Source of the DNA: Victivallis vadensis
GTDB taxonomy: Bacteria > Verrucomicrobiota > Lentisphaeria > Victivallales > Victivallaceae
Reading direction: 5' to 3'
NCBI RefSeq assembly: GCF_003096415.1
Contig: NZ_QEKH01000018.1
Location: 1 to 64,000 of the forward strand
Length of the DNA stretch: 64,000 nt
A program made the translations under genes and the position numbers. Below, piece by piece: positions 1 to 64,000 of the stretch. A model generated the notes under the pieces. It did not search any database and was not told the DNA's origin. It worked only from the letters and a program-made list of their open reading frames with translations. Every line of letters starts with the position of its first letter. Position 1 is the first letter of the stretch.

Positions 1-41
1 AAAACTAAATGGCAACTCTGAAAAATCTCATTCGGAGATTT

Positions 42-520
42 TCAGACATGAATAAACGGAATTCCTTTCAAAAAACTATTGATAGAGGTTCCCTTAATCG
101 TCAGAAACAGAATATCATCGGAATCCTTATCGCGGGCTACCGCTTGTTTGGAACGCAACAGATCGTCCAAGCATAGATATTTGACCGGAACACCGTGAAA
201 GTCGTGGATAATTGCCCGTTCTTCCACTGTGGAGAACTTGGGAAGCCCCGGTGGCGACAGATGAAACTGGATAATTCCGGCGGAAGTCTGGAAGGTCTGC
301 ACAAAACCTTCTCCGGCCTGAATATCAAGCGGTTCCAATTCCATATCAAGATCATCGGCCAACGCGGCATTGATCTTGGCGAAATTCTCCTGATCGAATG
401 GAGGAATGAAAATGTCCCAATCCAACGTGAAACGAGGCATGCCTTCCTGAAGCATAGCCTGACCGCCGATCACCACGTACGGACATTGGCTGCATTCAAC
501 CGCTTCAGAAGTTCTTCCAT
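42..520 (-). pseudogene. Nucleotidyltransferase (AbiEii / DUF6036-like), frameshifted
   Basis: The protein resembles small nucleotidyltransferase-fold proteins of the AbiEii/DUF6036 type, often encoded beside a short partner. A VIGGQAM motif near the N-terminus is followed by a D-W-D acidic pair, matching the GG...DxD pattern of the fold. The ATG at 518-520, after a GGGGAGTGA ribosome site, opens MEELLKRLNAANV and then reaches a stop. The remainder (PYVVIGGQAML onward) lies in another frame, open from about 485 to 42. One missing base near 480-485 would join the two frames into a normal N-terminus. The start overlaps the end of the small gene at 505-693. It is a pseudogene, or a sequencing error. 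Targets are unknown. Confidence 0.6.
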
Positions 521-693
521 TTCACTCCCCCCTGAGCAGCAATTTCTTTCAGATATTCCCGTTTCCAAGCATTCATTTCCTCATAATTGCGGAATGACTT
601 CTTTGAAAATTTGGGCAGATTGAGCGGCACCGGAAATTTCATGACCGGTGGATTAGCCAGCCAAAGCCGTATTTTCTGCTCTCGAATATCCAT
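505..693 (-). CDS. Small protein (62 aa) paired with nucleotidyltransferase
   Basis: This short protein of 62 residues starts MDIREQKIRL and ends VKWKNF. It is rich in charged and aromatic residues and has no membrane segment. An in-frame extension upstream to 834 exists but runs into the promoter region of the oppositely transcribed gene at 763, so the ATG at 691-693 is preferred. Its 3' end overlaps the start of the nucleotidyltransferase gene by 16 bases. That translational coupling resembles toxin-antitoxin or AbiE-like pairs, where a small protein precedes the transferase. No domain is recognised, and the pairing is the only evidence for a role. Confidence 0.5.
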   Translation of the reverse strand: MDIREQKIRLWLANPPVMKFPVPLNLPKFSKKSFRNYEEMNAWKREYLKEIAAQGGVKWKNF

Positions 694-762
694 AGTGTGT
701 TTGCTGCTCCTGTGTCTAATATAATTGAATTTTCTCAAAAAACAAGAAAAAGGTGATTTGTC

Positions 763-1020
763 ATGTTGAAGCTCAATGCCAGTTACAGTAAAAAGGTTCC
801 GGCTGGAGAGGAATATTCCAGCCAGAGCTATCATGCTTCAGTCGAAGTGGAACTGCCGGACGGGTTAAGCCCGGATCAGTTGCAGGCTCGTATTCACGAA
901 ACGTTTGATCTGGTGCGAAACTCGGTCGAAGCGGAATTGCATGGAAAAAGTCCCGCAAATTACGGGAGAAAATGGTCGGAAAAGCCCTGTAAAACGGGCC
1001 TCAAACATCCTCCGGCATGA
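763..1020 (+). CDS. Hypothetical protein, probably 3'-truncated
   Basis: The first 60 or so residues look like a genuine conserved protein: MLKLNASYSKKVP, then a regular amphipathic stretch (HASVEVELPDGLS) and a helix containing FDLVRNSVEAEL. The tail after about residue 62 is low-complexity, basic and proline-containing, and it is read through the antisense of the kinase gene's end. The coding part therefore probably stops being native near 950-985. It overlaps the convergent kinase gene tail to tail by 20 bases. I do not know the function. Similar short proteins occur, from memory, in accessory elements, which is weak evidence. The start follows an AAAAAGGTGATTTGTC leader. Confidence 0.5.
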   Translation: MLKLNASYSKKVPAGEEYSSQSYHASVEVELPDGLSPDQLQARIHETFDLVRNSVEAELHGKSPANYGRKWSEKPCKTGLKHPPA

Positions 1021-1543
1021 AACCGGGAGAACCGCAGGCTCCGGCATCGGCGTGATTCCTGACCAACCCGACATCCGCCAGTACCGCCTGTCGGTTGAGC
1101 CAGAGAATATTATCCGGCTTGATGTTTCGATGCATCAGCTTATGTCGGTGCAGCTCCTTCAATCCGGCAAGCAGTTCCACTGTCATTGCCATAACTTCCG
1201 AAGCCGGTAAAGGCCCTCGTGAACTCAACCGATGCGCCAGCGTATCGGCGGAATATCCCTCTCCGGGAGTGAGATTATCGGCCGGCGGCACGGTGTAATA
1301 GAGCCGATTGTCCACTTTGTCGATATGCAGGATCGGCAGCAGATTCGGGTGACGGCAGGAACGGAAACGGATCAGCCTGGCCAGTTCTTTTTGCATCGCC
1401 TTTCCGGTTCCCATCAGAAGCTTCAAGGCAACCGTCTGGCCGGAGAAGAGATTTTCCGCCAGGAATACCTGACCGAAAGAACCCTTGCCGCATTGCTCCA
1501 GCAACCGGTAAGCGCCGATGACATCGCCCGTTTTATATTCCAT
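1001..1543 (-). pseudogene. Ser/Thr protein kinase remnant (pseudokinase, C-lobe missing)
   Basis: This is the N-lobe and catalytic-loop part of a Hanks-type kinase. It has a glycine loop (CGKGSFGQVF), the ATP-binding lysine in VALKLL, the catalytic loop HRNIKPDN and a metal-binding motif DVG. It stops right after GSPGFMPEDV, where the APE motif and the whole C-lobe should follow, so at 180 residues it lacks about 80-100 residues of a kinase domain. The catalytic aspartate of HRD is also asparagine (codon AAC near 1123-1133), so even an intact protein would be a pseudokinase. Its ATG overlaps the end of the sigma factor gene by 11 bases, implying one transcript. It is probably a degraded gene. 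Confidence 0.75.
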
Positions 1544-2183
1544 TTTCCGGCAGCTCCAAAGTCGGATCGGCTGCGTTGATTTCAGCGATAATATGTTTCA
1601 ATTTCTGAACGCAGCGGGTACGGGCGATATAAACCTGATTCTTCGTGATTCCGAGTTGACTGATGACCTGATCGATCGGCATTTCCTGCACCATGTAGAG
1701 TTCAAAGGCGCAGTAGGTAATCGGCTCCACTTCCTTTCGGAGAAGTTCCATGGCGTCATGCAGGATCAACGCGCGCCATTCGTACAATAACGCGGTATTC
1801 AAGATGTCGTCCGGGCCGTCATCCGCATCTGCGGGATCTTCCGGAAGAGTCTCCACTGATTGGCTTACCGGAGGACGCTTCCGCAGAATATCGATGATTT
1901 TACCGTGAATGATCCTGCCGAAATAGGTACGAAACCGGGCAATTCCCGGATCGAACACGAAGGTTTTGGAGTTCTGAAAGAAGCGGAACATGACCTCCTG
2001 GAGCAAGTCGTCACATTCGGTGTCAGTCAGTCCTTTCAGGCGACCGAGCGAAATAATGATTTCCGAATAGCGAGCAATAAACTCCTCCCAGGAGACTTCA
2101 TCTCCCCCGGTCATCTTTTCCAATAAGGTTTGGGATGTTTCTGGATACTTCAAGCTGCTGCTCCGTTTTGAATTGGTTAACAT
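1533..2183 (-). CDS. ECF-type sigma-70 family RNA polymerase sigma factor
   Basis: This 216-residue protein has the two-domain layout of extracytoplasmic-function sigma factors. A region 2 helix bundle covers roughly residues 30-105 (WEEFIARYSEIIISL, then DDLLQEVMFRFF and RFRTYFGRIIHGKIID). A region 4 helix-turn-helix lies near residues 150-200 (AFELYMVQEMPIDQVISQLG followed by KNQVYIARTR). It would direct RNA polymerase to a dedicated set of promoters. It is translationally coupled to the kinase gene downstream. PVC bacteria often pair such sigma factors with Ser/Thr kinases, which suggests that the kinase once controlled the sigma factor. No anti-sigma gene is visible. Targets cannot be told from the sequence. 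Confidence 0.8.
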   Translation of the reverse strand: MLTNSKRSSSLKYPETSQTLLEKMTGGDEVSWEEFIARYSEIIISLGRLKGLTDTECDDLLQEVMFRFFQNSKTFVFDPGIARFRTYFGRIIHGKIIDILRKRPPVSQSVETLPEDPADADDGPDDILNTALLYEWRALILHDAMELLRKEVEPITYCAFELYMVQEMPIDQVISQLGITKNQVYIARTRCVQKLKHIIAEINAADPTLELPENGI

Positions 2184-2375
2184 ATCGCAAAGGATTCCGT
2201 TTTCAAGTCCTTGTTTCCTACTTGTCGGAATAAGGGCAAAAATCTCCCGTTATTTCCACAGATTTCTGATCGTTTTACGCTGTTTCAATGGCTCCCTGTA
2301 TCACTGTACAGGGGCATCGATTCAGACATGAAATCGAGGAAGAAACGGTTCTCGAATCGCTCGCTTTAGGTAAGC

Positions 2376-2411
2376 AGGAAGCGTATTGCCAACGAGGGCA
2401 ATACGCTTCCT
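2376..2411 (-). other. Perfect 15-bp hairpin downstream of repeat gene
   Basis: The arms 2376-2390 and 2397-2411 are perfectly complementary over 15 bases around a six-base loop. The hairpin begins 10 bases past the stop codon of the repeat-protein gene. On the minus strand it is not followed by a run of T, so it is not a classical terminator. It may stabilise or end the transcript with help from other factors. Confidence 0.6.
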
Positions 2412-2421
2412 TGCACGTAGT

Positions 2422-3045
2422 TTAGAAACGGTATTTCTTCAACACCGGATGCTTTCGGCAGAGCAATTGCCAGTCATCTTCCGAGAATTGGTTAATGACC
2501 GGGCATCGCTCGATGTAGTCCGGCAGATGAAACAACAAGTTCCACCAGTAGGAAACTGGAAAGCGTTCCCAGCAGTTACAATGAGGTTCGAAATCGCAAC
2601 TGTTTCGCAGCATGAGCAACCAGTCATAGAGGGAGAAACAGCTCCAATCTTTGATATAGGCTGCTGATTCGGGTGAACCCACCAGAAAAACGGCCTGTAT
2701 TGTCGGATGTTTGGGACTTGGACAATAGGATATCAGGCGCGGCTGAACCGAGAGCAATTCCGCCCATTCATTTATCGAGAAATTTTTCCAACAGCGGCAG
2801 TAGGCCGCAAGCTGTGGCTGCTTGGCCAACAACTCGCTCCATTGCAGCGTTCCCCATTCCAAAACACAGGGGCATTCTTGGAACAAATGCGGAGCCGATT
2901 GCAGCACAATGTTCCACGCAGAAGCGTTCCACGTTTGGAAGTCGCAATAGTCCCGAAGCTGCGGCGATGCGGCTAGTAACTTTCCCCACTCTTCAGCGGA
3001 AAAACGCCAGTCCGGGCAAGACTGTACGAATATCTTACAACGGAG
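2422..3045 (-). pseudogene. Tandem W/LL-repeat protein, 5'-truncated
   Basis: The frame encodes about eight tandem units of roughly 24-25 residues. The pattern is C-x-W..F(S)..x-W-x-x-LL-x-x-x-P-x-L-x-x-x-C, for example CPDWRFSAEEWGKLL and WKNFSINEWAELL. Such W/LL/P/C repeats should form a helical solenoid and probably bind protein. Three or four units lie upstream of the first usable start (GTG at 2907), and the frame continues to a stop at 3046-3048 with no ATG, GTG or TTG in between. The native N-terminus is therefore gone. The gene precedes the sigma/kinase pair on the same strand, and immediately upstream the DNA becomes very AT-rich. Function is unknown. Confidence 0.6.
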
Positions 3046-3322
3046 TCATTGCTCCTATTGTCAATTTCAGGCTGTTTTTCTTCTGATTTTTTTGTGTGTC
3101 AAATGCCATGGAAAGTTGACTCAAATGTATTGTTTTTAGATTGCCAGGTATACATAAATATCAATGATAATAGCTTATAATCAAATAATTATAATTCAAA
3201 TTTTACCTTTTATAGTTGCAATAATATTACTTTTATATTTGAGAGAAATTATTTTTAATACTGTATAAATATAATTTTATATAACCTCAAGAGAATTTAC
3301 AGGAATCATCTCTGTTTTCGGA
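3046..3322. other. AT-rich intergenic stretch
   Basis: These 277 bases, especially 3100-3300, are extremely AT-rich compared with everything around them. I see no coding frame or convincing RNA structure. The stretch lies between the broken repeat gene and the HTH gene and may hold the junction that removed the 5' end of the repeat gene. Confidence 0.5.
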
Positions 3323-3625
3323 TTATTTCACGGAAATGAACAACTCTAATGCTGTTCTCGGAATACGAGTGCTGCGTGCGGAGATTTTGATGACACCCAG
3401 CCAGCCTTCCCGAATGTAACGGAAGATTGATTTTGGATGGCAACCGAGTAGTTCGGCAGCCTCCTTTACAGTATATAATTTCTCCGGCACTTCCGGTCGG
3501 CTTTCGCCACCGGAAGCCGCCAGTTTCAGAAGTTCATTCAAGCGTCTGCCGTCAAGCAGGCCGTTTTTCACGGCTGGGGCCAAAAAGTCTTTGACCACTT
3601 TGATCTCTTCCGGGGTCAGGAGCAT
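3323..3625 (-). CDS. Excisionase/AlpA-like helix-turn-helix protein
   Basis: This 100-residue DNA-binding protein carries a C-terminal winged helix of the excisionase (MerR/AlpA-like) type: LYTVKEAAELLGCHPKSIFR, then YIREGWLGVIKI. The N-terminal 45 residues are helical and charged. Such proteins act as recombination directionality factors or as local repressors in integrated elements. It lies 50 bases downstream of the DUF4143 ATPase on the same strand and about 1.3 kb from the dead integrase, which fits a role in element excision or control. An adapter role in transcription alone is equally possible. Confidence 0.7.
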   Translation of the reverse strand: MLLTPEEIKVVKDFLAPAVKNGLLDGRRLNELLKLAASGGESRPEVPEKLYTVKEAAELLGCHPKSIFRYIREGWLGVIKISARSTRIPRTALELFISVK

Positions 3626-3674
3626 GTCACCCTCCGTTGCTGTCGACTTGACCAGTTATGACCCGGGGAGCGGC

Positions 3675-4835
3675 TCATTTTACTGCTGTTCCGGTATCTT
3701 TGAAGTTGAGGAATCTGATGCCATCGATTTCCGGCGTCAGATCACCGGAATAGATGACGAAACCGGGCTGGAATTTTTCCGACAGCTTGCGGAACTTCAG
3801 AAGGTTTTTGCAGAAGTCCTTGTTCCAGGTCATGCCGCCTTTGATCTCCACCGGAATCAGCGTTTGATTGTTCTTGCGGAACAGGAGGTCGGCCTCCAGC
3901 CCCTGCGAATCCCGAATGAAATACAATTCCGCCGTCTCGCCCGTGTTGAAGCGTTGTTTCAGCGCCTCAATGACTACCATGTTTTCAAAGAGTCCGCCGA
4001 ACAGCGGATCACGGGCAACCTGTTCAGGAGAGTTGATGCCCAATAGCCATGTCGCCAGACCGACTTCCGTAAAGTAGAGTTTTTTGCTCTTGATCAGGCG
4101 TTTGCCGAAGTTCTCGTAGTAACCCGGCAATTGAAAGACGATAAAGCTGGCTTCCAGTACGGAAAGCCACTGGGCGAGCGTCTGTGACGATACGCCCACA
4201 TCCCCCGCCAGTGAAGCCATATTGACCAGTTGTCCAACCCGGCCCGCCAGCAGCTTCACGAATGTTTCAAACTGGCTGAGGTCCTTGATATTCAGCATCT
4301 GGCGCACATCCTTCTCCACATAGGTCGAGAAGTAATCGCGGTAAAGGTTCTTCGGATCAAGCGTTGTGTCGTAAAGACGCGGCATGAAGCCGGAATAGAG
4401 GTACTGATCTCGCTCCAGTGTAATGCCGGAGGCAGTCATCTCGGAAATGGAGAGCGGCAGCAGTTGCAGAATGCCGGTACGCCCGGCCAACGACTGCGAA
4501 ACTCCGGCCCCCAAAGCCGGTTGATGGCTGCCGGTCAGGATATACTGCCCATAGCTTTTGTCTTCATCCACTGCGGTTTGAATGAAGCTCAACAGCTTCG
4601 GGACGCGCTGGATTTCATCGAAGATGACCGGCGGTGCGTAGCTCTTCAGAAATCCCCTGGGGTCGGCCTCGGCCATCTGCCGGATATCGAAATTCTCCAA
4701 ACTGACGTACCGGTGCTGCGGGAACGTCATCTTTGCAAGGGTAGTCTTGCCGGACTGCCGGGGGCCGGTAATCGTGACCACCGGATACATGGCGGCCAAC
4801 TTGAGCAGTTGTTGTTGTATTTCACGCTGAATCAT
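3675..4835 (-). CDS. AAA ATPase with C-terminal DUF4143 domain (copy 1)
   Basis: This 386-residue protein is of the AAA_14/DUF4143 type. Walker A is GPRQSGKTT near residue 25 and Walker B is VIFDEIQ near residue 70. A sensor-like ILTGSHQ follows, then a winged-helix middle (SSQTLAQWLSVLEAS). The C-terminal DUF4143 part carries a PD-(D/E)XK-like pattern (GLEADLLF followed by PVEIK). Family members are common in genomic islands and often occur in multiple copies; their biochemical role is not settled. The start MIQREIQ aligns with that of the second copy at 6682-7866, and a GGGGAAG ribosome site lies upstream. The two copies look closely related throughout. Confidence 0.85.
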   Translation of the reverse strand: MIQREIQQQLLKLAAMYPVVTITGPRQSGKTTLAKMTFPQHRYVSLENFDIRQMAEADPRGFLKSYAPPVIFDEIQRVPKLLSFIQTAVDEDKSYGQYILTGSHQPALGAGVSQSLAGRTGILQLLPLSISEMTASGITLERDQYLYSGFMPRLYDTTLDPKNLYRDYFSTYVEKDVRQMLNIKDLSQFETFVKLLAGRVGQLVNMASLAGDVGVSSQTLAQWLSVLEASFIVFQLPGYYENFGKRLIKSKKLYFTEVGLATWLLGINSPEQVARDPLFGGLFENMVVIEALKQRFNTGETAELYFIRDSQGLEADLLFRKNNQTLIPVEIKGGMTWNKDFCKNLLKFRKLSEKFQPGFVIYSGDLTPEIDGIRFLNFKDTGTAVK

Positions 4836-4915
4836 CGGACTTCCCCTTGGTAAGCATGGTTATTTTCCTCTTCTGCAATACAATAGCATTTTCTATGCGG
4901 ATTTCAAGTCGCATT

Positions 4916-6489
4916 TTATATTTGTTTGATTTTGGATTGAGCAGCAGTAATCTGCTCGGAGGACAACACGCCTGAAACAATTCGTTTTGCCGGACGGGAA
5001 AGGTTGAATTTTTTCATCCGTTTTCGGAGCGCTGTACCCGTCACACCGAAAACCTGACCAATGGCCTCAATGGTGTAATCAGGGAGAAGATATTGTAAAC
5101 GCTCCGGGGTAATGGCAAGAGCATTTTCCGGCTCCGGAAGTGCTTCCGCCTCGATGATATCGGCGGGGATAGACTGATGTTCAGAAAGCAATTGTTCTTG
5201 CAAACACTGAAGTTGTGACAGATCTGCTGTGTCGATGAACTGATGCAGTTTGCGCCGTAAAGCGGCAACCTGTGTACTTGGGGCTTCTTTTCCAATGGCC
5301 GGAAGCGTGTTGATGGCACGTTGTGCCGCAAGCTGATCCATGTGGTAGTAGTGCCGGGTCATGGCCGGGCTGCCGTGCCCGACGATCTCTTGGACGATCG
5401 CCATTGGGACTCCGGCATTGGCGCAAAAGCTGACGAAGCTGTGACGGAAAGAGTGCGTGTCGTACTGGCAGATGCGCCGCTTCACCTTCTCTTTGCCGTT
5501 GCCGAGTTTCTTGGTACGGACATGCTCGGGAGCAGCGATGGTAGCGTCAAGCCCGATGGAATTGATCAATTTGCTGATATCCTTACCGATTCCGGAGGGA
5601 TTCTTCCGATAACGTTCGGCGATTTCAGGAAGGATGTAACTGTTTTCGCTATGCCAGGCTTCGGCTTCGAGCAATGCCTGGCGAAGCTGCGGATGCAATG
5701 GAGCATCCTGTAGCCACTTGCCGGAGCGAGCTGCTGAAAAATCCGATTGACTTCTTCGGCTGTGAAATCTTGGTGGCTCTGCGGATTCTCACTCTTTTTG
5801 GAGATTCGGGCAAAAGGATTCTCCATGCCGTCCTCTTTGAGCACGATCCGGAAGATCAATTGCAGCGCTTGGCGATAGCTGTTATAGGTGGCCTCGAAAA
5901 TCCCGGTTCCCCAAAGGTAGGCCATGAATGCAGCGGCGGTGTCCGCATCAATCCAGCTGGCATCTTCGGCACGACGGTTCTTCTTCAGCCACGTAGTGAA
6001 TCGGTCACAGAAAATCTTGTACTTCTTCAGGGTGCCGGGGCCACTGTCCGGGCGTTCCGGGCTGGATTCAAAAGCAGTCCAGATGTCGGAAAGGCTGAGC
6101 CGGGTCCGATTGATGATCTTTTTGGCCTCCGCTACCTTCACCATCAGTTCAGCTTTGGATTCGATGGCGGTAATCTTTGGGATTCCGGCGAGAAATTCGG
6201 CAGCGGCTTTCTCTGCTATCGACTTTTCTGTAATGGCTTGATCCACACCTTTATCGGCTTTGGCAGTCAAGGTTTTCTTTTTGCGCTTGCCGCTGACTGG
6301 ATCAATGTACATTAAAACATAACGTCCGCGATAGAGATAGGCACTGCCTGCATTGTTTCCACGCCGTTTACCTTCCTTGAGTCTGCCTATGTTACCTTCC
6401 CTCGCTCTCACTGGTTTCCGCTCGTTTGCACACGTGGGAATGATATTCCAATTTTGGTGCAATTGCAACCTATTTGCAACCCAAAACAT
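4916..6489 (-). pseudogene. Tyrosine site-specific integrase, inactivated by internal deletion
   Basis: The N-terminal part (from 6489, or from a GTG at 6411) contains an arm-binding segment (GNIGRLKEGKRRGNNAGSAY) and a SAM-like core-binding domain (LSLSDIWTAFESSP). Around 5700-5715 the frame changes. The second half resumes at LHPQLRQALLEAE and holds the last catalytic motifs: HSFRHSF, GH in VGHGSP, and the nucleophile tyrosine in TRHYYH. The stretch that should carry the first catalytic arginine and the lysine is absent, so about 100 residues were deleted with a frame change. A C-terminal helix-turn-helix follows. The gene sits beside the tRNA fragment at 6518-6557, the usual place for an integrase of an element inserted in a tRNA gene. 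Confidence 0.85.
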
Positions 6490-6517
6490 TAAAATAAGCT
6501 CAAAACTAATTCACTCG

Positions 6518-6557
6518 TATGAATAGGTCATCGGTTCGATTCCGATTATTGGCTCCA
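6518..6557 (+). other. Attachment-site tRNA 3' fragment (tRNA-Thr-like)
   Basis: A T arm (6530-6546, five paired bases around TTCGATT) is followed by a seven-base acceptor strand, a discriminator base and CCA at 6555-6557. Just before it, ACTCGTA (6512-6518) resembles an anticodon loop with CGT, which would make this tRNA-Thr. The 5' half of a tRNA is not present upstream. This is what remains of the target gene at one end of an island whose integrase lies alongside. The intact or restored tRNA should lie beyond the left edge of the window. Confidence 0.7.
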
Positions 6558-6570
6558 ATTTGATCTTATC

Positions 6571-6601
6571 AGCCAGGCGTTTACACCGCTTGGCTCTTTT
6601 T
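6571..6601 (+). terminator. Rho-independent terminator after tRNA fragment
   Basis: A nine-pair stem (6571-6579 with 6587-6595, one G-U pair) with a seven-base loop is followed by C and a run of five T. It lies 13 bases past the tRNA CCA and is most simply the original terminator of the tRNA gene. Confidence 0.75.
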
Positions 6602-6681
6602 ATGCCGAAATTGCGAAAGATACCATCCGCCACCACCGTTTACGCTCAAACACCAAATCATAGACATACAATAGACTGACA

Positions 6682-7866
6682 TTAGTTTTTGCTGGTCAAA
6701 ACTTGTTTTGTAATGATGTCAGCGGTATCGGTGAAATTGACAAAACGGGTCTCCTTGATTGTCGGAGTCAAATCCCCGGAATAAATGACTGCACCGGGTT
6801 TGGCATTCGGCACTAGAGAGCGGAACTTGGTGATAGCTTCAGTAAAATCAGGATTGTAGCTCCGGGCGGCTTTGATTTCCATCGGCAGGAGTTCCCGGTT
6901 TTCATTGAGCAGCAGATCAATTTCCATACCTTTGCTGTCCCGATAAAAATAGAGTTCTCCTTCTTTGCCCGCATTATATCGGGCTTTCAGGGCTTCGACC
7001 ACCACCATGTTTTTGAATAATCCACCGAGAAGCGGATCTCGTGCCACCTGTGATACATCCTTAATTCCAAGCAGGTAGGTAGCCAAGCCGACTTCGGTAA
7101 AATAAAGTTTCGGAGTTTTCACCAACCGCTTGCCGAAATTCTGGAAATAACACGGCAACCGGAACACAATATGGCTTGCCTCCAATACCGAGAGCCATTC
7201 GGAGAGCGTCGAAACGGAAACGCCCACATCATTGGATAAACTGCTGAGGTTGACCAATTGTCCGACCCGACCAGCCAGCAATTTGATGAACAACTCAAAA
7301 TTCAAGCTGTTGCGGAGATTGATTAACTGCCTGGCATCTCGTTCTATATAAGTCATATAGTAGTTGCGGTACAGCAATTCCGGTTCAATATTGGAATCGT
7401 AGAGTTCCGGCATGAATCCCTTGAAGAGATATTCATCCCGATCCATCTGAATGCCCGCCTCAGTTAATTCCTGAATGGAAAGCGGAAGCAGTTGCAGAAT
7501 CGCCGTCCGTCCTGCCAAGGATTGCGAAACCTCGGCTCGAAGATTCGGCTGCTGACTGCCGGTCAGAATGAATTGACCTTTTTTCTTCTTGTCCCGATCG
7601 ACAATCACCTGAATATAACTGAGAAGTTTGGGAACCCGCTGAACTTCATCAATGATTACCGGAGCAGAATATTGCTCCAGAAACTCCTTGGAGTCTCTTT
7701 CCGCAAGCAAGCGGACATCCGGGTCTTCAAGGTTGACATACTTATAGTCCGGAAACTGTAATTGAACAAGAGTTGTTTTACCTGCCTGTCTCGGTCCGGT
7801 AATCGTAATTACCGGAAACTTCGTAGCTAGATCAGCCAATACCCCTTGAATTTTTCTCTTGATCAT
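6682..7866 (-). CDS. AAA ATPase with C-terminal DUF4143 domain (copy 2)
   Basis: This 394-residue paralogue of the protein at 3675-4835 has the same architecture. Walker A is GPRQAGKTT, Walker B is VIIDEVQRVP, the middle is a winged helix (VSTLSEWLSVLEAS), and the C-terminal nuclease-like pattern is GMEIDLLL followed by PMEIK. The ATG at 7864-7866 is chosen because GGAGGATAGGAAT precedes it directly and because MIKRKIQ aligns with the start of copy 1; a longer frame reaches 7911 without support. It lies outside the tRNA-marked end of the island and has no close neighbour on its strand. It is probably an independent insertion or the product of duplication. Confidence 0.85.
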   Translation of the reverse strand: MIKRKIQGVLADLATKFPVITITGPRQAGKTTLVQLQFPDYKYVNLEDPDVRLLAERDSKEFLEQYSAPVIIDEVQRVPKLLSYIQVIVDRDKKKKGQFILTGSQQPNLRAEVSQSLAGRTAILQLLPLSIQELTEAGIQMDRDEYLFKGFMPELYDSNIEPELLYRNYYMTYIERDARQLINLRNSLNFELFIKLLAGRVGQLVNLSSLSNDVGVSVSTLSEWLSVLEASHIVFRLPCYFQNFGKRLVKTPKLYFTEVGLATYLLGIKDVSQVARDPLLGGLFKNMVVVEALKARYNAGKEGELYFYRDSKGMEIDLLLNENRELLPMEIKAARSYNPDFTEAITKFRSLVPNAKPGAVIYSGDLTPTIKETRFVNFTDTADIITKQVLTSKN

Positions 7867-8040
7867 ATTCCTATCCTCCATGACGACAATAATATATCGC
7901 CACAAGAACAAATTTCAAGTTAAATCGAAAATTTGTTTCAGCCAAAGCCTGTACTAAAACCAAAGACACCTATTCATATCCAGGTCTTTACTTTACTTTT
8001 CAGTAAATTTATTGCGATAGATAAGTCATTTTACTAGAAT

Positions 8041-9705
8041 TTATCGCTTCCTTCGCCGCCGAGTTCCTGCGGTATCCATGTGCCCGAAGAAACCAACAAC
8101 TAAAACTTGTTTTTCGATACAAGCTCCCCAATATATCCGAGTAGAGTCATCATCCAATTTTATATGAGGGGTTATCTCAACATCATGGCCTTCAAATTTG
8201 ATTTTTCGGCCATTCATGAGCTTCTTGTGTTTTTGAGTGGCCTGAGATTCCGCCATTGCTAGTCTTCTACCGGAAAGCCTTTCAAATTCCTGCTCAATGT
8301 TACCTTGCCGTTTGCCAGCGATACACCAATCCCACAGAAAGGTGTGCATTGTTACAAGCGTGTTCCAAAACGTTTCCGTATCCTTAAATGTCGAATCAGC
8401 TAAATTTTCCATAGCATCAGCAGTAAAAACGATATGACCGGGAAAAAGCTTTTGGAACCAATGTAACGCCATTTCTAACGAGTTTGGATAATTATAGAAG
8501 CATTTATCAGCCGTAACTTGGGGATGATGTTGTTTCTTTTCCGTCAATTGATGTTGGAGATTTTCGATTTTAGAATTTAAACGTGATTCTTGACCTTCAT
8601 ATTCCTCACATTTTCCCTGCAGTTCTCCAATCTTTCCCTCTAATTCATCAACTCGCTTTTGTAAATCATCATTGTCCTTCCATAACATTTCATTAAATTG
8701 TTGAATTTCATCAATAGAAGATGCTTCACCCTTCTTTCGATTTTTCAGTTCAATAATTCGTTGCTTTCTGAAAAATGAAATTACTTCATCTGGTGAAAGC
8801 GGGTAGTTACTATGATAGCTTAGGTTTTTTCTTAATACAGCATCTGCAAATAGTTTTTCGGCATCTTCCTGTCCTAGTTGCAACAGCTTTTTGCCTGTAA
8901 CAAAACGATGGCGGAACGAGGCGGTTGGGGAGTTATTGTCTACGCCTTGCAGATATAAGCGAACAGCACCATCATATGTGAAAAGCTTTCGACCGAGCAT
9001 CACTCTAAATTCATCAAGAATATCATTATTTTTAGGAGGAAGTACGAATACTTGAGCTGCTCCCTGAAGACGTTTGGCTAACTTTTCTGGATCAACCAAG
9101 TAATTTCCTGATTCTTTCACTGGCGTTATTAGTATAACCGGACAGCTACGAGCTAAGTCGTCCAAATGGGAACGAAACCGATCGCCATCACCCAAGTGTA
9201 AAAGTGTTGCATTACCAGAAAATTCAGCGTTACCAGAATAGCTGATCATGGTTGAAGAAGTCAAAATACGTTTTACGATATTGGGAGTTGTGGGGACTGG
9301 CGTTGGGGGCATTTCGCCTAAATAATTTGCATCAATATTATAGGTCGTTTGTACTTGAAAGAAAATATCGGCAGATTGATTTTCAAATAAACCAATATAT
9401 GTATACCATTTTCGGAAAGGATAATCCCGATCGGGTTGTTCATGTAATAACGCCCAAACTCGATTTTTCCGTTCATACTCTTCTGCATAAGCAGTTTTAA
9501 TAAAAAATGGACCAAAGTGTTCGCTTCCTCCATTCTCAAACCACTTATCATACATGCCATTAATCGGCAGTCTATGAGCTCTAGGTTGATATGCAGCCCA
9601 AGAACGAACTTGGTTTAAAAGCTCTTGCCACAAATTGATCTGTTGATTTTTCCTTGAAGGACGGACAAAAAAACCACAGCGATAATGTAATGTTCCTACC
9701 TGCAT
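8041..9705 (-). CDS. Unknown 554-aa accessory protein with central coiled coil
   Basis: I do not recognise this protein with certainty. Residues 1-170 form a globular N-terminal region with many aromatics (KWYTYIGLFENQ). Around residue 190-230, PVILITP and YLVDPEKLAKRL are followed by QVFVLPP, an alpha/beta pattern I associate with uncharacterised proteins of defence-rich regions. A heptad-rich coiled coil covers about 335-390 (DDLQKRVDELEGKIGELQ). The C-terminal part, from about 400, ends in a compact beta-rich segment (RIYWGACIEKQVLVVGFFG) with a basic tail, loosely like small RelE/ParE-type or nuclease modules. Its GC content is clearly lower than that of the chromosome to the right, and it stands alone, so horizontal acquisition is likely. 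A single-gene defence role is speculation. Confidence 0.7.
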   Translation of the reverse strand: MQVGTLHYRCGFFVRPSRKNQQINLWQELLNQVRSWAAYQPRAHRLPINGMYDKWFENGGSEHFGPFFIKTAYAEEYERKNRVWALLHEQPDRDYPFRKWYTYIGLFENQSADIFFQVQTTYNIDANYLGEMPPTPVPTTPNIVKRILTSSTMISYSGNAEFSGNATLLHLGDGDRFRSHLDDLARSCPVILITPVKESGNYLVDPEKLAKRLQGAAQVFVLPPKNNDILDEFRVMLGRKLFTYDGAVRLYLQGVDNNSPTASFRHRFVTGKKLLQLGQEDAEKLFADAVLRKNLSYHSNYPLSPDEVISFFRKQRIIELKNRKKGEASSIDEIQQFNEMLWKDNDDLQKRVDELEGKIGELQGKCEEYEGQESRLNSKIENLQHQLTEKKQHHPQVTADKCFYNYPNSLEMALHWFQKLFPGHIVFTADAMENLADSTFKDTETFWNTLVTMHTFLWDWCIAGKRQGNIEQEFERLSGRRLAMAESQATQKHKKLMNGRKIKFEGHDVEITPHIKLDDDSTRIYWGACIEKQVLVVGFFGHMDTAGTRRRRKR

Positions 9706-10304
9706 TTACTATTCTCTTGTATTATTTTTCAAAATTCTATTTCTTACAAATTGCGTCAAACGTGTTTTCCCATTGTGGATTAGCAATGGAATTTCCAGCT
9801 TTTCTGCTAATTCATTGGCATAACATATTTCCATCTTTTGGAAAGCCTTAATTTTATCATACCACAGCGAGCAGAAAAACATCATCAGGATATGCCAAAT
9901 AATGGCATACTGACAAGCCGTTTTTCTGCAAGACGCTGTTGGTAAAGTGGTAGTTCAGATGGGACGTCTGTATTCAGTTGTAGAATTTATTTCTTAATTT
10001 GCTTTGGTTTACTTCCTTTCCATATAAGGTAAAACTCCTGTAATGTACTTCAGAAATTCGTCAATGCAAATTCAACTGATACTGCATTTCTCTTTTTTTT
10101 ACAACGTCCTGCTGTTTCGGCGAAGGCGGGGCAATGAATCAGAGTTGTTTTACAATACCTGCATATATCTTGTTGTTATTGAGGTCTTTGTTCCAGAAGT
10201 TCATTTTTTCCGCTATTGGCAGGTCAATGAGTGAAAATTTATTTTCCCGCCTGCGACATTTCCGACCGTCCATCTTTCTCCTTTTGCTGTTTCACGGTAA
10301 AAGA
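9706..10304. other. Gene-poor low-GC stretch
   Basis: About 600 bases hold only short frames without ribosome sites or recognisable protein patterns. A small inverted repeat (TATGCCA / TGGCATA) lies near 9892-9910. The stretch marks the border between the low-GC accessory region and the high-GC chromosome that begins with the MATE gene. Confidence 0.5.
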
Positions 10305-10350
10305 AAATCCCTTTCGCTTTGCAGTGTGATACACTGCCGGAAAGGGATTT
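10305..10350 (-). terminator. Rho-independent terminator of MATE operon
   Basis: An outer 11-bp stem (10305-10315 with 10340-10350) encloses an inner seven-pair stem (10321-10327 with 10331-10337). On the minus strand it is followed by TTTTCTTTT. It lies about 50 bases beyond the MATE stop codon. Confidence 0.8.
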
Positions 10351-10398
10351 CTTGCATGAAGAAAACGGAAAAATCAAAAAAATCGCCGGATTTCCGCG

Positions 10399-11859
10399 TT
10401 ATTGCGTGTCGCTGGCGCTGTCCACGTGGGCCTGGGCGGCGGCGAAGGCCTGGAGGCGGTTCGGCAGGAAGCGGCTCCAGGAGACCGGAGCGTAGACCGG
10501 CGGGGGCATGCCGTCTTCCGGAAGCTGTCGGGTCATGCGGCGGGCGAGCCAGAAGCCGATTCCTCCGGCAAGAACGTCGGCGATCAGCCGGGCGGCGAAG
10601 AGCGCTTCGAGCGAATGCAGATAGAGCGCCAGCAGCGACAGCGGAATCATCAGCCCGAGAATGCGCAGCGCGTTCAGCCACGCCGCCACGGCGGGACGGC
10701 CGCAGCCGGTGAAGAAGAATCCCGAGTAGCGGTGGATTTCGATCATGCCGAATCCCCATGGAATAATGTACATGCAGAGCGTCATGATCTTCTGCACATC
10801 GCGGTCCGGCGAGAAGAAGCGCACCAGCACCGGGGCCGTGAAGAAGTAGATCACCGCCATCGCCAGCAAAAACAGGAACGCGAAGCGCATCGAAAAACGG
10901 CGGCAGACGCGGATGCGGCTGTAGAGCCGGGCGCCGTAGTTCTGGCCGACCATGGAAAGTAGCGGAATGCCGAGCGCCATCGGGAAGATGAAAGCGACCA
11001 TTTCAAGCCGTCCGGCCGCGGCGGTCGCGGCGACGGCGGTGTCGCCGAAGGCGGCGGTGATCCGCGTGATGATCGCCGAACCGATCGGCATCATCAGCAT
11101 GCCGATGGAGGCGGGGACGGCGAACCGGATGATCAGCTTCCATGAGCTTTTAAGCCGTTTCCACGGAATCCGCTCGAAGCGGAGCAGGCCGTGGCGCCTG
11201 TAAAGGATCGTCAGCACCGCGATCGTCGCGACGAGCTGCGAGCCGATGGTCGCCAGCGCCGCTCCCCGGATGCCCATCGCCGGAACCGGTCCCCAGCCGA
11301 AGATGAACAGCGGGTCGAAAACCACGTTGATGATCATGCCGACGATCATCATGCCGCTGGCCACCTTGGAGTCGCCGGCGGCGATCAGCAGGTCGTTGCC
11401 GGTCATCGACAGCGAGGCGGTCGCACAGCCGAAATACCAGATGTTCATATAGCCCTTGACCTGTTCGAGGGTTTCGCCGGTCGCACCGAATTTTTCGAAG
11501 ATCCAGCCGGTCGTGCTCATGCCGAGCAGCGCAAGCACGAGGGAGATCGCGAAGATCAGCAGTACGCCGGAGGTGACCAGCTTGGCCGCCTTGGATTTGC
11601 GCCCGCCGCCGAGCGCCTGGGCCGAAGTGGTCATCACGCCGGAGGCGAGGCCGTGGAACAGGCAGCCGATCAGCATGATGACCGGGAAGGTGAACCCCAT
11701 CGCGGCAAGCGGCGACTTGCCCAGCTGCCCGACGAAATAGGTGTCGGCGATGTTGTAGCCGGACATCGCCAGAGTTCCGGCCAGCATCGCGAAGCCGGTT
11801 TTGAGCATGGTTCCCTCGATGGAACCGCGGGTGTAGGCGGCATTGTCTTTTTTCAGCAT
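10399..11859 (-). CDS. MATE family multidrug efflux transporter
   Basis: This 486-residue inner-membrane protein has about twelve hydrophobic segments in the two six-helix halves of the MATE fold. The family hallmark is near the N-terminus (SGYNIADTYFVGQLG), and a matching second half begins with IRFAVPASIGMLMMPIGSA. It would export cationic drugs or metabolites by Na+ or H+ antiport. Its ATG overlaps the end of the MarR gene by seven bases, so the pair is co-transcribed and the regulator very probably controls the exporter. A strong terminator follows at 10305-10350. The substrate cannot be inferred. Confidence 0.9.
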   Translation of the reverse strand: MLKKDNAAYTRGSIEGTMLKTGFAMLAGTLAMSGYNIADTYFVGQLGKSPLAAMGFTFPVIMLIGCLFHGLASGVMTTSAQALGGGRKSKAAKLVTSGVLLIFAISLVLALLGMSTTGWIFEKFGATGETLEQVKGYMNIWYFGCATASLSMTGNDLLIAAGDSKVASGMMIVGMIINVVFDPLFIFGWGPVPAMGIRGAALATIGSQLVATIAVLTILYRRHGLLRFERIPWKRLKSSWKLIIRFAVPASIGMLMMPIGSAIITRITAAFGDTAVAATAAAGRLEMVAFIFPMALGIPLLSMVGQNYGARLYSRIRVCRRFSMRFAFLFLLAMAVIYFFTAPVLVRFFSPDRDVQKIMTLCMYIIPWGFGMIEIHRYSGFFFTGCGRPAVAAWLNALRILGLMIPLSLLALYLHSLEALFAARLIADVLAGGIGFWLARRMTRQLPEDGMPPPVYAPVSWSRFLPNRLQAFAAAQAHVDSASDTQ

Positions 11860-12311
11860 GATTTATGCCCTTTCGGCCTGCGGAGTGTGGAGAGAAAGGT
11901 GCCGACCGTTTCGATTGCGGCGAGTTCCGCCGGAGTTGCCGCTTGAAACAGCTGCTCGACCCGGCTGCGGAAATTCCGGTCGATTTCGTCGAGCGATTTG
12001 CGGATTTCCGGATCGACGGTGAGCCGGATGCTGCGGCGGTTTTCCGGATTGAGCTCCCGGTGGACGATGCCGGCCCGGACCAGTTTGTCCACTGCCGCGG
12101 AAGCGGCCGGAGCCGAAAGCCCGGTGTGGTGCATCACATCCTGCAGCGCACAGGGCTGGTGGTTCATGATCACGATCAGTTGATTGAGCTGACGCGGGCC
12201 GAATTGCCCGAGCGGATCATCCGACTGGCGTTGCTCCCAGTAATCGATCACGCACTGCCGCCGCAGTTCTTCGACCAGCGCGTGCATGGTGAAGAATGGT
12301 TCGAGATTCAT
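11853..12311 (-). CDS. MarR family transcriptional regulator
   Basis: This 152-residue winged-helix repressor has a recognition region of LSAPAASAAVDKLVRAGIVH and a wing with NRRSIRLTV, flanked by N- and C-terminal dimerisation helices. The ATG at 12309-12311 (MNLEPFF) is preferred, with GGAAATGAT just upstream; a longer frame to 12377 runs into the promoter. It heads an operon with the MATE exporter, the usual MarR arrangement of ligand-induced derepression of an efflux pump. Its own promoter overlaps that of the divergent HAD gene, so both may be controlled by it. Confidence 0.88.
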   Translation of the reverse strand: MNLEPFFTMHALVEELRRQCVIDYWEQRQSDDPLGQFGPRQLNQLIVIMNHQPCALQDVMHHTGLSAPAASAAVDKLVRAGIVHRELNPENRRSIRLTVDPEIRKSLDEIDRNFRSRVEQLFQAATPAELAAIETVGTFLSTLRRPKGHKSC

Positions 12312-12329
12312 ATCATTTCCATAATTTAA

Positions 12330-12377
12330 TTGTTTTGTTTTGGAAGCGTAATATAGTATGGATTCAATAAAATTCAA
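12330..12377. promoter_or_regulatory. Overlapping divergent promoters of marR-MATE and HAD gene
   Basis: On the plus strand TTGTTT (12330-12335) and TATAGT (12352-12357) are 16 bases apart. On the minus strand TTGAAT (12372-12377) and TATATT (12350-12355) are also 16 apart. The two -10 boxes overlap. ATTCAAT occurs twice nearby (12362-12368 and 12372-12378) and could belong to a MarR operator. Confidence 0.6.
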
Positions 12378-12460
12378 TGGGGCGAAACAGGTTTCTGTGG
12401 AAATTTCGGCGGAAACGGAGTATCTTAATAGATCACATTCCGACAGAGGAGGAGTTTGCC

Positions 12461-13255
12461 GTGATCAGATTGATTGCAGTCGATATGGATGGAACGCTGC
12501 TGGACAGCTCGCACCGGTTGCCGCCGGGGCTGTTCCCGGTGGTTCGTGAGTTGAAGCGTCGTGGCGTGCGTTTCGCGGTGTCGAGCGGGAGGCAGTATTA
12601 CAATTTGCTGAAGCTGTTCGAGCCGGTGCGCGATGAAGTGACCTTCATCTGCGAAAACGGCGCGATCGTGTTTGAGAATCACCGGAACGTTTATTGCAGC
12701 GAGATCGGATTCGACCGGCTGGTGGAACCGCTCCGGGCGATCCGGGCGATCAGGGGGGCTGAGCCGGTTTTCTGCGGCCTCAAATCCGCTTATGCCGAAA
12801 GCCGCGATCCGTTTTTTCTCGAAAACGCCTGCCGCTACTACGAGCGGCTCGAAATCGTGCCGGATATTCTGGAGGCGGCAAAGCAGGACAAAATCTGCAA
12901 GGTCGCGGTGTTCGATGCGGTCGACGCGGAGAGCAACTGTTATGTGCGGTTGGAACGGTTCCGGGACGGTTTCATGGTGATCCTCTCCGGCAGCCGCTGG
13001 GTGGACCTGATGAATCCGGGCGTGGACAAGGGCGTGGCGATCGAGGCATTGCAGCGGCAGTTCGGGATCGCTCCGGCCGAGTGCATGGCGTTCGGAGATT
13101 ACCTGAACGATTGCGGCATGATGCGCGTATGCGATTACAGCTATGCGATGGCGAACGCCCATCCCGGACTGAAAGCGGTCTGCCGTTTCGAGGCGAAATC
13201 CAACGACGAAAACGGCGTGCTGGAAAAAATCCGGGAGTTTTTCCCGGAGCTTTGA
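12461..13255 (+). CDS. HAD-IIB (Cof-type) sugar phosphatase
   Basis: This 264-residue haloacid-dehalogenase phosphatase has motif I DMDGTLLDSS (nucleophile and acid aspartates), motif II in VSSGRQ, a lysine in VDKGVAIE, and motif IV GDYLNDCGMM near the C-terminus. The C2B cap lies between motifs II and III. Enzymes of this subfamily hydrolyse sugar phosphates or related metabolites in the cytoplasm. The start is the GTG at 12461, because AGGAGG sits seven bases upstream; the in-frame ATG at 12377 has no ribosome site and adds an unlikely basic tail. The gene is divergent from the MarR-MATE operon. Confidence 0.88.
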   Translation: MIRLIAVDMDGTLLDSSHRLPPGLFPVVRELKRRGVRFAVSSGRQYYNLLKLFEPVRDEVTFICENGAIVFENHRNVYCSEIGFDRLVEPLRAIRAIRGAEPVFCGLKSAYAESRDPFFLENACRYYERLEIVPDILEAAKQDKICKVAVFDAVDAESNCYVRLERFRDGFMVILSGSRWVDLMNPGVDKGVAIEALQRQFGIAPAECMAFGDYLNDCGMMRVCDYSYAMANAHPGLKAVCRFEAKSNDENGVLEKIREFFPEL

Positions 13256-13269
13256 TTCTTTGCGGCGAT

Positions 13270-13297
13270 TTGACTTTTCCGCAATTCCTGCTATAGA
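13270..13297 (+). promoter_or_regulatory. Sigma-70-type promoter of the 13336 gene
   Basis: TTGACT (13270-13275) and TATAGA (13292-13297) are spaced by 16 bases. They lie about 40 bases before the ATG, after the stop of the HAD gene. Confidence 0.65.
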
Positions 13298-13335
13298 TAA
13301 AGGAGACGGGGGGCGAACGAAAAGGAGGAGATCGC

Positions 13336-13911
13336 ATGGACCGCAAAGAATTGAACCGCTATCTGCCGCCGGAGTATCGCGACTTCAACGACTGGTGCGC
13401 GCATATTCCGAAATACAACAGCGGCCTGACCGCGAAAATCGACGCATTCAATCTGCCGGAACATCCGGAGAGCTGGAGCCGGGAGAAGCTGTATGAGATC
13501 GTGCTCTGGGAGTTGAACCGCTATCCGCAGATTGACGACGCGCTGTTCGCCGAGCTGGGCAGGATCGCCGGGTTGAAACGCGCCGACGCCCGTAAAGCCG
13601 CGCCGACGCTGAAAAAGCTTTTGCAGTGCCGCAATGTGGGGCTGACGATGGCGACGGCGATTCTGCGCTTCATCAATCCGGCGGTGTTCCAGACCATGAA
13701 CCGTCGCAATTTCCATGTGGTGCTGGGGAGCGAGGAGGAGTATCCCGACCCGCCGGCCAAGCTGACGCCGGCGTTTCTCGACCGGGTCTGCGACTGCTAT
13801 TTCCGTTATCTGGAGGCATTGCGCGAGCTGACTGGCGACGGCTTCGATTTCGAAGTGGCGGACCGGATGCTCTACCAGGTGGACAAGGCTTCCGGCCGCA
13901 AGCTCTCCTGA
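13336..13911 (+). CDS. Hypothetical protein with HhH-glycosylase-like segment
   Basis: This 191-residue soluble, helical protein starts MDRKELNRYLPP after an AAGGAGGAGATCGC leader. The middle contains LLQCRNVGLTMATAILRF. That pattern (C/G-VG-x3-A-x-A-I-L) recalls the helix-hairpin-helix turn of base-excision glycosylase-fold proteins and of several uncharacterised families. It has no catalytic lysine-aspartate pair that I can place with confidence. It has its own promoter and no operon partner. The function remains unknown; a DNA- or nucleotide-related role is only a guess from the fold resemblance. Confidence 0.7.
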   Translation: MDRKELNRYLPPEYRDFNDWCAHIPKYNSGLTAKIDAFNLPEHPESWSREKLYEIVLWELNRYPQIDDALFAELGRIAGLKRADARKAAPTLKKLLQCRNVGLTMATAILRFINPAVFQTMNRRNFHVVLGSEEEYPDPPAKLTPAFLDRVCDCYFRYLEALRELTGDGFDFEVADRMLYQVDKASGRKLS

Positions 13912-14101
13912 ACCTGTCAGGTTGGCGACTGCGTTATTTCCGCAACCATACGAATGTGCTCAAAGACGACCCGGGCTGACCGATAGAGCTGCTGAAAGCA
14001 CGGCGGCGGGAAGTGTGTTGGTACCGGCGGAGCGAACGATAAGAGCTGATATGCCGGATCGTATGCGAAACGGCAATCGGGCTGTGAAAATCCAATAAGC
14101 C

Positions 14102-14983
14102 TCACTTGTTCATGAAATACAGGGGCATGCTCCAGGCATAGTTGCCGTCCCGGTCGCGGAGCTGACAGCGCAGATAGCGCTGCGGCGGACGGTCGCGCAG
14201 GTCGACCCGGAGCGAGGTGGTTTCGGTGCCGGGGGAATCGGGAACCCGGCCGCAGTAACCGCGGGCTTGGGAGGTCAACAGGATCGCTTCCGCACACGGA
14301 GTGAATTCCGCCTCAAAAATACCGTCCTTGTAACTTAAACGGTGAAATTCTGGCCCCTGCGAGGCGTAGAAATCGCCCGCTTTCAATGCGGCCAGCAACG
14401 CCTGCGGAGTATTGTTTTCGGCGCAGATCATCGTCCAGCCCCGGAACAGGTCGCTGGTGCGGTGCATATCGTCCACTGCCAGCGCCGTGCAACGTTTCCC
14501 GGCATCGAGAATTTCATCCCACAGCTGCATATTGTACGCCTTGCCGATGTAGCGGGTGCTGGTGTTGTAGACTTCGGTGCCGCAGACGCCGGACAGGGTC
14601 ATGACCTCGGCGGAGGTGAACCCGCACCAGTAGGGATGGGCGGCGAAGACGATGCCTCCGGCGGCGTTGACCGCATCCACCGCCTGTTGACCGGATTCGA
14701 ATTCGCCCGGAAAACTTTCCGGCACGCCGAGCGCCAGCAGATGCCACCGGATACCGCGCGGCCCATTCGGATGCAGTTCGATGCCGGAGAGCAGCGTGAG
14801 TCCGCCGCCGTCGTAGCCGGAAACCGGATTGGTTTTGCGGTGGTCGGTGAAGGCCAGCACACTGTAGCCGTGTTCCCGGTAGAGCCGGATCACCTCCTGC
14901 GGCGGAAATTCGCCGTCGGAAAGGGTGGAGTGGGTGTGCAGATTGGCTTTGTAGCTGTGCAGTCGGCGTCCGTAGAAATCCAT
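14102..14983 (-). CDS. PHP-domain metal-dependent phosphoesterase
   Basis: This 293-residue protein of the PHP superfamily (histidinol-phosphatase and trpH-like) has metal ligands in ANLHTHSTLSDG (residues 14-25), AFTDHRK, GIELHP, FAAHPYW and VDDMHR, an almost complete PHP site. It would hydrolyse a phosphoester, possibly a nucleotide or oligonucleotide, in the cytoplasm. It lies 13 bases downstream of the XRE-cupin regulator and is presumably in its operon. About 190 bases between its stop and the preceding gene hold nothing recognisable. The substrate is not evident from the sequence. Confidence 0.85.
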   Translation of the reverse strand: MDFYGRRLHSYKANLHTHSTLSDGEFPPQEVIRLYREHGYSVLAFTDHRKTNPVSGYDGGGLTLLSGIELHPNGPRGIRWHLLALGVPESFPGEFESGQQAVDAVNAAGGIVFAAHPYWCGFTSAEVMTLSGVCGTEVYNTSTRYIGKAYNMQLWDEILDAGKRCTALAVDDMHRTSDLFRGWTMICAENNTPQALLAALKAGDFYASQGPEFHRLSYKDGIFEAEFTPCAEAILLTSQARGYCGRVPDSPGTETTSLRVDLRDRPPQRYLRCQLRDRDGNYAWSMPLYFMNK

Positions 14984-14996
14984 GATGATGAAATCC

Positions 14997-15578
14997 TTAC
15001 CGTTGGTTTTCCGTTTCGCGCACGAAGTAGAAGGCGATCAAGGTTCCCGGTGCGCCGGAGTCGTTTTCCGGCACGTGCGGCAGCGTCCCGTCGAAGTAAA
15101 GCGCGTCGCCGGGGGTGAGTTCCACGACTTCGTCGCCGAGCCGGTAGCGAAAACGGCCGTCGAGGATGTACAGCAGCTCGTCGCCTTCGGTGGAGACCGG
15201 TTCGCCTCCGCTGCCGCACGGAATGGTCACGTACATCATCTGCATATTCACGGCGGAAAGCGAGGTTTCGAAGATCATCCGGTAGTGCAGATGACGCCCC
15301 TCCTCGCGTTCGACCGTTTTCTGTTCTTCCGGGCGGACGAGCAGCCAGCGTGCCTTGCTGCCGAGCGTCATGTCTCGGAAGAATTCCGCAAGATCGGTTT
15401 CCAGTGCGGCGGCGATGTCCACTAGCACCGGCAGCGACGGAATCGTCCGGAAATTTTCGATCTTGGAAAGCAGCCCGGCGGTCAGTCCGGTCCGGTCGGC
15501 CAGGGTCTGCAGCGTCATCTTCCGCTCTTTCCGGGCCATCTTGATCCGGGTGCCGAGGGCGATCAGTTGTTCACGCAT
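14997..15578 (-). CDS. XRE-family regulator with C-terminal cupin domain
   Basis: This 193-residue regulator has an N-terminal helix-turn-helix at about residues 10-65 (MTLQTLADRTGLTAGLLSKI, then FRTIPSLPVLVDIA). A cupin barrel fills the C-terminal half (GGEPVSTEGDELLYILDGRF, PGDALYFDGTLPH). Such proteins sense a small ligand in the cupin pocket and repress nearby metabolic or transport genes. Its promoter contains one of two near-identical operator-like repeats, with the other at the promoter of the divergent transporter, so autoregulation and control of the transporter are likely. Confidence 0.9.
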   Translation of the reverse strand: MREQLIALGTRIKMARKERKMTLQTLADRTGLTAGLLSKIENFRTIPSLPVLVDIAAALETDLAEFFRDMTLGSKARWLLVRPEEQKTVEREEGRHLHYRMIFETSLSAVNMQMMYVTIPCGSGGEPVSTEGDELLYILDGRFRYRLGDEVVELTPGDALYFDGTLPHVPENDSGAPGTLIAFYFVRETENQR

Positions 15579-15613
15579 GGTTTCGGAGCTCCTTTACAGG
15601 TTCTTTGTTATAT

Positions 15614-15641
15614 ATTATATTGAATTATTGTAAAAATACAA
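15614..15641 (-). promoter_or_regulatory. Promoter of XRE-cupin gene with operator repeat 1
   Basis: On the minus strand TTGTAT (15636-15641) and TATAAT (15614-15619) are 16 bases apart. The span 15617-15638 is a 22-base repeat matched, with one mismatch, at 15688-15709. Confidence 0.7.
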
Positions 15642-15687
15642 GATGGAAATTTGATAAATATTAAAAAATCCGTTTGCTTTCTCAAAA

Positions 15688-15720
15688 ATATTGAACTATT
15701 GTAAAAATAAATCCGATAAA
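15688..15720 (+). promoter_or_regulatory. Operator repeat 2 and promoter of EamA-type transporter
   Basis: The span 15688-15709 repeats 15617-15638 at 21 of 22 positions (core TTGAA[T/C]TATTGTAA) in the same orientation. It contains TTGAAC (15691-15696), followed 18 bases later by GATAAA (15715-15720), a plausible promoter for the gene at 15745. Confidence 0.6.
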
Positions 15721-15744
15721 ATTAACAAATAGTAACAAGAGGCG

Positions 15745-16596
15745 ATGATGGCGATTCTGCTGGCGCTGGGGTGTCTGATCTGTTCGGCGTTGAATGATTT
15801 TCTGTTCAAACTGTTCGCGGGCCGCCAGGGGCCGCGCGGCATGTTCATCACGGTCATCGGCTGCGTATGGCTGCTGGCTCTGCTGGCGATGCCGGTGGAA
15901 TGGGAACGCAATACCGAAGCAACCGTGCTGTGGGGAATGATTTCCGGCTTCTTTTCTCTGACGGCCAACCTGCTGCTGATCGAAGCGATGGAACATCAGA
16001 GCGCCGGGATCTGTTCGACCATATACCGGCTCAATCTGGTTGCGGTGGTGATCGGGGCCTGCTGGCTGCTGGGCGAAACGTTGACGGCGATTCAGGGCTG
16101 CGGGGTCGTATTCGCGGCGGCGACGGTGTGTTGTTTCCTGTCGTGGGAAAAACACGGCGGGGAGCGGACGGCGTGGCTCGGCTTCTGGCTGGTGCTGATT
16201 GCGTCGCTGCTGCGCGCCGGGATGGGGCTGAGCTACAAATACGGATTCCGGCAGGGGGCTGATCCGAATGGCGTAGTGCTGCTGAACAGCCTGTTCTGGA
16301 TTGCGGGCGGAGTCGTTTACTCGTTCTGCCGGGAGAAAATGCCGGGGCGGAAACCGGATTGGCGGTTGCTCGGCTTCGGCGTCCTCTCCGGGATTCTGGT
16401 GACGGGGATCGTGTTTTTCATGGCGGCGGCGTTGCGCTGCGGCAAGGCGAGCGTGGTGCTGCCGATTGCGCAGATGAGCTTTCTCGGCACGCTGGGGCTG
16501 AGCGCGGCGATCCTGAAGGAAAAGCTCGATTGGCGCAAATGCGCCGGTATCGGCTGCGGTATGCTCGCGATTCTGTTCCTGAGCATCGAAGGCTGA
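15745..16596 (+). CDS. EamA/DMT-family transporter
   Basis: This 283-residue inner-membrane protein has about ten hydrophobic helices in two five-helix halves, as in drug/metabolite transporters. The second half has the conserved terminal pattern of a GTLGLSAAILKEKLDW segment followed by a last helix. It probably moves a small metabolite or sugar derivative. The start is the ATG at 15745 (or 15748) after AAGAGGCG. It is divergent from the XRE-cupin gene and shares its operator-like repeats, which suggests that the transporter's substrate or a product is the regulator's ligand. It converges with the ABC permease gene, with one base between stop codons. Confidence 0.85.
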   Translation: MMAILLALGCLICSALNDFLFKLFAGRQGPRGMFITVIGCVWLLALLAMPVEWERNTEATVLWGMISGFFSLTANLLLIEAMEHQSAGICSTIYRLNLVAVVIGACWLLGETLTAIQGCGVVFAAATVCCFLSWEKHGGERTAWLGFWLVLIASLLRAGMGLSYKYGFRQGADPNGVVLLNSLFWIAGGVVYSFCREKMPGRKPDWRLLGFGVLSGILVTGIVFFMAAALRCGKASVVLPIAQMSFLGTLGLSAAILKEKLDWRKCAGIGCGMLAILFLSIEG

Positions 16597-16597
16597 A

Positions 16598-17695
16598 TCA
16601 GTCCAGCTTCTTTTTGAAGAACCAGCCGGCGAAAAGCAGCGAGACAACGGTCAGCGCGACCAGCGGCAGCAGGTTTTCCAGCGCGACGCTGAACGGCATC
16701 GCCTTCAGGAAGATGCCGCGGATGATGACCAGAAAGTAACGCAGCGGGTCGAGCAGCGACAGATATTGCAGCCACTGCGGCATGTTTTCGACCGGCGTGG
16801 CATAGCCGGAGATCATCACCGCCGGAACCGCGAACGCGAAAGCTCCGAGAATCGCCTGCTGCTGGGTCTTGCACAGCGCGGAGATGAAAAGTCCGATTCC
16901 GGTCACGGAGGTGATGAAGATCACGATCGACAAATAGAGCAGCCCGCCGCTGCCGGTGAAGGGGAGCCGGAAGCACCAGACCGCCGCGAGGATCATGCCG
17001 GTCGCCTGAACGAGGCCGATCAGCAGCGACGGCACGGTCTTGCCGATCAGGATCTCGGTGCTGCTCAGCGGCGAAACCAGAATCTGGTCGAAAGTGCCGA
17101 ACTCCCGTTCGCGCGCGACCGACAGCGCCGGGATGGTGATTCCCATGACCATGCACAGAATGCCGATCAGGCAGGGGAGCGTGAAATACATATAGTCGAG
17201 GTTCGGGTTGTACCAGTTGCGGACCAGCAGCGGCTGAAGTTCGGCGGCCTGCCCGGTATCGGCGCGGAACGAGGCGAGAATCCGGTTCGCGTAGCCGTTC
17301 ACGATCTGGGCGACGTTGCTGCGGCGTCCGTCGAAGAGCAGTTGCACCTTGACCGGTTCGCCGGCGGCGAGCTTGCGGCTGAAGTCGTCCGGGATGGAGA
17401 GCACCATCACCCCTTTCTGCGCGTCGAGGAACTGTTTCAGGCTGCGCGGATTGTCGAGGCTGGTCAGCTTGATGAAGGAGGGGGAGAATTCAAAGCGCCG
17501 CACCAGCTGCCGCGACGCTTCGCCGGAGTCGCGGTTGTAGACGCCCATCGAGATGTTCTTGACCTCCAGCGTCGAAGCGAAGGAGAAGACGACCAGCTGC
17601 ATGATCGGCGGCACGATGATGATGATCCGGGTTTTCCGGTCGCGCAGCAGGATTTGCAGCTCTTTGACGATCAGGGTTTTGATTCGGTTCCACAT
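16598..17695 (-). CDS. ABC-2 type permease (YbhR/YbhS-like), distal
   Basis: This 365-residue permease has one N-terminal transmembrane helix (IIIIVPPIMQLVVFSF), a large periplasmic domain of about 140 residues, and five C-terminal helices with the ABC-2 signature (EREFGTFDQILVSPLSSTEILIGKTVP). It forms an export channel with the permease at 17701 and the double ATPase. It is the last gene of the four-gene operon and starts five bases after the end of the preceding permease. The set resembles E. coli ybhGFSR, which exports drugs and sodium or lithium. Its own substrate is unknown. Confidence 0.88.
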   Translation of the reverse strand: MWNRIKTLIVKELQILLRDRKTRIIIIVPPIMQLVVFSFASTLEVKNISMGVYNRDSGEASRQLVRRFEFSPSFIKLTSLDNPRSLKQFLDAQKGVMVLSIPDDFSRKLAAGEPVKVQLLFDGRRSNVAQIVNGYANRILASFRADTGQAAELQPLLVRNWYNPNLDYMYFTLPCLIGILCMVMGITIPALSVAREREFGTFDQILVSPLSSTEILIGKTVPSLLIGLVQATGMILAAVWCFRLPFTGSGGLLYLSIVIFITSVTGIGLFISALCKTQQQAILGAFAFAVPAVMISGYATPVENMPQWLQYLSLLDPLRYFLVIIRGIFLKAMPFSVALENLLPLVALTVVSLLFAGWFFKKKLD

Positions 17696-17700
17696 CGCGG

Positions 17701-18816
17701 TTACTCCAAATTGGGCCGGGTCAGGAGAAAAGTCAGCCCCAGCAGCAGCGCGCCGACCGCTGCCATGTAGGCCATATTCGGAATCAGCAGCGCCGGAACG
17801 TTCCCGACCAGGAAAAGGCTGTGCAGACAGGTGATGAAGTATTTGGCCGGTATGATGTTGCAGATGTACTGGATCCAGGCCGGCATCGAACTGATTTCAA
17901 AGATGAAGCCGGAGAGCATCAGGCTCGGCATGAAAGCCGCCAGAAACGCGATCTGGCAGGCGACGAACTGGTTTTTCGCGACGGTCGAGATGAAAAGCCC
18001 CAGCCCCAGCGCCGAAAACAGGAACACCGCTCCCGACGCGCCGAGGAGCAGGAAGCTCCCCCGGAACGGCACGTGGAACACCAGAATGATCGCCGCCACC
18101 GACAGCGTCAGCGACAGCATCCCGAGCAGAAAATACGGAACCAGCTTGCCGAGCAGCAGTTCGCCGCGGGTCACGGCGGTGCTGAGCAGCGCTTCCATCG
18201 TGCCGCGCTCCCATTCGCGCGAGATCACCAGCGCGGTCAGCAGCGTGCCGATCAGCGTCATGATCAGCGCCAGCGCGCCGGGCAGCAGGAAGTGGCGGCT
18301 CTCCAGCTCCGGGTTGTACCAGATGCGGGTTTCGGAGTCGGGCGTCGGCGTGAGCGTTCCGCCGGTCAGCGCCTGATGCTGGCCGAACCAGACCGCCCAG
18401 ACTCCCTGCGCGTAGTTCTGCACGAAATTGGCGGTGTTGGGCTCGCTGCCGTCGGTGATGACCTCCAGCGGCTTGATTTCGCCCTGCCGGAGCTTTTCCC
18501 CGAACCGGCGCGGAATGATCACGATTCCCCGGATATGGCCTGCCACCAGATCGCGCTCGAAGGCGCGGCGGTCGGCGCTGACCCGGCTTTCGAAGTGGGA
18601 GTTGGCGAGAAAGGCTCCGGCCAGCGAACGGGCCGGGGCGGAGTCGTCCTCAAGGATCACCGCGATTTTCAGGTGGTTCATATCGAGCGACACCGCATAG
18701 GTGAAGATGATGATCAGGATGATCGGCAGCACGAAGGCGATCAGGATGCTGCTCGGATCGCGGACGATCTGGCGGCACTCCTTGCTGAACAATGCGGCGA
18801 AGCGGCTGAATTTCAT
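17701..18816 (-). CDS. ABC-2 type permease (YbhR/YbhS-like), proximal
   Basis: This 371-residue membrane protein has the same plan as its neighbour: an N-terminal helix (SILIAFVLPIILIIIFTYAV), a periplasmic domain, and a C-terminal helical bundle with SREWERGTMEALLSTAVTRG. Its ATG overlaps the stop of the double ATPase gene (ATGA), so translation is coupled. The two permeases are divergent in sequence but alike in layout and should form a heterodimeric transmembrane part. Confidence 0.88.
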   Translation of the reverse strand: MKFSRFAALFSKECRQIVRDPSSILIAFVLPIILIIIFTYAVSLDMNHLKIAVILEDDSAPARSLAGAFLANSHFESRVSADRRAFERDLVAGHIRGIVIIPRRFGEKLRQGEIKPLEVITDGSEPNTANFVQNYAQGVWAVWFGQHQALTGGTLTPTPDSETRIWYNPELESRHFLLPGALALIMTLIGTLLTALVISREWERGTMEALLSTAVTRGELLLGKLVPYFLLGMLSLTLSVAAIILVFHVPFRGSFLLLGASGAVFLFSALGLGLFISTVAKNQFVACQIAFLAAFMPSLMLSGFIFEISSMPAWIQYICNIIPAKYFITCLHSLFLVGNVPALLIPNMAYMAAVGALLLGLTFLLTRPNLE

Positions 18817-20546
18817 CGGGACGCCTCCTGCCGGTCGGACTCCTGCACCAGCCTGATGAAAGCGTCCTCCATCGACGGATCGGGACAGTCGGCGGACCTG
18901 ACCTGTTCCTTGAGTTCGTCGGGCGTGCCGGTGGCGATCGCGCGCCCGCGATAGACGAGGGCGATCCGGTCGCAGTATTCGGCTTCGTCCATGAAATGGG
19001 TGGTGATCAGCACCGTGACCCCCTTGTCGACCAGCGCATTGATATGCGTCCAGAACTCCCGGCGGGTGACCGGCGAAACGCCGGAGGTCGGTTCGTCGAG
19101 GAAGAGCACCGCCGGCTTGTGCATCACCGCGCAGGCCAGCGCCAGCCGCTGCCTGATGCCGAGCGGCAGGTCGCCCGCGTTCGCTTTCAGGTAGGGGGCG
19201 AAATGGAACGCATCGACCATGCCGTCGATCTCCCGGTCGCGGTCGCGGCCGGTCAGCCCGTAGATTCCGGCGAAGAAACGCAGGTTCTGCAGCAAATTCA
19301 GCCCGTCGTACTGGGAAAATTTCTGCGCCATGTAACCGAGCTGCCGCCGCGCCTCCGGCCCGCTTCGCTGCAGGTCGGCGCCGTTGATTTCGGCGGAGCC
19401 GGAGGTCGGACGCAGCAGGCCGCAGAGCATTTTGAAGGTGGTGGATTTGCCCGCGCCGTTGGGGCCGAGCAACCCGAAGATTTCGCCGCGCCGGATCCGG
19501 AAGTCGATCCGGTCGGCGGCGGTGAAACTGCCGTAACGCTTGACCAGCGTATGGGCCGCCGCGACGGTGGCGCCGTCGTCGGGAAGCGGTTCGAAGCGTT
19601 CCGCGAGTTCGGAGCGCCCGCCGGGACCGCCGCCGAGGATATCGATGAAGGCGTCCTCGAAGCGGGGCTGGACCGGAATCAGCTCGCGTGCGTCGCGCTC
19701 CACCCCAAGGGAAGCGAGGGAAGGGCAGGGGGCGTCGGCGGCGAACACCAGCCGCAGCGCGCTGCCCTGAATCACGCCGTCGATCACGCCGGGCTTGTCC
19801 AGCAGCCGGGCGAGCAGCTTGCGGCGGTCGCCCTCAATGCCGCGCAGCAGCCGGACCCGGTCCTGCAATCTGCCGGTCAGCTCGGCGGGCGGGCCGGAAA
19901 AAAGCAGTTTCGATTCGTTGAGCAGCAGTACGCTCTCACACCGCTCCGCCTCATCGAGATAGCTGGTGGACCAGAGCACGGTCATCTCGCCGTCGAGCAG
20001 CGCATTGACCATGCTCCACAGCTCGCGGCGGGAGATCGGATCGACGCCGACGCCCGGCTCGTCAAGCAGCAGCAGCCGGGGGCGGCCGAGCAGCGAACAC
20101 GCGAGGCCGAGCTTCTGCTTCATGCCGCCGGAGAGCGCTCCCGCGAGCCGCCCGGTGAAACGGGCGAGATCGGTGAATTCCAGCATCTTTTCGAACTGCC
20201 GCTGCCGTTCGTTCTCCGGCACGTCGTGGAGCCTGGCGTAGAGCCGCAGGTTTTCCAATACGGTCAGGTCCTCGTAGAGGCCGAACTTCTGCGGCATGTA
20301 GCCGATGAAGCCGGCCAGTTTCGCGCGTTCGCGGGCGGCGTCGAAGCCGTTGACCCTTACCGTGCCGCGTGTGGGAGCAAGCAGTCCGTTGATCAGCCGG
20401 ATCAAGGTGGTTTTTCCGGCTCCGTCCGGGCCGACCAGGCCGGTGATCCGGCCTTTGGCCAGCGAGGCGGTGAGGTTGTCGATCGCGGTTTCGCCCCGGA
20501 ACTCCTTGCGGATGCGGTCGATTTCGACGAGGGCGGGCATGGTCAC
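18813..20546 (-). CDS. ABC transporter ATPase with two nucleotide-binding domains (YbhF-like)
   Basis: This 577-residue protein carries two fused ABC ATPase domains. Domain 1 has Walker A GPDGAGKTT, signature LSGGMKQ and Walker B LLLLDEPGVGVDP. Domain 2 has Walker A GPNGAGKST, a diverged signature PLGIRQR in place of LSGGQ, and VLFLDEPTSGVSP. This arrangement matches YbhF. It powers the two permeases encoded downstream and overlaps both neighbours by four bases. A fused pair of ATPases with a heterodimeric channel fits an asymmetric exporter in which one site may be weaker. Confidence 0.92.
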   Translation of the reverse strand: MTMPALVEIDRIRKEFRGETAIDNLTASLAKGRITGLVGPDGAGKTTLIRLINGLLAPTRGTVRVNGFDAARERAKLAGFIGYMPQKFGLYEDLTVLENLRLYARLHDVPENERQRQFEKMLEFTDLARFTGRLAGALSGGMKQKLGLACSLLGRPRLLLLDEPGVGVDPISRRELWSMVNALLDGEMTVLWSTSYLDEAERCESVLLLNESKLLFSGPPAELTGRLQDRVRLLRGIEGDRRKLLARLLDKPGVIDGVIQGSALRLVFAADAPCPSLASLGVERDARELIPVQPRFEDAFIDILGGGPGGRSELAERFEPLPDDGATVAAAHTLVKRYGSFTAADRIDFRIRRGEIFGLLGPNGAGKSTTFKMLCGLLRPTSGSAEINGADLQRSGPEARRQLGYMAQKFSQYDGLNLLQNLRFFAGIYGLTGRDRDREIDGMVDAFHFAPYLKANAGDLPLGIRQRLALACAVMHKPAVLFLDEPTSGVSPVTRREFWTHINALVDKGVTVLITTHFMDEAEYCDRIALVYRGRAIATGTPDELKEQVRSADCPDPSMEDAFIRLVQESDRQEASR

Positions 20547-21538
20547 TGCTCCGCCGGGACGATTTTGACGGTGACCGGCATCCCCTGCAACAGATTGCCC
20601 GCGCCGTTTTCGGCGACGATCCGGATACGGTAGACCAGGTCGGTACGCAGCGTCGCGGTTTCGACGCTCTTGGGGGTGAACTCAGCGACCGGGCTGATGA
20701 AGCCGATCCTGCCGGTGCCCGCCGGACGGTCCGGTTGGCTGTCTATATAGATTTCGACCTCCATGCCGGGACGGATCCGTCCCAGCAGCGGCTCCGGCAC
20801 ATAGGCGCGAATCCATACCGGGGTATCGAGCGTTTCGGTGATCACTCCGGTTCCGGCCGCGACGATTGCTCCCGGCTCCTTGATCCGGGTCTGCACCACT
20901 CCGGCCTCGGGGGCGGTCAGCGTGCAGTCCTTCAGGTCGAGTTCGCGGGCGGAAACGGCGGCCTGCGCCGCGGCCAGCTGGGCCTCCGCTGCGCGGATCT
21001 CCTCGATCCGGTAACCGCGCTCCAGCAGCTGCAATTGCGCCTGCGCAAACTCCAGTTCAGCGGCGGTCTGGTCGCGCCTGGCGAGGGTCTCGTCGTACTC
21101 CTTGTCGGCGACGGCCTGCGTCTTGACCAGCTCCTCGTTGCGTTTATGCTGGGCGTTCGCGTTGCGCAACGCGGCTGTGAAGCCCTTGACCGCCGCGCGG
21201 GCGCGGGCGATCTCCTCGGGACGGTTCCCGTTGCGGCGCTTGGTCAGTTCGGCTTCCGCCTCCGCCAGTTTGGCGCGGGCAAGCTCCAGCTCGGAACGGT
21301 AAGGCGCGGAGTCGAGACGGGCGATCACTTCTCCCGTCTTGATCCGGTCGCCTTCGTCGACCAGGATTTCCAGAATGCGCCCGGATACCCGGAAACCCAG
21401 TGTGACCTGCCGGGTATCCACATTCCCGTACAGGATCAGCTGTTCCGGCGTTTCCGAAACGGCATACCGGTGATAAATGAAAATTCCCGCCGTCAGTACC
21501 AGCAGGACGGCAACGGCCGATATCAGCTTCTTCTTCAT
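20543..21538 (-). CDS. HlyD-type periplasmic adaptor (YbhG-like)
   Basis: This 331-residue membrane fusion protein has one N-terminal transmembrane helix (LISAVAVLLVLTAGIF), a biotinyl-lipoyl-like half (VDEGDRIKTGEVIARLDS), an alpha-helical hairpin of about 110 residues rich in alanine and glutamate, the second lipoyl half (TLTAPEAGVVQTRIKEPG), and a beta-barrel. It bridges the ABC exporter to an outer-membrane channel. The ATG at 21536-21538 follows AGCGAGGTGCGT. It heads the operon, whose promoter lies at 21570-21599. No TolC is in this operon; two TolC-like genes occur later in the window. Confidence 0.9.
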   Translation of the reverse strand: MKKKLISAVAVLLVLTAGIFIYHRYAVSETPEQLILYGNVDTRQVTLGFRVSGRILEILVDEGDRIKTGEVIARLDSAPYRSELELARAKLAEAEAELTKRRNGNRPEEIARARAAVKGFTAALRNANAQHKRNEELVKTQAVADKEYDETLARRDQTAAELEFAQAQLQLLERGYRIEEIRAAEAQLAAAQAAVSARELDLKDCTLTAPEAGVVQTRIKEPGAIVAAGTGVITETLDTPVWIRAYVPEPLLGRIRPGMEVEIYIDSQPDRPAGTGRIGFISPVAEFTPKSVETATLRTDLVYRIRIVAENGAGNLLQGMPVTVKIVPAEQ

Positions 21539-21569
21539 ACGCACCTCGCTCTCTCACTCTCTCTCTGAT

Positions 21570-21599
21570 ATAATATTGCCGTTTCCGCAAAATTGTCAA
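21570..21599 (-). promoter_or_regulatory. Promoter of YbhGFSR-like operon
   Basis: On the minus strand TTGACA (21594-21599) and TATTAT (21570-21575) are 18 bases apart. A GA-rich leader follows before the adaptor gene's start codon. Confidence 0.65.
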
Positions 21600-21612
21600 T
21601 AGCGGGTGCAGG

Positions 21613-21647
21613 AAAAAACGCCGGCCGGAGCGGTTCCGGTCGGCGTC
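21613..21647 (-). terminator. Rho-independent terminator after sialate esterase gene
   Basis: A GC-rich stem (21618-21628 with 21636-21646) is followed on the minus strand by six T. It lies 20 bases past the stop of the esterase gene and just before the promoter of the next operon. Confidence 0.85.
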
Positions 21648-21666
21648 TGATGCGGAGAAAACGGGA

Positions 21667-24588
21667 TTATTCCATCTCCGCGAGCACGTAAAGCATCGCC
21701 TGCTTGTAGTTTCTGGCGGCGCCGGAGAAGGTCCAGTCCGGATTTTTCTCCGGCTGATTGCCGATGCCGAGGTCGGCGTTGCCGCCGGTCGTGAAGTTGT
21801 TGTAGGCGAAAACGGTCTGCTTTTCCAGGAAATTATGGATCTGCATCGAACCGTAGCGGCCGTCATTGTTGCGGGCGTCGCCGAAGTCGAAGGTCGCATC
21901 GGAAGCGCCGGGAATGTTTTTGGCATTCTTCTGGGCATAATTATGGGGCCAGAATTCGATGTTGCCCTTTTCGAATTTGCCGCTCTTGACCGATTCGACG
22001 TTGCTCTTGACTTCGAGGTTGGCGACTTTCTGCTGGAACACCGCGCCGGCGGAGAAGGTCGGCACGCCGATTTTGGCGGTTTCCGGGGTGAACGCATCCA
22101 TCGAAACCGTCACGAAGCTCTCCTTGCCGTCGTTGCCGGTCAGCTTCGCGACGTAGGCGACGCGCCTGACCTTGCCGTCGAGCACTTCGGAAGCGTCATA
22201 CTCATAGTTGACCCGCTGGCCGCCGCTGAAGCCGGAGCCGCTCTTGAGGTTGTAGGCATAGACGAGCTTCAGCGCATCGGTTTCGGGAGCGACCTTGCGG
22301 ATCTCTTCACGGATGGCGGGTTCTTTCTTCTCGAGTTCCGCGAGCCGGGCGGCTTTCAGCTTTGCGAGTTCCTCCGGGGAAGCGGCCTTTACGAATACGT
22401 AGAGCGTGGCTTCCTTGTAGTTCCGGGCGCTGCTGGAGAAGGTCCAGTCGGGTTCTTTGCCGGCGCAGTTGCCGATGCCGAGGTCGGCGTTGCCGCCGGC
22501 GGAGAAGTTATTGTACGCGAACACCGTCTGGCGGGCGCGGTTGTTGTGGATCTGCATCGAACCGTAGCCGACCTGCGGCTGGTTGATCTGGTCGCCGCAG
22601 TCGTAACGCCGGTCATCGGCGCCGGGAATCCGCTTCTCGTTGCGGGGACCGTAGTTGTTGGGCCAGAATTCGATGTTGCCGTCGCCGATTTTTCCGGTCT
22701 GGACGCCGGGCACGTTGGTCTGGACCTCGAGGTCGCGCACAATGGTCTGGAACGTCGCGCCGGCCGATTTCACCGGCACGCCGAGCTGGGCCGCGTTCTG
22801 GGTGAACGGAGCCATCGCCGCGCTCATCCACGAAACGGTGCCGTCATTGGCGACCAGCTTGGCCAGATAGATGACCCGCTGGATCTTGCCGGCGACCTTG
22901 GAACTGTTGTCGACGGTGTAGTTGACTTTGGTCTTGTCGCCGAAGCCGGAACCGCTCTTGAGGTTGTACTCGTAGACGAGCTGGTCGTTCTTCTTGTAGT
23001 AGGCGAGGATGTCGTCGAAGGTCAGCCCGTTTTCGATGCGGAACGCGCCGAGCGGCAGGCCGGCTTCATTGAAGAGATTGCCTTCGGCGGTCTGCTTCCA
23101 CATATAGCGGAGCAGCTGGGGCTCCTGAACCTGATCGGAGCTGACCGCAAGTTCGGCGCCGCGGATTTCGGCCTTGGCCGGAACATAGGAGCCGTCGGCC
23201 GCCGCGACTTCGAAATTCATCACCGGCTTGTTGTCTTTGGTCTTCCAGCTCTCGACGTTTTCAAACGTGAGGATGAATTTGCCGTTTTCGATTCTGGAGG
23301 ATTTCAGCTTCGGCGAATCGGCCTTCAGGTCGCTTTTTCCATAGTCGCGCTTCAGCGCGAGCAGCGCGAGGCGCTTGCCGACCGTCTCCTTGTCGGCGGG
23401 ATGGATGTCGCTGATGTTGCCGACGTCGTTGATCACCGCCATGCCCGCGTCTTTCGTCTTGTCGGCGAAGGCCTGCTGGGCTTCCCAGACCCTGGGCAGC
23501 CGGGTCGCGTCGCCGCCGTAGTTGAACGGGGCAAGCTGGGCGAAATAAAGCTTGAAATCTGGATTCCGGAAAATCTGTTTCCAGCCTTTCAGCAGCGCTT
23601 CCATCTTCTTTTCATACAGTGCGCCGTCACCGAGGTTGGCTTCGCCCTGATACCAGATCGCGCCGCGCATTGCGAAGGGCACGAAAGGATAGAGCATGCG
23701 GTTGTAAAGCACCGTCGGCTGCTGATGGTTCTCGTAGGGTTTCAGCTCCGGCGGGAAAGCGGGCGGCTGCGGGACGGGCTGGTTCTTGGCGGCCGCGTCC
23801 TGATATTTGGCCAGCCACTCCTGATAGTCCCGGACCACCTTGGCGTTGATTTCCTGATAATCTTTCGTGCCGGGAAGTTTGGCGTTCACGCTTCGGGCGA
23901 TATTGGCCAGCTCCGGTACCGCTTCAAAACCGGCAGGCGGAGTCCACGGTTCGATCCGGGTGCCGCCCCAGTGGGAGCTGATCAGGCCGATCGGAATATC
24001 GAGCGCCTTGAAAAGCTCGCGGCCGAAAAAGAAACCGGCGGCCGAAAACGGAGCGATATTGTCCGGGCGGACCGGCTGCCAGCTCATCTTGAAATCGTCG
24101 CGCGGGAACTGGCTCCAGCCGTAGGGCCTCATCTGGGCGATGCGGATCAGCGGATAGTTGGATTCCGCCGCGACTTTATCGCCGTTGTAGTGGCGGAAAC
24201 GCGCGTTGCCGCCCCAGAGCGGCATCTCCATATTGGACTGGCCGCTGCACAGCCACACTTCACCGACCAGCACGTTGTTGACCGTGACGGCGTTGTCCTT
24301 GCCGGCGGCTTCGAGTTTGCGGTTCTCCTTGCTGGCCGAAAGAGGAGCGAGCTTGACCATCCATTTGCCGTCGTCGGCGGCTTTGGCGCTGACGCTCTGG
24401 TCGGCGAATTTCACCGTGACCTCCTCGCCCGGATCAGCCTTGCCCCAGACCGGGACCGGCATTTCGCGCTGAAGCACCATGTTGTCGGCGAAGACCGGAG
24501 CAAGCTCCACTTTCGCCTCCGCCGCAAGGCCGCAGAGCATCACTGCGGCGGCGGGCAGCATCCATCTGGTTCTGAATGTACCTGTCAT
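21667..24588 (-). CDS. Sialate O-acetylesterase-like SGNH protein with two C-terminal repeat domains
   Basis: This 973-residue secreted protein has a signal peptide of MTGTFRTRWMLPAAAVMLCG ending near AAEA. An SGNH/GDSL esterase core follows with LCSGQSNMEM (nucleophile serine), a jelly-roll-like start (VFADNMVLQREMPVPVWGKA) and IHPADKETVG supplying the Asp/His pair. The C-terminal half has two tandem domains of about 190 residues, each opening YNLKSGSGF and closing NADLGIGN...DWTFS..ARNYK. The ATG at 24586-24588 follows AGGAGGAAGGGA; an in-frame extension to 24675 has no support. It would deacetylate sialic acids or other acetylated glycans outside the cell. It follows ispG by 55 bases, a neighbour with no obvious link. 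Confidence 0.87.
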   Translation of the reverse strand: MTGTFRTRWMLPAAAVMLCGLAAEAKVELAPVFADNMVLQREMPVPVWGKADPGEEVTVKFADQSVSAKAADDGKWMVKLAPLSASKENRKLEAAGKDNAVTVNNVLVGEVWLCSGQSNMEMPLWGGNARFRHYNGDKVAAESNYPLIRIAQMRPYGWSQFPRDDFKMSWQPVRPDNIAPFSAAGFFFGRELFKALDIPIGLISSHWGGTRIEPWTPPAGFEAVPELANIARSVNAKLPGTKDYQEINAKVVRDYQEWLAKYQDAAAKNQPVPQPPAFPPELKPYENHQQPTVLYNRMLYPFVPFAMRGAIWYQGEANLGDGALYEKKMEALLKGWKQIFRNPDFKLYFAQLAPFNYGGDATRLPRVWEAQQAFADKTKDAGMAVINDVGNISDIHPADKETVGKRLALLALKRDYGKSDLKADSPKLKSSRIENGKFILTFENVESWKTKDNKPVMNFEVAAADGSYVPAKAEIRGAELAVSSDQVQEPQLLRYMWKQTAEGNLFNEAGLPLGAFRIENGLTFDDILAYYKKNDQLVYEYNLKSGSGFGDKTKVNYTVDNSSKVAGKIQRVIYLAKLVANDGTVSWMSAAMAPFTQNAAQLGVPVKSAGATFQTIVRDLEVQTNVPGVQTGKIGDGNIEFWPNNYGPRNEKRIPGADDRRYDCGDQINQPQVGYGSMQIHNNRARQTVFAYNNFSAGGNADLGIGNCAGKEPDWTFSSSARNYKEATLYVFVKAASPEELAKLKAARLAELEKKEPAIREEIRKVAPETDALKLVYAYNLKSGSGFSGGQRVNYEYDASEVLDGKVRRVAYVAKLTGNDGKESFVTVSMDAFTPETAKIGVPTFSAGAVFQQKVANLEVKSNVESVKSGKFEKGNIEFWPHNYAQKNAKNIPGASDATFDFGDARNNDGRYGSMQIHNFLEKQTVFAYNNFTTGGNADLGIGNQPEKNPDWTFSGAARNYKQAMLYVLAEME

Positions 24589-24643
24589 TCCCTTCCTCCT
24601 TCTGTGTTTTTCCGGGAAGTTTCCCGGTATCTGTGGACGAATC

Positions 24644-25753
24644 TTATTCAGCAACAGTGCATTTTTGGATTTCACTGCGGAAACGCTCGAAGCCCTCCGC
24701 CGGATCGAACGCTCCGACGACCTCGCCGTGCCGGAAGATCACCAGCTTTCCCGCCGCGCTCCCGGCGATGCCGAGGTCGGCGTCGCGCGCTTCGCCGGGG
24801 CCGTTGACCGCGCATCCCATCACCGCGATCTTCTTCAATTGGATTTTACGGCCGGAACCGGCGATTTCGGCGAGAAAGGTTTCCACTTTGTCGGCCAGTC
24901 CGACCAGATCGATCCGGGTCCGGCCGCAGGTCGGGCAGGAGACCACCTCCGGCTCGGCGCTCCTGAGACCGCACGCTTCGAGGATGCGCAGCCCGGTGAG
25001 CACCTCCTCCGCCGGGGGGGCCGTCAGGCTGACCCGCAGCGTGTCGCCGATGCCCGCCAGCAGCAGCGAACCGATGCCGACTGCGGATTTGACGACGCCG
25101 CGCCGGGGAGTTCCGGCCTCGGTGATGCCGATATGCAGCGGGTAGTCGGTGCGGTCGGCGAACTTCCGGTAAGCGGCCAGCGTGACCGGCACGCTGGAGG
25201 ATTTCAGCGCGACTTTGAGGTCGCGCATCCCGTAGTTTTCCAGCAGGGCGCATTCGCGCAGCGCGCTCTCGACCAGGGCTTCGGCGATTGCTTCATCGTG
25301 GTCGAGCCCCTTGGCGGCCATCTCACGCACCACGGCGGGACGCAGGCTGCCGGAGTTGGCGCCGACCCGGATCGGAATCCGGTGCTCCTGCGCCTTTTCC
25401 GCGACGAGGCGGACGTGATCCGGATCGTCGAGGTTGCCCGGATTGAGCCGGACCGCCGCGACGCCGTTTTCAATGGCGGCGATCGCGAGTCTGTAGTCGA
25501 AATGGATATCGGCGATCACCGGAATCGGACTTGCGGCGGTGATTTCGGCGAGCGCCTCCGCCGCTTCCCGGTCCGGCACCGCGACCCGGATGATATCGCA
25601 GCCGAGCCGGGCGAGCTCTCCGATCTGCGCCAGCGTTGCCGTCGCATCCCGGGTGTCGGTGTTGGTCATCGATTGAACCGTGACCGGAGCGCCGCCGCCG
25701 ATCGCGACGGCGCCGACCGTGATCCTGCGGCTGTTACGGCGCTGCTGCGGCAT
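24644..25753 (-). CDS. ispG: (E)-4-hydroxy-3-methylbut-2-enyl-diphosphate synthase
   Basis: This 369-residue GcpE/IspG carries out the penultimate MEP-pathway step, reductive ring opening of MEcPP to HMBPP. The N-terminal TIM barrel opens with VTVQSMTNTDTRD. The C-terminal [4Fe-4S] domain has cysteines in SCPTCGRTR and in GCAVNGPGEA, with the conserved glutamate there. The length is typical of the short bacterial type. The gene overlaps the 3' end of rseP by 20 bases and ends the MEP-containing cluster, in which dxr and ispF also lie. Confidence 0.95.
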   Translation of the reverse strand: MPQQRRNSRRITVGAVAIGGGAPVTVQSMTNTDTRDATATLAQIGELARLGCDIIRVAVPDREAAEALAEITAASPIPVIADIHFDYRLAIAAIENGVAAVRLNPGNLDDPDHVRLVAEKAQEHRIPIRVGANSGSLRPAVVREMAAKGLDHDEAIAEALVESALRECALLENYGMRDLKVALKSSSVPVTLAAYRKFADRTDYPLHIGITEAGTPRRGVVKSAVGIGSLLLAGIGDTLRVSLTAPPAEEVLTGLRILEACGLRSAEPEVVSCPTCGRTRIDLVGLADKVETFLAEIAGSGRKIQLKKIAVMGCAVNGPGEARDADLGIAGSAAGKLVIFRHGEVVGAFDPAEGFERFRSEIQKCTVAE

Positions 25754-27461
25754 CGGTTTTCTCCGGAGACGGGTTGGGGGTTGCCGCGGGGGCGGAGGGA
25801 ACCGCTTGCTGTTCCTCCCCCGGCGGCGGTGCGATGCTGCGCCACAGCCGCCGGCCGTCGGAGAAGGTGACGAACACCATCAATCCGATCAGCAGCGTCA
25901 CGAAGATCATCGAGAGGGTCTTGATCACCACCGTCGGCAGCGGTTTGCGGAATATGATTTCGATGAAGCCGAAAGTGATGTGCCCGCCGTCCAGCACCGG
26001 CAGCGGGAGCAGATTGAAGATCGCCAGCGCGAACGAGATGATCACGATGAAGTAGATGCCGTGGATGAACGACGAGTAGCGCACCGAGTTGAACAGCACC
26101 ATGCCGATGCCGAGCGGGCCGGACATGTGGGTCGGCTTGAGCGTGCTGGTCTGGTCGGTCAGCCCCAGCTGGTTGCCGAAGCGCACCAGAATGCCGCGCA
26201 GCGACTTGTAGCTCATGTCGATGGTCGAAATGAACTGTTGGAACGGGGTGGGATGATCCAGCGAGGCGATGGTCGCGCCGATGGTGTGCGGCGTGATCAG
26301 CCGGGCCGAAAGCTCTCTGGTCTCCTGCTTGCCGTCGCGTTCGACGGTCAACTGGAACGGGGCGGTTTTCAGCTCCTGCACCGTATCGATCAGCACGGCG
26401 GGATCGGTGATCGGTTTGCCGTTGATCGCCACGAGGCGGTCGTCTTTCCGCAGCCCGGCCGCAAGCGCGTTGGAGTCCGGCATCACGGCGTGGATGTAGA
26501 TGCCCGGCTTGTCCGCCTTCGGGCCGAGCTGTATGCCGGTCAAATAGCGGCTGAATTCGGGGCCGAGATCCTTGATCGGCTCCGGCGTGACGGTCACATC
26601 GAAGTTTTTCCCGCCGCGCCGCAGGGTGAGGCGCACCGGCCGGGAACCGGCCTGGTCGAGCCCGCTCTGGAACTCCGCGTAATCCTGTACCGGAGTGCCG
26701 TCGATCGCGACGATATAGTCGCCCGGTTTGATTCCGGCTTTGGCGGCGACGGAACCTTTTTCCGGGGTCAGTTCCAGCGGAATCAGCGGCGTGAAGAACG
26801 GCCATGCGATCTTTTCCGCGCCGAGCGAGCCGGGGGCTTTGGGGTTGTCGACCGGGACATAGCTGACTGTGACCGGTTTGCCGTCGCGGATTACTTCCAG
26901 ATCGACCTTGCCGATCGCGAAAAGGATTTTGCTGACGAAATTCGACCAGGTCGAGAAGAAAGGTTCGCCGTTGAGTTTGACGATTTTGTCGCCGGGGCGC
27001 AGTCCCGCCTGATATTCCGGACTGCCCGGTTCGACCTCCATTACGGTGATTTCGCGCATCTTGGGGGTGTCCTGAGGCATGCCGACATACCAGACGAAGC
27101 AGGCGATCAGCAGGCCGGAAAGGATGTTGAACAGCGGCCCGGCGACTGCGGTGATGATCCGGTCGATCGCTTTGGCGCGCGGCAGCTCCGTGCCGTCGGC
27201 GGCTTTGGGGGTAGCGTCGGTGGCGTCCACCTGCGGCAGTTCGACGTAGCCGCCGAACGGCAGCCAGCCGATCCGGTATTCGACGCCGTTCACCTTCTTT
27301 TTCCAAATCGGCCGGAAGCCGAGGGAGAAGGCGTCGATATGCAACCCCCGCCATTTGGCGGCCAGAAAATGGCCGAGCTCGTGCGAAAAAATGCAGAAGC
27401 CGACCGCGATGAAAACAAAGGCCAATGAGCCGATATTGAGCAGCAGTTCACTGAAAGTCAT
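25734..27461 (-). CDS. rseP: RseP-type site-2 intramembrane metalloprotease with three PDZ domains
   Basis: This 575-residue inner-membrane zinc protease has HELGH in the first helix and NLLPLPVLDGGH in the C-terminal membrane core, as in the RseP/S2P family. Three PDZ-like modules can be read in the periplasmic part: around GLRPGDKIVKLNGEP, around GIKPGDYIVAIDGTP and around GLRKDDRLVAINGKP. E. coli RseP has two. A proline/alanine-rich tail of about 35 residues follows the last helix. The ATG at 27459-27461 (MTFSELLL) is preceded by AAGGAA; the frame continues to 27509 without a ribosome site. The substrate is presumably an anti-sigma factor or a signal-peptide remnant. Confidence 0.93.
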   Translation of the reverse strand: MTFSELLLNIGSLAFVFIAVGFCIFSHELGHFLAAKWRGLHIDAFSLGFRPIWKKKVNGVEYRIGWLPFGGYVELPQVDATDATPKAADGTELPRAKAIDRIITAVAGPLFNILSGLLIACFVWYVGMPQDTPKMREITVMEVEPGSPEYQAGLRPGDKIVKLNGEPFFSTWSNFVSKILFAIGKVDLEVIRDGKPVTVSYVPVDNPKAPGSLGAEKIAWPFFTPLIPLELTPEKGSVAAKAGIKPGDYIVAIDGTPVQDYAEFQSGLDQAGSRPVRLTLRRGGKNFDVTVTPEPIKDLGPEFSRYLTGIQLGPKADKPGIYIHAVMPDSNALAAGLRKDDRLVAINGKPITDPAVLIDTVQELKTAPFQLTVERDGKQETRELSARLITPHTIGATIASLDHPTPFQQFISTIDMSYKSLRGILVRFGNQLGLTDQTSTLKPTHMSGPLGIGMVLFNSVRYSSFIHGIYFIVIISFALAIFNLLPLPVLDGGHITFGFIEIIFRKPLPTVVIKTLSMIFVTLLIGLMVFVTFSDGRRLWRSIAPPPGEEQQAVPSAPAATPNPSPEKTDAAAAP

Positions 27462-27582
27462 CCGAAAATTTTCCTTATCGTAAGCCCCGTCGAGGGGCGG
27501 TTCATACAAAAATCACTTCCACGTCTTACTTATAATAACTGATTTCGTTCTTTTTTCAAGGGAACGGAGCGGGGGCGGGAAA

Positions 27583-29256
27583 TTATTTTTGATTTTTCCC
27601 GTCGGCGGGCGTTATCTGATAGATGCCGACCGCATCCGGAACCCGGCTGCGCAGCGCGGACCAGTCAAGCCGGGACGGATCGTCGCAGCGAAACAGTAAA
27701 GTGCACCCTTGATAGACGTTGCCGCGTACTGTGATGGCAGAAGCAAGCCACGGATTCAAATTCAGTACTTCAGGATAGGCTTGATGGATTGCACTGGTAT
27801 ATTGACGCAGAACTTCAACCGGAAGCGGACGTAAAACAAGCAAAATAACGGAATGGGGGCGGGGAGTTTCTCTGAGTTCCGTCAGGCGGTAGCGGCAGAC
27901 GCGGAACCCTCCCAGTTCCTGTTGTTCCGGTTCCGGCTGGAAATTCAACTGAAATCTCTGCGAAGCCCCGTGCCGGTCGGTGCCGTTCAGATGGTTGGGC
28001 GGCAGGAAAGAGATCAGCTCGCGTTGCGACATGGTATTCCGGAGGCGCAGATCATAATCTTTATAGGCATTCGGCATATTGTTCCATGTGTAAGGATAGC
28101 CGTCGCCCGCGTCAAGCGCGATCATATATTCCGGAGAGAGTTTGCGGATCTGATCATACAGACTGAACCAGTCCTGCGCCTTGTATTGCGGTGCGGTATC
28201 GTACCAGTTGAGCAGAAACAGGCCGACGAGGCAAATGGTGAAAACTGCGGCGAGCCGCCGCTTTTTTGCGCTGAACCTGCGGTAAATCGCTTCGAGGCCC
28301 ATTCCGGCGAGCAGGGCGCCCGGAACCACCAGCGGCAGATAGACCCGGACGCCGCCCGCGTTGGTCGCAATCGCGGAGAGGAACGGGATTGCGGTGATCA
28401 CCAGCAGCGGCCACGCCCGGCGGAAGCGCAGCAGGATTCCGGCCGACGCCAGCAGCAGGACGACCGGCCCGTTCAGATGCAGGAGGGTGTCGGAGACCAG
28501 CGTCAGGAACTGTCCCGCGCCGGTGACGGGCGTTCCCCACACCTGTGCCGCACGCAAAGCGTGATAATTCAGCAGATACCAGCCGGCGGTCAGCACGACG
28601 CCGGCGGCCAGCACGATTTTGAGCGGCTGGCAGGGGAACGGGCGTTTCCTCCAGCAGTGCCAGCCGAGCAGGGCGGCCGGCGCGAGATAGAGGATCGAGG
28701 TCGGGAGCGTCAGCACCGCCCCGGCTCCGCCGAGGAATACCATCGCCTCCGGCAAATGGCGGTAACGCTTGGGGCGGTATCTGCCGGAGAGTTGCAATCC
28801 GGCACAGAAGAGCAGCAGGAAGAAAAGCTGTAAACCGTAACCGCGCGCCTGAGCGGCATAGCCGATCGCCATGTGGGAAAAAGCGAAGAAAAAGGTCGCG
28901 GCCAGCGCCGCGCCCCGGCGCCGGGTCCACAAAAAGGCGACCACGGGAAAGAGCAGCAGGCTTCCGAGGCCGGTCAGCAGCGCGGGCAGCCGGATCAGGC
29001 AGGGATTGTCGAAACAGGCGATGCAGAGTTTTACGCCGAGGGTGTTGAGCGGGTGATTGTTGGGGAGGGCGAGGTCGGTGAAGATCACGGAAAGCGGTTG
29101 GGGAGCGAAACTCTCCAGCGTCCAGATTTCATCATATTCGAGGCTGGAGAACAATCCTGAAATCCGCAGCAATGCGCCGGCCAGCAAGGTTCCGATCCAC
29201 AGCAGGCGGAAAAATCTTGTCCTCTGATCGGCGTCCGGCTTCGTTTGAGTGCTCAT
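27583..29256 (-). CDS. GT39-like membrane glycosyltransferase (ArnT/PMT superfamily)
   Basis: This 557-residue protein has about ten to twelve transmembrane helices and the GT-C pattern. An acidic pair lies in the first periplasmic loop (SLEYDEIWTLESF), followed by PNNHPLNTLG, and a soluble periplasmic domain closes the C-terminus. Such enzymes transfer a sugar from a polyprenyl-phosphate carrier to lipid or protein. The ATG at 29254-29256 is chosen because TCAGGAGGGAAA precedes it; the upstream TTG at 29280 is not needed. It sits between dxr and rseP, usually adjacent genes. A link to polyprenyl supply by the flanking isoprenoid genes is attractive but unproven. Confidence 0.8.
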   Translation of the reverse strand: MSTQTKPDADQRTRFFRLLWIGTLLAGALLRISGLFSSLEYDEIWTLESFAPQPLSVIFTDLALPNNHPLNTLGVKLCIACFDNPCLIRLPALLTGLGSLLLFPVVAFLWTRRRGAALAATFFFAFSHMAIGYAAQARGYGLQLFFLLLFCAGLQLSGRYRPKRYRHLPEAMVFLGGAGAVLTLPTSILYLAPAALLGWHCWRKRPFPCQPLKIVLAAGVVLTAGWYLLNYHALRAAQVWGTPVTGAGQFLTLVSDTLLHLNGPVVLLLASAGILLRFRRAWPLLVITAIPFLSAIATNAGGVRVYLPLVVPGALLAGMGLEAIYRRFSAKKRRLAAVFTICLVGLFLLNWYDTAPQYKAQDWFSLYDQIRKLSPEYMIALDAGDGYPYTWNNMPNAYKDYDLRLRNTMSQRELISFLPPNHLNGTDRHGASQRFQLNFQPEPEQQELGGFRVCRYRLTELRETPRPHSVILLVLRPLPVEVLRQYTSAIHQAYPEVLNLNPWLASAITVRGNVYQGCTLLFRCDDPSRLDWSALRSRVPDAVGIYQITPADGKNQK

Positions 29257-29276
29257 TTTCCCTCCTGAAAACTCTT

Positions 29277-30431
29277 TCAATAAAGCTGCGATGCAAATTC
29301 CCGCGCCCGGCGGTCGGCGTCGCGGATGGCGGCCAGATCGCTCTGCGGTTCCGTATGGTGGGCGCTCATGGTTTTTTCGATGATGGTCCAGATGGCGGCA
29401 AAGCCGATTTCCCCGCGCCGGAATTTATCGACGGCGACCTCGTTGGCCGCATTCATCGCGGCGGTCATCGTCCCTCCGATGTGCATCGCATGGTACGCGA
29501 AATCCAGCGACGGGAAACGGCTGCGGTCCGGTTCGCGGAAGTCGAGCGAGACCAGCCGGGCGAAATCCAGCTCCGGCAAACCGCCTTCGGCGGCGCGTTC
29601 CGGCCAGGTCAGCGCATACTGGATCGCAAAACGCATGTCCGGTTTCGACATCTGGGCGATGAAGCTGCCGTCGCACAGCTCGACCATCGAGTGCACCAGC
29701 GACTGCGGATGGATGACGACCTTCAGCCGCTCCGGCGGCACGTTGAAAAGATGGTGCGCCTCGATCAGCTCCAGAGCCTTGTTCATCAGCGAGGCGGAGT
29801 CGATCGTGACTTTCGGGCCCATGTCCCAGGTGGGATGGGCGAGGGCGTCGCGCAGCGTCGCGGCGGCGATCCGTTCGGCGGACCACTCCCGGAAAGGGCC
29901 GCCGGAAGCGGTCAACCACAGGTTTTTCACCTCCCGCGCCGGACGCCCGGCGAGGCACTGGAAAATCGCGGAGTGTTCGCTGTCCACCGGAACGATCTCT
30001 CCGCCGGGACTGGCGGCCAGCTCGCGCCGGATCAGTTCGCCCGCCATCACCATCACCTCCTTGCTGGCCAGCGCGACCCGCTTCCCGGCCCGCAGCGCGG
30101 CGATCACCGGCTCCAGCCCGCCGGTGCCGACGATCGCGCAGAGCACGGTGTCGGTTTCGGGGGCGGTGACCAGGTCGAGCACCGGGGCGTCCCCGGCAGC
30201 GGCGGCAAGACCGGAGGGGAGGGCGCTTTTCAGCTCATCCAGCCGTTCCGGCGCGGTGGTCACGGTGAGACGGGGACGGAACAGGGCGGCCTGCCGGGCC
30301 AGTTCTCCGGTATTGTTGCGCGCGACCAGCCCGATCACCCGGAAATGTCCGGGCAGTGCTTCGAGCACCCGGGCGGCGCTCTTGCCGATGGAACCGGTCG
30401 CGCCGAGTATCACCACGCCTTTGGGATTCAT
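29277..30431 (-). CDS. dxr: 1-deoxy-D-xylulose-5-phosphate reductoisomerase
   Basis: This 384-residue enzyme converts DXP to MEP with NADPH. The N-terminal Rossmann motif is [14 protein letters not shown]. Metal and substrate residues appear in [35 protein letters not shown] and [15 protein letters not shown], all canonical for DXR. The length is normal. Its ATG overlaps the dtd stop (ATGA). With ispF upstream and ispG downstream on the same strand, three of the MEP pathway's genes share one cluster. Confidence 0.96.
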
Positions 30432-30868
30432 CTGGACTCCACTAGTAAAGTTACCGGACCGTCGTTGTGAATTTCCACTTGCATGTCGGCGCCGAACCGG
30501 CCGGTTTCGGTCGGCACGCCCAGCTTTCGGAACTCCTCGATAAAGGCTTCATAGAGCGGGATCGCCGTTTCCGGCCGGGCCGCTTCCGTAAAGGAGGGGC
30601 GGCGGCCGGTGCGGGCATCGCCGTACAACGTGAACTGCGACACGATCAATGCGGAGCCTTTCACGTCGAGCAGCGACAGGTTCATCTTGCCGTTGCCGTC
30701 CTCGAAAATGCGCAGATTGGCGCATTTTTCCGCGACGTACCGGACTTCGGCCATCGTGTCGGCGTGGGTGATTCCGAGCAGGATGACCAGCCCTTTGCCG
30801 GTCCGTCCGGCGACTTCGCCGTCGATCACGACCTGCCCGGAGGTCACGCGCTGCAGCAAGGCCCTCAT
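30428..30868 (-). CDS. dtd: D-aminoacyl-tRNA deacylase
   Basis: This 146-residue proofreading enzyme frees tRNA from D-amino acids and from misacylated glycine. The start [17 protein letters not shown] is the family signature. [17 protein letters not shown] holds the active-site segment, and [11 protein letters not shown] carries the Gly-cisPro motif. The chosen ATG (30866-30868) overlaps the folE stop by four bases and gives the standard length; a longer open frame upstream lies inside folE and is not coding. Confidence 0.95.
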
Positions 30869-31404
30869 CGGATCAGCCGGGTGAATTCGTTGCGGGTGGC
30901 CAGTTCGCGGCGGAAGGAGCCGACCATCGAACTGGTGGTCATCACGGAGTGCTGTTTTTCCACGCCGCGCATCTGCATGCAGAGGTGGCGCGCCTCCATC
31001 ACGACGCCGACTCCTTCGGCGCCGAGGATTTCCATCAGCGCGCCGGAAATCTGGCGGGTCAGCCGCTCCTGAATCTGGAGACGGCGGGCGAACATGTCGA
31101 CGATCCGCGCCACCTTGCTGACGCCGAGGATCTTCCCTTTCGGGATGTAGCCGACGTGGCATTTGCCGAAGAAGGGGAGCATGTGGTGTTCGCACATGCT
31201 GAAAAATTCGATGTCGCGCACGATGACCATATCGTCGGATTCGGCTTCGAACAGCGCGCCGTTGACCACCTCCTCCAGCGTCTGACGGTAGCCGCGGGTC
31301 AGGAACTTCAGGCTTTTCTCGACCCGCTTCGGAGTGTCGAGCAACCCTTCGCGTTCCGGGTCCTCGCCGATTTCAACTAAAATATCCCGGATCTGCTGCT
31401 GCAT
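30865..31404 (-). CDS. folE: GTP cyclohydrolase I
   Basis: This 179-residue enzyme makes 7,8-dihydroneopterin triphosphate from GTP, the first step of folate synthesis. Zinc ligands are visible in [10 protein letters not shown] and in [11 protein letters not shown]. The conserved [20 protein letters not shown] and [11 protein letters not shown] segments are intact. Length and start ([11 protein letters not shown]) are typical. The gene lies 22 bases after the GDSL esterase gene and is translationally coupled to dtd. Confidence 0.96.
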
Positions 31405-31426
31405 GATTTCTTCGCTTCGCTCCCGG

Positions 31427-32062
31427 TCAGATCAGGTTGCACGCGGCCTTGAGCCACGCGTCGGCGATCAGCTGGTGGCCGAGCAAGGTGGGATGGACGC
31501 CGTCGCCGAGGATTTTCTCCGGCGCGCCGGCCTTCTTCGCCGCCTCGATCAGCATTTGCTGCAGCGGGACGAAAACGGCGCCGTATTCGGCGGCAAGCCC
31601 GCGCACGACTTCCTGACGCTCCTTCATCTCCGCGACCCACTCCGGCGTGATGAAGCCGAATTCCAGCACGAAGGGTTCGCAGAGCACCAGTTTGGTTTCC
31701 GGGAGCTTTTCGAGCGTCCAGTCGAGCAGCATCCGGTAGAACTGCGCATAGCGAGGCACTTCCACGCCGTTGCGGTTGGAGTATTCGTGCCAGGAGTCGT
31801 TCACGCCGATCAGGATGCTGAGCACGGCGGGATTCAAATTCAGGGTGTCGCACTTCCAGCGGGCGTAGAGGTCGACAACCCGGTTGCCGCTGATGCCCCG
31901 GTTGTAGACGTTCAGCTCCTTGTCGAGGTGGTCGGCCAGCAGACGGGCCGCGATCAACCCGGGATAGCCGCCGCCGAGTCCGCAGTTGGGCTGGTCGGTT
32001 TCACGGCTGCGGCCGCAGTCGGTTACGGAATCCCCCTGGAATACGATGATTTTTTCCGCCAT
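31427..32062 (-). CDS. SGNH/GDSL-type esterase
   Basis: This 211-residue single-domain hydrolase has the nucleophile in [12 protein letters not shown] (block I), glycine in NRGISGNRV (block II), asparagine in [11 protein letters not shown] (block III), and the Asp-His pair in [12 protein letters not shown] (block V). No signal peptide is present, so it should act in the cytoplasm, for instance on acetylated sugars. A promoter (32105-32133) precedes it, which makes it the first gene of the folE-dtd-dxr transcript, although ispF lies only 96 bases upstream. Confidence 0.9.
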
Positions 32063-32104
32063 TTTTCTACCTTGTCCTGATAAAGAATTGAGAAAATTCC
32101 CTAT

Positions 32105-32133
32105 AATATATGGGCTGAGCCGGGCTTTTTCAA
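32105..32133 (-). promoter_or_regulatory. Promoter before GDSL-folE-dtd-dxr genes
   Basis: On the minus strand TTGAAA (32128-32133) and TATATT (32105-32110) are separated by 17 bases, in the 96-base gap between ispF and the esterase gene. Confidence 0.7.
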
Positions 32134-32158
32134 GGAGAATCCGGAAATTCCGGAGCCG

Positions 32159-32632
32159 TCAGCGCGAAAGCAGCACCACACAGGAGGCGCTGATCCCCTC
32201 CTCGCGCCCCTCGAAGCCGAGTTTTTCGGTGGTGGTCGCCTTGACCGAAACCTGCCCGACGCAGATGCGGAGGGCCGCGGCGAGGTTTTGCCGCATCGTC
32301 TCGCGGTAGGGAAGCAGTCTGGGCTTCTGGGCCACGATGGTCAGGTCGAGGTTTTCGACGCGCCAGTCGCGGACGCGGGGATCGGCGAGCACCTGTTCCA
32401 GCAGCTTCATGCTGTCGGCCCCGGCGTAGGCCGGATCGGTGTCCGGGAAGAAGCCGCCGATGTCGCCGAGCGCCAGCGCCCCGATGAGCGCATCCATCAG
32501 CGCATGCACGGCCACGTCGGCGTCGCTGTGACCGAGGAGGCCGGTTGAATGCGGGATTTTCACGCCGCACAGCACGAGTTCGCGCCCCGGCACAAGCCGG
32601 TGCACGTCATAGCCTTGTCCGATCCTGAACAT
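32159..32632 (-). CDS. ispF: 2-C-methyl-D-erythritol 2,4-cyclodiphosphate synthase
   Basis: This 157-residue homotrimeric enzyme of the MEP pathway has zinc ligands in GYDVHRL (Asp and His) and GLLGHSDADV. The conserved segments ALGDIGGFFPDTDP and FLPYRE-like LLPYRETM are present, and the C-terminus has KATTTEKLGFEGREEGI. Length and start (MFRIGQGYD) are standard. It follows the small membrane protein gene by 13 bases. IspD is not in this window. Confidence 0.96.
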   Translation of the reverse strand: MFRIGQGYDVHRLVPGRELVLCGVKIPHSTGLLGHSDADVAVHALMDALIGALALGDIGGFFPDTDPAYAGADSMKLLEQVLADPRVRDWRVENLDLTIVAQKPRLLPYRETMRQNLAAALRICVGQVSVKATTTEKLGFEGREEGISASCVVLLSR

Positions 32633-32645
32633 GATTGCACTCCTT

Positions 32646-33191
32646 TTAAATCGTGTTACGTTTCCAGCGGGTGGAGGCCGCGGTGATTGCGGCGATGGCG
32701 AAAAACGTCAGCGCGTACAATGGGGCGCTTTCGATGAAGCTGCGGTCGAAGCGGCACAGGAAAAAGGCGCCGAGCGCCAGCGTCAGCACGCCTTCGCCGA
32801 GCCGGAAGCCACGGTCGACGTCCGGGAGGCCGGGCCGCCGGACGCCCTGCAGGAAACCCGCTCCGGCCAGCAGTGTCCAGATGCCGATGCTCCCGCTGGC
32901 CAGATAGTCGCCGCGGACGCGCATCAGCAGCAGCGCGCCGAGCAGCGCGGCCGCCAGCGCCCCGAAATAGTACCGTCCCCGCTTCCGGGGAGAGGTCCGG
33001 CCGTCGAAGAAGAGCACCAGCACCGCCGCGATCACAAAGCCCCATGACAGGGGCGACAGCAGCCGGACCGCCGCAAACGGCTTGAAGAGCAGCAGCGTGC
33101 CGGCGATCAGGGCGGCGAGAATCCGGAACAGCGCCGGAAAGCGTTCCTGATCGAAAAGCAGCTGCTTGACCGTTTTTAAAAGTTTTTTCAT
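32646..33191 (-). CDS. Hypothetical multi-pass membrane protein
   Basis: This 181-residue protein has about five or six hydrophobic segments with short arginine-rich loops, for example ILAALIAGTLLLFKPF and SPLSWGFVIAAVLVLFF. No family motif is recognised; the layout resembles DUF308-like membrane proteins. The ATG at 33189-33191 (MKKLLKTVK) is preferred over an in-frame start at 33284, which would run through the divergent promoter of tsaD. Its close spacing to ispF suggests a shared transcript. Function unknown. Confidence 0.7.
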   Translation of the reverse strand: MKKLLKTVKQLLFDQERFPALFRILAALIAGTLLLFKPFAAVRLLSPLSWGFVIAAVLVLFFDGRTSPRKRGRYYFGALAAALLGALLLMRVRGDYLASGSIGIWTLLAGAGFLQGVRRPGLPDVDRGFRLGEGVLTLALGAFFLCRFDRSFIESAPLYALTFFAIAAITAASTRWKRNTI

Positions 33192-33221
33192 CGATAGCGG
33201 ACCAAAACCTTGGAAACAAGA

Positions 33222-33249
33222 TTGTTTTTCATTGAAAATATAGTATATT
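33222..33249 (+). promoter_or_regulatory. Promoter of tsaD
   Basis: TTGTTT (33222-33227) and TATATT (33244-33249) are spaced by 16 bases. They lie about 35 bases before the tsaD start, which has CGGAGGATTTTTGAC as its ribosome site. Confidence 0.65.
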
Positions 33250-33282
33250 TCTGAATAATCAAGTCTTCGGAGGATTTTTGAC

Positions 33283-34362
33283 ATGAGTTTGATTCTGGGA
33301 ATCGAGTCCAGCTGCGATGAAACCGCGGCGGCGGTGGTTCGCGACGGTTATCAGGTTTTGTCCAGTTGCGTCGCGTCGCAGATCGCCAAACATGCGGTCC
33401 ACGGCGGCGTGGTTCCCGAACTGGCGGCGCGCGAACATCTGGTGGCGCTGAATCCGGTGGTGGAGGGCGCGTTGCGCGAGGCGGGCGTGACCATGAAGGA
33501 GATCGACGCGATCGCGGTGACGCAGGGCCCCGGACTGATTCCGGCGCTGCTGGTCGGCCTCTCGTTCGCGAAGGGATTGGCGATGGGCAACGGCAAGCCG
33601 CTGATCGGCGTGAACCACTTCATCGCCCATATTTACGGCGCGTTCCTCGACGAGGCGCACGGCGTGCTGGAAAATCCGGCGACCTATCCGCTGCTGGCGC
33701 TGGTGGTTTCCGGCGGCCATACCAGCCTGATGCTGATCGAGCGGGACGGGAAGGCCCGCCAGCTCGGCTGTACTATCGACGATGCGGCGGGCGAGGCGCT
33801 CGACAAGGGCGCGAAGCTGCTCGGGCTCGGTTATCCGGGCGGACCGATCATGCAGAAGACCGCCGAGGGCGGCGATCCGCATAAGTATGAGTTCCCGCGG
33901 CCGCTGACCGGCGGGGCGGGCAAGCCGCTGGCTCCGGAGAATCTGTACAATTTCAGCTTCAGCGGCATCAAGACCGCGTTGCTTTACCATGTGAAGCATC
34001 ATGCCGGGGCGGACGGAAAGCTGCCGGCGGAGCTGCTGCAGGACACCGTCGCGTCCTATCAGGAGGCGGTCGTGGATGTGCTGACCCGCAAGACCCTGCT
34101 GGCTGCGAAGAATTTCGGGGCGAAAACCATCGTGGTCGCGGGCGGCGTCGCCTGCAACTCGGTGCTGCGCGAACGGTTTGAAGCGTTGACTCCGAAGCAT
34201 GTCCAGCTGCGTCTGGCCGCGCGCAAATACTGCACGGACAACGCGGCGATGGTCGGCGGCCTCGGCTGGCACTACCACCGCAAACAGGCGTATTCGCCGC
34301 TGAATATCGATTCATTTGCCCGGTTGCCTCAGATTACGCAGGTGCCGTTTTTAGGGGAGTAG
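33283..34362 (+). CDS. tsaD: tRNA N6-adenosine threonylcarbamoyltransferase
   Basis: This 359-residue ASKHA-fold protein transfers threonylcarbamoyl to A37 of ANN-decoding tRNAs together with TsaB, TsaE and TsaC. Family motifs: GIESSCDETAAAVV at the N-terminus, HGGVVPELAAREH, the metal histidines in NHFIAHIYG, VSGGHTSLM, and VAGGVACNSVLRE near the C-terminus. The length is normal. It leads a rightward run of genes and is followed one base later by the HAD phosphatase gene. Confidence 0.96.
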   Translation: MSLILGIESSCDETAAAVVRDGYQVLSSCVASQIAKHAVHGGVVPELAAREHLVALNPVVEGALREAGVTMKEIDAIAVTQGPGLIPALLVGLSFAKGLAMGNGKPLIGVNHFIAHIYGAFLDEAHGVLENPATYPLLALVVSGGHTSLMLIERDGKARQLGCTIDDAAGEALDKGAKLLGLGYPGGPIMQKTAEGGDPHKYEFPRPLTGGAGKPLAPENLYNFSFSGIKTALLYHVKHHAGADGKLPAELLQDTVASYQEAVVDVLTRKTLLAAKNFGAKTIVVAGGVACNSVLRERFEALTPKHVQLRLAARKYCTDNAAMVGGLGWHYHRKQAYSPLNIDSFARLPQITQVPFLGE

Positions 34363-34363
34363 C

Positions 34364-35002
34364 ATGGTTAAGCTGATTGTTTTTGATTTGGATGGTACGT
34401 TGATCGATTCCCGGCTGGACCTTGCCGGGGCCGTGAACCATATGCGCGGCACGATGGGGCTTGAACCGCTGACCGCCGACCGGGTGATCTCGTTCGTCGG
34501 CAACGGCGTGCCGAATCTGGTGCGCCGCGCGATCGCCGACGCCGAGGTGGATTTCGACGAAGCGCTGCGGCGGATGAAGAAATATTACTCCTGTCATCTG
34601 ATGGATTCGACCAGTTTGTATCCGGGCGTCAAGGCCGGATTGAAAGAGCTGGGCGCGCAGGGAATCAAGCTGGCGGTGGTGACCAACAAGCCGACCGGGG
34701 CGGCGACGGTGATTCTGGAGAAGCTCGGCGTGGCCGGTTTTCTGGCCGACATCATCGGCGGGGATTCCGATTATCCGCTGAAGCCGGAGCCGGACGCGCT
34801 GAACGCGCTGCGCGCGAAATACCGGCTGCCGGCGGAAAGCTGCTGGATGTTCGGCGATCATTACACCGATCTGGAAGCGGGGCGGCGCGCCGGGTTCCGG
34901 CGGGCGCTGGCGAAGTACGGATTCGGCGAAGCACGCGGGGAAAAGCCCGATTTTGAGGTGGATTCCTTTTCCGAATTCGTGATGGCGATCAAAGGTTTTT
35001 GA
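34364..35002 (+). CDS. HAD phosphatase, phosphoglycolate phosphatase-like
   Basis: This 212-residue HAD-IA enzyme has motif I FDLDGTLIDS, motif II VVTNKPT, the lysine near KPEPDAL, and motif IV in MFGDHYTDLEAG. The small helical cap (residues 15-80) is of the phosphoglycolate phosphatase (Gph) type. It could clear 2-phosphoglycolate from DNA repair, but specificity is not provable from motifs. The start lies one base after the tsaD stop, so the two are co-translated. Confidence 0.85.
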   Translation: MVKLIVFDLDGTLIDSRLDLAGAVNHMRGTMGLEPLTADRVISFVGNGVPNLVRRAIADAEVDFDEALRRMKKYYSCHLMDSTSLYPGVKAGLKELGAQGIKLAVVTNKPTGAATVILEKLGVAGFLADIIGGDSDYPLKPEPDALNALRAKYRLPAESCWMFGDHYTDLEAGRRAGFRRALAKYGFGEARGEKPDFEVDSFSEFVMAIKGF

Positions 35003-35038
35003 AAACAGTCAATCAATAAAAAGAGAACGAGGAAAACA

Positions 35039-37042
35039 ATGCATCATTTGAGATTCCGTCAGGTACATCTGGATTTTCACACGTCACCCGATATTCCGGG
35101 AATCGGCGAGGCGTTCGACCGTGAAAAATGGCAGCGGCAGCTGCGGGACGCGCATGTGGATTCCATCACCTGTTTCTCGATCTGCCATCACGGCTGGAGC
35201 TATCACCCGACCAAGGTGGGAGAAATGCATCCGCACCTGAAGTTCGACCTGCTGCGCGCCCAGTTCGATGCGTGCAAGCAGATCGATGTGAATGTGCCGG
35301 TCTACATCACCGCCGGCTTCAACCAGCGCGTGGCGATGCTGCACCCCGAGTGGCATGAAATTTCGCCGGAGGGCAGGGGGCCGGACCCGCTGCATGCCGG
35401 ATTCATCAAGCTCTGCTTCAACACCGCTTATCTCGATCTGCTGTGCGCCGAGATCGAGGAGACCGCCGCGCTTTTCCCGAACTGCGACGGCATCTTTCTG
35501 GACATCATCAATCAGGGGCAGTGCTGCTGCCCCGCCTGTCTGGAGGGGATGAAGGAGCGCGGACTTGATGCGCGCGCCGAAGCCGACCGCAAGCTTTTCG
35601 CGGAGGAGGTTCTGCAACGTTATTATGAACGCACCACCGCCGCCGCGCGCAAACTGCGGCCGGATATGCCGGTTTTCCACAACTCCGGCCACGTGACCGT
35701 CGGCAAGACCGGCATCCTGAAATATTTCAGCCATCTGGAGCTGGAGAGCCTGCCGACCGGCGGCTGGGGATACGATCACTATCCGCTGTCGGCCGCCTAC
35801 AGCCGCAAGCTCGGGCTGGACTTCCTCGGCATGACCGGAAAATTCCACACCACCTGGGGCGAATTCGGCGGAATCAAGCACCCGAACGCGCTGCGCTACG
35901 AGTGTGCCGCGATGATCGCGAACGGTTCCAAGTGCAGCGTCGGCGACCAGCTCCACCCGGACGGCGCGCTCGACGAGAGCACCTACTCTTCCATCGCCGC
36001 CGCCTACCGCGAGGTCGAGGAAAAGGAGGCATGGTGCGACAACGTGACCAGCCGCGCGAATCTGGCGGTTCTCTCCGTCGCCGGCTTCACCCATGAAAAG
36101 GAAGAACCCGCCGACGTCGGCGCGGCGCGGCTGCTGCTGGAGGCGCATATCCCGTTCGATATGATCGACGCGGATATGGAGTTCAACGGCTACCGCTATT
36201 TGCTGCTGCCGGACGAGATCCGCATCGACGAAAAGCTCGAACGCAAACTGCGGGCGTTCCGCGATCAGGGCGGCAAGCTGATCCTCTCCGGCGCGAGCGG
36301 CCTGAAGCAGGGCGAGGATGTGTTCGCGCTGGAGTTGCCGATCGAGGGCGGCGCGGAAAACGGACTCAACCCGGATTATGTGAAAGGCGCTCCCGGAATC
36401 GCTCCGGATTTCGCGAAAACCCCGTTCGTGATGTACCTGTCATCGCGCCGCGTCAAGGCGAAGGCGGGCGTCAGCCTCGGCGAGGTGTTCGATCCCTACT
36501 TCAACCGCGATTACCGGCACTTCTGCAGCCATCAGCACACCCCGAACCGCCCGGAACCCTCCGGCTACGACGCCGGCGTGATGACTGATGACGTGCTCTA
36601 CTTCGCGCATCCGGTGTTTTCGATCTACCGCAGCTACGGCGCGGTGGCGGTGCAGGCGTTCGTGCTGAATGCGCTGCGCCGCTTCATGGGAGACGAGGTG
36701 CCGGTGAAGCTCGAAGGCATGCCGACCACCGGGCGGGTCACGCTGATGCGCCAGCAGTCCGAAAACCGCGACGTGCTGCATCTGCTGTACGCCAATACCG
36801 TCAATCGCGGCGGCGGCGGCGTGCCGGTGCCGGGCGAAACCTGGCCTGGCCGTTCGATCGAGGTGATCGAGGAACTTACGCCGATCGGCCCGGTCCGGGC
36901 TTCGGTCCGGGCGGAAGCGCCGGTGAAGAGCGTGAAGCTGGTTCCGGCGGGAACGGAGCTGCCCTTTGAACAGAAGGATGGCAGGGTTGTGTTTACCGTG
37001 CCGGAATTCACCTGTCACCAGATGGTCGAACTGGCGTATTGA
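35039..37042 (+). CDS. GHL6-type glycoside hydrolase with beta-galactosidase-like trimerisation domain
   Basis: This 667-residue protein has no signal peptide. The N-terminal half is a TIM-barrel of the hypothetical glycosidase GHL6 kind: RQVHLDFHTSPDIPG, CFSICHHGWSYHP, CDGIFLDIINQGQCCC and HNSGHVTVGK. The middle (from about residue 345) reads as a glutamine-amidotransferase-like trimerisation fold (VLSVAGFTHEKE, YLLLPDEIRIDEKLER), and a beta-sandwich tail follows. Acidic residues in FLDII and in the GDQLHPDG region are candidate catalysts. The substrate is unknown; alpha-fucoside or galactoside activity would be in line with relatives. The ribosome site GAGGAAAACA supports the start. Confidence 0.8.
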   Translation: MHHLRFRQVHLDFHTSPDIPGIGEAFDREKWQRQLRDAHVDSITCFSICHHGWSYHPTKVGEMHPHLKFDLLRAQFDACKQIDVNVPVYITAGFNQRVAMLHPEWHEISPEGRGPDPLHAGFIKLCFNTAYLDLLCAEIEETAALFPNCDGIFLDIINQGQCCCPACLEGMKERGLDARAEADRKLFAEEVLQRYYERTTAAARKLRPDMPVFHNSGHVTVGKTGILKYFSHLELESLPTGGWGYDHYPLSAAYSRKLGLDFLGMTGKFHTTWGEFGGIKHPNALRYECAAMIANGSKCSVGDQLHPDGALDESTYSSIAAAYREVEEKEAWCDNVTSRANLAVLSVAGFTHEKEEPADVGAARLLLEAHIPFDMIDADMEFNGYRYLLLPDEIRIDEKLERKLRAFRDQGGKLILSGASGLKQGEDVFALELPIEGGAENGLNPDYVKGAPGIAPDFAKTPFVMYLSSRRVKAKAGVSLGEVFDPYFNRDYRHFCSHQHTPNRPEPSGYDAGVMTDDVLYFAHPVFSIYRSYGAVAVQAFVLNALRRFMGDEVPVKLEGMPTTGRVTLMRQQSENRDVLHLLYANTVNRGGGGVPVPGETWPGRSIEVIEELTPIGPVRASVRAEAPVKSVKLVPAGTELPFEQKDGRVVFTVPEFTCHQMVELAY

Positions 37043-37069
37043 GGAACGTGTAATAAAAAGGACCGTATC

Positions 37070-37894
37070 ATGAATGAGCTCAGGTTTTTCGTCGACGAGA
37101 GGAAATGCATCCGTTGCGGGGCCTGTGTGCGGGATTGTCCGGCGCAGATATTGAAATTCGACGCCACCCAGCATCCGGCGATGGTCGAGGACGGGGCGAA
37201 AAGCTGCATCCGGTGCCAGCACTGTCTGGCGGTCTGCCCGAGCGGCGCGATTTCGATTCTCGGACGTGACCCGATGGATTCGCAGCGGGCCGGAGCCGAA
37301 CCGGCGCCGGAGGCGATGCTCGCGCAGATCAAAATGCGCCGCACCTGCCGGAATTACCGCAAGGAAGCGGTCGACGCGGATACGCTGCACAAACTGCTCG
37401 GCATGCTCGACTGGGTGCCGACCGGCGTGAACAATCATTCGCTGGATTTCGCGGTGGTGGACGATCCGGCGGTGATGGACGAGATCCGCGCCGAAGTGAA
37501 CGACCGGGTGCTGGCGATGATGAAGATGGACCCGCTGCCGCCGTTCGCGGCTCGGATGGAGCGTTACCGCAAGCAGATTCTGGCGGGGCGCGACGTGATC
37601 TTCCGCGGCGCGCCGCATCTGATCGCGGTGTCGTCGAAGGCCGATTCGCCGTGCCCGGAGATCGACCCGGTGATCGCGCTCTCCTACTTTGAACTCTATG
37701 CGCAGACGCTCGGCGTCGGCACCACATGGTGCGGCCTCGCGGCGGGAGCTTTCAAGGTGTTTCCGAAGCTGCGGCAGCGCATCGGCGTGCCGGACGGCTA
37801 TGAACTTGGCTATGTGATGCTCTTCGGGCCGACCAGTTTGAAGTACCCGCGGGCGACCCAGCCCGGCAAAGTGCGCCTTCACAGCGTGAAGTAA
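37070..37894 (+). CDS. Nitroreductase with N-terminal 2x[4Fe-4S] ferredoxin domain
   Basis: This 274-residue fusion begins with a bacterial ferredoxin module holding two cluster motifs (CIRCGACVRDCP and CIRCQHCLAVCP, residues 12-60). A nitroreductase-fold FMN domain follows (RRTCRNYRKEAVDADTLHKL, PTGVNNHSLDFAVV, GVGTTWCGLAAGAF). Electrons would pass from reduced ferredoxin through the clusters to flavin and then to an unknown acceptor. This layout is widespread in anaerobes, which agrees with an anaerobic host. The neighbours on both sides are unrelated. Confidence 0.9.
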   Translation: MNELRFFVDERKCIRCGACVRDCPAQILKFDATQHPAMVEDGAKSCIRCQHCLAVCPSGAISILGRDPMDSQRAGAEPAPEAMLAQIKMRRTCRNYRKEAVDADTLHKLLGMLDWVPTGVNNHSLDFAVVDDPAVMDEIRAEVNDRVLAMMKMDPLPPFAARMERYRKQILAGRDVIFRGAPHLIAVSSKADSPCPEIDPVIALSYFELYAQTLGVGTTWCGLAAGAFKVFPKLRQRIGVPDGYELGYVMLFGPTSLKYPRATQPGKVRLHSVK

Positions 37895-37902
37895 GGGGCG
37901 GA

Positions 37903-39246
37903 ATGCGTCGGCTGAAACGGAAATTCGAGCTTCATGAACCGGGCTTCAACGCGGCGGTTTCCGCCGCGCTGCGGCTGCGGGAGCACGGCTTTGCCGCCGG
38001 GCTGGTCGGCGGTTCGGTCCGCGACCTGCTGCTCGGCAAAGTGCCGTCGGATTTCGACCTGGTGACTTCGGCGAAGCCGGAGGAGCTGGCGCAGTTGTTC
38101 GCGGATTTCCGGGCGGTCGGGGCGAGTTTCGGGGTTTCGCTGATCGGAGTCGGCGGCGTGTCGCTGGAGGTCGCCACCGCCCGCGAGGAGCGCAACTATC
38201 TGGACGGACGCCATCCCGAGTTGGTGCGCTATACCGCCGATCTGGAGTGCGACGTGCAGCGGCGCGATTTCACGATCAACGCATTGTGGTACGATCCCGC
38301 CGAAGGCGAGGTGTGCGACTGCGTCGGCGGCATCGACGACCTGGAACGCGGCGTCGTGCGCACGGTCGGCGATGCGGGGCGGCGGTTCAACGAGGATTAT
38401 CTGCGGATGCTGCGGGCGGTGCGTTTCGCGGCCCGGCTCCGCTTTGAGCTGTTTCCGGAGACCCGGCGGGCGATTCAGGCGCTGGCGCCGAAGGCGGCCG
38501 GACTGGCCGGTGAGCGGATCAATGCCGAGGTGACCCGGATGCTCACGGGACCCGATCCGGCGCGGGCGGTGCGGATGCTGTTCGACACCGGCTTGCTCGC
38601 GGCGGTGCTGCCGGAGGTGGCCGCGCTCGACGGCGTGGAGCAGCCGCCGGAATTCCACCCCGAGGGCGACGTGCTGACCCATACGCTGCTGATGCTCAGC
38701 CACATGGCCTGCGCGGACGCGAATCTGGCGTGGAGCGTGCTGCTGCACGATATCTCCAAGCCGGAGGCGCGGACCGTCGGCGAGGATGGGCGCGCCCGTT
38801 TTTACGCGCACGAAAGCATGGGCGCGGAACTGGCCGGGAAGATTCTGGACCGGCTGCACTTCTCCTCAGCCGACCGCGATTCGATCACGCAGGCGGTGCG
38901 GAACCACATGCGTTTCGCGTCGGTGCGCGACATGCGCGCGGCGAAGCTGCGCAAGCTGATCGCCGACCCGAATTTCCCGCTGGAGCTGGAGCTGCACCGG
39001 CTCGACTGCATCAGTTGCCACGGCCTGATGGAGTGCTTCGTATTCCTGCTGGACCGCCTCGCCGCCGAACCGGAACACCGCCGGCTGCCGGAGCCGTGGG
39101 TCAGGGGGCGCGACCTGGTCGCCGCGGGGGTGAAGCCGGGGCCCCGCTTCAAAACGGTATTGGAGGAGGTGTTCGAGCTTCAGCTTGCCGGAGAGCTGTC
39201 CACGCCGGAAGAGGCGCTGGAGACGGCGCTGGAGCGCTTCCGCTGA
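37903..39246 (+). CDS. cca: CCA tRNA nucleotidyltransferase / poly(A) polymerase family with HD domain
   Basis: This 447-residue protein has the class II nucleotidyltransferase head (LVGGSVRDLLLGKVPSDFDL with GGxVRD and DxD), the second conserved block in RRDFTINALWYDP, RNA-binding neck motifs (DAGRRFNEDYLRMLRAVRFA), and an HD hydrolase domain (THTLLMLSHMACAD, LLHDISKPEART). It adds or repairs the CCA tail of tRNA; separation from poly(A) polymerase needs a phylogeny. It starts eight bases after the nitroreductase stop with GGGGCGGA as ribosome site. Confidence 0.9.
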   Translation: MRRLKRKFELHEPGFNAAVSAALRLREHGFAAGLVGGSVRDLLLGKVPSDFDLVTSAKPEELAQLFADFRAVGASFGVSLIGVGGVSLEVATAREERNYLDGRHPELVRYTADLECDVQRRDFTINALWYDPAEGEVCDCVGGIDDLERGVVRTVGDAGRRFNEDYLRMLRAVRFAARLRFELFPETRRAIQALAPKAAGLAGERINAEVTRMLTGPDPARAVRMLFDTGLLAAVLPEVAALDGVEQPPEFHPEGDVLTHTLLMLSHMACADANLAWSVLLHDISKPEARTVGEDGRARFYAHESMGAELAGKILDRLHFSSADRDSITQAVRNHMRFASVRDMRAAKLRKLIADPNFPLELELHRLDCISCHGLMECFVFLLDRLAAEPEHRRLPEPWVRGRDLVAAGVKPGPRFKTVLEEVFELQLAGELSTPEEALETALERFR

Positions 39247-39283
39247 AATTGCGTAAACTTTTGCGATATCGGGGAAAAGGAGT

Positions 39284-39312
39284 TTGCGTTCGCCGGAAAA
39301 CCGGTGTATATT
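39284..39312 (+). promoter_or_regulatory. Promoter of paaK-like gene
   Basis: TTGCGT (39284-39289) and TATATT (39307-39312) are separated by 17 bases and lie about 37 bases before the start codon. Confidence 0.6.
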
Positions 39313-39348
39313 ACTTGACCTTTCAACCATTTTTATGTAGGGATTTCT

Positions 39349-40665
<1,317 letters not shown>

Positions 40666-40676
40666 GCGGACCGCTG

Positions 40677-40715
40677 AAAAAAGGCCGGAAGTCCAGTCGG
40701 ATTTCCGGCCTTTTT
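40677..40715. terminator. Bidirectional terminator between paaK and proline-rich gene
   Basis: A 10-pair GC-rich stem (40681-40690 with 40703-40712) is flanked by A runs on the left and T runs on the right. It can stop transcripts from both convergent genes. Confidence 0.85.
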
Positions 40716-40722
40716 GCATGAC

Positions 40723-41088
40723 TTATCGATGGCCGCCGTGTCCCGGCCGCGGCGGCGGTCCGGGACGGTGCTGCGGCGGGCGGCCCCAGTCGCAGTGCGG
40801 CCGCGGCGGCGGAGGCGGTGGAGCCATATAGACCGGCGGCGCGACATAAACCGGCGGCGGAACCGCATAGGCCGGCTGCTGCACCACGACCGGCGGCGCG
40901 GGAGCGACGACGACCGGAGCGGGAGCCGGAGTCACGACCGTGACCGGCGGGAAGAGAATCCGTGTGACCCGGTCGATCACCTGCATGGTGCGGTCGAAGC
41001 CGTCCGGGCCGTGATGGGCGCTGGCGGTGAATCCCGTGAAGCAGACGATTCCGACGGCGGCGGCGAATGTGAGAAATCTGTTGTTCAT
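40723..41088 (-). CDS. Small secreted proline-rich protein
   Basis: This 121-residue protein has a clear signal peptide (FLTFAAAVGIVCFTGFTASA). The mature part is short: a helical stretch of about 25 residues, then a long Pro/Val/Ala segment and a Pro/Arg/His/Gly-rich tail (PPPPPRPHCDW, RPGPPPRPGHGGHR). It could reach across the periplasm or interact with the cell wall, but no family is recognised. It is monocistronic, with a good ribosome site (CAGGAGGTCAATC) and a shared terminator at 40677-40715. Confidence 0.7.
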   Translation of the reverse strand: MNNRFLTFAAAVGIVCFTGFTASAHHGPDGFDRTMQVIDRVTRILFPPVTVVTPAPAPVVVAPAPPVVVQQPAYAVPPPVYVAPPVYMAPPPPPPRPHCDWGRPPQHRPGPPPRPGHGGHR

Positions 41089-41212
41089 GATTGACCTCCT
41101 GACTGTTTTTTCATCCGTTCCGCATTCCGGGAAAACCGCTTCCCGGAATTTGTTTCTGATTATAAAACGATTAGGAAATCAATAATATTGTAATATCCGA
41201 ATTTATTTTCAC

Positions 41213-41251
41213 AAAAAAATCCGCATCCGATGGGCGGACGCGGATTTTTTT
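41213..41251 (-). terminator. Terminator after glutaredoxin gene
   Basis: A 12-pair stem (41213-41224 with 41240-41251) has A and T tracts at its base. It begins five bases past the glutaredoxin stop and can act in both directions. Confidence 0.85.
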
Positions 41252-41255
41252 GCGG

Positions 41256-41510
41256 TCAGAGCAAGCCCCAGGCCTTCATATCCGCTTCGAGTCTGGCGGC
41301 GTCGAAAACCTGTCCCGGACGCCATTGGCCGTTGTATTCCATGGTCGGAACGACCCAGTCATCGCCGCCGTTGACTTCGATGACCTTTTGGATCACCTCC
41401 TGCGGCTGCTCCTCGATTTCCAGATATTCGAACGGGATTCTGTGCTCGTTCAGCCAGGCGATGGCTTTGTGGCAATGCGGACAGACACTCCAGGCGTAGA
41501 CTTTCAGCAT
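41256..41510 (-). CDS. Glutaredoxin-like thioredoxin-fold protein
   Basis: This 84-residue thioredoxin-fold protein has the active site CPHC in YAWSVCPHCHKAI and the cis-proline in VVPTMEYNG. Glutaredoxins reduce disulfides or glutathione adducts; the CPHC site and short size are also seen in NrdH-like redoxins. The ATG at 41508-41510 follows GAGGAGGAAAGCATC. Much longer open frames on this strand are antisense of the MscS gene and not coding. A strong terminator follows. Confidence 0.87.
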   Translation of the reverse strand: MLKVYAWSVCPHCHKAIAWLNEHRIPFEYLEIEEQPQEVIQKVIEVNGGDDWVVPTMEYNGQWRPGQVFDAARLEADMKAWGLL

Positions 41511-41578
41511 GATGCTTTCCTCCTCTGTTGGTTGACTGGAATTATCATAGCACATCCGGCGATTTATGCAAGCCGGAT

Positions 41579-41607
41579 TTGACAGAACCCCGGAAACACG
41601 GTACATT
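41579..41607 (+). promoter_or_regulatory. Strong sigma-70-type promoter of mscS
   Basis: A consensus -35 TTGACA (41579-41584) and TACATT (41602-41607) are exactly 17 bases apart, 27 bases before the MscS start codon. Confidence 0.8.
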
Positions 41608-41633
41608 AATCCATAAACTGAGAGGAGTTGAAT

Positions 41634-42968
41634 ATGAAGCGTTGTTGGATGCTGATTGTATGCGGTGCATTGCTCTGGGGCGGGTTTGTTCCCGAAACGG
41701 CCGCTTTGGAGGTCCCCGGCGAAACGATCGGGGAAAAGAGCGCTGAAACGGAGAAGAAAGCGGAGCCGGAGAAAGAGGAGCAGCCGTCGGAAATCGACCG
41801 GATTCTCTCCGGCGAGGAGGCAATTCCGCTGGTTTCCAGTGAAGAGCTGGAGGATCATCTGAACCGGCAGGTCAATGAATTTCTGGAGTGGTTCAACCGG
41901 GAACGGCATGCGCTGCTGGTTTTTCTGCTGGGAAGCATCGGTTCGCTGGCGGTGGGGGGCGCGGTTGGTTATGGATTCAAGAAGCTGTTTGAAAAGAAAG
42001 CCGATCCCAAGACCAATTCGCTGCGCTGGCAACTGGCGTGGGCGCTGACTCAGCCGCTGCTGCTGATGATGGTGCTGATTTCGGTATTCGGTTTCATGCT
42101 GCCGGTGCTGCAATCGCTGCCGACGCTCTATGTGTGGGATGCGCGGCTTTTCTTCACCTGCGCGACCGCGATCGCGGCATGGGCGGGGCTGCGGCTGATC
42201 GAAGTGTTGAGCGTGCGCATGTGCGCCTATGCGAAGCGGCAGAACAACAACCTCGATGCGCTGATGGTCGACATCACCCGCAAGGTGCTGAAGATTTCGC
42301 TGGTGACGCTGACCGTGATGTTCATCGGACAGAGCATCTTCAATTTGAACATCACCACGCTGCTGGCCGGAGCCGGAGTGGTCGGGTTGGCGATCGCCTT
42401 CGCTTCGCGTGAAACGCTGTCGAACTTTTTCGGTACGCTGGTGATCATCATGGACCGGCCGTTCCGCTGCGGAGACCGTATCCAGACCGACGGCATCGAC
42501 GGATTGGTCGAATCGGTCGGGATGCGCAGCACCCGGATTCTGACCGATGACGAAAGCGTCTATACGATTCCGAACAGCAAGATCGCCGAAAGCAACATCG
42601 AGAACATCAGCCGCCGCGGCCTGATCCGCTTTGCGTTCACATTGGGGCTGGTGTACGACACCTCCGATGAAAATATGGCGAAGGCGATGAAGATTCTGCA
42701 TGGGATCGTGGATAATTTCAAGGGGCAGGATCTGCCCGCGTACACTCCCCGGATTTTCTTCGACACCTTCGGAGCGTCGGCGATGAACATCCGCGTGATC
42801 ATGTGGCTGAAAACCGCCAGCTTCGAGACGGAGGAAGCGTGGCGCACCGAAATCAACCTTGCGATCCTGAAACAGTTCAACGAAGCCGGCTTGAGCATGG
42901 CCTACAATACGGTCACGAACTACGTCAAATTCGACCCGGCCGCCCTGCCGTCTCCGGCGGCGCGGTGA
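41634..42968 (+). CDS. mscS: MscS-family mechanosensitive ion channel
   Basis: This 444-residue membrane protein has a signal peptide or first helix (MLIVCGALLWGGFVPETAA), a charged periplasmic segment, then three to four helices. The pore helix has the alanine/glycine pattern LLAGAGVVGLAIAFASRETL, and the MscS beta domain follows (GDRIQTDGIDGLVESVGMRS, IPNSKIAESNIENIS). It opens under membrane tension to release solutes after osmotic downshock. The ATG at 41634 follows AGAGGAGTTGAAT; the in-frame TTG six bases earlier is not needed. Monocistronic with a near-consensus promoter. Confidence 0.93.
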   Translation: MKRCWMLIVCGALLWGGFVPETAALEVPGETIGEKSAETEKKAEPEKEEQPSEIDRILSGEEAIPLVSSEELEDHLNRQVNEFLEWFNRERHALLVFLLGSIGSLAVGGAVGYGFKKLFEKKADPKTNSLRWQLAWALTQPLLLMMVLISVFGFMLPVLQSLPTLYVWDARLFFTCATAIAAWAGLRLIEVLSVRMCAYAKRQNNNLDALMVDITRKVLKISLVTLTVMFIGQSIFNLNITTLLAGAGVVGLAIAFASRETLSNFFGTLVIIMDRPFRCGDRIQTDGIDGLVESVGMRSTRILTDDESVYTIPNSKIAESNIENISRRGLIRFAFTLGLVYDTSDENMAKAMKILHGIVDNFKGQDLPAYTPRIFFDTFGASAMNIRVIMWLKTASFETEEAWRTEINLAILKQFNEAGLSMAYNTVTNYVKFDPAALPSPAAR

Positions 42969-43010
42969 TGCCTGTTTCCGGCGCTTCGTCCTTGCCTGCC
43001 GTACACCGAA

Positions 43011-43613
43011 TCAGGCAAGCGTTTCGATGAAGTGTTCCGGGTATCTCTCCCGGTACGCCTTGTAGACCCGGTCCGGGCAACCGTCGAAGTTGAGCTGGTA
43101 CAGCCGGAAAGTGATCGTGATGTTCTTGGGCATCCAGTGCTCGACGTAACTGTAACAGTATTTCATGCCGAGCTTTTTCATCACCTCGCCGCTGCGCGGG
43201 TTGTTGACGTCGTGCGTGGCGGTGATATAGGAATAACCGGCAGCCCGGATGCGTTCCGTCACCGCCCGGGCCGCTTCCGTGGCGATGCCCCGGTGCTGGA
43301 AGCCGCTGCGCAGCCCGTAGCCGAAATCGCGGCTGTCGTCATTGCTCATGCCGACGTAGCCGACCGGGATGTTGTCGCTTTTGAGGCAGATCACGTACCG
43401 GTAGCCGGCGGGAGCCGCATACTGGTCGAAGTAGCGTTCCCGGACGTGCCGCCGGACGTCGTCGAGATTCTCCGCCGGATACCAGGGCAGGAAGGTGTTG
43501 GCTTCCCGGTCGCTCAGGATGGCGAACATTGCGTTGAGATCGTCCGGCGTCTCCTCCAGCTTGCGCAGGATCAGGCGCTCCGTTTCCAATCGCGGCGTAT
43601 TTTCGTAAATCAC
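43011..43613 (-). CDS. GNAT-family N-acetyltransferase (RimJ/RimL type)
   Basis: This 200-residue acetyltransferase opens with ENTPRLETERLILRKLEE, typical of RimJ/RimL-like GNATs. It has the acetyl-CoA loop around GYGLRSGFQHRGIATEAARA, followed by ITATHDVNNPRS, where the conserved asparagine sits. It could acetylate protein N-termini, an antibiotic or a small amine. It ends 42 bases after the mscS stop (convergent) and starts 13 bases downstream of the UDP-glucose dehydrogenase gene on the same strand, perhaps as the last gene of that transcript. Confidence 0.88.
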   Translation of the reverse strand: MIYENTPRLETERLILRKLEETPDDLNAMFAILSDREANTFLPWYPAENLDDVRRHVRERYFDQYAAPAGYRYVICLKSDNIPVGYVGMSNDDSRDFGYGLRSGFQHRGIATEAARAVTERIRAAGYSYITATHDVNNPRSGEVMKKLGMKYCYSYVEHWMPKNITITFRLYQLNFDGCPDRVYKAYRERYPEHFIETLA

Positions 43614-43626
43614 GCTGACTTCCGGT

Positions 43627-45000
43627 TCAGAAGTGGGTCAAAGCCTTCTGCCCGATCGGATAGACGTTGAAGCCGATTTCGTACAGCTTCCGATGGTCGA
43701 GCAGGTTGCGCCCGTCGAAAAGGAACGCGGGCTTTTCCATCAGGTCGTAAATCCTGCGGAAATCCAGTTTGCGGAAGGAGTCCCATTCGGTGAGCAGCGC
43801 AATGGCGTGCGCCCCCTTGACCGCGTCATACGGGTCCTCGCAGTAGCTGATGTCGCCCTCCGCGTCTTCCAGGTCAAGCCGGGCGTTGCCGAGCGCCTTG
43901 GGATCGTGAATCCGGAGCCGGGCGTGCTCTTCGAGCAGCTGGCAGCAGACCGCGATGGCGGGGGATTCGCGGGTATCGCCGGTGTTCGCTTTGAAAGCGA
44001 AGCCGAGAATCGCGATCTTTTTATCCGCCACGGTGTTGAACATCGCCGCGAGCATGTTGCCGACGAAGCGTCGGGCCTGATAGTCGTTCATCCTGACCAC
44101 CTGCTCCCAGTATTCGGCGACTTCGGGCAGCCCGTAATAGCCGCAGAGATAGACGAGGTTCAGGATGTCCTTCTTGAAGCAGGAGCCGCCGAAACCGATG
44201 CTCGCTTTCAGGAATTTCGCGCCGATCCGGCTGTCGCGTCCGGCGGCGGCGGTGACTTCATTGATGTTCGCCTCGGTTTTCTCGCACAGCGCGGAAATGC
44301 TGTTCACCGAGGAGACCCGCTGGGCGAGCAGGGCGTTGGAGACCAGCTTGGTCAATTCGCTGCTCCAGAGATTGGTGGTGATGATCCGTTCGCGCGGGAC
44401 CCAGTTCGCATAGATCGCGACGACCTCCTCGATCGCCCGCTGCCCTTCCGGGGTCTCCATGCCGCCGATCAGCACGCGGTCGGGGTTTTCAAGGTCATTG
44501 ATCGCGGTTCCTTCCGCGAGAAACTCCGGATTGGAGATGATCTGGAACTTCAGTCCCTTGGGGTTGGAGTGCAGAATCCGGCTCATCGCCTGTGCGGTCC
44601 GCACGGGCAGGGTGCTCTTTTCCACCACGATCTTGCCTTCATCGGCATATTCGACGATCGCCCGCGCGGTCTTTTCCAGATATTGCAGGTCGGCGGCGCG
44701 GCCGGCGCCGCAGCCGAAGGTCTTGGTCGGCGTATTGACGCTGACGAAGATGATATCCGCTTCGCGGATGCCCTTCGGAATGTCGGTGGAGTAAAAGAGA
44801 TTCCGGTTCCGGCAGCGCGCGACCACCTCTTCCAGGCCGGGCTCGTAGATCGGCAGCTCATCGGAATTCCAGGCGGCGATCCGTTTTTCATTCAGGTCCA
44901 CGACCGTGATCTGGTACTGGGGGCAGCGGTCGGCGATCACCGCCATGGTCGGGCCGCCGACGTATCCGGCGCCGATGCAGAGAATCTTTTTGGTTGTCAT
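43627..45000 (-). CDS. ugd: UDP-glucose 6-dehydrogenase
   Basis: This 457-residue enzyme oxidises UDP-glucose twice to UDP-glucuronate. The N-terminal NAD motif is [33 protein letters not shown] is a marker of the animal-type branch, and the catalytic cysteine is in [13 protein letters not shown]. The C-terminal UDP-binding part holds [18 protein letters not shown]. The length and these motifs fit the longer eukaryote-like branch also seen in some bacteria. Its product is the substrate of the enzyme encoded at 45014-45979, 14 bases upstream. Confidence 0.94.
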
Positions 45001-45013
45001 GCAAGGTTCCTCT

Positions 45014-45979
45014 TCATTGTTTGCAGAAATCGGGCTCTTCCTTCAACAGCTTGTCGAAGTACGCAATGGTGTGGGTCAACCCTTCCCGCAGCGGCGTGGT
45101 AGCCTGCCACTTCAGGAGCTTTTCCGCTTTCGCGGTATCGGGACGGCGCTGTTTGGGATCGTCGGAGGGGAGGGGGCGGCGGACGATCTTCGACTTCGAA
45201 CCGGTCAGTTCAATCACCAGCTCGGCCAGTTCGAGGATCGTGAATTCACCGGGATTGCCGATGTTGACCGGGCCGGTGACCTCATCCGGCGTATCCATCA
45301 TCCGGATCATCGCCTCGATCAGGTCATCGCGATAGCAGAAGCTCCGGGTCTGCTGCCCGTCCCCGTAGATGGTGATATCCCGGTTCTGCAGCGCCTGCAG
45401 GATGAAATTGCTGACCACCCGGCCGTCGTTCGGGTGCATCCGCGGCCCGTAGGTGTTGAAGATGCGCACGATTTTGATCGGCAGATTGCACTGCAGCCAG
45501 TAGGCGTGGAACAGTGTTTCCGCGCATCGTTTCCCTTCATCGTAGCAGGAGCGTACCCCGATCGGATTCACATTGCCCCAGTATTCCTCGGGTTGCGGAT
45601 GGATGGTCGGGTCGCCGTAGACCTCGCTGGTGGAGGCCTGCAGGATCCGGGCGTTGATCCGCTTGGCCAGCCCGAGCAGGTTGATCGCTCCGTGCACGCA
45701 GGTCTTGATGGTCTGGACCGGATCGCGCTGGTAGTGGATCGGCGAGGCCGGACAGGCGAGGTTGAAAATCATGTCCACCTCGACATAGAGCGGAAAGGTG
45801 ATGTCGTGGCGGACCAGTTCGAAACGGGGATTGTCCAGCAGGTGATAAATGTTCCGCTTGGCCCCGGTGTAGAAATTATCGACGCAGATGACCTCATTGC
45901 CGAGTTCAAGCAGCCGCTCGCAGAGGTGGGAGCCGAGGAAGCCGCTGCCTCCGGTGACCAGGATATGTTTATTCTTCAT
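45014..45979 (-). CDS. UDP-glucuronate decarboxylase (UDP-xylose synthase)
   Basis: This 321-residue extended short-chain dehydrogenase has a Rossmann motif [16 protein letters not shown], active-site TSEVYGDP with the Y-x3-K pair in [11 protein letters not shown], and the family-specific [12 protein letters not shown] and [14 protein letters not shown]. It decarboxylates UDP-glucuronate to UDP-xylose through a 4-keto intermediate. It is adjacent to the dehydrogenase that makes its substrate, so the cell can supply xylose for surface glycans. It precedes ugd on the same strand. Confidence 0.93.
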
Positions 45980-46003
45980 TCGGAAATCCCGCGTTCAACA
46001 AAA

Positions 46004-46987
46004 TTATTTTCCGTTCCGGGCTGCGACCTGTTCCGCGATCCAGCGGTAGGTCGGAGTCATGCCGTCCAGCAGCCGGGCGGTGGGGCGCCAGCCGAGCTTT
46101 TCCTGGATGAAGCTGTTTTCCGAACTGCGGCCGCGCACGCCGAGCGGACCCGGAATGTGCCGGATCGACTGCGTCTTGCCCGCGATCTTCATCGCCATTC
46201 CGGCGAGGTCGTTGATCGAAATGAGCTCATCCGAGCCGATGTTGACCGGGCCGGAGAAGTCGGAATTCATCAGGCGGCGCACCCCTTCGAGGCATTCGTC
46301 GATATAGAGGAAAGTGCGGGTCTGCAGGCCGTCGCCCCAGATTTCGATTTCGCCGCCGTCGGGCGTTTCCGCGACCTTGCGGCACATCGCCGCCGGGGCT
46401 TTTTCGCGGCCGCCTTCCCAGGTGCCGTAAGGACCGAAGATATTGTGGAACCGGGCGATATGGACCTCCAGCCCGTAGTTGCGCATATAAGCGAAATAGA
46501 GGCGCTCGCTGAAGAGCTTCTCCCAGCCGTAGTCGCTGTCGGGGCCGGCGGGATAGGCATCGGTTTCACGGAGCCCCGGATTGTCGGGATCCGTCTGGAT
46601 CGAGGCCGGGTAAATGCAGGCGGAAGAGGAATAGAAGAGCTTCTTCACCTTGTTTTTGCGGGCCGCTTCCGCCGCATTGAGGTTGATGGTGCCGGAGTTG
46701 TGCATGACCTCGGCGTCGTGTTCGCCCGAAAACACATATCCGGCTCCGCCCATGTCGGCCGCCAGCTGGTAAAGTTCGTCGAACTGCATGTCGCGGGTGA
46801 TCTCGTCGAAGATCACCGGATTGCGCAGGTCGGCGCGGATGAACTCATCCGCCGTGACCGGGAAAAATTCATGATCCTTGATGTCCACTCCGCGGACGAA
46901 ATATCCCTCGGACTTGAGCCGTCTGACCAGATGCCCGCCGATGAAGCCGCCGGCGCCGCAAACCAATGCGCGTTTCTGCTTGTTCAT
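46004..46987 (-). CDS. GDP-mannose 3,5-epimerase-like protein (plant-type)
   Basis: This 327-residue SDR epimerase has a Rossmann motif VCGAGGFIGGHLVRRLKSEG, then ADMGGAGYVFS, SSSACIYPA with the active-site cysteine, Y-x3-K in YGWEKLFSE, FHNIFGPYGTWEGGREKAPA, and DGLQTRTFLYIDECLEG. These blocks resemble plant GDP-mannose 3,5-epimerase, which makes GDP-L-galactose and GDP-L-gulose. The ATG at 46985-46987 follows GAAGAGAGATC. It lies 24 bases before the UDP-xylose synthase gene and forms a nucleotide-sugar operon with it and ugd. Confidence 0.85.
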   Translation of the reverse strand: MNKQKRALVCGAGGFIGGHLVRRLKSEGYFVRGVDIKDHEFFPVTADEFIRADLRNPVIFDEITRDMQFDELYQLAADMGGAGYVFSGEHDAEVMHNSGTINLNAAEAARKNKVKKLFYSSSACIYPASIQTDPDNPGLRETDAYPAGPDSDYGWEKLFSERLYFAYMRNYGLEVHIARFHNIFGPYGTWEGGREKAPAAMCRKVAETPDGGEIEIWGDGLQTRTFLYIDECLEGVRRLMNSDFSGPVNIGSDELISINDLAGMAMKIAGKTQSIRHIPGPLGVRGRSSENSFIQEKLGWRPTARLLDGMTPTYRWIAEQVAARNGK

Positions 46988-47209
46988 GATCTCTCTTCTT
47001 ATTTGCAATGATCGAAATTCGGTGCAATGTTATGGCGGGAATAAATATAACAGACTCTTGCCCCGGATGCAAGCGCCGGCGCCGATTTCTTTCGGAATCG
47101 CCGCCGGGAGTTGCCGGGACTGCCGCTCCGGCTCTGCAGAAAAAGAATGTTTTTTTTGAACCCGGGGAAAATAATTTGAAGGTTTGTGCGTTAAATTAAA
47201 AACGGAAAC

Positions 47210-47237
47210 TTGAAAATCGGAAAAAAACTGCTATTGT
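47210..47237 (+). promoter_or_regulatory. Possible promoter of first TolC-like gene
   Basis: TTGAAA (47210-47215) and TATTGT (47232-47237) are separated by 16 bases in an AT-rich leader about 70 bases before the start codon. Confidence 0.5.
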
Positions 47238-47307
47238 ATTTAGGATAACCTAAGCAAGTTCTTTTTAGATTCTGATATCTATTGAAACATCTGGAGCAAA
47301 CGAAAGT

Positions 47308-49131
47308 ATGGAACTGAAGAAGTACGTTGGCAAGGGAGCGATCGGCCTGATGTTGATTGCAATCGGCGGCTGTTACGAGTATCCGCCTCCGGCATCCGGC
47401 ACGCTGGGAGAAACCTACACGCAGCGGCCCCGCGGCGATGCCGACAAGCTGCTGGAGGGAATTTCCGACCTGACGCTTGCGGATGCGCAGCGGATCGCGG
47501 TGATCAACAACCCGACCTACATCGCCGCCGCCCACGCGGTCAGCGCCGCGCGGATGCGCTACTATCAGGCGATGGGAGCCTACTCCCCGACCATCGGAGC
47601 GGAGTTCACGCTGCAGAACGCGCACAACTGGACGAAGAATACGCACAATGTCGCTTCGAATCCGCAGCGGACCGACCGCTTCTCCACCTCCACCGGAATC
47701 AACGCCAACTGGCTGGTCTTCGACAGCCTGGCCCGTGAATTCACGCTGCTGGCCGCTTCGCACAGCCTCGATTATCAGAGAATGCTCGAAGCCGATGAGT
47801 GCCGTACCCTGATGCGGGCGGTCGCCTACGCCTACAATCAGGTGCTGCTGGCGATCGAAAACAAGCGCATCGCCCTTGAGGACCGCGACTTCCAGCAGAG
47901 TTCGCTGCAGTACACTCAGTTGAAGTATCAGGCCGGCGCGGTTCCGCTCAGCGACGTGCTGAACTTTGAAATCCAGATGAACGCGGCCGAGAGCAATCTG
48001 GTGCAGGCCGACTACCAGTACGAAACCGCGGTTTACGCTCTGGCCGTGCTGATGGGCTATCCGGACGGTACGCTGCCGCAGGAGATCAAGTTCGCGTCGG
48101 ACTTCAAAACCAACTTCAGCGACCTGCCGTCGGTCGATATCTATCTGGACACCGCGCTGGCGAACCGCCCCGATCTCAAGGGCTACCGCGAACAGCTCGA
48201 AATCGCGAAGTACCAGATGTACCAGACCTACAGCGCCTACGGCCCGACGATCAACGCATTCGCGACTTTGGCGGTCGGGACCCAGAACAATACGTATGTC
48301 GGCAGCGACAGCTACGAACGCAGCAGCGGTTATTACCGCCACAGCCGAAGCACCACTCCGGCGCTGAGCTACGGCTTCACCGCGGACTGGACGATTTTCA
48401 ACGGCCTGATCCGCTACAACAAGATGCGTGAGTATCAGGCGAACGTCGCGGTGGCGGATTATCAGGTTTCCGCGATGTGGATGACGGTTGTGGAAGAAGT
48501 CCGCACCGCCTATGCCAACTACATCCAGAGCGTGAAGCAGACCCGGATCTATGAAAAGACCCGCGACCTCTCCGCCCAGCAGCGTGACCTTGTTGACGAG
48601 GGATACCGCGCCGGCAACACCGAGCTGACCCGTCTGAACGAGGCGCAGCGCGACCTCGTCGAGGCGGAAACCAATCTCGCCAGCAGCTATATCAACATCC
48701 AGAACGCCAAGGCGCAGCTGGATGCCGCTGTCGCCGTCAACCCGGCCAGTTTCTACCGTGATCCCGCGAATATCGCTCCGGGAAAACTTGAAAATACGCC
48801 GGTTCCCGGTATGGAGAGCGTCGACGTGAAGCCGAGTGAGCAGACCGCACCGGTGAGCGCGCCGGATAATTCGATCATTCCGGGTACGGCCGGTCCGGGC
48901 ATGTCCTCGGCGTTTCCGGCTCCGAAAAATATCGACACCACGACTCCGGTCGTGCCGATTCCGGCGGCGGATCAGCCGAAGGCTCCGGCGACGGCTCCCG
49001 CGAAAAAGCCCGAGGTGTCGGCTCCGGCTTCGGCTCCGCAGGACCAGCCGGTGCCGATTCCGGCCAGTTCGACGGCTCCGCCTCCGGGCAAGGCTCCTGC
49101 CGGCAGCACTCCGGTCGTGGTGCAGCCCTGA
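47308..49131 (+). CDS. TolC-family outer-membrane efflux lipoprotein with Pro/Ala-rich tail
   Basis: This 607-residue outer-membrane channel subunit has a lipoprotein signal (GLMLIAIGGC, lipobox cysteine near residue 22). The two OEP repeats each carry long helical stretches (SAARMRYYQAMGAYSPTIGA, LDTALANRPDLKGYREQLEI, YTAYG-like segments). After about residue 480 comes a Pro/Ala/Ser-rich tail of about 125 residues (KAPATAPAKKP), unusual for TolC and perhaps periplasmic. The gene stands between the sugar-nucleotide cluster and the deformylase operon with no adaptor or pump next to it. It is a paralogue of the TolC at 51806-53290. Confidence 0.88.
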   Translation: MELKKYVGKGAIGLMLIAIGGCYEYPPPASGTLGETYTQRPRGDADKLLEGISDLTLADAQRIAVINNPTYIAAAHAVSAARMRYYQAMGAYSPTIGAEFTLQNAHNWTKNTHNVASNPQRTDRFSTSTGINANWLVFDSLAREFTLLAASHSLDYQRMLEADECRTLMRAVAYAYNQVLLAIENKRIALEDRDFQQSSLQYTQLKYQAGAVPLSDVLNFEIQMNAAESNLVQADYQYETAVYALAVLMGYPDGTLPQEIKFASDFKTNFSDLPSVDIYLDTALANRPDLKGYREQLEIAKYQMYQTYSAYGPTINAFATLAVGTQNNTYVGSDSYERSSGYYRHSRSTTPALSYGFTADWTIFNGLIRYNKMREYQANVAVADYQVSAMWMTVVEEVRTAYANYIQSVKQTRIYEKTRDLSAQQRDLVDEGYRAGNTELTRLNEAQRDLVEAETNLASSYINIQNAKAQLDAAVAVNPASFYRDPANIAPGKLENTPVPGMESVDVKPSEQTAPVSAPDNSIIPGTAGPGMSSAFPAPKNIDTTTPVVPIPAADQPKAPATAPAKKPEVSAPASAPQDQPVPIPASSTAPPPGKAPAGSTPVVVQP

Positions 49132-49203
49132 CGCGGGATGATTCATTTACCGTCGAATGTTTGATTCGGCGGTTTTTGTGCTTTTTTGAAAGAGGAAAAA
49201 ACA

Positions 49204-49797
49204 ATGTTGTTTCGCAATAAAAAACGGTATGTGGTTCATACGGCGGGAGACCCGGTATTGAAGGCGAAGGCGCGGCCCGTGGAGGCTGTGACGCCGGAGA
49301 TCCGCGAGCTGGCGTGCAATATGCAGGAGGCGCTCCGGGTGTTCAGCGGCGTGGGGATTGCCGCGCCTCAGGTCGGGGAGTCGCTGCGTCTGGTTGTATT
49401 CGACATTCCGGTGGATTCGATGGGGGAGAATCCGACGGTCGGGGAACAGTTGCTGTTGCCCCGGATGCCGCTGACGGTGATCAACCCGGAGATCGTGGCC
49501 AGTTCGGATGTACTCTGCGAGAGCGACGAGGGCTGCCTGTCGGTGCCGGACATCTGGGCGCCGGTGGTGCGCCCCGCAACCGTGGTGTTCCGGGCGACGA
49601 CGCTGGACGGCGAAGTGATCGAGTGCGAATGCGGCGGGTTGCTGGGCCGCTGCATCCAGCATGAACTGGATCATCTGGACGGCGTGCTTTTTGTGGACCG
49701 GGTTTCCCCGGAAGCGGCGCGGACGATCGAGCGCGACTTGAAGCAGTTGATCCGGTACGGTGAGAAACACCATTTCCACCGGATAAAGGTGAAGTGA
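49204..49797 (+). CDS. def: Peptide deformylase
   Basis: This 197-residue metalloenzyme removes the formyl group from nascent N-termini. Motif 1 GVGIAAPQVG, motif 2 EGCLSVP (metal cysteine) and motif 3 QHELDHLDG (metal histidines and catalytic glutamate) are all intact. A 15-residue insertion between motifs 1 and 2 (NPTVGEQLLLPRMPL) is longer than in E. coli. The ATG at 49204 follows AAGAGGAAAAAAC. Its stop overlaps the start of the membrane protein gene, so the two are coupled. A methionyl-tRNA formyltransferase gene is not in the window. Confidence 0.94.
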   Translation: MLFRNKKRYVVHTAGDPVLKAKARPVEAVTPEIRELACNMQEALRVFSGVGIAAPQVGESLRLVVFDIPVDSMGENPTVGEQLLLPRMPLTVINPEIVASSDVLCESDEGCLSVPDIWAPVVRPATVVFRATTLDGEVIECECGGLLGRCIQHELDHLDGVLFVDRVSPEAARTIERDLKQLIRYGEKHHFHRIKVK

Positions 49798-50738
49798 GCA
49801 AGATGGCGGATTATCAGGCGCGGGTCGGCTTTTGGGAAGCGTTGCGCGGAACTTGCTGCGGGACGGAGATTTTTTTCCGGTTGCGGAAAAACTCCACGCT
49901 TCGCATTTTGTTCCATTTGTTCTTTATGGCGCTGCTCTGTTCAGCCGGGATATTGCTCGGACAACTGAATCGGCTGCTGCCTGAAGTGCGGCAGTTGGAG
50001 CAGGTTTTTATCGCTGAATTCGGCAGTGAATTTCAGCTTTCCGCCGCCGGAATTGTGCCGGAAAAAGCGCCGGAACGGGCCCGGGCGTTGTCGCTGCCGT
50101 TTGACGGCAAGCTGTTCTATGTGCCGAGGGGGGAGGCGGGGGGCAGGCTGCCGCCGGAGCAGGCGGAGTTCCTGAATTATCTGGCGGTCTGGTCGCCGGG
50201 ATATTTCGTCTCGGCACAACATTATGAGAAGGATTCGTGGCTGGTGTCGATCCTGCGTCCGGCGGAAGAGGGCGGGGCGATTTCGATGTTTTCACCTGAA
50301 AAGCATTATCTGACGAATTCCGGATTGGTCGAGCTGCTGGATTCCAAACTGGACAACGGGTATTCCTGGCCGGTCAAGGAGACCGCCACCCAGAGCTTTG
50401 CGGCTCTGTTCGGATCGTTGAAGATCGGGATGGGGATTTTGCTTTTCGGCATGCAGCTGGTCGGCATTCTGGCGCTGGCGCTGTTTTATACGGGCTTGTT
50501 TGCCGGAATGTTCCGGCTTACCAGTTCCCGCCGGCTCCAGACGCTGACATTCGGGGAATTCTGGAAGATCGGCGTTTACGCCGGGTTTCCGGTGATGCTG
50601 GTTGCCTCATGTTTTCCGGCATTCGACCTGCCGTACCTGAGTTACAGTACGGTGTTCATGATCGGGCTGGTCGTGTACTGGCTGGTCGCGGTGGCGCGGG
50701 TGGAACGGGCCGGTGTTTCCGGTTCACAGGAGGGATAG
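49794..50738 (+). CDS. Hypothetical membrane protein (DUF1189-like)
   Basis: This 314-residue protein has a first helix near residue 40-60 (ILFHLFFMALLCSAGILL), a long extracytoplasmic segment of about 150 residues, and four C-terminal helices (IGMGILLFGMQLVGILALAL and GVYAGFPVMLVASCF among them). The second half recalls DUF1189-type membrane proteins, an uncertain match. It starts at a GTG overlapping the deformylase stop, or at the ATG at 49803. It is followed three bases later by the D123-like gene; the trio appears to be one operon. Function unknown. Confidence 0.7.
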   Translation: MSKMADYQARVGFWEALRGTCCGTEIFFRLRKNSTLRILFHLFFMALLCSAGILLGQLNRLLPEVRQLEQVFIAEFGSEFQLSAAGIVPEKAPERARALSLPFDGKLFYVPRGEAGGRLPPEQAEFLNYLAVWSPGYFVSAQHYEKDSWLVSILRPAEEGGAISMFSPEKHYLTNSGLVELLDSKLDNGYSWPVKETATQSFAALFGSLKIGMGILLFGMQLVGILALALFYTGLFAGMFRLTSSRRLQTLTFGEFWKIGVYAGFPVMLVASCFPAFDLPYLSYSTVFMIGLVVYWLVAVARVERAGVSGSQEG

Positions 50739-50741
50739 GGT

Positions 50742-51488
50742 ATGGAGAAAAAAGAGGATTTTCTGCGCACACCGGTCTGGTATCCGGTTCTCGCGGGTTA
50801 TACGTTCCTGACTTCATTCGTGAAGCTGCGCAAGGAAGCGCTCGCCGCTTTGGTCGCAGGCGAGAATTATGATGACTATGAAGACGATGACGAGGTGAAT
50901 CCCGCCGTCGAGGGGATCATCGAAGAACTGCGCAAGCCGATGGCGGCGATTCCCGGCAACTGCTTTGTGTCGGTCGACAGCTGCGCGCCCACCGATACGG
51001 AACGTTTCCTGAACAAACGCGGCGCGGTCTATTCGCCGGAAAGCGCGTGGAAGTACCTGACGCTCAGCGATAAAGTGCGGCGCGCAGCGCGCCGCGGCGA
51101 GGTGGAATACATCTGTCTGCGCCCCTTCCGGCGTATGAACCGGACCCGCGAATTCCGGCTGTTCATCAGGGACGGTCAACTGAATGCGATGAGCCAGTAT
51201 TACCTGCTCCGCCATTTCCGCCGTCTGGAGGGAGTTCGGGAGAAATATTGGGAGCGTGCCGGGGAATTTGTGGAGCACATCAGCTGGATGCTGCCATTGA
51301 AAACGCTGGTGATGGACATCTATTTTACTGCTGGCGGCGAGATCATGATCGTTGACCTGAATCCGTGGGGAGGCGCGACTGATCCGTTGCTGTTGCGCAG
51401 CTGGGACCGGGACTGGAGCAAACCCGCCGGAATCGTGCTGATGGATCCGCCGACCCGCATCTCCGGCGACGTCAGCGTATCGTTTTGA
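50742..51488 (+). CDS. D123/CDC123-like ATP-grasp protein
   Basis: This 248-residue protein matches the D123 (CDC123) ATP-grasp family in order and spacing. FVSVDSCAPTDTERFL corresponds to the SPKDxxWI region, ICLRPFRRMNRTREFRLFI to the RPF...EFR core, DGQLNAMSQYYLL to the GQ..AISQY motif, and MIVDLNPWGGATDPLLLRSW to the metal-binding DxNPF..TD motif. In eukaryotes CDC123 assembles translation factor eIF2; bacterial members are little studied. An acidic N-terminal stretch (NYDDYEDDDE) is present. It follows deformylase and a membrane protein in one operon, ended by a terminator at 51534-51569. ATP-dependent ligation or remodelling is inferred. Confidence 0.78.
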   Translation: MEKKEDFLRTPVWYPVLAGYTFLTSFVKLRKEALAALVAGENYDDYEDDDEVNPAVEGIIEELRKPMAAIPGNCFVSVDSCAPTDTERFLNKRGAVYSPESAWKYLTLSDKVRRAARRGEVEYICLRPFRRMNRTREFRLFIRDGQLNAMSQYYLLRHFRRLEGVREKYWERAGEFVEHISWMLPLKTLVMDIYFTAGGEIMIVDLNPWGGATDPLLLRSWDRDWSKPAGIVLMDPPTRISGDVSVSF

Positions 51489-51533
51489 GGCGGCCCGCCG
51501 CTTCGCGTCGGCTCCCGTCCATTGAAGGTTCAG

Positions 51534-51569
51534 GACAACCCCTTTGATTGAAGGCGGTTGTCTTTTTTA
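51534..51569 (+). terminator. Terminator of the def operon
   Basis: An eight-pair stem (GGACAACC / GGTTGTC and flanks, 51534-51541 with 51557-51563) is followed by six T. It lies about 45 bases after the stop of the D123-like gene. Confidence 0.8.
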
Positions 51570-51644
51570 TGCCCGGACAATTCCGGCCGGGCGGCATGAA
51601 ACGACTATACCGGACACTTTTTCCGGTTTGTGGGACTCCTGCAC

Positions 51645-51672
51645 TTGCAATATTGCCGAAATGCGCTATTTT
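51645..51672 (+). promoter_or_regulatory. Possible promoter of the TolC-HlyD-FUSC operon
   Basis: TTGCAA (51645-51650) and TATTTT (51667-51672) are 16 bases apart, about 135 bases before the start of the second TolC gene. Confidence 0.45.
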
Positions 51673-51805
51673 TAATAATGAAGAGTTGTAAATGTGTATA
51701 GTTGAGTTTTTCTTGTGCCAGCCGGAGCATATCTGATTGTGTTGCCGGATATCCGGGGGGAGACGGCGGCGGTCCGGCCGGCGCGGGAAGACCGGAAAGC
51801 CGGTG

Positions 51806-53290
51806 ATGAAACGGTATTGGATTGTTCTTGGCGCGATCGCCGGATTGCTTGTATCCGGCTGCCGGGAAGCGCCGCTTGCGGAGACGCTCGAAGAGATCCG
51901 CGAACAATATGCGGCCGATCCCGAGTGGAGGGCGTTTGACGGAGTCACGACGCTTACTCCTGCGCTTGCCCAGAAGATTGCGGAACGGAACAACCCCGAT
52001 TTTGAGGCGACGCTCTATGCGGTCAACGCCGCCCGGATGCGTTATTATCAGGCGGTGGGTGCGTACAGCCCGGAGATTTCCGGACGGTTTGAAATCGGCC
52101 AGAATATCCTCGACCGCGATCATATCGTGAATCCGCTGCCGACCACCGTTCCCTATACGAACCGCTTCAATGTCGGAGCTTCGCTGCGGGCGAGCTGGCT
52201 GTTGTTCGACGGGCTGGCGCGGGAGTTGAATGTGCTGGCAAGCCGCTCCGAATACCGGATCAGCGGCAGCCGGCGTGAAAACGTATTGCGCGTATTGAAG
52301 CGTTCGGTCGCTTTCGCCTATTACGACGTGCTGCTGGCCGGGGAGATGGAGGCGATCGCGGAGTCGGATATCAAATTTCAGGAGTCCTGCCTTCAGCAGG
52401 CTTCGGTGCGGTTCAACTCCGGCTTTATCGCCAAGGGGGATTGGCTCGGCTTCAAAATCGACCTGAACCGAGCCCGGACCATGCGGGTGCAGGCGCGGCA
52501 GCAGCGTGAGGTGGCGCGCTACGCATTGGCGGCTCTGATGGGATATCCCGACGGCAGGCTGCCGCCCGGATTGAAGCTGATCCCGATCGCCGATGCGATC
52601 CGGAAGCCGGAGCTGGAGCTGGAATTTTACCTGAACGAGGCGTTGGCCCGCCGCCCCGATCTGCGTGCGATGCGCGAGGCGATCGATGCGGCGCGCTACC
52701 GGAAGTACGCGGGGCTTTCCGCCTTTTCTCCGGTGGTGAATGCTTACGGCACGGTCGGTTACCAGCGCAAGGAGGACTGGATGCGCGGCTACGATTTCAG
52801 CCGCAGCTCATGGGATAACTACAATTACGGTTACGGCATTACTGCCGACTGGCTGATCTTCAATGGCCTGCAGCGCTATAACCGTTACCGGGAGCTGCGG
52901 GAGCTGTACGAGGAGTCCCGGCTGCAGTTTGCACAGACCCAGCTGCAGGTGCTGAATGAGGTGGAAACCGCCTACACCATCTATCGTTCCAGCGCGGAGA
53001 TCGCCGAGCTTTACCGGCAGACGATGGACTGGGTGTTCGAGCAGCGCAACCTGGTGGTCGTCGAATACTGGGCGGGCAATGTGACCATCACCCGGCTGCG
53101 CGGCGCCCAGAACGACCTGATCAGCGCCGAAGGCGGCCTTGCGGTTTCGCTGATTGAAATGTGCAAGGCCAATGCCCAGTTGATCGCGGCGGTCAACGGG
53201 GAGGTGGAGCTGGCGCCGCTGCACAATCCGGAGACGATTCCGGTGCTGGATAAAATGTTCGACCGGCTCGAAGAAAAGTTTGGAGAGTAA
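51806..53290 (+). CDS. TolC-family outer-membrane efflux lipoprotein
   Basis: This 494-residue outer-membrane channel has lipobox LLVSGC near residue 17. Two TolC-like repeats contain NAARMRYYQAVGAYSPEISG, LNEALARRPDLRAMREAIDA and RGAQNDLISAEGGLAVS. It lacks the Pro/Ala tail of its paralogue at 47308-49131 but shares closely similar motifs with it. The ATG at 51806 follows GGAAAGCCGGTG; a longer frame to 51737 is arginine-rich and unlikely. It heads a three-gene operon with an adaptor and an inner-membrane FUSC protein, making a full efflux route across both membranes. Confidence 0.9.
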   Translation: MKRYWIVLGAIAGLLVSGCREAPLAETLEEIREQYAADPEWRAFDGVTTLTPALAQKIAERNNPDFEATLYAVNAARMRYYQAVGAYSPEISGRFEIGQNILDRDHIVNPLPTTVPYTNRFNVGASLRASWLLFDGLARELNVLASRSEYRISGSRRENVLRVLKRSVAFAYYDVLLAGEMEAIAESDIKFQESCLQQASVRFNSGFIAKGDWLGFKIDLNRARTMRVQARQQREVARYALAALMGYPDGRLPPGLKLIPIADAIRKPELELEFYLNEALARRPDLRAMREAIDAARYRKYAGLSAFSPVVNAYGTVGYQRKEDWMRGYDFSRSSWDNYNYGYGITADWLIFNGLQRYNRYRELRELYEESRLQFAQTQLQVLNEVETAYTIYRSSAEIAELYRQTMDWVFEQRNLVVVEYWAGNVTITRLRGAQNDLISAEGGLAVSLIEMCKANAQLIAAVNGEVELAPLHNPETIPVLDKMFDRLEEKFGE

Positions 53291-53293
53291 ATC

Positions 53294-54337
53294 ATGGCCG
53301 TTTCCGCAAAAGACATCATTCGCAATTACACCGTGGTGATCGTGCTGATCCTCTTCGGCCTCGGGCTGGGCGGATACTATTGGAGCTTGCATTACAAGCC
53401 GTTCACCCAGAACGCGTTCCTGATCACCAACACCCGGCCTGTTTCGCCGCTGGTCGAGGGCTACCTGACGGAAGTGCTGGTGAAGAACCACCAGAAAGTG
53501 AAGAAGGGGGAGCCGCTGTTCACCATCTTCCGCCCTCCTTATGAGCTGAAAGTGGAGGACCTCACCTATGCGGTCAAAGTCGAAGAGGCCAGGCTGGCCG
53601 GAATCGACGCGAAGCTGAAGGCTGCGAAGGCGCAGGTCGAAAAGGACGCCGCCGAAGCCGCCAACCGGCAGTATCTGTCGAAGCAGGCGGTCGAGATGTA
53701 TGCGCAGCAGGCGGTTTCGCAGACCTATACCGAGGAGGCCCGGCGAGCCGAGCTGGCCGCCAACGCGCAGCTCTCCGCTTCGAAGCACCAGCTGGAAGCG
53801 GTCGAGCGGGAAAAGGAGATGGTCGCTGCCGGCATCGGGCGGCTGCAGAGCCAGTTGAAACTGGCGAAAATCTATCTCGAACAGACCACCGTTTACGCCC
53901 TGAACGACGGCACCATCAGCAATATGCACGTGTCGCCGGGCGGCTACTATCGTCCCGGTGATATCCTGTTCGCCTTCATCGAGTCGGACGACTGGTTCAT
54001 ACAGGCCAACTTCGAGGAGACCGACCTGTCGATGATCCGGCCCGGCCAGACCGCGTCGATCTGGCTGTGGCAGTATCCCGGCAAAAAGTTTCACGGCGTG
54101 GTCGAGCAGGTGAGTTTCGGCGCGGAACGGCGGCAGACCTCTGAAGAGACCGGCGTTCAGCTGGTGGAAAAGGAGAACCAGTGGTTCCTGCTGCCGCAGC
54201 GTTTCCCGGTGCAGATACGGATCACCGATCCCGATCCTGAGTATCCCTTCAACCTCGGCGGCAGCGCCTTCGTGCAGATCGATACTTCGTCGCAGCTGCT
54301 CAAGCAGATCATCTGGAGGATCTTCCGTTGGGTGTAG
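53294..54337 (+). CDS. HlyD/EmrA-type membrane fusion protein
   Basis: This 347-residue periplasmic adaptor is anchored by one N-terminal helix (VVIVLILFGLGLGGYYWSL). Lipoyl-like halves are VSPLVEGYLTEVLVKNHQKV and YALNDGTISNMHVSPGGYYR, and a helical hairpin of about 120 residues rich in alanine and lysine lies between. The beta-barrel motif FEETDLSMIRPGQTASIWLW is of the EmrA/AaeA kind. It links the TolC at 51806-53290 to the membrane protein downstream. It starts three bases after the TolC stop and overlaps the next gene. Confidence 0.9.
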   Translation: MAVSAKDIIRNYTVVIVLILFGLGLGGYYWSLHYKPFTQNAFLITNTRPVSPLVEGYLTEVLVKNHQKVKKGEPLFTIFRPPYELKVEDLTYAVKVEEARLAGIDAKLKAAKAQVEKDAAEAANRQYLSKQAVEMYAQQAVSQTYTEEARRAELAANAQLSASKHQLEAVEREKEMVAAGIGRLQSQLKLAKIYLEQTTVYALNDGTISNMHVSPGGYYRPGDILFAFIESDDWFIQANFEETDLSMIRPGQTASIWLWQYPGKKFHGVVEQVSFGAERRQTSEETGVQLVEKENQWFLLPQRFPVQIRITDPDPEYPFNLGGSAFVQIDTSSQLLKQIIWRIFRWV

Positions 54338-55383
54338 GGGAACTCAAAAATCTTCGCGACGGGTTGATGCACCATTTCGCGGACGAAGTCCGGCTGCACG
54401 CTTTCGAGGCGACGATGCTGGTCTTCAACAGCGTATTCTGGTCGATTCTGGCAGTGGTGGTGTTCCGCGATCCGCGCCACGGGCTGATCTGGCTGCTGGG
54501 GCCGCTGCTCTGCACCGTCGGCGCGCTTTCGGAGCGGACCCGGGTGGAACGGGCCAAGGCGATCGCGGTCAATCTGCTGCAGTTCGGCTTTTTCCAGTTC
54601 CTCTATTCGGCGCTGGAGCCGTATTGGCTGGCGGTTGCGCTGGTGACGCCGTTTGCAGTCTGGATTGCGTCGAAGCGGCGGCGCGGCAACAATGCCGGCG
54701 CGGTGATGGTCGCGTCGATCATGAACTTCGAAAAGGGTTCTTTCCTGATCGGACTGGATACTTTCTGCATGTTGGTCGCACTGATTACCGTGATCGTCCC
54801 GACTTATCTGCTGCTGGACCGGATGCTGTTCGGCAGCCGGGAGTGGCCGGGCTCGCCGTCGACGCCGCGGATGCCGGGGGATGCGGTGATCCGGCGGATC
54901 TGCGCGTTCATGTTCGCGCTGTTTCTGTTCGATATGCTGGACTGGAAGTTCGGTTACTGGATTCCGCTGACGGTCGGGCTCTGTTATTCGGGCGGCGGCT
55001 CCGGGAAGGCGGTACGCCATGTGGCGATGCTGCGGCTGGTCTGGGCGCCGCTCGGCTTTACGCTGGCGGTCGCGTGGCTGGGGACGGTCGGCTATATCGA
55101 TTACCAGTTCAATTATCTGGCGGTGATCTGGGCGTTCGTTGCGTTCTACTACTGTTTCCGGGCGGATGACTACATCGGTTTTTATCTGTTGTTCATGGTG
55201 ATGATCTCGGGCGCCAACAACCTGAGCATGGGGGAGTTCGCGGATTACGGCAACGGCTGGAACATGATCGTGCAGTCCACCTTCGCGGTCGCGATCGGAG
55301 CCGGGCTGGTGGAACTGGCGGAATTCCGGCTCGATCCCCCCTGCTGCGTGGAGGATTTCGAGGACGAAAAGAAAACCGCCTGA
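54328..55383 (+). CDS. FUSC-like inner-membrane efflux protein
   Basis: This 351-residue protein has about ten hydrophobic segments. It resembles aromatic-acid exporter and FUSC-type proteins: an N-terminal pair of helices (VFNSVFWSILAVVVFRDPRH), a later block (LFDMLDWKFGYWIPLTVGLC), and YQFNYLAVIWAFVAFYY. With the adaptor and TolC it forms an AaeAB-like tripartite efflux system, probably for organic acids. The TTG at 54328 is chosen because GGAGG lies eight bases upstream and the start overlaps the adaptor's end by ten bases; an ATG at 54367 is the alternative. Confidence 0.8.
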   Translation: MGVGELKNLRDGLMHHFADEVRLHAFEATMLVFNSVFWSILAVVVFRDPRHGLIWLLGPLLCTVGALSERTRVERAKAIAVNLLQFGFFQFLYSALEPYWLAVALVTPFAVWIASKRRRGNNAGAVMVASIMNFEKGSFLIGLDTFCMLVALITVIVPTYLLLDRMLFGSREWPGSPSTPRMPGDAVIRRICAFMFALFLFDMLDWKFGYWIPLTVGLCYSGGGSGKAVRHVAMLRLVWAPLGFTLAVAWLGTVGYIDYQFNYLAVIWAFVAFYYCFRADDYIGFYLLFMVMISGANNLSMGEFADYGNGWNMIVQSTFAVAIGAGLVELAEFRLDPPCCVEDFEDEKKTA

Positions 55384-55398
55384 CGCCGGAAGCGGCGT

Positions 55399-56283
55399 TC
55401 AGCGGATATTGCCGAGCCGGATGCGGGTGAAACCGCGTTCGGCGGCATGTTCGCGGATCGAAAACAGCGTTTCGCGCGGCGTCGGCGGCGAATCGCAGTA
55501 GCGGTGGCAGGGGAAATAGGCTGAGAAGTGGAGCGGCGTATCGGCTCCGAGCTTTTCCTCCACCCAGTCGAGCAGCGCGTCGATCATCTGCGGCGAATCG
55601 TTCTGCCCCGGAATCACCAGATTGGTCAATTCCAGATGGCCTCCGCATTCGTTGCGGAAAAATTCGCAGCTGCGCAGCACCGGCGCCAGTGTCGCATTGC
55701 AGAGCCGGCCGTAAAACTCCTCGCTGAACCCTTTCACATCGATATTGGCGGCGTCGATCAGCCTATAAAGTGCGGCGGCGGGGGCCGGATTGATCCAGCC
55801 GTTGCTGACGAGAATTGTTTTCAAGCCTGCCTGCCGGGCGAGTTTCGCGATTTCCACGGCATATTCGATGAACACGGTCGGCTCGTTGTAGGTGAAGGAG
55901 ATGGAGCGGCAGCCGCGGCTGAGCGCCATCTGGACGATCTCTTCCGGAGAAACCGCCGGGCAGGCCCTGCCGGAGCCGTAACCGCCGCGCGACAATTCAA
56001 AGTTCTGGCAGAATGCACAGTCCAGATTGCAGCCGAAGGTGCCGAGCGAAAACGTGCGGGTGCCCGGCAGGAAAAAGGCGAGAGGCTTCTTTTCCACCGG
56101 GTCGACCTGGAGCGCAGCCGGCCGCCCGAAGGAAAGCGCGACGAGCCTGCCGCCGTCGTTGCGCCGCACCCGGCAGAAACCGGTCCGGCCGGGAGCGATC
56201 ACGCAGGCGCGCGGGCAGAGGTCGCACCGGACCTCTCCGCCGGGAAGAGAACTCTGAAAATCCGCTTCCCGCATTGACATCAT
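55399..56283 (-). CDS. amrS: AmmeMemoRadiSam system radical SAM enzyme
   Basis: This 294-residue radical SAM protein has the cluster motif FGCNLDCAFCQNFELS (CxxxCxxC). A second cysteine-rich part lies near the N-terminus (CDLCPRACVIAPGRTGFC). SITFTYNEPTVFIEY-type segments and LTNLVIPGQND are typical of AmrS and related activating-enzyme-like proteins. AmrS acts with AmrA and AmrB in an unresolved modification system; neither AmrA nor AmrB is seen nearby. Its ATG overlaps the YggL gene stop, so the two are co-translated. Confidence 0.88.
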   Translation of the reverse strand: MMSMREADFQSSLPGGEVRCDLCPRACVIAPGRTGFCRVRRNDGGRLVALSFGRPAALQVDPVEKKPLAFFLPGTRTFSLGTFGCNLDCAFCQNFELSRGGYGSGRACPAVSPEEIVQMALSRGCRSISFTYNEPTVFIEYAVEIAKLARQAGLKTILVSNGWINPAPAAALYRLIDAANIDVKGFSEEFYGRLCNATLAPVLRSCEFFRNECGGHLELTNLVIPGQNDSPQMIDALLDWVEEKLGADTPLHFSAYFPCHRYCDSPPTPRETLFSIREHAAERGFTRIRLGNIR

Positions 56284-56606
56284 GCCTTTTTGGTGTCGTA
56301 CCACGCGTCGGCGAAATCGGAACCTTCAACGGAGGTGACGCCGGGCAGGGAGTTCATGAAATCCAGCACCGCCTGGCGCTTTCCCGCTTCATCAGTGTTC
56401 ACGAGGCCGGTGGTCACGAAAAGCTCCAGCTCGTTGACGTCGAAGCGCCCGCCGCACTCCAGCCCGAGCGAACCGATCTTGTCGATCACGCAGTCGGTGA
56501 AGCGGTCGAATTCCTCGTCGGGCATCTCCGCATATTTGACCTTCAGGAAGAAACCGAGTTCCTGAAATTCGCCGCGGTGAAGTTTTTTGCGCAATCTTTT
56601 CTTCAT
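56280..56606 (-). CDS. YggL family ribosome-associated protein
   Basis: This 108-residue small protein opens MKKRLRKKLHRGEFQELGF, the signature of the YggL (DUF469) family, then continues with charged helical segments (MPDEEFDRFTDCVIDKI). In E. coli YggL binds the 50S subunit. The ATG at 56604-56606 gives this conserved start. It is coupled to amrS by an overlapping ATGA, an unusual partner. Confidence 0.85.
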   Translation of the reverse strand: MKKRLRKKLHRGEFQELGFFLKVKYAEMPDEEFDRFTDCVIDKIGSLGLECGGRFDVNELELFVTTGLVNTDEAGKRQAVLDFMNSLPGVTSVEGSDFADAWYDTKKA

Positions 56607-56689
56607 GGTGAAATTCCTTTTCAAGTTGATCGATTGAGATATGTCTATACTATAACACCGAAAACGGCTTTTCCCACCCGCGGCCGGCT

Positions 56690-57316
56690 TTATTTGTGGG
56701 TTTTACGGTATTCCCAGGGGGGAGTCGGATTCTGCGCATTCCAGAGGCCGAGCCGGGCGCGGCGGGCGGCAAGCTCGGCGAGGGCGAATTCCGGTTCGTC
56801 GCGGGCGTAGGCGACATAGTGCCAGGCATGGCCGAGCTTGACCATTTCAAAGTTCACGAATTTCCCGTCGACATAGACCTTGCCTACGGCGCGGCCGTAC
56901 TGGTCGGTGTTGGCGACTTCGACCCGGACGTTGCGGCCGAGGATCATATCGGCCAAAGCGTCCCGGGAAGCGCCGCCGCCCTGCTGGGCGGCTTCCGGCG
57001 CATCGATGCCGTAAAACCGGATTTTGTATTTGGTGTCGCCTTCCGGAGTGAGCAAGGTGGCGGTGTCGCCGTCGTAGACCTGAATGATCTTGCCTTCCAG
57101 GATTTCCCGGGGCTGTGCTTTGCCTTCCGCCGCGGAGCCGCCGGGCAGGAAGGTGCGCACGGAGCGGGGCAGGAAGCGCTGCACCTGAAGCAGCCGGATT
57201 CCGACCGAGTCGAGCCGGTCGAGGTTGAAAAGCAGCCCCCCCAGCAGAATCAGGAAAGCCATGAAAAAATAGTTGCAGATACGCCGGATGCGGGCGAACG
57301 GTCTGGAAGCCATCAT
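56690..57316 (-). CDS. Thermonuclease-like (SNase) protein, membrane-anchored
   Basis: This 208-residue staphylococcal-nuclease fold protein has an N-terminal hydrophobic anchor (YFFMAFLILLGGLLF) and the core VYDGDTATLL with catalytic acidic residues. RFYGIDAPEAAQ holds an active-site arginine and glutamate, and TDQYGRAVGKVYVDG the second arginine; these match the SNase active site. It would degrade nucleic acids at the outer face of the inner membrane. The ATG at 57316 (or 57313) follows GAAAGTGAGA; a long upstream frame is not coding. Confidence 0.86.
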   Translation of the reverse strand: MMASRPFARIRRICNYFFMAFLILLGGLLFNLDRLDSVGIRLLQVQRFLPRSVRTFLPGGSAAEGKAQPREILEGKIIQVYDGDTATLLTPEGDTKYKIRFYGIDAPEAAQQGGGASRDALADMILGRNVRVEVANTDQYGRAVGKVYVDGKFVNFEMVKLGHAWHYVAYARDEPEFALAELAARRARLGLWNAQNPTPPWEYRKTHK

Positions 57317-57901
57317 TCTCACTTTCGTTAACGGTTGTCCGGATACTGTATCGCCGAGTCCGGCTTTTTTCAACTTCGGAAAGCATGTTTCCGCCGGTTT
57401 CGCGGAGAAGTTCAGGCTTCGGAGGGCGGCGGAAACGGTGCGGTTGATCGCACGTGACGGTTCCGAAGTGGCCGTTTGCGCAGATTCCCGCATTCAGCGT
57501 GACCGCTCCGGCTCCGGTCGCTCCGCCAAGCGGTTTTCAGAGGAGGAAGCATGGAAAAAAGTTGATTTTCCGGGAGGAAGGCGAAAAAAGAATGAATTTT
57601 TATTTTCATTTAAACAGGGTTGCGTTTTCAATTGAATTGGAATAATGCCGGTTTATCCGGCATTCGTTTTCCCACATGCGAAGAGGTGTGTTTGGAGAGG
57701 AAGCCGGCGATATGGAGCATTGTTTACGGAGCAGTATTCCGGTACCTGTCCGGCAGTATTCTGATTACTGCCGCCGGCCTGCCGGAAAGGAAATATCGGG
57801 GGAATTTTCCGTTTTGCGATTGCGCACCGCCGCTTCTTGCAATATTTTATAGCACATGAATCCGATTTGTGTTTATCATGAAATATTGTGAGAGGTTTGT
57901 T
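57317..57901. other. Structured intergenic region without clear gene
   Basis: The 585 bases hold no frame with both a ribosome site and protein-like composition. There are two hairpins: 57644-57664 (eight-pair stem, five-base loop, followed by CGTTTT) and one around 57750-57780 (CCGGCAGTA / TACTGCC). The region could contain a small RNA or a leader of aroB. Confidence 0.45.
57644..57664 (+). terminator. Candidate terminator hairpin with no obvious upstream gene
   Basis: AATGCCGG and CCGGCATT pair around TTTAT and are followed by CGTTTT. On the plus strand no gene precedes it, so it may end a small RNA transcribed from about 57400-57640. Confidence 0.4.
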
Positions 57902-58966
57902 ATGGCGGTTGAAACGGTACGGGTGGGGCTGGAGGAGCGCGCCTATGATATTCTGATCGGTTCCGGCGTGCGCGAACGCGCGGCGGAGCTTGCATATGGA
58001 CGGCTGCTGACGGTGACGGATTCCGAGGTTGATGAACGGTACGGCGAGTGGATTGACACGGTGATCGGCGCCGATTTCAAATTCATCTTTCCGGCCGGAG
58101 AAGCCTCCAAGACTCCCGTTACCGTGATCGACATCTGCCGGTATGCCGCGCTGGAGAAATACGACCGTAAAAGCTGTTTTGTCGCGGTCGGCGGCGGTGT
58201 GGTCGGCGATATGACCGGATTCGCGGCCGCGATCTATATGCGCGGCGTCCGTTTCGTGCAGATTCCGACTACGCTGCTGGCGATGGTCGACTCCAGCGTC
58301 GGCGGCAAGACCGGCGTGGACATCCCGGAGGGGAAGAACCTGGTCGGCGCGTTCCACCAGCCGCAACTGGTGCTGATCGACCCGGATTTCCTGAAGACCC
58401 TGCCGGGGCGGGAGATCCGCTGCGGCCTCGCGGAGATCGTCAAAACCGCGATGATCCTCGATGCGGAGTTGTTCGCCGAGCTGGAACGCGATCCGGCCGG
58501 GCTGGTTGACGCGGCCGATTTCGGGCGCATGGCGCGGATCATCCGGCGCTGCTGCGAGCTGAAGGCGGCGGTCGTCGCCGAGGACGAACGTGAAGCGGGG
58601 CTGCGGGCGATCCTGAATTACGGCCATACCTTCGGACATGCGGTCGAAATGCTCAGCGGTTTTTCCATCAGCCACGGGGAAGGAGTCGCGATCGGCATGT
58701 GCGCCGCGGCGGAATTGGCGGTGGCCTCCGGAACCCTTTCGCGTGCTGAAGCCGACCGTCAGAAGGCGTTGCTGCAGGCGGTCGGCCTGCCGGTTTCCCT
58801 TTCCCGCCGGTTCGCCGTAGACAAGGTGGTCGATGTGATGGGGCGCGACAAGAAGAGTGCGGACGGCAGGATCAAGGTGGTGACTGTCGACCGGATCGGT
58901 CATGCCGCGGTCGGGCAGCCGCCGTTGGAGGCGATTGCCGCCGCGGTGGAGGCGATTTATGCTTGA
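57902..58966 (+). CDS. aroB: 3-dehydroquinate synthase
   Basis: This 354-residue second enzyme of the shikimate pathway converts DAHP to 3-dehydroquinate. The NAD site GGGVVGDMTGFAAA, the segment QIPTTLLAMVDSSVGGKTGV, the zinc ligands in NYGHTFGHAVEM and HGEGVAIGM, and the lysine in GRDKKSADGRI are canonical. The ATG at 57902 follows GAGAGGTTTGTT; an upstream ATG at 57869 is less likely. It overlaps dprA by eight bases. Confidence 0.95.
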   Translation: MAVETVRVGLEERAYDILIGSGVRERAAELAYGRLLTVTDSEVDERYGEWIDTVIGADFKFIFPAGEASKTPVTVIDICRYAALEKYDRKSCFVAVGGGVVGDMTGFAAAIYMRGVRFVQIPTTLLAMVDSSVGGKTGVDIPEGKNLVGAFHQPQLVLIDPDFLKTLPGREIRCGLAEIVKTAMILDAELFAELERDPAGLVDAADFGRMARIIRRCCELKAAVVAEDEREAGLRAILNYGHTFGHAVEMLSGFSISHGEGVAIGMCAAAELAVASGTLSRAEADRQKALLQAVGLPVSLSRRFAVDKVVDVMGRDKKSADGRIKVVTVDRIGHAAVGQPPLEAIAAAVEAIYA

Positions 58967-60101
58967 CCGGGAGGCCTGTATTGTCCTGAATATGATTTCA
59001 GGCGTCGGATATGTGAAATACACGGCGCTCTGCGACGAATTCGGCTCGCCGGCCGGCGTATTCCGGCGGAGCGCCCGCGAATTGATGCACGTTCCCGGCA
59101 TCGGTGAAACGCTGGCCGTCAAGATCGCGGAGTTCGATTGGGAAGGGGAGCTGGCCCGCGAGCTGGAGCTGGCGGACAAAGCGGGAGTACGGGTCATCAC
59201 GCTGTTCGATGAGGCCTATCCCGCCGTGCTGCGCAACCTCTACGATCCGCCGCTGTGTCTGTATGTGCGGGGCCGCCTGCCGGAATTTCCGGAATACGCA
59301 GTCGCGGTGGTCGGTTCGCGCCGGATGTCCGATTACGGGGCCCGGATGACGCGGCAGATCACCGCCGAGGCGGTGGCGGCCGGATACACTGTGGTTTCCG
59401 GGCTGGCTTACGGAGTCGACACCGTCGCGCACGGCATGACCGTCGAGCAGGGCGGCTGTACGGTCGCGGTGCTGGGCGGCGGACTGATGCGGATTCATCC
59501 GCAGGAGAATGTGCCGCTGGCGCGCCGGATCGTGGAAACCGGCGGCGCGGTGATCAGTGAATTTCCGATGAACTTCCCGGTCAGCCGCACTTCGTTCCCG
59601 CGCCGGAACCGGATCGTTGCGGGTTTGGCCCGGCTGACCATCGTGACCGAAGCCGGGATCGGCAGCGGAGCGTTGATCACCGCGCGGCTGGCGCTGGACA
59701 ACGGCCGCGATGTATTCGCGGTGCCGGGACATGCGGACAATCCGCAGGCGCAGGGCTGTCACCAGCTGATCAAAGAGGGGGCCGCCGGATTGATCGAGAA
59801 TTTCAGCGACGTGCTCAATGCGATCGGAGTGGGGTTCGGCTACCTGCCCGGCCTTGCTCCGGGCGGCGAGGCGAATGAGGACGCGGTGCCCTACGACAGT
59901 TCATCCGTCGGCGATCTTCCGCCGGAAGCGCGTGAAATCTGGAAACTGCTGGACGGGCGCGAGCTTTCCCTTGACCTCCTTGCCGAGGAGACCGGCCGCG
60001 AAACCGGTGCGTTGCTCTCCACATTGATGATGCTCGAAATGAAGCTGCTGGTCGAGCACGGCAGCGATATGGTTTACCGCCGCATTCCCCGGCGTCCGTG
60101 A
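58959..60101 (+). CDS. dprA: DNA-processing protein DprA
   Basis: This 380-residue protein loads RecA on incoming single-stranded DNA in natural transformation. A SAM-like N-terminal part (LNMISGVGYVKYTALCDEFG, PGIGETLAVKIAEFD) precedes the Rossmann domain with VVGSRRMSDYGARMTRQ, VSGLAYGVDTVAHGMT and FPRRNRIVAGLARL. A C-terminal winged-helix segment ends with LLAEETGRETGALLSTLMML. The start MLDREACIVLN overlaps the aroB end by eight bases. Topoisomerase genes often adjacent to dprA are not present here. Confidence 0.94.
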   Translation: MLDREACIVLNMISGVGYVKYTALCDEFGSPAGVFRRSARELMHVPGIGETLAVKIAEFDWEGELARELELADKAGVRVITLFDEAYPAVLRNLYDPPLCLYVRGRLPEFPEYAVAVVGSRRMSDYGARMTRQITAEAVAAGYTVVSGLAYGVDTVAHGMTVEQGGCTVAVLGGGLMRIHPQENVPLARRIVETGGAVISEFPMNFPVSRTSFPRRNRIVAGLARLTIVTEAGIGSGALITARLALDNGRDVFAVPGHADNPQAQGCHQLIKEGAAGLIENFSDVLNAIGVGFGYLPGLAPGGEANEDAVPYDSSSVGDLPPEAREIWKLLDGRELSLDLLAEETGRETGALLSTLMMLEMKLLVEHGSDMVYRRIPRRP

Positions 60102-60164
60102 GGCCGGAAAGCTATTTCGGCGGGGGCAGCAGCGTACACTCCCGTGCCTGCAATCCCGGAAGGT

Positions 60165-61154
60165 TCAGCGGTTCGGATTGACGACCTCTTTGCCGAGGTC
60201 GAGCAGGCCGCTGGAACGGGGAGGCTGCGGCAGCGGAGCGGCATTCTCCAATGGGTCGCCGTTTTCGTTCAGCAGTTGGGTCGCGGTGAGCTTGCCGGCG
60301 TTGGGATCCTGAAAATCGATGCCGACGCGGGCGACGGCGCCGCCGGCGAGAGTGACCATGCCGTTGGCCGGATCGCGGACGAGAGTCGGAATGGTGCCGG
60401 TGGTTTTCCAGTGCTGGTTGGCGATGCAGGTGCCGTCCAGAGCGAATGCCAGATAGTGGAACACCTTGGGCGAAACCGGCATCAGCAGGTGGATGCGGCT
60501 CAGCATGTCGACTTCGGCGCGGAACTGTTCCTGCCCGATCCGTTTGCCGATCCGGATGACACCGTATACCTTGTCATTGTCCTCCACGACGAGGTAAAAG
60601 AAGCGGTCCGGCCCTTCGGTCATCGAGCGGATGGAATAGGTGCGTTCCACGGACTTTTCTTCTCCTTTGCCGGTCAGGTCGGGGATGCCGACGCTTTTGG
60701 ACCAGACTTCCACGCCGGGGCTGACCTGAAAACGGGTCTCCTTGGACTGGTATTCCGCCGGAAGCTGGGCATGACTCACATAGGCGAACATCCGGTAGGT
60801 CCCGAGCGGATCCAGATTGTAGTATTTGGAAACCGGAATCACCAGACGCTTGATTTCGCCGGCGCGCAGCAGCAGCCCGGTCGTGTTGATCTCCGCGCCG
60901 GGGCGCTTGGGCACGAGGTTGTTTTTGCTGTCGCGGATTTCGAACAGCACGAAACCCTGAAGCTTCGGGTCGTGTCCGAAAGCCAGCGCCCGCCCGCTGT
61001 CGTTGCGGAGGGTGACGGCGGCGTAAATTGGTTCATACTGCATGTAGACAGTCCGGTTCAGGCTGAGATCCATCGCGACCTGGGCAAAGGTGGCGGCGGC
61101 ACAGACCAGCGCCGCCGGCGTCAGCAGCAGTTTCAAAAGGGTGTGGGAAATCAT
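60165..61154 (-). CDS. Secreted hypothetical protein with beta-rich body
   Basis: This 329-residue protein has a signal peptide (LLKLLLTPAALVCAAATFAQVA, cleavage near residue 24). The mature part is beta-rich and begins like an immunoglobulin-like fold (NRTVYMQYEPIYAAVTLRND). No catalytic motif was found. It ends with a proline-rich segment followed by GLLDLGKEVVNPNR. It starts four bases after the glycosyltransferase gene's stop and probably shares its transcript. Function unknown; a cell-surface adhesion or binding role is a guess. Confidence 0.65.
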   Translation of the reverse strand: MISHTLLKLLLTPAALVCAAATFAQVAMDLSLNRTVYMQYEPIYAAVTLRNDSGRALAFGHDPKLQGFVLFEIRDSKNNLVPKRPGAEINTTGLLLRAGEIKRLVIPVSKYYNLDPLGTYRMFAYVSHAQLPAEYQSKETRFQVSPGVEVWSKSVGIPDLTGKGEEKSVERTYSIRSMTEGPDRFFYLVVEDNDKVYGVIRIGKRIGQEQFRAEVDMLSRIHLLMPVSPKVFHYLAFALDGTCIANQHWKTTGTIPTLVRDPANGMVTLAGGAVARVGIDFQDPNAGKLTATQLLNENGDPLENAAPLPQPPRSSGLLDLGKEVVNPNR

Positions 61155-61157
61155 GGC

Positions 61158-62219
61158 TCAGTTCTCCTGTGGTTGGGTGAGTACCTGAAAGGCGTCCGCC
61201 GCTATTTTATCCGCGTCAAGGCGATGGCAGCGCAGCAGCCCGTCGACAGGACGGCAGTTGCGCTTCATGCACCGGACGCAATCGATGTTCAACTGATAAA
61301 TCCGGGTACGCTCTCCGTAGGGGCCGGTCTTTTCGGGGCAGGTCGGGCCGAAAAAGGCAAAGACCGGCTTGTTCAGCGCCGCCGCCGCGTGCACCGGGCC
61401 GGAATCGTTGCTGATCACCAGCGAGGAGGCGCGGAGCACCTCCATCATGCCCGTCAGCGAGGTTTTTCCGGCCAGCGGCAGCACGGGAACTTCGCCGCGG
61501 AGCCGTTCGACGATCTCCTGCTCGATCTTCCGGTCGCCGCCCGCCCCGATGATCGCGAATACGTAATCCGGCAGCAGTTGGTGAAGCCGCCGGGCGATTC
61601 CGGCGAACAGGGCGGGAGGAAACTGTTTGCTCTGCCAGCGGGCTCCCGGAATCAGGGCGACCAGCCGGGAGGGCAGGGGACCGGCCAGAGTCTCCAGTTT
61701 GCGGAGGGCGGCCGGATTGGCGGGCAGCTCCGGCAGCCTGACCGGGCCATTGTTTCCGGTCAGTTCCCCGATCAGGGCGCTGTTGCGTTCAAGGGCATGG
61801 CCCGGCGCGACGGCGATGCGCCGGCTGTAGAACCACTTTGCGGCGGTTTCGCGGGTCTGGGCGAAGCCGACGACCGGACCGCCCCGGGTCAGGGAGGCGA
61901 ACAGCGCACTGCGGGTCAGCCCCTGAAAGTCGATCACCAGATCGTACTTCTTGCGCCGGAGTTCGCGGGCCAGCTTCAGGAATTCCGGCACCATCGTGGA
62001 AACCCGTCCCATCCTTTTGCGCTCGAAGAGAATCCGTTCGGAAACCGGAAAGGGGGAGTAGTCGAGGATGTCGGCAAAAGCGGGATGGATCAGGAAGTCC
62101 AGCGTCGCTTCCGGGCAGTGAATGCGCAATTCCGCCAGGGCCGGGAACACATGCAGGATATCTCCGAGGCTGCTCGGCTTGATGACCAGAATCCGCTTGA
62201 CCTTGGCGAGTTCGAACAT
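61158..62219 (-). CDS. GT9 family glycosyltransferase (heptosyltransferase-like)
   Basis: This 353-residue GT-B enzyme of the heptosyltransferase family has KPSSLGDILHVFPALAELR at the N-terminus, VIDFQGLTRSALFASLTRG, ALIPGARWQSKQFPP, and the sugar-nucleotide site SNDSGPVHAAAALNKPVFA. Such enzymes build the LPS inner core, which fits a Gram-negative envelope. The ATG at 62217-62219 (MFELAKVKRIL) lies two bases after the metallophosphoesterase stop, so the two are co-transcribed. A longer upstream frame is not coding. Acceptor not predictable. Confidence 0.9.
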   Translation of the reverse strand: MFELAKVKRILVIKPSSLGDILHVFPALAELRIHCPEATLDFLIHPAFADILDYSPFPVSERILFERKRMGRVSTMVPEFLKLARELRRKKYDLVIDFQGLTRSALFASLTRGGPVVGFAQTRETAAKWFYSRRIAVAPGHALERNSALIGELTGNNGPVRLPELPANPAALRKLETLAGPLPSRLVALIPGARWQSKQFPPALFAGIARRLHQLLPDYVFAIIGAGGDRKIEQEIVERLRGEVPVLPLAGKTSLTGMMEVLRASSLVISNDSGPVHAAAALNKPVFAFFGPTCPEKTGPYGERTRIYQLNIDCVRCMKRNCRPVDGLLRCHRLDADKIAADAFQVLTQPQEN

Positions 62220-62220
62220 T

Positions 62221-63036
62221 CTAGGTACCGACGGCGAGCCGGAGCGCCAGTCTTTCGGGCAATCCGGCGTCGATGATCTTGTTCTGCTGCGCGGCGATAT
62301 CGTAGGGAATCCGGTAGCGGGTGATGGTTCCCGCATCGGTGTCCATGATCGCGAAGCTGGAACGCGGGTCCCGGTTGCGCGGCTGGCCGATGCTGCCGAC
62401 ATTGAACAGGTATTTGTAGCCGGCCTTGATTTCGACGGTCAGCTCGTCTTCATAGTTGAAATCGGTATTGGAAAGCTCGAACTGGTAGTTGTAGGTCCAC
62501 TCCGGGATTTCGTCGATGCTCCGCTCGTTGATGCTGGTGATCGGCTTCTTGCAGAACGCGACCGGAACGTGGGAGTGCCCGCAAAAACAGATCTGGGTGA
62601 ACTGATAGGAGAAGTTGTCCGCGGCATGGTGGCAGTCGAAGATGTAGCCCCAGTTTTCCGGCGTGTCCAGCGTCGCGTGAACGATCGTGGAGTTGTTGCC
62701 GGGGATCCGGGTCCGATAGGGCATGGAGACCAGCCACGCGCGTTCCGCATCGGTCAGCTGCTCCCTGGTCCAGTTCACCGCGAATTTCGCGTGCGGATTA
62801 AAGCCGGAAAGCTCCGTCTTGCCGTTGGCCGTGTATTCGTCGTGGTTGCCGCGCACCATTGCCACCCAGGCAAGATCGCGTACCAGATAAAGACATTCGC
62901 GCGGTTCCGCGTTGTAGCCGACGATGTCGCCGAGTGAAACAAAATGATCGACTCCGATCTCCCTGCACTTTTCCAGAACCACCTTCAGTGCATCGCTGTT
63001 GGCGTGAATGTCACTGAGAATCGCGTACTTAGCCAT
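62221..63036 (-). CDS. Metallophosphoesterase (calcineurin-like)
   Basis: This 271-residue protein has a complete dimetal site: LSDIHANSDAL (D-x-H), SLGDIVGYNAEP (GD), VRGNHDEY (GNHD), HATLDTP and FCGHSHVP (GHxH). No signal peptide is present. Relatives hydrolyse diesters of cyclic nucleotides or small phosphate esters. It is the first gene of a minus-strand cluster with the GT9 transferase and the secreted protein. Start MAKYAILSDIHA is standard. Confidence 0.9.
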   Translation of the reverse strand: MAKYAILSDIHANSDALKVVLEKCREIGVDHFVSLGDIVGYNAEPRECLYLVRDLAWVAMVRGNHDEYTANGKTELSGFNPHAKFAVNWTREQLTDAERAWLVSMPYRTRIPGNNSTIVHATLDTPENWGYIFDCHHAADNFSYQFTQICFCGHSHVPVAFCKKPITSINERSIDEIPEWTYNYQFELSNTDFNYEDELTVEIKAGYKYLFNVGSIGQPRNRDPRSSFAIMDTDAGTITRYRIPYDIAAQQNKIIDAGLPERLALRLAVGT

Positions 63037-63200
63037 CGTTCGTTCTTATCCCGACCTCGGCTTCGCCTTGAGGAAAGCGAAGCGTGTTTCAATTATGATT
63101 TATCTTTCATACAAAAACAGGATCGTGCCGGAAATCTCTTTCCCGCAAAATCCCGGCGCCTTTCGCCGTTCCCGGAACCTGTTCCGGAATTCAGGCGAAG

Positions 63201-63576
63201 CAAAGCACATCGCCGCTGTAAGCCGGATTCTGTATCCCGCCGAAGCGGAACGGCAATCATCTGTCTATGCGACCAGAACCCGGGACTGATAGCGCCGCGA
63301 GCAGCGGCATCATCCCCTATTTGGTCTTGCTGCGGGAGGGGTTTACCATGCGGCGCCGCTCTCGCTGCGCGCCCGGTGGGCTCTTACCCCACCCTTTCAC
63401 CCTTACCTTCAGCCGAAGCCGGAGGCGGTTTGCTTTCTGTTGCACTGGCCTTCTCGCGGCGTATGGTCCGCGATATCCTTCTTTTCAAAAGGACTCCCTG
63501 CTCTCTGCAGTCCGGACTTTCCTCGAACGGCGGGTTGCCCAGCTGTCCGCGATTGCCCACGGCTGATGTACCTTGC
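63201..63576 (-). ncRNA. rnpB: RNase P RNA, bacterial type A
   Basis: The minus strand carries the RNase P core. GAGGAAAGTCCGGAC (P4 5' side, near 63520), AGGGTGAAAGGGTGGGG and GGTAAGAGCCCACCG follow, then GGTAAACCCC, ATAGACAGATGATTGCC and ACAGAATCCGGCTTA (P4 3' side) near 63215-63240. The ends 63565-63576 and 63201-63212 can form a continuous 12-pair P1 helix including two G-U pairs. The RNA processes pre-tRNA 5' ends. Confidence 0.93.
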
Positions 63577-63583
63577 GTTTGTT

Positions 63584-63611
63584 AATATAGCCATCCCTTT
63601 GGAATATACAA
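63584..63611 (-). promoter_or_regulatory. Promoter of rnpB
   Basis: On the minus strand TTGTAT (63606-63611) and TATATT (63584-63589) are 16 bases apart, placing the start of transcription within about 10 bases of the P1 helix at 63576. Confidence 0.7.
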
Positions 63612-63658
63612 GAGTGTCCGGGCTTTTTTTTGAGCATCCATATTATTTTTCCGCAGGT

Positions 63659-63687
63659 TTGCATTGAAAGTGCTCCGACTGTATATT
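63659..63687 (+). promoter_or_regulatory. Promoter of the partial gene at the right edge
   Basis: TTGCAT (63659-63664) and TATATT (63682-63687) are 17 bases apart, 36 bases before the start codon at 63723. Confidence 0.6.
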
Positions 63688-63722
63688 GGGAACAGGTTGA
63701 ATTTTAGCGGAGGAAGTTTGAA

Positions 63723-64000
63723 ATGCGGCGTTCCTGGAGTCAGGTCTACCTGCCGGTGGCGGCTGTCGCGGCGGTATTGCGGTGCTGGGCGGCGGTTGCA
63801 CTGGCCGGCTCTCCATTGCGGAATTTCCATCTGGTGCCCGGATTGGATATGCAGACGCTGCTGGAACGCGGCGAATGGGGGGCGACGGCCAGTCCGCTGT
63901 TCACGCTGCACCGGATGCTGGTCGCTTTTTTCTGGTCTGTCAACGGCCGGAGCCATCAGGTCATGCAACTGGCGGGCGTTCAGCTTGTGCTCGGCGTGGT
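63723..64000 (+). CDS. Membrane protein, 3' end outside the window
   Basis: The first 92 residues of an open frame start MRRSWSQVYLPVAAVAAVLR after the ribosome site GCGGAGGAAGTTTGAA. A first transmembrane helix is followed by a loop (FHLVPGLDMQTLLERGEWG) and a second helix near the edge (LHRMLVAFFWSVNG). The layout is like polytopic membrane glycosyltransferases of the GT39 type, but too little is visible to assign a family. Confidence 0.55.
   Translation, partial: MRRSWSQVYLPVAAVAAVLRCWAAVALAGSPLRNFHLVPGLDMQTLLERGEWGATASPLFTLHRMLVAFFWSVNGRSHQVMQLAGVQLVLGV

Follow-up and report, generated by a model that had tools for sequence, protein, structure and literature searches.

The window analysed here comprises 64,000 nucleotides of the Victivallis vadensis genome and starts at the first position of contig C18 (NZ_QEKH01000018.1). 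Close to its beginning, three genes follow one another on the minus strand in the order W-LL repeat gene, ECF sigma factor gene and Hanks-type Ser/Thr kinase fragment, the kinase start overlapping the sigma stop by 11 nt (Table 1). They are flanked on one side by the 5′ part of a small gene of mobile-element type and on the other by genes for an HTH_17 protein, an AAA_14/DUF4143 ATPase and a tyrosine integrase. A DUF6036-like nucleotidyltransferase gene and a small gene upstream of it, likely a two-gene unit, occupy positions 45-834 of the minus strand, and a second AAA_14/DUF4143 ATPase gene related to the first is located at 6682-7911, so that the two ATPase genes flank the integrase.

Table 1. 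Features identified at the start of the window (positions are those of the window).
Feature	Position	Strand	Remarks
Small mobile-element gene, 5′ part	763-1020	+	Truncated, fused to the kinase 3′ end
Recombination or deletion junction	1003-1005		G026 alignment stops at 1003-1004
Hanks-type Ser/Thr kinase fragment	1543-1001	-	180 aa, cut past the activation segment, HRN
ECF sigma factor	2183-1533	-	216 aa, open frame, Sigma70_r2 and TIGR02937 matches
W-LL repeat gene	3045-2425	-	207-aa open frame with eight units of two helices, about 25 aa each
HTH_17 gene of the element	3326-3625	-	G026 element homology resumes at 3405
AAA_14/DUF4143 ATPase of the element	3675-4835	-	Inside the 89% identical G026 stretch
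Tyrosine integrase	6489-4916	-	Broken into overlapping frames, 6489-5566 and 5698-4916, half a protein each
Attachment-site copy	6519-6561	+	43 bp, exact match to the tRNA-Thr(CGT) 3′ end and four further bases

Positions 1-6561 of the window are the end of an integrative element. Elements that have integrated at a tRNA gene are typically recognised by an integrase together with a duplicated 3′ end of the tRNA, and both are present here: the integrase lies beside the attachment-site copy, whose 43-bp repeat partner is found on contig C51 of the same genome (C51:16274-16316), at the end of an intact tRNA-Thr(CGT) gene (C51:16237-16312). The integrase is split into two frames rather than intact, which indicates that the element has decayed. 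GC content is mostly 0.35-0.56 across positions 1-10400, compared with mostly about 0.6 or more past 10.5 kb. Contigs C18 and C51 are not joined in the assembly, and further element DNA may lie between them. The presumed other end of the element (C51:16313-24288, loci L150 and L151) carries genes for a MatE transporter, a DsbD-like protein, a regulator that is ArsR-like by sequence and a DnaN-like protein.

A related, intact element in the same orientation was identified in genome G026 (contig C2, about 358-370 kb). Its DnaN-like gene and the end of C51 share 91% identity, its small gene is 88% identical to window positions 790-1004, and its HTH_17/DUF4143 stretch is 89% identical to positions 3405-4909. 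The kinase frame of the window ends at the same point as the first of these window alignments, and its stop codon falls in element-derived sequence. This coincidence indicates that a single junction removed the 3′ parts of both the kinase gene and the small gene. The block between the two alignments (1004-3405), which holds the kinase fragment, the sigma factor gene and the repeat gene, is absent from the G026 element. The three genes could therefore have come as one piece, and the block may have arrived in this way. The element on C2 has a repeat gene, without a sigma-kinase pair.

The sigma factor matches Pfam Sigma70_r2 (E 1.7e-8) and, over residues 32-197, the TIGR02937 sigma70-ECF model (E 1.8e-15), both beyond the cut-offs of the models, which places it among the ECF sigma factors. 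Its gene is apparently intact, as judged from the open frame. The acidic DAED-like motif is retained as ECDD; across the family, the last acidic position of this motif is kept in 29 of 29 sigma factors and two others in 24 of 29, and Ser or Thr at any single position of it occurs in at most 14 of the 29. Members of the family were detected in 78 of 100 genomes, that of V. vadensis included. Two more of them lie on its contig C14 (39618-40130, minus strand, and 41764-42234, plus strand; locus L014) and adjoin a tyrosine integrase (42366-43911) next to tRNA-Arg(CCG); the copy at 41764 loses homology in region 4.

The kinase fragment matches Pkinase (E 2e-18) over profile positions 1-165 of 263 only. 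Its catalytic motif reads HRN, whereas HRD is present in all 28 other sigma-paired kinases. Judged by these features, the window kinase is dead, since the catalytic Asp is replaced and everything past the activation segment is gone. In 27 of 29 pairs, the kinase domain is followed by a strongly hydrophobic, membrane-like segment, which in intact kinases begins around residue 254-362 of the frame; only two short kinase frames lack it, namely the window copy and that of locus L055. Intact kinases also carry an extra C-terminal region. Another sigma-linked kinase frame (L125, G002:C45:6454-7092) is short as well (213 aa) and perhaps decayed. Matches of the window kinase to the PADLOC models PD-T4-6 and mad6 were read as generic kinase-domain similarity and set aside.

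The pairing of sigma factor and kinase is conserved among relatives. In all 20 loci examined, which were the best-scoring sigma loci fetched, a kinase gene directly adjoins the sigma factor gene, and the V. vadensis genome itself has a second, intact pair on contig C19 (sigma factor 47% and kinase 54% identical). At the end of the C19 contig, near position 111284 (locus L013), a short tandem repeat (translated SKQASKQA) immediately precedes the intact sigma gene. The window copy, with its truncated kinase and HRN motif, represents the known STPK-linked ECF pairs in decayed form. It resembles ECF43, represented by EcfP-PknT of Vibrio parahaemolyticus and EcfK-PknS of Xanthomonas citri, in the adjoining genes for an ECF sigma factor and a Hanks-type Ser/Thr kinase and, for the intact copies, in the membrane segment of the kinase. 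It also shares its gene pairing, in the wider PVC setting, with the planctomycete STPK-linked groups ECF59, ECF61, ECF62 and ECF217, to which it is likened by this pairing and not by group-model score. A literature search for such sigma-kinase pairs in Victivallis returned no paper.

In intact relatives, the sigma factor gene is immediately followed by that of a membrane kinase which bears a C-terminal region. By analogy with ECF43 systems (PMC8999054), this kinase most likely activates the sigma factor by phosphorylation. In ECF43 the DAED motif is absent and a Thr in its place is phosphorylated (PMC8999054), a combination that was not found among the 29 sigma factors, and a DAED-like motif is reported to be retained in the other STPK-linked ECF groups (PMC8999054). 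Unlike ECF43, the family described here keeps the acidic residues and does not conserve the ECF43 Thr. Because the acidic motif is retained and no Ser or Thr within it is conserved, the details of activation must differ from those of ECF43. In the window, the loss of the catalytic Asp and, at the junction near position 1004, of all that follows the activation segment would leave the switch dead or the sigma factor orphaned.

The frame of the W-LL repeat gene matches relatives in other genomes with E-values down to 3e-31, far above chance. An AlphaFold2 model built from six sequences contains eight helix pairs spaced 23-25 residues apart (pLDDT 80.7, pTM 0.63); unit 5 lacks the Trp. The first in-frame ATG, GTG or TTG codon is the GTG at 2907; a start there would leave out units 1 and 2, and the 5′ end of the gene is likely broken. 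No match to the window protein was obtained in Pfam, NCBIfam, PHROG or PADLOC. DUF285 was considered as the family of these repeats and is not trusted, as one relative scored above the cut-off (E 3e-12) and the others had no match. The tandem two-helix units of the predicted solenoid are shared with the armadillo, HEAT, PPR and Pumilio alpha-solenoids, but the W-LL repeats have their own conserved pattern of W, LL, P and C, with no Foldseek match at E 0.001 or better and VIA-align Z-scores below 5 throughout. Comparison of folds with the PDB gave weak, generic solenoid matches (best Foldseek E 0.15, best VIA Z 4.9), and a PDB sequence search with a clean repeat protein returned no trusted relative.

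At the level of single genes, these results agree with the preliminary description of the locus. The three genes lie on one strand as described, according to their frames and profile matches; the ECF assignment is borne out by Sigma70_r2 and TIGR02937, the coupling of a Hanks-type kinase fragment to the sigma factor by the Pkinase match and the overlap, and the count of about eight W..LL...P.L...C units by the eight predicted helix pairs. The statement that two of the three genes are broken is firm for the kinase, which is cut and carries HRN, and for the repeat gene it is likely at the 5′ end.

The repeat family was found in 27 of 100 genomes, that of V. vadensis included, and a wider family, whose clean tandem unit has the consensus DWSELLSKQPQFADKCDW, in 46 of the 388 genomes sampled from the phylum. 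Window-type genes, the closest relatives of the window gene, occupy 13 loci in Victivallis and its near kin. At 11 of these 13 loci, no more than 200 bp separate the repeat gene from a YagK/YfjJ-like gene, and three of four YagK/YfjJ-like proteins tested match Pfam YagK_YfjJ_C; no such gene was seen near any of 27 other repeat loci or 20 sigma-kinase loci. In seven of the 13 window-type loci, a block of DUF932, PD-(D/E)XK nuclease, small and DnaN-like genes is also present within 6 kb. The Victivallales integrative elements with YagK/YfjJ-like genes share with the window element the tRNA 3′-end repeat, the tyrosine integrase, the HTH_17, DUF4143 and DnaN-like genes and the W-LL repeat gene. 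The window copy differs from them in its split integrase, in a small gene without a 3′ end and in that a search of its own genome, run without a positive control, found no YagK/YfjJ-like gene.

As part of the explanation of the whole locus, it is highly likely that the branch to which the window repeat gene belongs is carried as an accessory gene by Victivallales integrative elements with YagK/YfjJ-like, DUF932, PD-(D/E)XK nuclease and DnaN-like genes. From the predicted fold and this neighbourhood, the repeat protein would most likely be a protein-binding scaffold for the element. On balance, we consider it probable that the W-LL proteins form an undescribed family of alpha-solenoid repeats in this phylum, and that one of its branches belongs, as an accessory and perhaps functional component, to a family of Victivallales integrative elements tied to a YagK/YfjJ-like replication gene. 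Homologues of the repeat were absent from 50,697 phage records, and a viral scan with the window-type alignment gave no match; the wider family is represented on two IMG/VR contigs. One predicted viral contig of IMG/VR (L142, 79.7 kb) carries W-LL repeat genes at 1080-2543 and at 5260-6834. Matches of the repeat query to Enterobacteriaceae plasmids proved to be frames of VWESPHVCRALP tandem sequence and were dismissed as chance matches with no relationship to the family.

The preliminary description had combined the three genes into a signalling system in which the repeat protein senses, the kinase signals and the sigma factor responds. A real but rare system of this kind, caught here in decay, would account for the common strand, the small gaps and the location of all three genes in the 2.4-kb block missing from the related G026 element. 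In G026, moreover, the best sigma relative and a best repeat relative are in one low-GC island, though about 14 kb apart. However, a search of the genomes of relatives for an adjacent trio found none outside the window: at none of the 20 sigma-kinase loci does a repeat gene stand beside the pair, and the 3 kb around the repeat gene are free of sigma-kinase pairs at all 40 repeat loci read with their flanks, one of which (in G036) has such a pair 7.4 kb away. For the 23 genomes with both families, 0.25, 0.84 and 1.26 pairs are expected by chance within 3, 10 and 15 kb, an estimate based on cluster counts per genome read by eye from the family searches, and 0, 1 and 2 co-locations were observed at these distances, in a sample in which many genomes are fragmented and neighbours at contig ends may be missed. 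The two looser co-locations are about what chance predicts and no adjacent trio occurs elsewhere, which refutes the three-gene claim by the test proposed with it. Intact kinases, moreover, bring their own membrane segment and C-terminal region, which makes a separate sensor protein unnecessary. A genuine three-gene system is therefore very improbable.

The sigma-kinase pair might instead be regular cargo of integrative elements, regulating their genes and perhaps the repeat gene as well. The window pair does sit in the tRNA-Thr element, the two sigma relatives on C14 adjoin an integrase at a tRNA gene, and the low-GC island of G026 that holds its sigma-kinase copy begins beside tRNA-Pro. This reading is nevertheless unlikely, as the YagK-like, DUF932 and nuclease genes of the present element family were found in none of the 20 sigma-kinase loci, where for most loci the check was limited to these genes. 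Very probably, the trio represents a decayed ECF-kinase pair of known kind and an unrelated repeat gene that met inside one decayed integrative element, their adjacency having come about through recombination within that element.

The gene neighbourhood thus reflects membership of, or stranding in, a decayed mobile element and not a new signalling system. The analysis removes the proposed system and puts in its place a kinase-sigma switch of known kind that was cut by recombination in a tRNA-Thr integrative element. It also brings to light an unnamed repeat family with one branch tied to a family of mobile elements, which offers a concrete place to seek its function.
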